IMG/VR virus record: IMGVR_UViG_3300014962_000057 | Location: 1 to 20,271 of that record | Reading direction: 5' to 3' (one strand) | Length of the DNA stretch: 20,271 bases | Source of the DNA: a virus | In this document: positions 1 to 20,271 of the stretch, one piece after another | Numbering within the stretch: position 1 is the first letter of the stretch | Layout: each line of letters begins with the position of its first letter | Made by a program: the position numbers and the translations under genes | The notes under the pieces: model-generated | Seen by the model: the letters and a program-made list of their open reading frames with translations, nothing else | The model's database searches: none | Told to the model about the DNA's origin: nothing

Positions 1-825
1 GTTCAAGAGAATGTTATTGTTACACGACCAGTAAGAGTCGAAACTAACATTACTCAAGTAATTAACGTAATCGGTGGTCCAGGAAATCCCGTAGATGTTC
101 CATATGACCCAGGATATATTGATTTTGGTGGCGGCGGTGGCGGTGGTGGCGGCGATGGCGGTGGTTTCACTATTCCAGATCCACCGCCGGACCCAACGCC
201 GATGGGAGGAGGTACAGGACCAGCACCAGCACCAAAAACAACACTTTATTACAACTTTGGTTCAAGAGAACTTTATCCTGCTGGTGCTAATAGATTAAAA
301 GAACTTGCAAAAGATGCAGGTTTACCTAAAGACCTAATTAGAAAAATTGATGCGGATATAACTCCAAAGCAAGAAAAAAATATTATTAACAAAATCAATA
401 ATAGTCCAAATTTTATAAATACAGGACAAGAAGTTGCTAGAAATAATGTTAAGGGTGGGGTTACAACTAAAGTTTTCGGTGACAGTGTTGTTAAAACACA
501 GGATTCTGGTGGTAAAGTTGGGCCAGGGCAAGGAGCTCCAATGGGATCACCCGCACCATCGCCAATGGGAGCACCCGCAACGATGGGACAACCTTCATTC
601 AGTCCTTCCCGTCCAGCACCAGCACCAGCACCAGCACCAAGACCTGCTCCATCACCACCACCAGCACCAAGGCCATCACCACCACCCGCGCCATCCAGGG
701 CACCATCACCACCATCAGGCGGTGGTGGAATGGGTGGCATGAGCGACATTCGTTTGAAGAAGAATATTGTTTCTATAAATAGTGCGTTAAGTAAGTTAAT
801 GAATATTGCTCTTTTTATAAAATGA
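1..825 (+). CDS. Structural protein with start of S74-type chaperone domain, 5' partial
   Basis: The frame is open from the first base, so the true start lies upstream. The visible 274 residues hold a short beta-like stretch, a Gly-rich run (about residues 43-55), a Lys-rich folded-looking part (about 80-150), and a long Pro/Ala/Ser/Met-rich linker (about 175-245). They end with MSDIRLKKNI, the hallmark opening of the peptidase S74 intramolecular chaperone found at the C-terminus of phage tail fibres and other trimeric virion proteins. In that family the chaperone trimerises the fibre and cleaves itself off just before the Ser. The frame stops 26 residues after this Ser, far too early for the domain; the rest lies in the next frame (822-1076). 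Arg is mostly AGA and Lys AAA, unlike the genes after 1150. The S74 motif is seen; a fibre or virion-appendage role is inferred. Confidence 0.6.
   Translation, partial: VQENVIVTRPVRVETNITQVINVIGGPGNPVDVPYDPGYIDFGGGGGGGGGDGGGFTIPDPPPDPTPMGGGTGPAPAPKTTLYYNFGSRELYPAGANRLKELAKDAGLPKDLIRKIDADITPKQEKNIINKINNSPNFINTGQEVARNNVKGGVTTKVFGDSVVKTQDSGGKVGPGQGAPMGSPAPSPMGAPATMGQPSFSPSRPAPAPAPAPRPAPSPPPAPRPSPPPAPSRAPSPPSGGGGMGGMSDIRLKKNIVSINSALSKLMNIALFIK
127..165 (+). repeat. GGN-rich poly-glycine tract
   Basis: An imperfect run of GGT/GGC/GAT codons encodes a Gly-rich flexible linker in the partial structural gene. Such simple-sequence tracts are prone to length change and to assembly error. Confidence 0.7.
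613..639 (+). repeat. CCAGCA hexamer repeat coding for Pro-Ala
   Basis: About four copies of CCAGCA, followed by further CCA/CCACCA-rich sequence to about 720, encode the Pro/Ala/Ser linker before the S74 domain. Pro-rich linkers are common just before such C-terminal domains in marine phage structural proteins. Confidence 0.65.
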
Positions 826-1076
826 TGTATGTAGATAAATTATCCAAAATTAATGGGAAATATTATGAGTGGAATGATAAAATGGAAAATCTAACTGGAA
901 AAAAAGGATTCGAGTATGGAGTTATAGCTCAGGAAGTTCAAAAAGAATTTCCTGAGATAGTAAACCTTGAGGAGAGTGGTTATTTGTCAGTTGACTACAA
1001 ACAATTTATTCCGGTTTTGATTGAAGCTATTAAAGAATTGAAAACTGAAATAGATTTACTCAAACAAAATAAATAA
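822..1076 (+). CDS. C-terminal part of S74 chaperone domain, out of frame with upstream part
   Basis: An 84-residue frame with the classic second half of the S74 chaperone: INGKYYEW near residue 10, then YGVIAQEVQKEFPE and GYLSVDYKQFIPVLIEAIKEL, ending in a short coiled coil. It begins with ATG overlapping the stop of the upstream frame (ATGA, 822-825) and lies in the -1 frame relative to it. The upstream frame ends with an LSKLMNI-like helix, and this one restarts with a similar LSKING stretch. The junction may therefore be a small duplication with a frameshift, a recombination joint or a sequencing error. Alternatively, translational coupling could make a separate chaperone subunit. S74 identity is strong; whether this is an independent gene is unclear. 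Confidence 0.6.
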   Translation: MMYVDKLSKINGKYYEWNDKMENLTGKKGFEYGVIAQEVQKEFPEIVNLEESGYLSVDYKQFIPVLIEAIKELKTEIDLLKQNK

Positions 1077-1150
1077 TAAAAAACGCAAATAAGGTATATA
1101 TATAGATATATTATGTTAAATAGAACAGAAATACATAATTAGGTTTGACC
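1077..1150. other. AT-rich intergenic gap between S74 gene and terminase
   Basis: The gap contains an alternating AT stretch around 1094-1113. I see no convincing hairpin terminator or TAnnTTTG box. It separates two blocks of different codon use and would be a natural module boundary or an artificial join. Confidence 0.4.
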
Positions 1151-1546
1151 ATGGCGAAAGGACAGGACACAATTGACAAATTGGAGGCATACGCTTGGAA
1201 GTACATTCAGGAGTGCATTAACCATACAAAGCCTCATGTATCCGGTAATGGCAAGGTAATACAGGTACCGGACAGGCACATACCTACCATTGATTACTTT
1301 CTGCGTATATGGATACCAATGCAGGAAGGAATGGAGCTGATTGCAAGGAGGACATGGTACGATTGGCTGAGAACAGATGGCCCTAAATCGCACACTATAA
1401 AAAATATATCAGACGAATTTGACAGCCTGGCACGTGATATTGTGGGCAATGAGGGCAAAGGTATATTCTATGCCAAGAACAAGCTCGGCATGCATGACAG
1501 GCAGCAGGTTGAAACAAGGAACGTGGAGCGTTTTGATTTTGAATAA
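1151..1546 (+). CDS. terS: Terminase small subunit (TerS-like)
   Basis: A 131-residue protein just upstream of the large terminase. TerS oligomers recognise phage DNA and feed it to the packaging motor. A helix-turn-helix-like segment around ARRTWYDWLR (about residues 63-72) resembles those in TerS proteins. The C-terminal pattern KNKLGMHDRQQVE matches the end of the P22/gp3-type small subunits, in which a 'KN..G..D..' motif precedes the tail. I chose ATG at 1151 over the TTG two codons upstream (1145). No Shine-Dalgarno is visible. Length and position fit TerS. The sequence is too divergent to be certain without a profile search. Confidence 0.65.
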   Translation: MAKGQDTIDKLEAYAWKYIQECINHTKPHVSGNGKVIQVPDRHIPTIDYFLRIWIPMQEGMELIARRTWYDWLRTDGPKSHTIKNISDEFDSLARDIVGNEGKGIFYAKNKLGMHDRQQVETRNVERFDFE

Positions 1547-1559
1547 TTTTGTATATTTG
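1532..1559 (+). promoter_or_regulatory. Bacteroidota-type promoter candidate before terL
   Basis: TATATTTG at 1552-1559 is an exact match to the -7 consensus TAnnTTTG, with TTTG at 1532-1535 as a possible -33 element. The 16-nt spacing is slightly shorter than the usual 17-23. It sits at the very end of terS, about 75 nt upstream of the terL start, where it could give terL and downstream genes separate expression. AT-rich DNA gives chance matches, so confidence is moderate. Confidence 0.45.
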
Positions 1560-1601
1560 CATACGGTTGACAGTCGTATTGATGATTTAGTTTGGTTAGT
1601 T

Positions 1602-1625
1602 AAAGGGTGGCATATGCTGCCCTTT
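1602..1625 (+). promoter_or_regulatory. Hairpin in terL leader
   Basis: AAAGGG pairs with CCCTTT around TG/TG (two G-U wobbles) and GC/GC, giving a 10-bp stem with an ATAT loop. It ends 8 nt before the terL ATG at 1634, downstream of the promoter candidate. The following bases are only TTT-G-TT, so it is a weak intrinsic terminator at best. Possible roles are attenuation between terS and terL, control of terL translation, or a packaging-recognition structure. Confidence 0.5.
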
Positions 1626-1633
1626 GTTATGAT

Positions 1634-2836
1634 ATGAGTGTAGTCAAAGGATATAAGCCCCATGCCAATCAAAGGATGATTCATGATTCAATCAATCTTG
1701 GACCATACAAGTACTATGTGCTGAACATAGGCAGGCAGTTTGGCAAGACTCTCCTGGGTATTAATCAGATGCTATGGTGGGCAATCAATGATAAGGGTTG
1801 CAATATCGCATGGGTCACACCGGTATACAAGCAGAGCAAGAAGGTGTTTGATGAAATGGAGCGCGTGACCAGGGCATCCGGCCTGTTTGAATTCCACAGG
1901 TCTGATTTATGGATCAAGGGCTTTGGGTCAACCATCACATTCTATTCAGGTGAGAAGCCTGACAATATACGAGGTAATACATTTGATTACCTTATCATTG
2001 ATGAGATGGCATTCACCAGGTCCGAGCTGTGGGATGAAGTCCTATCTGCCACGGTGTTGGTCAAGGGCAAGAAGGTCCTGTTCATATCAACACCAAAGGG
2101 GCGCAATCACTTCCACAGGTTGGCACTACAGCACAACTATGATGAGAGGTACAAATACTTTCAATTCAGCAGCTATGACAATCCGCTGATTGATGCACAG
2201 GATTTGGATGAGCGCAAGCGGTCATTACCTGACCATGTGTTCCGGCAGGAATACCTTGCTGAGTTTGTGGACAATGCATCCGGATTATTCCGAAACGTGC
2301 AGGCTTGCATAGGCACAGGACAGCCAACAGGCAAAGCATATGCCGGGCTGGATATTGGTAGGGCTGATGATTACACCGTGCTATCCGTGATCAACCAAGA
2401 TGGGCACATGGTGGCTGTGTACAGATGGAGGCACATGGAATGGTCCAGCATCATTGATCAAGTGGAGAAACGAATCAAGCAGCACAATGCGCTTACATTG
2501 GTAGAGGTCAATAACCAGGGTGATGTGTTCTATGAGATGCTGGCCAAGCGGTGCCGGAACAACATAGAGCCATGGGTTACCTCATCCAAGTCCAAGCCGA
2601 TCTTGATTGAGGATTTGGCTGTGGCATTTGAGCAGGCAGAGATTAGGGTGCATGATGAGCGGTGGCTGCTTGATGAATTGGAGGCATTTACGTACATTTA
2701 CAATCCGGCAACAAGATCGGTGAAGTATGCAGCACCGGATGGCTTACATGATGATGGGGTGATATCCCTGGCATTGGCTTGGCATTGCAGGAAGGCATAC
2801 AGTAAACGAGGGCAGTATAAAGTGATGAGAGTATGA
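1634..2836 (+). CDS. terL: Terminase large subunit (ATPase and nuclease)
   Basis: A 400-residue DNA-packaging motor with both expected domains. The ATPase has Walker A GRQFGKT (residues 33-39), Walker B DYLIIDE (118-124) and the coupling motif ISTPKG (151-156). The RuvC-fold nuclease has its acidic residues in GLDIGRADD (D240), LVEVNN (E291) and HDDGVISLALAW (D373/D374). Family knowledge: ATP hydrolysis pumps DNA through the portal, and the nuclease makes the initial and final cuts. The frame is open upstream to a GTG at 1607, but ATG at 1634 lies just past the leader hairpin and gives a normal N-terminus. The stop overlaps the next gene by ATGA (2833-2836). Confidence 0.95.
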   Translation: MSVVKGYKPHANQRMIHDSINLGPYKYYVLNIGRQFGKTLLGINQMLWWAINDKGCNIAWVTPVYKQSKKVFDEMERVTRASGLFEFHRSDLWIKGFGSTITFYSGEKPDNIRGNTFDYLIIDEMAFTRSELWDEVLSATVLVKGKKVLFISTPKGRNHFHRLALQHNYDERYKYFQFSSYDNPLIDAQDLDERKRSLPDHVFRQEYLAEFVDNASGLFRNVQACIGTGQPTGKAYAGLDIGRADDYTVLSVINQDGHMVAVYRWRHMEWSSIIDQVEKRIKQHNALTLVEVNNQGDVFYEMLAKRCRNNIEPWVTSSKSKPILIEDLAVAFEQAEIRVHDERWLLDELEAFTYIYNPATRSVKYAAPDGLHDDGVISLALAWHCRKAYSKRGQYKVMRV

Positions 2837-3546
2837 ATGTAATTGAGGTAAAATATCCAAGGCACATAAGGGAGTGCAGTCCTATCATGGTCACCAAGTG
2901 GCTACATATGGCACCATTGTGGAAAGAGGCACAGAGTAACCTGAGCGGTATGCTTGACTTCCATGTGCAGGTGGTAAATGTATTCACTGGATTAAAGGTC
3001 AATGAAATCAAGAGGGCAGCAGTTGATGATGTGGTGACTCTGAGCTACAGGCTGCTGAACATGATTGGTGATCATGAGATGGAAGAGCCATCCGGCAGGG
3101 TCGTGATTGATGGGCAGGCATATGTATATGAAAAGGATTTTAGCAAGATATCAACAGGTCAGATGATTGACATGAAGCTGATTGAGCGGATACCTGAGGA
3201 GCCTCACAAGGCATTGGCAATATGCTACATTGAGGAAGGCATGGAATACTGCCAAAAGGATGAGAGAGGCAGGGTGATGAATCCCAATGAAAAACGGGAG
3301 GAGATATTCAAGGACCGATTCCCAGGTGATGAATTTCTGAACTTCTTTGGTTTTTTTTTGCGCGAATCCGAGAGCAGGAGAAACGCTATCTTGGCTCTGC
3401 AGGTAGTGAGGATGGAAGCACAGAGGATGAAAGTGATGAAGGAAGTCCAAAAGACAGTGAATGGTTCACATGGACAGGAGTCATCCTCAGGCTGGCTAAA
3501 GAGCTTGGTAGGACGATTGACCAAATCACAGATCAACCGTACATAG
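2833..3546 (+). CDS. Tail assembly chaperone, zero-frame product (G-like)
   Basis: A 237-residue protein. Residues 95-175 have an alternating beta/helix pattern (YVYEKDFSKIS, GQMIDMKLIER) that I associate with Bacteroidota phage tail assembly chaperones. In lambda-like systems gpG coats the tape measure before tail-tube polymerisation, and a rarer frameshifted form gpGT recruits tube protein. At 3349-3360 the message reads GGT followed by nine T and G. The zero frame continues for 62 residues with an amphipathic helix (ESRRNAILALQVVRMEAQRM) and a Ser/Gly tail. In the -1 frame the same bases encode an acidic linker and a T-like domain. Start is ATG at 2833, ATGA-coupled to terL. The chaperone call rests mainly on the frameshift architecture. 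Confidence 0.6.
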   Translation: MNVIEVKYPRHIRECSPIMVTKWLHMAPLWKEAQSNLSGMLDFHVQVVNVFTGLKVNEIKRAAVDDVVTLSYRLLNMIGDHEMEEPSGRVVIDGQAYVYEKDFSKISTGQMIDMKLIERIPEEPHKALAICYIEEGMEYCQKDERGRVMNPNEKREEIFKDRFPGDEFLNFFGFFLRESESRRNAILALQVVRMEAQRMKVMKEVQKTVNGSHGQESSSGWLKSLVGRLTKSQINRT

Positions 3547-3647
3547 AAACCATGTTTTGGATGAACTACCTTAGGCTGAAGGATGAACAGCAATACATAA
3601 GAGATAGAGAGCATCAGCAACAAATGGCAGCGAAGTATGGCAGATAA
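2833..3647 (+). CDS. Tail assembly chaperone, -1 frameshift fusion (GT-like)
   Basis: If ribosomes slip -1 on the T run at 3351-3359, the product is about 271 residues: 175 shared, then 96 from the -1 frame, ending at TAA 3645-3647. The -1 frame is open from the T run onward. It encodes an acidic low-complexity linker (EDGSTEDESDEG), then GVILRLAKELGRTIDQI and a charged helix with MNYLRLKDEQQ and a C-terminal AAKYGR. 'LakelGrt...I' followed by a helix is the typical pattern of the T part of G/GT chaperones. Its stop overlaps the next gene's ATG (3637) by 11 nt, in keeping with neighbouring junctions, whereas the zero-frame stop would leave a 90-nt gap. A missing T in the assembly would also fuse the frames. 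Frameshifting is inferred, not measured. Confidence 0.65.
3351..3359 (+). promoter_or_regulatory. T9 slippery site for -1 frameshift
   Basis: Nine T follow GG, read in the zero frame as GGT TTT TTT TTG. T-TTT-TTT satisfies the X-XXY-YYZ slippery rule. Slippage by -1 joins the chaperone head to the T-like extension. Homopolymers of this length can also cause transcriptional slippage or sequencing indels. Confidence 0.65.
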
Positions 3648-4167
3648 CTTTGATTATTTACAGAATCTTGGAATCAGCAAGGCTGATATGGCCAAGCCTG
3701 CCAATGCCTATGAGGAGATGCTGCTGCAATTAGCCAAGCAATTGACCATGGACCTACGCAAGGCTGTGGAAAATAAGGCATCCAATACCGGAGGTTTAGC
3801 ATCCTCCATTGCTGCGCTGCCGGATGGAAAAATGACTGTAAGTCTACAGGCTGATTTCTATTTCAAGTTTATGGATGAGGGGGTTAATCCTGTCACCGGT
3901 AAAAGATTTGAAACACCTTACAGCTTTAAAAAACCACAGGTAGCACCTGCCCATGTGTCTGCATTGCAGTCATGGAAAGGATATACTCCACAACGAGCAT
4001 ATGCATCTGCATATGTAACCAAGAACGTATACGGTTTAAAACCAAGGAAGATCCTGGACAGCGTCATAACACCGGATACATTGAACAGAATGAGTAACGA
4101 TCTCAGCACCTTGATGGGTATGACCTTAGAAGTGGTATGGGATAAAAACACAAAGACATGGCGGTAA
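3637..4167 (+). CDS. HK97-gp10-like neck/tail completion protein
   Basis: A 176-residue protein: an N-terminal helix (LLQLAKQLTMDLRKAVENKAS), then LASSIAALPDGKMTVSLQADFYFKFMDEGVNPVTGK, a Pro/Phe loop (PYSFKKPQ) and a C-terminal helix/strand region. 'L..SI......' followed by an aromatic strand and 'DEGV.p.tG' is the usual layout of HK97 gp10-type proteins that sit at the head-tail junction or cap the tail. The start overlaps the -1-frame stop of the chaperone by 11 nt, and the end overlaps the next gene by 10 nt. In most phages this gene lies between head and tail modules; here it follows the terminase and chaperone. The family is recognised by pattern only. Confidence 0.5.
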   Translation: MADNFDYLQNLGISKADMAKPANAYEEMLLQLAKQLTMDLRKAVENKASNTGGLASSIAALPDGKMTVSLQADFYFKFMDEGVNPVTGKRFETPYSFKKPQVAPAHVSALQSWKGYTPQRAYASAYVTKNVYGLKPRKILDSVITPDTLNRMSNDLSTLMGMTLEVVWDKNTKTWR

Positions 4168-5348
4168 CAATAATACAGGAGCCTGACCTATTCAGCGCAG
4201 CATGTAATCCGGTTGTATTTACATTTGACAGTGATCAAACAATTCAGCCAAATTTCAGCTTTTATGTAGAGCTGTATGTACAGGGAAATTTACATAGCGC
4301 ACATCAAGTATTTCCTGAGTCAGCCAATTATGGCAAGTTTGATGCAAGTCAAATCATGCGAGCATTAACAACTACACCGGCAATTGATGGTGCATTTGTA
4401 CAGGATTTCAGCACGGCATTGCTGCAGATTAGAATTGTAGTGTTTGAAAAATATGGCCTTGTTCCCACATTACAAGCCAGCGCATCAAGCAATACGGTTA
4501 GAGTGTTTAATGGCTCTTTGAAATATGATCAATTTGTGACATGGAATAGTGACATTTATGATATCAAGCAAACAGATGGCGCATTGTTTACAACTAACTT
4601 TCCAAGGTCACAGAAAGCATGGTGCCGATATGATGAGTATTTCTTCCTTGGATTGTTTGCCAAGAGGTTTGTCTTGGGTGATACATACACCATGTACTTT
4701 GAGTTATTTGATTCCAATGGCAATAGTATTGATTCAGCATCATATTCAATTACTCATGAAAGATATTGGCAGTTTTGTGTTGGTCCTGAAAATATAGTAA
4801 ACAATACAACCATTTTACAAAGCAATTTTGACATATGTGCATATTATGAGGTATATGTGGAGTATACTGATGGAATGACTTTGAATTATACGGAACACTT
4901 CCAAATATGGTATGATCAAGATTGCACACGATATGAGCCCGTAAGGTTGCATTGGCTAAATAAATTTGGTAGTTATGATTCATTTAGTTTTGACCTGCTT
5001 TCCCAAAGTAGTGGTAATGTGACAGCTAACAATTACCAGCAGCAAATTGGCCAATGGAGTGCAGGAAATTACATATTTCCACGAAACGCTTCACAGATGA
5101 AACACTACAGCAAGAGATCAATTGAGCAGTTAATAATCAACAGCGATTGGATTAAACAGGATGTACAACATTGGTTGGTGGAGGAGCTGTATGAAAGCCC
5201 AAGGGTATATATTGAGAGTGGTACCTCATTTGTGGCTGTGATGGTTACCAATCCGAACTATGTCAAAAAGCTCAGACGCAAGGATGGCTTGATACAGGAG
5301 TTGGTGCAGATTGACAAAACGCATGAATATATAAGCCAGCTGAACTAA
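4158..5348 (+). CDS. Tail structural protein, baseplate-like (hypothetical)
   Basis: A 396-residue beta-rich protein with many Tyr, Phe, Trp and Asn and no signal peptide or membrane segment. Recognisable parts are an opening MAVTIIQEPDLFSAACNPVVF, a central RLHWLNKFGSYDSFSFDL and a C-terminal ELYESPRVYIESG with a VMVTNPNYVKKLRRKDGL block. I associate this combination with conserved tail/baseplate proteins of Bacteroidota phages that have no assigned enzymatic function. It is TAATG-coupled to the next, larger tail gene (5346-5350). That position, between the chaperone block and the fibre genes, supports a distal tail or baseplate ring. I do not recognise a named domain. Confidence 0.5.
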   Translation: MAVTIIQEPDLFSAACNPVVFTFDSDQTIQPNFSFYVELYVQGNLHSAHQVFPESANYGKFDASQIMRALTTTPAIDGAFVQDFSTALLQIRIVVFEKYGLVPTLQASASSNTVRVFNGSLKYDQFVTWNSDIYDIKQTDGALFTTNFPRSQKAWCRYDEYFFLGLFAKRFVLGDTYTMYFELFDSNGNSIDSASYSITHERYWQFCVGPENIVNNTTILQSNFDICAYYEVYVEYTDGMTLNYTEHFQIWYDQDCTRYEPVRLHWLNKFGSYDSFSFDLLSQSSGNVTANNYQQQIGQWSAGNYIFPRNASQMKHYSKRSIEQLIINSDWIKQDVQHWLVEELYESPRVYIESGTSFVAVMVTNPNYVKKLRRKDGLIQELVQIDKTHEYISQLN

Positions 5349-7681
5349 TGGAGCTGTATCTTAACAATATCAAGGTTGATCTCAATGATCAGATACCTTT
5401 TCCTCTGACATTCAATATATCGGATATCAAGGATCTTACTGCACGAAAGGGAAACAATTCTAAGACGATCAAGCTACCAGGTACACAGGTCAATTGTGCG
5501 TTAATGTCACAGGTATTCAGCTGGAGTGCATCCGAGGTGAATACAGGAATAAGCAGCACATTCCTAAACTTTGATCCTGCGGTGCGCATTCCTGCACGTT
5601 ATTACCACAATAGCCTGCTTGAATTTCAAGGTGTGGCACAGCTCAGTGAATGCAGGTATAGTGAAGGCACATGGGAGTTTGACATCCTGCTGATTTCAGA
5701 GACAATTGACTACATTGGTAGGTTGGCCAAGGTCAAGCTGTCGGAGCTGGACATGTCAGAATACAACCATCTGTATACACGTACATATCAAGTTAGTACA
5801 TGGAATGGCAACATACAGCTCAATGGTGTGACTACACCAAATGTAGTGGCAGGAAATTACACAGGGTTGGGATATTATTACGGGTTGATTGATTACGGAT
5901 ATCAGAGGGTCACAGGCAATACCTTTGAGGTGGACCAAATACCTCCACAGATCTTTGTATATGATATCTTAAAGCATGCGTTTGATTATTGTGGGATATC
6001 ATGGTCAAGCACATTCCTAGAATCACAAAGATTCAAAAGATTGCTCATGGCATTTGAGGGTGGTGTACTTCCACAGATTGACAGCACAGCCTCAGCTGCT
6101 CAGAGTGCTACAATGGATGAGATGAATGATGGTACAGGTAATTTGATATATTACTATCAAGTTACTTTGAACGGACTTTGGCAGGAGGCATACCAATATG
6201 ATCCGGTTGATGTCACCGTATTAACCGATCCAGCCAACCAAGTACAACAGACCAATGCCATGCAATTTGTGGCCTCAAGTGAGGGTACATTCACAGTAGA
6301 ATATTCAGGTGACCATACTCTTGATATTAATCCTATCTTTGCCAATCAAGGTACCACAGAATATGCGCTGGAATTGCATGTGTTTGTTGACAATAGCCTT
6401 GTGAGCAATGATGTGGTGTATCAAGGCACGGTGCTAAATTACAATACCTTGCAGAGTTTAAACATAAACTTTACATATAGCAGAGATTTGTACCTGCTGA
6501 TTAATCAAGAGCTGCGGTTTGAGATTATGGCACGGTTTAATACCAACAGCGAAACACCAGGAGCATTGGAGACAGTTGAATATACGCTGTCATCAGCAGG
6601 GAGCAATATAAATGTAATTAAGAAAATACAGAATCTCACAGCAGGCACCACGGTAAACATCAGCACCTTTCTGCCTCAAATGGATGCAGGTACATTTTTT
6701 AAGGGATTGGTGACCATGTTCAACCTGTATGTTAAGCCAAATGTGGATGATCCGACAATAATGGAAATTGAGCCATTGAATGACTTCTACAACAGCTCAG
6801 CAGATGCAATCAATTGGACTGACAAAGTTGATTGGAGTAAAGACATGAGTGTAATACCTACCATCAACTATGCATCAAAGAACTATATTTTTAAATGGGA
6901 AACTGATGAGGATTATTTCAACTACAAATACAGGACTGATATAGGTAAAGACTATGGTAATTTTACGATATCAAGCACGAACCAATTTGCACAGGGAGAT
7001 ACAGAGTACACTGTTCCATTCAGCCAAAAGGTGTTGGCGCAGATACCTTTTGATGATGTGACATTTACTGATCTTATTGTTCCCCGATCATTTCAAATAC
7101 AGCAGAATGAGGATGGCAGCTCTGAGATGCAGCTGATTAAAGGCAAGCCATTTATTGTGCAGCTTGGTGGATTGCGTGCCGGTGCCTGGATACATGTGGA
7201 TGAGAATGGAGCAAACAATAATGAGACACAATATCCGTATGTTGGTCATCTTGATAGCTTGGATTCACCGACATTTGACCTAAATTGGGGTGTACCTGAC
7301 TATGTATATTGGATTACCAGCCAATATCCGACAGACAACCTGTACTTTTACCATGAAAAATTCATCAAGGAGTTGCTATCCAGGTACGGCAAGGAGGTGC
7401 AATTGTCCGTAATGTTAGATAGCAATGACATCAATACATTGGATTTTCGTAACTTGGTGTTGATTGATGGGGTTGTGTTCAGACTGCAGGCAATTAAAGA
7501 TTATGATTCAGGTAAGGATCAGAGTACAAAAGTGGAACTGATTCGCATAATTGAGGGAGAGGGTATATCCGGCAGAGTCATTGAGGTACTGTATGATTTG
7601 ATTGGTACAGTGAATTGGAGACAGACTGAGGATGGTCAATTGAGACAAATAGAAACAGGTGAATTCAGAAGTATAGACTAA
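5348..7681 (+). CDS. Large tail/baseplate structural protein (hypothetical)
   Basis: A 777-residue beta-rich protein. The N-terminus ELYLNNIKVDLNDQIPFPLTF, with KGNNSKTIKLPGT shortly after, is a pattern I know from large tail proteins of Bacteroidota phages, where it resembles a domain docking onto a ring. The middle (about 240-470) has long Asn/Thr/Val-rich strands like carbohydrate-binding or Ig-like modules. The C-terminus ends in a short repetitive strand motif (WRQTEDGQLRQIETGEFR). No peptidoglycan hydrolase motif is visible. Directly upstream of the fibre-like gene, it is best read as a baseplate hub or central fibre component. Codon use matches its neighbours. Confidence 0.5.
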   Translation: MELYLNNIKVDLNDQIPFPLTFNISDIKDLTARKGNNSKTIKLPGTQVNCALMSQVFSWSASEVNTGISSTFLNFDPAVRIPARYYHNSLLEFQGVAQLSECRYSEGTWEFDILLISETIDYIGRLAKVKLSELDMSEYNHLYTRTYQVSTWNGNIQLNGVTTPNVVAGNYTGLGYYYGLIDYGYQRVTGNTFEVDQIPPQIFVYDILKHAFDYCGISWSSTFLESQRFKRLLMAFEGGVLPQIDSTASAAQSATMDEMNDGTGNLIYYYQVTLNGLWQEAYQYDPVDVTVLTDPANQVQQTNAMQFVASSEGTFTVEYSGDHTLDINPIFANQGTTEYALELHVFVDNSLVSNDVVYQGTVLNYNTLQSLNINFTYSRDLYLLINQELRFEIMARFNTNSETPGALETVEYTLSSAGSNINVIKKIQNLTAGTTVNISTFLPQMDAGTFFKGLVTMFNLYVKPNVDDPTIMEIEPLNDFYNSSADAINWTDKVDWSKDMSVIPTINYASKNYIFKWETDEDYFNYKYRTDIGKDYGNFTISSTNQFAQGDTEYTVPFSQKVLAQIPFDDVTFTDLIVPRSFQIQQNEDGSSEMQLIKGKPFIVQLGGLRAGAWIHVDENGANNNETQYPYVGHLDSLDSPTFDLNWGVPDYVYWITSQYPTDNLYFYHEKFIKELLSRYGKEVQLSVMLDSNDINTLDFRNLVLIDGVVFRLQAIKDYDSGKDQSTKVELIRIIEGEGISGRVIEVLYDLIGTVNWRQTEDGQLRQIETGEFRSID

Positions 7682-7682
7682 C

Positions 7683-8609
7683 ATGCCAAAAAAAATAACA
7701 CAACTTACAGCCCTATCCGGCACCGTTGCAGATACAGATCTATTTGAAGTTGCAGAAGATGCAGGTAGTGGTAACTTTGACAGCCGAAAGGTAACTTTCC
7801 TGCAGATTAAAAATAGCATGACATCAAGCCTAACTGTTGGTACAACAACGATGGCATCCGGTACTGCTGGCAGATTATTGTTCCAAGGATCCGGAAATGT
7901 ATTGCAACAGGATGCTGCATTGTTTTGGGATGAGACAAACAGGCGTTTAGGTGTGGGAGCTACACCTGCCAGCACAGTCAGATTGGATGTAAGGGCACAG
8001 GGTGCATTAAGTACTGATGTTGGATTCAGATTGCGCAATTCAGGTGATTCAGTGAATTTAATGGAAGTGCGCGGAGATGGTAGTTTTTTCTTCCGCAATA
8101 ATGCTGCAACCATGTACATGTACTATGATGGCACCAGCACAATTGAATTTGCTACACCTACACAGTTATTTCTTCAAACAAATACCAGCACAGCCAACAT
8201 GAACGTGATGCACAACGGTACAGGTGCAGGTACATATTTGGCATTGCGTACACAAACGACATCATTGTTCATCTACAGAAACGGAAACTTTCATTTTGGT
8301 GCAAGTCCACAGGCAGGAAGTGGTACCAATTCATTGTTATTGGAAAGTGGCACAGCACCAAGCACGAACGTCACAGATAAATGCTATATTTATTCACAGG
8401 ATGTTGTGGCTGGAAATGCAGCACTGCATGCACGTACTGAAAACGGTGATATTGTGAAAGTGTACAGCATAGGAGGATGGGGCACACCTACCGGAACATT
8501 AACCAGGACAACCTTTGATTCAGGAACAGTCACCTTGGCACAGCTTGCTGAGCGTGTAGCTGCCTTGATATCGGACCTTAAAACAGGGCACCAATTATTA
8601 AAAGCATAA
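7683..8609 (+). CDS. Tail fibre / receptor-binding-like protein
   Basis: A 308-residue fibre-like protein. The N-terminal segment (KKITQLTALSGTVADTDLFEVAED) is typical of the virion-attachment part of such fibres. Residues 63-95 contain GRLLFQGSGNVLQQDAALFW plus DETNRRLGVG, a motif common in phage fibres built of short beta repeats. Then follow Gly/Asn/Thr-rich strands with regular hydrophobic spacing (FFFRNNAATMYMYYDG; LFIYRNGNFHFG). The end (284-308) is a short coiled coil (LAQLAERVAALISDLKTG). Many relatives carry an S74 chaperone at the C-terminus; this one does not, so the coiled coil may trimerise it. Host recognition is inferred. Confidence 0.6.
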   Translation: MPKKITQLTALSGTVADTDLFEVAEDAGSGNFDSRKVTFLQIKNSMTSSLTVGTTTMASGTAGRLLFQGSGNVLQQDAALFWDETNRRLGVGATPASTVRLDVRAQGALSTDVGFRLRNSGDSVNLMEVRGDGSFFFRNNAATMYMYYDGTSTIEFATPTQLFLQTNTSTANMNVMHNGTGAGTYLALRTQTTSLFIYRNGNFHFGASPQAGSGTNSLLLESGTAPSTNVTDKCYIYSQDVVAGNAALHARTENGDIVKVYSIGGWGTPTGTLTRTTFDSGTVTLAQLAERVAALISDLKTGHQLLKA

Positions 8610-8610
8610 C

Positions 8611-8919
8611 ATGGCAATTTTAATCAAAGAAACAACAGAGAAGCCCATCATAATTGATGGCACAACCTTGGAACTATCTGAGGTGTACGGTCGTATTGAG
8701 TTTGTTGGTAGGGCAGATGGTAAAACAATGGAGATTGCGGTGGCAATTTACACGAATCAAGCAACCTACATGATGAATAAACCTGTGTTTACTGATATTC
8801 CAATTGGCAATATCAATGCAACATTGGATGATACAGAGCAACAGACTATTGATACAGCTCACAAATATGCACAGATTGCATATCAACAACTTGGGTACAA
8901 CGTGGAAATAATAATGTAA
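8611..8919 (+). CDS. Small fibre-associated protein (hypothetical)
   Basis: A 102-residue protein with a beta-rich core (LELSEVYGRIEFVGRADGKTMEIAVAIY) followed by a conserved-looking helix (DTAHKYAQIAYQQLGY). It starts one base after the stop of the fibre gene and is TAATG-coupled to the next. I associate similar small proteins with fibre genes in Bacteroidota phages but know no function. A fibre accessory or fibre-assembly role is a guess from position. Confidence 0.5.
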   Translation: MAILIKETTEKPIIIDGTTLELSEVYGRIEFVGRADGKTMEIAVAIYTNQATYMMNKPVFTDIPIGNINATLDDTEQQTIDTAHKYAQIAYQQLGYNVEIIM

Positions 8920-9167
8920 TGGAAAGGAAAAAAGGTAGTTTTATTTTGAATGATACAAGGACTGTATGGTCAGGCCGTGCGGTTGCAATTCATGTATTAG
9001 CAGATGCAACATTCACTGCAATTAGAGATACAAGAAATCAATCCGCAAGTTATTATTTATCAGCAACCGGTGAATCTGTTAAACCAGGTGCAGTGATTGC
9101 AGCAAGAGATGGGGCGCAATTTGTTGCAGTTAGTGTATCAGCTGGGAGTGTGGAGATAATATTCTAA
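8919..9167 (+). CDS. Small beta-rich virion-associated protein (hypothetical)
   Basis: An 82-residue protein that looks like a single beta sandwich (TRTVWSGRAVAIHVLADATFTAIRD; SYYLSATGESVKPGAVIAA; AQFVAVSVSAGSVEIIF). It overlaps the preceding stop by one base (TAATG) and ends one base before the tape measure start. No enzymatic motif is visible. The strand pattern and 'vkpGavi' turn resemble small fibre or decoration modules that sit next to fibre genes. Function unknown. Confidence 0.45.
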   Translation: MERKKGSFILNDTRTVWSGRAVAIHVLADATFTAIRDTRNQSASYYLSATGESVKPGAVIAARDGAQFVAVSVSAGSVEIIF

Positions 9168-9168
9168 G

Positions 9169-12100
9169 ATGGCAAATAAGGAGGCAATATTCAGATTGAA
9201 ACTTGACACAGGTAATGCTGTGAGTCAGGTACAAAAACTTGATAAGTCAACACAGACTTTAAATAAGGATTTGAATAGCCTTAGCCAAACAGCTGAGCAG
9301 GATCTTGGCACCGCAATCAAGGAGCTGGAGGGTCAGATGGAAAAGATGGCCATGGCCGGAAAGCGAAACACACAGGAATACAAAGCCCTGGGTGCGGAGC
9401 TGTCAAGATTGCAGGGTATATTCTCAGCTGTGGAATCCGATATTAAGGTATTGGGTGCCAATATGAATGATGTCAGTGGATCCATCTCTGCAATGGAGGA
9501 CAGGCTATACACATTGGCTGCAACCGGTAATAAAAATACGCAGGAATTTAAGGATTTGTTTGCTGAATTGACCAGGCTAAAAACAGTACAACGTGAAGTT
9601 GATGCCATTGTGGATCAATCAGCCATCTCCATGGATGATACCTCTGCAGCCATTGGATTAATGGAGGACCGCATGTACCGCTTAGCTGTGCAAGGTAAGC
9701 AGAATACCAAGGAATACCGTGAGCTTACCTCTCAGATTGCCAAATATAAGACTACATTGCTTGATGCTGATATGGCTGTGGAGACGCAGATGATCAGCAC
9801 AAATGATTTGAGTGGTTCAATTGGTAAATTGGAGGACCGCATGTATGCGTTGCAAGCACAAGGCAAGCAAAACACTAAGGAATTTCGTGACAGCGCACAG
9901 CAATTGGTCCAATATAAAAAGCAATTGCAGGGTGTTGATATGCAGATTGATGCCATGATGCAGGGAGGTATGCGTTTGAATACTGCGCTGTCTGTTGGTA
10001 ATACGGCCATGGCAGGAATGCAAGGATTTGAGGCATCAATGAAGTTGGCAGGGGTTGAATCTGAGGCCATGACCAAGGCAATGCAAAAGATGCAGCTGGC
10101 TGTTACAGTATTGACTTCCATCCAGCAAGTGAGTATTGCGCTACAAAGGCAGGGATTGATTGTCACCACGTTGGCAAATGCAGCAGATAAGATACGTAAC
10201 TTTGTTTTGACCGGGCAATTTACAGCAACAGAGGCATTGGTTGCAGCAGAGGGTGAATTGATTGCAGTTGAGGGTGCTGAGACTGTTGCCACAGGTGCAT
10301 CAACAGCTGCAGATGTTGGGGCCACAGCTGCAACCGGTGCATTAACTGCAGCAAAGCAGGGGGAAGTTGCAGCAACAGGTGAGCAGATTGCAGTTGGTGT
10401 GACCGAAACAGGAACCAAAACAGGACAAGCTGTGGCCACATCCGGATTGGCAGCAGCAAATACAACGAATGCAGCAGCAACAACCACGGCAACATTGGCA
10501 ACCAAGGCATTGAGAGTTGCATTGATTGCCACAGGTATTGGTGCCATCTTGGTAGGTGTTGGTTTATTGGCAGCCAATTGGGATAAAGTTAGCCAGGCAT
10601 TGTTCAATGTATACGATTGGTTTAACAAGTTAGGCCCATTGATGAAGATTGTGGCAGGATCAGTGATGATTGCGTTTGGTCCAATCCTTTTGATGATCAT
10701 GGGCACCATGAAATTGATGGAGGCATTTGGAATTATTGATGATGAGCAAACAAGAAAGACCAAGGCCAATGCTGAAAAGCGCACGAAGGACCGTGACAAG
10801 GAGTTGAAAAAGGAAGCTAATAACATAAAAGGCAGGAGCGCAAGAATTCAAGCAGGATATGATTTTGAGATACGCATGGCGCAGGCAGCAGGTAAAAGCA
10901 CTACAGAATTGGAGCGTAAAAAACTTGTAGCAATGATCAATACAACCAAACAGCTTAGGATAAACTTGCAACAGCGTATGGCCAATTATTGGCAGGAGAT
11001 TGAAATGCTCAGGAAAGTAGGTGATACAGACAGTGATAGATACAAAAAATTGACCAAGCAATTTAAAGATGCCAGGACTGAATACAGAAAGAACAATCAA
11101 GAGTATTACAAGAATAGTCAAGATCTCAAAGTGATGGATGCAGAGAATGCACAGGCAGCTAAGGACGCAGCTAAGGAAAGAGCAGAGGCAGCCAAACAAG
11201 CAGCAGAAGCATCAGCGCAAGCAGCAGAGGATAAGAGAAGGAAGATCATTGAAATTGAAAAAGCTGAGCGTGCTGAGCTGTTGGCATTGGAAAAGGAATA
11301 CCAGGACAATTTGCTCGCATTGAAAGAGGACGGCCAAGAGAAAGAAAGGGAGCAAGCCATCCGGGCATTTGAGGAATACAAGAATACATTTCTTGAAAAA
11401 TCAATTGAGGAAGAAATCAAGGCAGAGGAGGAGAAATATGCCAAGGGCAAAATATCCAAAGCGCAATATGAGGAAAATCTTGCTAATCTGCGATTGAATG
11501 CAATCAACAATCTGAGTGAGGAGGAGCGTAAAGTATTAACAAGCAAAGAGGCATTATTGAATAAGGATCTTGCAGGCATTGACCAAAAGTATTTGGATTT
11601 AAGATCCAAGATGCAGGAGGAATATGCCGGTATGCAAGGTGATGAATTTGACAAAGAATTACGTGATTTCACCAAAGCACAGCGTGAAAAATTGGTCAAG
11701 CTCACAGAGATGTTAAAAGCTGGAGCCATTACTGAGGAACAGTATAGAAATGAAGTGGAGGCAATGGATGCTGCATTCACTGCTAAGCAAACTGAGATTA
11801 CTCAGGAACGTAATGAGAAATATCAGGCCATGGTCAGGGATAAATATGACCAGGAAATTGTTGAATTAAAACGTAAAACACAAGAGAGTGAGGCACAGCT
11901 TAGTATTGGATATAAGAATGGATACCTAACTGAGGAGCAATATAGGAATGCTATCCTAACACTGCAAGCAGATACAGCTGAAAAAGAGAAAGCAATCCAA
12001 GAAGCCAAGGCCAAGGAGCTGCGTGAGAAGGAACTTGCTGGAATTACTTCCACATTGGAAATGATACAGGGATTCCTGGATACGATGGGAGAGATTAATG

Positions 12101-12726
12101 CCAGCATCAATGAATATCAAAACGCAAGATTGGAATCACAGCGCACAGCTGATGAGCAAAGAATCAAAGACCTTGATGATAAGAAAGCTGCTGAGCTTGC
12201 TAATGAGAATCTGACTGCTGATCAGAAAAAAGCTATTGAGAAAAAGTATGCCATGGATTCATATAAGATCCAGCTGGCAATGTATGAACGTGAGGAGAAA
12301 ATCAAAAAGCAGCAGTTTGAGCGTGATAAAGCATTCAAGATTGCCAATGCCATCACAGGTACAGCTATGGCAATAGTGAAAGCCATTGCAGAGTTTGGAC
12401 CTCCTCCATCAGTTATGGGTACAATTGGTATTGCATCAGCTGCAGCCATTGGTACTGCACAGATTGCTGCCATTGCTGCACAAAAATACAAAGCAGGTTC
12501 TGCACCATCAATGCCAAATATTGCAGAGGGTGGTGGTGCTGGAATGGCAGGAGCATCTGCCAGCTCATTTACCGTATCTCAAAATACACAGGGAACAGAT
12601 TTGACTCAATTAATGAACGGTGAAAGTGGTGGCAAGATTCCAATGGCTAAGGTTGTTGTATTGGAGAGTGATATCACCGGGGTGCAGAATAAGGTGGCAG
12701 CACAGGAAAAACTTAGCACCTATTAA
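9169..12726 (+). CDS. Tail tape measure protein
   Basis: An 1185-residue helical protein, by far the longest here, which sets tail length and is ejected ahead of DNA. Residues 50-250 hold four repeats of exactly 56 residues. About 340-445 is Ala/Thr/Gly-rich. Hydrophobic segments at about 447-468 (VALIATGIGAILVGVGLLAA) and 491-522 are the usual membrane-inserting part. About 535-1080 is charged coiled coil with three SHOCT-like hairpins (KGKISKAQYEE at 757, AGAITEEQYRN at 849, NGYLTEEQYRN at 915). The C-terminus has a second hydrophobic stretch. No lysozyme or peptidase motif is seen. At the rough rule of 0.15 nm per residue it would span about 175-180 nm. The stop overlaps the convergent minus-strand gene by 14 bp. 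Confidence 0.9.
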   Translation: MANKEAIFRLKLDTGNAVSQVQKLDKSTQTLNKDLNSLSQTAEQDLGTAIKELEGQMEKMAMAGKRNTQEYKALGAELSRLQGIFSAVESDIKVLGANMNDVSGSISAMEDRLYTLAATGNKNTQEFKDLFAELTRLKTVQREVDAIVDQSAISMDDTSAAIGLMEDRMYRLAVQGKQNTKEYRELTSQIAKYKTTLLDADMAVETQMISTNDLSGSIGKLEDRMYALQAQGKQNTKEFRDSAQQLVQYKKQLQGVDMQIDAMMQGGMRLNTALSVGNTAMAGMQGFEASMKLAGVESEAMTKAMQKMQLAVTVLTSIQQVSIALQRQGLIVTTLANAADKIRNFVLTGQFTATEALVAAEGELIAVEGAETVATGASTAADVGATAATGALTAAKQGEVAATGEQIAVGVTETGTKTGQAVATSGLAAANTTNAAATTTATLATKALRVALIATGIGAILVGVGLLAANWDKVSQALFNVYDWFNKLGPLMKIVAGSVMIAFGPILLMIMGTMKLMEAFGIIDDEQTRKTKANAEKRTKDRDKELKKEANNIKGRSARIQAGYDFEIRMAQAAGKSTTELERKKLVAMINTTKQLRINLQQRMANYWQEIEMLRKVGDTDSDRYKKLTKQFKDARTEYRKNNQEYYKNSQDLKVMDAENAQAAKDAAKERAEAAKQAAEASAQAAEDKRRKIIEIEKAERAELLALEKEYQDNLLALKEDGQEKEREQAIRAFEEYKNTFLEKSIEEEIKAEEEKYAKGKISKAQYEENLANLRLNAINNLSEEERKVLTSKEALLNKDLAGIDQKYLDLRSKMQEEYAGMQGDEFDKELRDFTKAQREKLVKLTEMLKAGAITEEQYRNEVEAMDAAFTAKQTEITQERNEKYQAMVRDKYDQEIVELKRKTQESEAQLSIGYKNGYLTEEQYRNAILTLQADTAEKEKAIQEAKAKELREKELAGITSTLEMIQGFLDTMGEINASINEYQNARLESQRTADEQRIKDLDDKKAAELANENLTADQKKAIEKKYAMDSYKIQLAMYEREEKIKKQQFERDKAFKIANAITGTAMAIVKAIAEFGPPPSVMGTIGIASAAAIGTAQIAAIAAQKYKAGSAPSMPNIAEGGGAGMAGASASSFTVSQNTQGTDLTQLMNGESGGKIPMAKVVVLESDITGVQNKVAAQEKLSTY
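9316..9918 (+). repeat. Four 56-residue (168-nt) repeats within tape measure
   Basis: Repeat cores start at residues 50, 106, 162 and 218 with constant spacing. They share 'I..LEdrmy.LaaqGkqNTkEyr.l..ql...k'; examples are MEDRLYTLAATGNKNTQEF, MEDRMYRLAVQGKQNTKEY and LEDRMYALQAQGKQNTKEF. The last two copies are closest in DNA. Fifty-six equals eight heptads, in keeping with a continuous coiled coil lengthened by unit duplication. Confidence 0.85.
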
Positions 12727-13354
12727 GGAAGTCAATACAGCTGCCCTGTTTGAATTCATCTGAGATGCTGAAACATCCATATTTATGTAGCAGCTCATTA
12801 GCTTTCATGATGTCAGGCTTTCCAATCTTTAAATTCTCACCATCCATTGACAGAAAAGTATTCACATTTAGGTAGAGTGATTTAAGAAAGTGGTTGTGTT
12901 TCTGCCAGGTGATTTCATCAAATAGCTCAATGAGCTTGATGCTGTTAAACATCATTGGCTGATGGCATTCAAAGTTGAACGTGGTATATTTGTAATGATT
13001 TAGAAAGTCCAATGTATGTTGGCATGCCTGCTGATATACCGGTGAATGTTTCGGATTGACTTGCAATCTGCCGTTTTTAATATTGGTATATGGGTCAAAA
13101 TTGCTGCCGATAAAAAAGTCATCATTCATGTAGACAGCATCTCCGCCAATCTCCCTGGCAAACGTGAGTATTTTGTCAGTCACATCACATCCACGTTCAT
13201 GATATCTCTTTTTATGGGGTATATTCTCCCTGTTTGGTAGTGCATCTCCCACGGTTATGATCTCCGCATTTGGGAAAGCAGCCAGCACCCAATCAATTGA
13301 GCGCAGAATATCCCAATCATTTAGGTGCCGTATGTATGGATAGACAAATACCAT
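12713..13354 (-). CDS. Stealth/glycosyltransferase-like moron
   Basis: The only minus-strand gene in the window, 213 residues from the ATG at 13354; an upstream ATG at 13369 would add MYFCS. The pattern YPYIRHLNDWDILRSIDWVLAAFPNAEI, followed by VGD, then DAVYMNDDFFIG (residues 72-83) and FNFECHQPMMFNS (126-138), matches the 'MNDDFF' family annotated as glycosyltransferases in actinophages. It is related to Stealth capsule phosphotransferases. Asp in NDD would bind metal and sugar nucleotide. A role in modifying host surface polysaccharide or virion glycans is inferred. It converges on the tape measure (14-bp overlap) and diverges from the protease gene across 24 bp. Its orientation and its isolation between two late genes are those of a moron. 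Confidence 0.65.
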   Translation of the reverse strand: MVFVYPYIRHLNDWDILRSIDWVLAAFPNAEIITVGDALPNRENIPHKKRYHERGCDVTDKILTFAREIGGDAVYMNDDFFIGSNFDPYTNIKNGRLQVNPKHSPVYQQACQHTLDFLNHYKYTTFNFECHQPMMFNSIKLIELFDEITWQKHNHFLKSLYLNVNTFLSMDGENLKIGKPDIMKANELLHKYGCFSISDEFKQGSCIDFLNRC

Positions 13355-13358
13355 GGAA

Positions 13359-13366
13359 CAAAAGTA
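13359..13366 (-). promoter_or_regulatory. -7 box candidate for minus-strand gene
   Basis: On the minus strand this reads TACTTTTG, an exact fit to TAnnTTTG, ending 4 nt before the ATG at 13354. Transcription from it would give an almost leaderless mRNA and would favour 13354 over 13369 as start. No clear -33 TTG lies at the usual distance. Confidence 0.4.
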
Positions 13367-13379
13367 CATAATTTATGTA
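13365..13379. promoter_or_regulatory. 15-bp dyad in divergent gap (operator candidate)
   Basis: TACATAA-T-TTATGTA is a perfect inverted repeat around one central base. It lies between the divergent starts at 13354 and 13379, touching the -7 candidate of the minus gene and the ATG of the protease gene. It could be an operator or chance AT-rich symmetry. Confidence 0.35.
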
Positions 13380-14281
13380 TGAAGAAAGATCTGCCGGTAT
13401 ACGAGATTAAGATTGACCTCAATGATGAGGACACAGAGGTGACATTCAATAGCTTGGTGAGCAGTCCAGCGCATGAAATCAACTTTGAGACATTCAATAA
13501 AACACAAAGGTTTCAATTCAATGATGAAGAGAATGTGATTATTGGGGTTGCCATCTCAGCAGATACACCGATTTACAGATATGATTCAATAAGCAATGAG
13601 GAATACTATGTGGTGTTTACAAAGCAAGCAATTAAGGACATTGTGTATGACTATAGCCGTAAGGGGTATTTCAACAATGTCAACATTGAACACAATAGCA
13701 AGGATGTTGTGGATGATGTTGCCATGATTCTAAGCTACCAAGTTGATGAGAGCAAAGGATTGACTGCACCGGATAGATTTAAGGAGGTGAACGATGGCAG
13801 CTGGATAGTTGGGTACAAGGTGAGTGATGAAATCTTTGCCAAGGCCAAAGCAGGCGAATGGATGGGATTCAGTATTGAGGGGTTGTTTATGTTAACTGAG
13901 CAAGGTGCAAGCATGGAGGAAAACATGTGGGCACAGATAGCTGAGGAATTGGATGCATTACGCCAAGCATTTGCAAAGATGCGTGTATCATTTGATTTTG
14001 ATGAGACATTAAGCACATCACGAGGTCAACAATTAGCCAAACGTCACCTATCATTAGGAGATGAGGTATTCATTGTGACAGCACGACAGCAAAGCAAAGG
14101 ATCATCAGTATATGAGATGGCTCAAAAGTTAGGCATACGCAAGGAGAATGTGTATTTCACAGGCGGAAGAGACAAGTGGCAAACACTAAAAAGACTTAGA
14201 ATTGATCGGCATTATGACAACAATGCAGAGCAGATTGCATTAATCAAGGAATTTACTGAGATAGATGCAGTCAAATTTTGA
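13379..14281 (+). CDS. Prohead protease fused to HAD-type phosphatase-like domain
   Basis: A 300-residue two-domain protein. Residues 1-175 look like an XkdF-type prohead protease (herpesvirus-protease fold): IIGVAISADTPIYRYD, His in NIEHN (H105), Ser in GFSIEGLF (S165). It would cleave scaffold and capsid precursors inside the procapsid. After a linker helix (178-199), residues 201-300 form a compact HAD domain with all motifs: SFDFDETLS (D206, D208), IVTAR (T234), GGRDKWQTL (K266) and HYDNN (D280). In HAD phosphatases the first Asp is the nucleophile. What it acts on here is unknown; nucleotides, DNA ends or a protein phosphate are possible. ATG 13379 is preferred to GTG 13325, which would lie inside the minus-strand gene. 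Scaffold and capsid genes follow. Confidence 0.75.
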   Translation: MKKDLPVYEIKIDLNDEDTEVTFNSLVSSPAHEINFETFNKTQRFQFNDEENVIIGVAISADTPIYRYDSISNEEYYVVFTKQAIKDIVYDYSRKGYFNNVNIEHNSKDVVDDVAMILSYQVDESKGLTAPDRFKEVNDGSWIVGYKVSDEIFAKAKAGEWMGFSIEGLFMLTEQGASMEENMWAQIAEELDALRQAFAKMRVSFDFDETLSTSRGQQLAKRHLSLGDEVFIVTARQQSKGSSVYEMAQKLGIRKENVYFTGGRDKWQTLKRLRIDRHYDNNAEQIALIKEFTEIDAVKF

Positions 14282-14318
14282 AACAAGCATACATAAAGAG
14301 TAAACAAATAAGACAAAT

Positions 14319-14900
14319 ATGAACGAGAACTTTAAGAAAGTGATGGATTCATTGGCTGAGTTTAAAACAATCCTTGCTGGACGCAAAGTTGCTACGCAAT
14401 TTGGTGAGGCTGTTTTGGAGGATGGTACTGCAATCCGTTATGATGGGGAAGAATTAGCCCCAGGAGAATCTGTTTATATTGTCACGGACAGCGAAGAGAT
14501 ACCAGCACCTGAGGGTACACATCGCTTGGGTGGTGATATGGCAGGAATTTCTATTGTGGTTGATGCCGAGGGCAAGATCGCAGAAATTATTGACGAGCGT
14601 CAAGGCAATGAAGTCACACCTGCGCAGCAGGAGGCAATGTCTGCAGAGCAGGTTCGTGAAATTGTGGAAGGTGAGGTTTCAACTTTTGGCAAGGCTTTCA
14701 AGTCTATGTCCGGAATTGTTGAGGCAATTGCCAAGCAAAATGATCAACTTAGCAATGAGCTTGCTGAATTAAAGGCTGAATTTGCAGCGTATAAAAACGC
14801 ACCATCTAATGAGGTCAAAGAGGCAGAGAAATTTGCTAAGAAAAGTACGGCAGGAATGACCCACCGCCAATTGTTTCTTTTAAATAACATGAAAAAATGA
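14319..14900 (+). CDS. Capsid scaffold-like protein
   Basis: A 193-residue acidic protein between protease and major capsid protein, the usual place of a scaffold. The N-terminal half has a beta-rich part (AIRYDGEELAPGESVYIVTDSEEI...GISIVVDAEGKIAEI) and the C-terminal half is helical coiled coil (about 105-165: AEQVREIVEGEV; QNDQLSNELAELKAEF) with a basic Phe/Leu-rich tail (KKSTAGMTHRQLFLLNNMKK) that could dock to capsid subunits. Scaffolds guide procapsid assembly and are then removed by the prohead protease. It is ATGA-coupled to the capsid gene (14897-14900). Its leader is A-rich without a Shine-Dalgarno. No family is recognised with certainty. Confidence 0.6.
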   Translation: MNENFKKVMDSLAEFKTILAGRKVATQFGEAVLEDGTAIRYDGEELAPGESVYIVTDSEEIPAPEGTHRLGGDMAGISIVVDAEGKIAEIIDERQGNEVTPAQQEAMSAEQVREIVEGEVSTFGKAFKSMSGIVEAIAKQNDQLSNELAELKAEFAAYKNAPSNEVKEAEKFAKKSTAGMTHRQLFLLNNMKK

Positions 14901-15868
14901 GCTTAAAAAAGTTTATCAAATCTAAGTTTGACTATGATGTAGCAGACTTATCTCCATACGTTGATGATACACGTGAGGACTTAATCGTGCGTTCAGTAAC
15001 TGAAGCACAAACATTACAGTACATTACGATTCAGGAAGGAATCAAAGGAACTGAGGATCTTAAATTGTTGGACGATTCAATCGTTTATCAAGAGGCTAAC
15101 TGTTCAATGACTCCCGAAGGTGATACAGTTTTCTCTGATCGCCAATTGAGCGTGAATGCAATTGGGTACATGAAGAGATTCTGTCAAAAAGACCTTGCTG
15201 GACTTTGGACACAGTTGGCTCTTCGTCCGGGTGCAATGGCTGAGGACAAGGAACTTCCTTTTGAGGCACAACTTACTGACTATTTATTGAAGCTACATGC
15301 ACGTGAATTGGACAACTTGATTTGGAAAGGTAATGTTGCAACAGGTTCCGGTAACTTACAATGGATGAACGGATTCCGTCAATTCCTTACAACAGCTAAT
15401 GGAGCTGTGGATTTGAACACTTCAAACACTACATCAATTAATGCATCCAATGCATTTGATGTGTTCTATGAGTGTTTCATCAACACACCTGCACAAGTTG
15501 CTGAACAAGCTGATTTGATTTGTTTCACAGGCCGTGAAAACTTCAATTACTTATTGAAGAACTTAGTGGATCAGAATTTCTACCATTACAGCCCTGAGAC
15601 AATTGCTAACTTGAATGAGTGTTTGGTACCAGGTACTAACATGCGAGTTGTTAAGGTTAACGGATTGAATGGTTTGGACAACATCTATACAGGACGTTCT
15701 TCACATTTCTTCTTTGGGACTGACTTATCATCTGACTTTGAGTCTTATGATTTGTGGTATTCATTTGATGATGATGTGATTTACATCCGTTCTAAATTCC
15801 GTGCAGGGGTACAGGTTCCTTTCTTGGATGAAATCGGAGTATGGAATGGTACAGGATCTCCTAACTAA
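14897..15868 (+). CDS. Major capsid protein (HK97-fold candidate)
   Basis: A 323-residue protein that would form the icosahedral shell. Position after protease and scaffold, length, and segments such as ALRPGAMAEDKELPFEAQLTDYLLKL, DNLIWKGN, ICFTGRENFNYLLKNL and YDLWYSFDDDVIYIRSKFRAG fit a capsid with an HK97 fold (N-arm, E-loop, P- and A-domains). Codon choice is more uniform than in neighbours (many CGT, GGA/GGT and AAC codons), as expected for a highly expressed gene. No long delta domain is evident; a separate scaffold takes that role. The fold call rests on context and composition. Confidence 0.75.
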   Translation: MSLKKFIKSKFDYDVADLSPYVDDTREDLIVRSVTEAQTLQYITIQEGIKGTEDLKLLDDSIVYQEANCSMTPEGDTVFSDRQLSVNAIGYMKRFCQKDLAGLWTQLALRPGAMAEDKELPFEAQLTDYLLKLHARELDNLIWKGNVATGSGNLQWMNGFRQFLTTANGAVDLNTSNTTSINASNAFDVFYECFINTPAQVAEQADLICFTGRENFNYLLKNLVDQNFYHYSPETIANLNECLVPGTNMRVVKVNGLNGLDNIYTGRSSHFFFGTDLSSDFESYDLWYSFDDDVIYIRSKFRAGVQVPFLDEIGVWNGTGSPN

Positions 15869-15898
15869 TTGTTAAACTAAAACTAAAAAGATAGAGAG

Positions 15899-16432
15899 AT
15901 GGCATGTAATATGACAACAGGGTACAATGACAGAACATGTACCAATGGAAAAGGTGGAATTTTAAGTGTGCTATTGTTCCCTGTTGGGAACATTAGTGGC
16001 ACACCGACAATCACCGCTAATGAGATCACATCAATGACTGTGACCGGAGAGGTGTTTCTTTACAAATTAAAGAGCAATCTATCCAGCTTTACAGCACCAA
16101 TCAAAGTGAACAAAGAAAACGGTACACTTTGGTATGAGCAATCTCTTTCAATGATCCTTGCAAGTGATACAAAAGAACTACGTTCTGAAATTCATTTGCT
16201 TGCACAGAATGAGGTTTGCTGTTTGGTGGAAAAAGCCAACGGTACATGGGTTGCATTGGGATTAAATGAAGGCTTACAGGTGGCAGATGCCAACGAATAT
16301 ACCTCAGGAGTGTTGAAATCAGACCGACAAGGGCACGTGATTGTCCTAAATGGTATGGAAAATGATGAGGTTCCGGATGTAGCTGATGCGTTAATCACTA
16401 CATTGTTAGGACAGCAGTCACCTGCGATTTAA
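15899..16432 (+). CDS. Probable major tail tube protein (or capsid decoration protein)
   Basis: A 177-residue protein directly after the capsid gene and ahead of a strong terminator, with highly-expressed-type codons. It has an N-terminal Cys-containing motif (MACNMTTGYNDRTCTNGKGG), repeated beta strands, and the end motif YTSGVLKSDRQGHVIVLNGME...EVPDV. That last 'sG....Dr.G....l.G.E..p' pattern is common to tail tube-like proteins in Bacteroidota phages. A head decoration protein is the main alternative. The leader is A-rich (AAAAAGATAGAGAG). Confidence 0.5.
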   Translation: MACNMTTGYNDRTCTNGKGGILSVLLFPVGNISGTPTITANEITSMTVTGEVFLYKLKSNLSSFTAPIKVNKENGTLWYEQSLSMILASDTKELRSEIHLLAQNEVCCLVEKANGTWVALGLNEGLQVADANEYTSGVLKSDRQGHVIVLNGMENDEVPDVADALITTLLGQQSPAI

Positions 16433-16455
16433 TATATCTCATAAATTCTACCAAG

Positions 16456-16481
16456 GGGAGGGCAATGTCCCTCCCTTTTTT
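16456..16481 (+). terminator. Rho-independent terminator after capsid operon
   Basis: GGGAGGG pairs perfectly with CCCTCCC across a CAATGT loop, followed by six T (16476-16481). This would cap the highly expressed scaffold-capsid-tube transcript. Genes resume only 14 nt later (ATG 16495) with a near-match -7 box (TAAATTAG, 16483-16490, one mismatch), so a new start or read-through is needed. Confidence 0.85.
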
Positions 16482-16494
16482 GTAAATTAGTCCC

Positions 16495-16749
16495 ATGAAA
16501 CAGTTGAAAATTAAAAAGGAATACATTGGTTCAAAGGTCCGTGCTGGGGTTTTGAAAAAATGGTACATAATTGAGGAGGGCAATGAAGAGCTGTATTGGC
16601 AGCTTGGATTATTGGACATATTTGAAAGGTCAGAGCCTGCAATCATTAAGAAAAAAGAGGATGTTAAGAATAGAAAGAAATCAGCAGAACACATTGATAG
16701 TAACAGTGAGCGAGCTGACAACGATTCCAGCCCCGTACTATCTCTTTGA
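16495..16749 (+). CDS. Small basic protein upstream of portal (hypothetical)
   Basis: An 84-residue lysine-rich protein. The first 45 residues (KQLKIKKEYIGSKVRAG...EEGNEELYWQLGLLDIFE) are a pattern I know from small Bacteroidota phage proteins near the capsid/portal genes: a strand, a loop and 'LY..LGLldiFE'. The C-terminal 30 residues are polar and low complexity. The last 89 nt overlap the next gene in another frame. It starts 14 nt after the terminator T-run. No function can be assigned; a head or neck accessory role is a guess. Confidence 0.5.
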   Translation: MKQLKIKKEYIGSKVRAGVLKKWYIIEEGNEELYWQLGLLDIFERSEPAIIKKKEDVKNRKKSAEHIDSNSERADNDSSPVLSL

Positions 16750-17032
16750 ATTCATTGAGGAGCAAACGCAGGAGTCTTTGTACTGCATTCTGACCAATAT
16801 CAGCACAGGCATTCCACGTTATGATGAGTTTGTCCTGATTGATGGTGTTGATGTGACATTCCCATACGCAGGTTTTTACACATATAAAATATACCAACAG
16901 GCAAGCAGCACCAATTTGGACCCTTCGCTGTCTGATGGAATGGTGGAGGAAGGCCGTGCCCATGTTTATGAGGTAGATTCTCCATCTAATTACTTTGATT
17001 ACAACGTGACAAATTTCGTCTATGAGCAATAA
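16661..17032 (+). CDS. Head/tail-associated small protein (hypothetical)
   Basis: A 123-residue protein from ATG 16661; the frame is open further upstream, but the preceding residues look non-coding. The pattern PYYLFEFIEEQTQESLYCILTNIS, then VTFPYAGFYTYKIYQQASSTNLDP and EEGRAHVYE, is one I associate with many Bacteroidota phages near the portal gene, with no known function. Beta-rich; likely a virion component. It overlaps the previous gene by 89 nt and the portal gene by 11 nt. Confidence 0.55.
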   Translation: MLRIERNQQNTLIVTVSELTTIPAPYYLFEFIEEQTQESLYCILTNISTGIPRYDEFVLIDGVDVTFPYAGFYTYKIYQQASSTNLDPSLSDGMVEEGRAHVYEVDSPSNYFDYNVTNFVYEQ

Positions 17033-19034
17033 GGTTTTAAATGTCCAATTTAGCAAGTCATTCACCGCACCGGTGGAGGAATTGGATAAGGCACAGGGTT
17101 TCATTAAGTGGGGCAAAAAAAATGACTATCCTTTTTTCTTGATTGATCTCCTGCACGGTTCTGCCTGGCACCAAGGAATTGTTAAAAACAAAAGTTACTA
17201 TATTGCTGGAGGTGGAATTGAAACGGTTTCAGGTGATGCACAGTCTTTCATTAACAATGAATACCGTGACTTTGATATGAACGAGGTTGTGCAGCGCATG
17301 ACCTTTGACTTTGAGGTGTTTGGTGCCATGTGTGTTAAGGGTACCTGGAATAGAGAGGGTACAAGAGTGGTGGCATGGGAGCATTTGGATATTGATGCCT
17401 GCCGATTGTCTGAGGATGAGCGTACACTTTATGTATCGGATGATTGGAATGCACGCAGGCAATCACCGGAGGATACAAATTTCCGAACATATCCTGCCTT
17501 AGATGAGGACAATCCGGGCGGTTCATTCTTTATATATTACAAGGAGCCAAGTAAACAGGCCAAGGGAGAGAAAGGAATCTATCCAAAGCCTCCATACGTG
17601 GGTGGAATCACAGCAATACAGACCGATTGCGACATATCAAGATTCCACATGTTTGAAATCAGCAACGGATTCAAGGCCGGTACCTTGATTAATTTGCCTG
17701 GAGGATTTCCTGAAACAGCTGAGGAGGAGCGCAAGATACGTGAGCAGATAAAAGGACCTGTTCAATCTGTGGAATCAGCCGGTGAGATTATTATCACATT
17801 CAGTCAGACCAAGGATGATGCACCAAGTGTGATGCAATTGTCAGGCAATGACTTGGATAAGCGGTATGAGATGACCGAGAAAGCTGTCCAACAGAATATT
17901 CTTGTGGCTCATTCCATCACTGCACCTACATTGTTTGGTATCATTCAGCAGGGATCATTTAATGCAGCAGAGAGTGCAGATTTATTTGAGATATTTAAGA
18001 TTACATATGTAAGCTCACGGCAGAAACAGATTGAATGGTTATTAAATTACATGTGTACATTGAGCGGTAGCACGGCAATCATTAAGCTGAAAGATGTATC
18101 TCCATTGGGTGTAGCACAAGATTCAGCAGCAACAACAACAGATACAACTATACCAGCTGATCCATTGACTGAGGCTACAATTGATGTGGCTAAAACAGCA
18201 TTAAACGGAGCGCAAATTGCATCAATCATTGATGTGGTGGCAGCCATTAAGGAAGGAGTGTTAACACCTGAGGCTGCATTGCAGGTATTATTAGCATCGT
18301 TTCCAACGATTGCAGAGGATCAAGCCAGGCAAATTGTTGGATTGCAATCCGGTGATATGTCATTCTGCAACCATAAGCAGATGTTTAGCAAGGAAAGCAT
18401 TGAATTATTTGAGCAACATGGTGAGGCACGTGAGCAGTTTGAAATAATCAAGAGTGTTCCAATTGAATGGGATACACCAAGCGAGGAGGTATTCAATCAT
18501 GAGGCACAATTGTTTGATGAGATAGGGCAGATAATGGTGCAGCTTACTGATCAAGAAAAGGCTGTATTGACATTATTGCAGGAAGAGGATGAAGAGGCTG
18601 GCTCAATTGCCAAAGCATTGGGTGAACCATTGCAGGTGATTGTTCAAATCATTGATAAATTAGTGATATTGGGCCTGTATGAAAAGCCATCTTTAGATGC
18701 TAATGGTGTGCGCATAGGTGGATCAGTTACATCAACAGGTGGTGAGATAGTGAACAGGATACCAACATCTGAGCAACCAAAATATGAGATACGTTACAGC
18801 TATGAAACACGTAAAGATGTACCTCCTGTAAAAACCAAGAGCAGGAATTTCTGCCTGTCATTGTTGCGATTGGATAGGCTGTACACACGTGAGGAGTTAT
18901 CTTTTATCAGCGCACAAGAGGGCAGAGATGTATGGAGATATAGAGGTGGATGGTATACTAATCCGGACACAGGTAAAAGTACACCATGGTGCCGTCACAT
19001 TTGGATGCAGAACTTAGTAAAACGTAAGCAATGA
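17022..19034 (+). CDS. Portal protein with winged-helix insert and C-terminal Cys/His domain
   Basis: A 670-residue portal, the ring at the capsid vertex through which DNA passes. The N-terminal two thirds have portal features: WGKKNDYPFFLIDLL, a clip/wing region, ISRFHMFEISNGFKAG and the stem-like MTEKAVQQNILVAHSITAPTLFG followed by GSFNAAESADLFEIF. Two additions follow. Residues 505-560 (LTDQEKAVLTLLQEE...SIAKALGEPLQVIVQIIDKLVILGLYE) look like a winged helix-turn-helix. Residues 608-670 (RNFCLSLLRL, REELSFISAQEGRDVWRYRGGWY, WCRHIW) resemble the Cys/His C-terminal part of phage minor head proteins, suggesting a merged portal-minor head protein. It is ATGA-coupled to the next gene. Confidence 0.75.
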   Translation: MSNKVLNVQFSKSFTAPVEELDKAQGFIKWGKKNDYPFFLIDLLHGSAWHQGIVKNKSYYIAGGGIETVSGDAQSFINNEYRDFDMNEVVQRMTFDFEVFGAMCVKGTWNREGTRVVAWEHLDIDACRLSEDERTLYVSDDWNARRQSPEDTNFRTYPALDEDNPGGSFFIYYKEPSKQAKGEKGIYPKPPYVGGITAIQTDCDISRFHMFEISNGFKAGTLINLPGGFPETAEEERKIREQIKGPVQSVESAGEIIITFSQTKDDAPSVMQLSGNDLDKRYEMTEKAVQQNILVAHSITAPTLFGIIQQGSFNAAESADLFEIFKITYVSSRQKQIEWLLNYMCTLSGSTAIIKLKDVSPLGVAQDSAATTTDTTIPADPLTEATIDVAKTALNGAQIASIIDVVAAIKEGVLTPEAALQVLLASFPTIAEDQARQIVGLQSGDMSFCNHKQMFSKESIELFEQHGEAREQFEIIKSVPIEWDTPSEEVFNHEAQLFDEIGQIMVQLTDQEKAVLTLLQEEDEEAGSIAKALGEPLQVIVQIIDKLVILGLYEKPSLDANGVRIGGSVTSTGGEIVNRIPTSEQPKYEIRYSYETRKDVPPVKTKSRNFCLSLLRLDRLYTREELSFISAQEGRDVWRYRGGWYTNPDTGKSTPWCRHIWMQNLVKRKQ

Positions 19035-19540
19035 ACTACCTAATTTCAGCGGAAAATATCCGCAAGCTGGGGTTGATACATCCCAATACAGATACAAAGT
19101 TGCTAACTGTTGTGATTAAGCGGTCACAGGATATGCATATACAGCCAGCATTGGGTACACCTTTGTACAAGGCATTGCTTTTAAGGGTGCAAAATAATGA
19201 TTGGACTGATCCGAACTATGTCACATTAATGAATGACTATGTGATTCCTTGCTTGGTGGCGTTTGTTGATTACCGGAGTGCTACATTGCTCAATGAAAAG
19301 ATTACAAACAAGTCAGTAGGTAGGCAGAGTGATGATACCATGCAGGCCAATGATGACAGCCAAAGCAAGGTGATGCGTGACCAACTTAGAAAGGATGCGT
19401 ATTTTTACAAGGAGCGGTTGATTGGTTACCTCAAAGATGACCAAGGAATCATGTTCCCGGAATATGTGCAGAGTCCATGTGAACATGAAGCAGTTAGAAA
19501 GGACCAAACAGGATATAAACCATTTGGGTGGATAGTATGA
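19031..19540 (+). CDS. Head-tail connector/adaptor-like protein
   Basis: A 169-residue mainly helical protein right after the portal, the normal place of the adaptor that seats under it. Features are LGLIHPNTDTKLLTVVIKRSQDMHIQPALGTPLYKAL (two helices and a loop typical of gp6-like connectors), CLVAFVDYRSATLL, and a C-terminal LRKDAYFYKERLIGYLKDDQ. I associate this pattern with an adaptor family of Bacteroidota phages (possibly DUF6712; not verified). The start is ATGA-coupled with portal, and the stop is ATGA-coupled with the 40-residue gene. Confidence 0.6.
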   Translation: MNYLISAENIRKLGLIHPNTDTKLLTVVIKRSQDMHIQPALGTPLYKALLLRVQNNDWTDPNYVTLMNDYVIPCLVAFVDYRSATLLNEKITNKSVGRQSDDTMQANDDSQSKVMRDQLRKDAYFYKERLIGYLKDDQGIMFPEYVQSPCEHEAVRKDQTGYKPFGWIV

Positions 19541-19659
19541 AATTCAGAATATCACAGAAACAGATTGATAAATTAAAGCAATACCTCAATGCTAAGGACA
19601 TTAAACCAGGTAATGCGGGAGCTAAACGAGATAGCAAACGCACACCGGCAAATAAATGA
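19537..19659 (+). CDS. Small basic protein, 40 residues (hypothetical)
   Basis: A short gene whose ATG overlaps the connector stop (ATGA, 19537-19540). It encodes a basic protein with one helix (SQKQIDKLKQYLNAKD) and a Lys/Arg/Pro/Asn tail (GAKRDSKRTPANK). Translational coupling and the lack of any other gene in 19541-19588 support it. Its last 71 nt overlap the next gene if that starts at 19589. No function recognised. Confidence 0.45.
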   Translation: MKFRISQKQIDKLKQYLNAKDIKPGNAGAKRDSKRTPANK

Positions 19660-20173
19660 ATTTTTTCAGGGTGATTTCTTAGATGCAATCAGCCGTGATG
19701 CTGCGCAATATCCTTTGATGGTTGTGACATTAGCACCGGGTAATGTCAATGATGTAAGTGTACAGGTAAATGCAACCATAACAATCTGTGATAAGTACAA
19801 TCATTCAGAATATAGGCAGATAAATGAAGTACATTCTGATTGTCTCAGTATAGTAAATGACATCAATACCACATTTAGGCAGTACAGATGGACTGAGTTT
19901 GTGGATATATTGGATGATATAGGTATTGAACCATTCATCAATGAGGGGCAGGACATGGTTGCAGGGTGGACTATGCAGGTAAATTTTGAGGTATACAATG
20001 AATTGAATTGGTGTGATATCCCATATGATGGGTATGACTTTGAGAATGGTCCTGCAGCTGTCACAGATTGCGGTGATCCGTACACAACATATAACGTATA
20101 TTTGAATGGAGTCTTAGTAAATACCTTTAACCAGGCAACAACAGAAAACAATACTATTAATATCAATTTGTAA
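19589..20173 (+). CDS. Tail completion/terminator-like protein (hypothetical)
   Basis: Up to 194 residues. The pattern IANAHRQINEFFQGDFLDAI, then YPLMVVTLAPG, VSVQVNATITICDKYN and DCLSIVNDINTTFR, fits the mixed alpha/beta fold of tail-terminator or neck proteins near the connector, ending in a beta-rich Thr/Asn-rich extension (YNVYLNGVLVNTF...). A start at ATG 19613 would reduce the overlap with the small upstream gene and keep this core. It is TAATG-coupled to the next gene at 20173. Function inferred from position and pattern. Confidence 0.45.
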   Translation: MLRTLNQVMRELNEIANAHRQINEFFQGDFLDAISRDAAQYPLMVVTLAPGNVNDVSVQVNATITICDKYNHSEYRQINEVHSDCLSIVNDINTTFRQYRWTEFVDILDDIGIEPFINEGQDMVAGWTMQVNFEVYNELNWCDIPYDGYDFENGPAAVTDCGDPYTTYNVYLNGVLVNTFNQATTENNTININL

Positions 20174-20271
20174 TGGCAGTAACAACGATTAATATCACCG
20201 GTAATATAGCTAAGGGATTGTTTGCACAGACAGCGAACAGCCCGGCAGTTACAGCTACCACGGTTGAAAGC
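20173..20271 (+). CDS. Start of a further structural gene, 3' partial
   Basis: ATG overlaps the previous stop (TAATG, 20171-20175), and the frame is open to the window end: 33 residues beginning MAVTTINITGNIAKG, Thr/Ala/Asn-rich as in beta-rich virion proteins. Too short to assign. Confidence 0.5.
   Translation, partial: MAVTTINITGNIAKGLFAQTANSPAVTATTVES

Follow-up and report, generated by a model that had tools for sequence, protein, structure and literature searches.

The window analysed here is a stretch of 20,271 bp taken from an IMG/VR virus record, and it carries a set of packaging and structural genes (Table 1). One of these genes begins at position 2833, overlapping the end of TerL, and bears a run of nine T's (T9), which is the sole T run of seven or more nucleotides in the whole window. 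The zero frame extends ~62 residues past the run, and the -1 frame is open from 3351 through 3647. Because the zero frame ends at 3546 and the -1 frame only at 3647, a segment of ~186-190 nt could be read in both frames. A single -1 switch at the run would join the 175 shared codons to 96 codons of the -1 frame, yielding a fusion of 271 aa. The window sequence confirms the original prediction of a T9 run at 3351-3359 within an open frame, with the -1 frame open to 3647. That prediction also had the -1 frame ending exactly where the next gene starts, which is nearly the case, with the end of the frame overlapping the next ATG (3637) by 11 nt.

Table 1. Coordinates of the T9-bearing gene, its parts and other genes of the window
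Feature	Position	Strand	Remarks
TerL	1607-2836		
Portal-like gene	17022-19034		
Protease-like gene	13325-14281	+	
Tape-measure-like ORF	9169-12726		long, coiled-coil
Zero-frame ORF, short (G-like) product	2833-3546	+	237 aa; relatives aligned full length
Shared N-terminal (G-like) domain	2833-3357	+	175 codons to the end of the slip codons
T9 slippage run (putative)	3351-3359	+	GGT TTT TTT TTG; one in-frame T_TTT_TTT heptamer (3351-3357)
Dual-coding segment A	3360-3449	+	zero-frame helical extension (LRESESRRNAILALQVVRMEAQRMK..), strongly constrained
Dual-coding segment B	3450-3543	+	-1 frame (start of T-like domain) strongly constrained
Zero-frame stop	3544-3546	+	TAG
-1 extension after slippage	3357-3647	+	96 aa + stop; TAA 3645-3647
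-1 frame acidic linker	3390-3455	+	predicted disordered; pLDDT <50, residues 13-35 of the -1 model
-1 frame helical T-like domain (SEWFTWTGVILRLAKELGRTIDQITDQPYIETMFWMNYLRLKDE..)	3456-3602	+	helices predicted

Several other features of the window were recorded. Two overlapping plus-strand frames each carry a part of a Peptidase_S74 (endosialidase chaperone) domain: the ORF at 1-825 matches profile positions 1-24 and the ORF at 822-1076 matches positions 18-57. The split may represent an indel, a sequencing error or another frame switch, and no homologue of this region (1-1076) was found among the relatives fetched. On the minus strand, an ORF of 218 aa (12713-13369) fills the gap between the tape-measure-like and protease-like genes and contains a ‘YMNDDFFIG’ motif that, by eye, recalls glycosyltransferase-like proteins. 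The first half of the protease-like ORF matches Peptidase_S78_2, a family of phage proteases, and near the end of the ORF there is a match, below the curated cut-off, to a 5'-nucleotidase family, which suggests a putative protease/5'-nucleotidase fusion.

Relatives of the T9-bearing gene were collected in two clades. In clade 1, to which the window belongs, a first scan yielded 80 loci with 43-93% identity, all of which align through the zero-frame tail, barring contig ends and one apparent deletion. Together with two alignment-based searches using the G-like domain and one using the T-like domain, a total of 151 distinct loci was obtained. The run is T9 without exception (151/151), its codon phase does not vary, and both frames are open. 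The zero-frame tail comprises 63-64 codons in 126 of the 146 relatives having both ends, and the -1 frame ends 38-134 nt beyond the zero-frame stop. A clearly shorter tail is found only in the pair L061/L062, with the stop at 130 nt, and the tail of L011 is shortened through an apparent internal deletion. Moreover, the three T's that occupy zero-frame wobble sites (run positions 1, 4 and 7) underwent no change across 144 sequences, compared to a single unchanged site among the 159 zero-frame wobble sites upstream of the run. The bacterial genome collection yielded a single relative, which belongs to an unclassified MAG and lies on a contig of 3.3 kb (RGVP01000218.1).

Structural search with Foldseek, using the modest-confidence model of the zero-frame protein against viral models (BFVD), revealed P12024S_38 of Nonlabens phage P12024S. 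The corresponding gene is located directly 3' of TerL and carries T9 at 23578-23586 as CTT TTT TTT TAT, after which the -1 frame runs on to 23830 with an equivalent domain. Profile comparison showed that the G domains of the two clades are homologous (probability 97%, E 3e-11) and that the T-like domains are colinear (E 0.004). Two further scans gave 125 distinct members of clade 2, and in all 125 of them nine or more T's are followed by a continuing -1 frame. The run is T9 in 112 members, T10 in 12 and T12 in one, and none is shorter. The T9 runs fall mostly in codon phase 1 (109), in addition to two in phase 0 and one in phase 2. Thus pooled, the two clades contain ~276 distinct genes, in none of which the run is below nine. 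Comparison of these genes shows that the putative T9 slip site is conserved, that both frames are maintained and that the run length is kept at nine or more. The programmed -1 frame switch with a fused product that had been predicted is supported by these ~276 relatives; a T10 run fusing the two frames was looked for and found in none of them, and the search for a relative with one uninterrupted frame was equally negative.

Some members of clade 2 deserve a separate description. In P12024S (JQ823122.1, 23136-23830), P12024S_38 and P12024S_39 together make up a single T9 gene, the former being its zero-frame part and the latter its -1 part; they are annotated as two hypothetical genes and belong to the PHROG families phrog_32199 and phrog_38404. 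In a freshwater subclade (L277-L320), the overlap reaches 245-260 nt and leaves just 23-38 nt of -1-only sequence, so that the T-like domain is dual-coded nearly throughout, and substitution in the overlap is strongly reduced. A structural match to the zero-frame protein was also found in gp10 of Flavobacterium phage 6H (10044-10939, minus strand). Behind gp10 lies an ORF without annotation (10361-10044), the C-terminal part of which is T-like. With no T run and no clear frame relation between the two, 6H is not counted as a further case.

To describe how constraint is distributed over the two frames, substitutions were counted by parsimony on a tree of 144 sequences for which the upstream domain alone was used. 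Upstream of the run, the zero-frame codon positions 1/2/3 show about 4/2/17 changes per site. In the three 30-nt blocks that follow the run, the values are 2.8/5.7/6.0, 3.7/4.0/10.1 and 8.2/6.6/11.7, and the next three have 3.4/10.4/2.8, 2.2/11.5/9.0 and 4.2/13.6/7.6, followed by 1.8/16/3.5 in the -1-only region. Since the -1 frame has its wobble at zero-frame position 2, the fastest-changing position shifts, within the overlap, from the wobble of the zero frame to that of the -1 frame. A similar division emerged from pairwise four-class counts: changes that are non-synonymous in the zero frame and synonymous in the -1 frame occur at 0.072 in nt 9-98 after the run and at 0.194 in nt 99-188, whereas the opposite class (zero synonymous, -1 non-synonymous) drops from 0.174 to 0.080. 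For reference, the shared N-terminal domain is under purifying selection (zero-frame dN 0.061, dS 0.341), and the flanking synonymous rates, taken as neutral, are 0.34 and 0.26. Compared to the neutral rate, the zero frame evolves at ~1/4 in the first half of the overlap and ~2/3 in the second. The -1 frame follows the reverse trend, in addition to a strong constraint in its first ~10-12 codons. Clade 2 displays the same pattern in a weaker form.

In segment A of the window, constraint on the -1 frame accordingly lies mainly in the first ~12 codons, which precede the acidic linker, and in segment B the zero frame encodes a Ser-rich tail that is weakly constrained, yet kept open. Among ~514 changes at -1 wobble positions, ~20-28 zero-frame stops would be expected and 1-2 lineages with a stop were observed; similarly, when the -1 codons were resampled synonymously, the zero frame stayed open to the observed extent in ~5% of draws (mean over 32 representatives), and because the sequences are interrelated both figures are indicative rather than exact probabilities. 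Protein-level selection on the whole zero-frame tail was considered and rejected, as it is not supported in the second half beyond the frame staying open. Judged from these substitution patterns, the sequence 3' of the run truly codes in both frames and is organized as a relay, in which selection maintains the zero frame for ~30 codons and the -1 frame beyond them, with both frames constrained at the very start. The helix and Ser-rich tail predicted for the zero frame therefore fared differently: the helix (~30 codons) is strongly constrained, and the Ser-rich end is mostly shaped by the -1 frame. Likewise, the predicted 186 nt of coding in both frames stands insofar as both are open over 3360-3543, with the constraint being divided between them.

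The arrangement of the run is informative about the mechanism of slippage. Counted 5' and 3' of the two slip Phe codons, the flanking T's number (1,2), (2,1), (3,0), (2,2) or (3,1), with a sum never below 3, and the partitions that yield T7 or T8 are all absent. On the clade-2 tree, the partition changed ten times by parsimony without once shortening the run, and the T10 forms adjoin rearranged T9 forms. The varied partition, together with the absence of T7 and T8, indicates that the total length, whatever the codon phase, is what selection keeps. An in-frame T_TTT_TTT heptamer is present in all relatives of both clades, but its presence is uninformative, as T9 holds exactly one such heptamer in every phase. 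Stimulatory elements, which are common for -1 ribosomal frameshifting and not obligatory, were looked for on both sides of the run. Downstream, RNAalifold predicts no pair, and the folding z-score has a mean near 0 in clade 2 and is at most -0.8 in clade 1. A small AGCG/CGCT hairpin ~15 nt past the run was rejected as a candidate; it pairs in 81% of cells with no compensatory change, and it is disrupted in the window's own subclade. Upstream of the run, a Shine-Dalgarno-like stimulator is essentially absent from the relatives. The conservation of a run length of at least nine rather than of the heptamer, along with the lack of conserved stimulators, favours slippage of RNA polymerase. A run of nine or more in any codon phase is what a polymerase needs in order to slip. 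Consistently, the motifs listed for transcriptional slippage include Tn with n>8 (PMC3711429), and selection against slippage-prone A/T runs is evident from a length of nine in many bacterial genomes (PMC1088944).

Slippage during transcription is probably the better reading of these patterns than a ribosomal event. The competing proposal, in line with the programmed -1 frameshift of the original prediction, is a programmed -1 ribosomal frameshift in which two tRNA-Phe slip on U_UUU_UUU, just as on the slippery heptamers of other G/GT genes, the extra U's being incidental or modestly raising the efficiency. This is a possible but less probable explanation. It fits the heptamer found in every relative, and part of the flanking T's can be put down to hydrophobic residues that are conserved in both frames, which counts against the transcriptional reading. 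Moreover, the G/GT frameshifts known from experiments take place on the ribosome (PMC5009743), and in E. coli U_UU.Y tetramers come second in the ranking of -1 slippage (PMC4066793). However, seven T's suffice for the heptamer, yet runs of seven or eight occur in none of the 276 genes, which cover three codon phases, and neither a stimulatory structure nor a Shine-Dalgarno-like element is conserved. The heptamer that ribosomal slippage needs was thus found throughout, but the conservation of run length points to transcription. Two further explanations concern the length of the run in the DNA itself. Homopolymers are a classic site of sequencing and assembly errors, and a true T10 run would turn the gene into one fused frame; this is extremely improbable, given exactly T9 in 151/151 relatives from many separate metagenomes, T9 again in the isolate genome of P12024S, and a zero-frame tail that is conserved and free of stops. 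Replicational slippage, by which populations would switch between T9 and fused T10 genomes as in phase variation, is scarcely more credible. Long T runs do mutate readily, and T10 and T12 forms occur in clade 2, but these keep the frame relation and so reflect codon changes rather than out-of-frame indels, and every clade-1 genome has length 9 only.

Concerning function, the gene is likely, by analogy, a tail assembly chaperone of the G/GT type, as the -1 domain is T-like. The acidic linker followed by a T-like domain, as originally predicted for the -1 frame, is supported, and the invariant residues of this domain are S36, E37, W38, F39, W41, T42, P63, Y64, F69, W70 and N72. The layout comprises a short product and a -1 fusion with a linker and a compact helical domain, inside a structural gene cluster. 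Pfam and PHROG scans of both frames gave no significant family and no Pfam above threshold, the closest match being a weak one to the ‘tail protein’ family phrog_337 (E 0.052). A PDB fold search with the low-confidence AlphaFold models (mean pLDDT 59 and 64) was empty. The predicted chaperone identity is thereby backed by the layout and the T-like domain, but not by a significant database match. Alternatively, the slippage and the two products could be real and yet the protein could have a role other than that of a tail chaperone, such as a factor for head or neck assembly encoded beside the terminase gene. This proposal concerns function only and is compatible with either slippage mechanism. 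The gene directly follows TerL, with the tape-measure-like ORF 5.5 kb away rather than directly downstream, and it has no family match, all of which would suit such a factor. Nevertheless, we consider it unlikely, in view of the G-plus-T layout, the resemblance of the -1 helical domain ‘LakElG.tiDqIT..P....mfWm.y’ to the T parts of chaperones, and the phrog_337 match, weak as it is.

Altogether, we favour a two-product tail chaperone gene of the G/GT type with transcriptional slippage at T9 and relay dual coding, to which we assign a probability of roughly 0.58. In the favoured model, the main expression would produce the 237-aa protein, consisting of the G-like domain and the helical extension. 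On the T9 template, the host RNA polymerase most likely adds one extra U, and ribosomes would then read the resulting U10 mRNA as one continuous frame. Slippage at T9 would in this way direct a minority of expression into the -1 frame, giving a fusion of ~271 aa that combines the same G-like domain with the acidic linker and the helical T-like domain. As in lambda, the G part would bind the tape measure and the T part would recruit tail tube subunits. We infer the product ratio, the slippage at transcription and the chaperone role alike.

Tailed phages widely conserve G/GT switching, a recoding event that is taken to be ribosomal. Slippage that yields two products from such genes is already known; the new part is the combination of long relay dual coding with a length-conserved T run. 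A literature search, which left some key older papers outside its scope, found no paper linking transcriptional slippage to a phage tail chaperone and none describing long relay dual coding with a length-conserved T run. The broader proposal, for which the odds appear about even, is that in a large group of tailed phages, most of them unannotated, the ratio of the tail chaperone products is set by RNA polymerase slippage at T runs of at least nine instead of ribosomal frameshifting, the T-like domain being overprinted on the C-terminal extension of the short product over up to ~260 nt. The one cultured example of this group, P12024S, infects a marine flavobacterium. If the run length is indeed what is kept rather than the heptamer, the same two-product logic would have moved to transcription, as it likewise did for dnaX in different bacteria. 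In addition, a long and divided dual-coding segment with hundreds of homologues would provide a natural case for studies of overprinting. The families phrog_32199 and phrog_38404, to which no function is assigned, would be explained as halves of one gene, and the annotation of the cultured phage P12024S would be corrected.

A close parallel is gpG/gpGT of phage lambda, whose frameshift works at low efficiency. The two systems share a short product and a -1 fusion with a common N-terminal domain and a T-like C-terminal extension. However, the annotated overlap of lambda G and T is 18 nt, compared to ~190 nt here and up to 260 nt in relatives, and in lambda the tape measure gene H comes immediately after T, whereas the two are 5.5 kb apart in the window. 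A further difference is that slippage here occurs at a T9 run, possibly during transcription. Phage P2 gpE/gpE+E' resembles the present gene in having a -1 extension within a tail gene operon. With its frameshift site at 19685 and the end of E at 19705, P2 has 20 nt of dual coding, and E+E' directly precedes the tape measure gene T, which is not the case here. Set against these two annotated cases, the long dual-coding segment is unusual, as had been anticipated. Regarding the mechanism, transcriptional slippage at a U run in Shigella mxiE similarly adds one nucleotide and links two overlapping ORFs into a longer product (PMC1088944), but mxiE encodes a bacterial regulator instead of a phage structural protein. 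In dnaX of Thermus thermophilus, a nine-base run also sets the ratio of two products (PMC1088944); that run, however, is A9 rather than T9, acting by transcriptional slippage (PMC3711429), and slippage there shortens the product. The gene of Nonlabens phage P12024S is likewise close, with a homologous G domain directly after TerL, a T9 run and a -1 extension, but with the run in another codon phase, just ~83 nt of dual coding, and the two parts annotated as separate genes.
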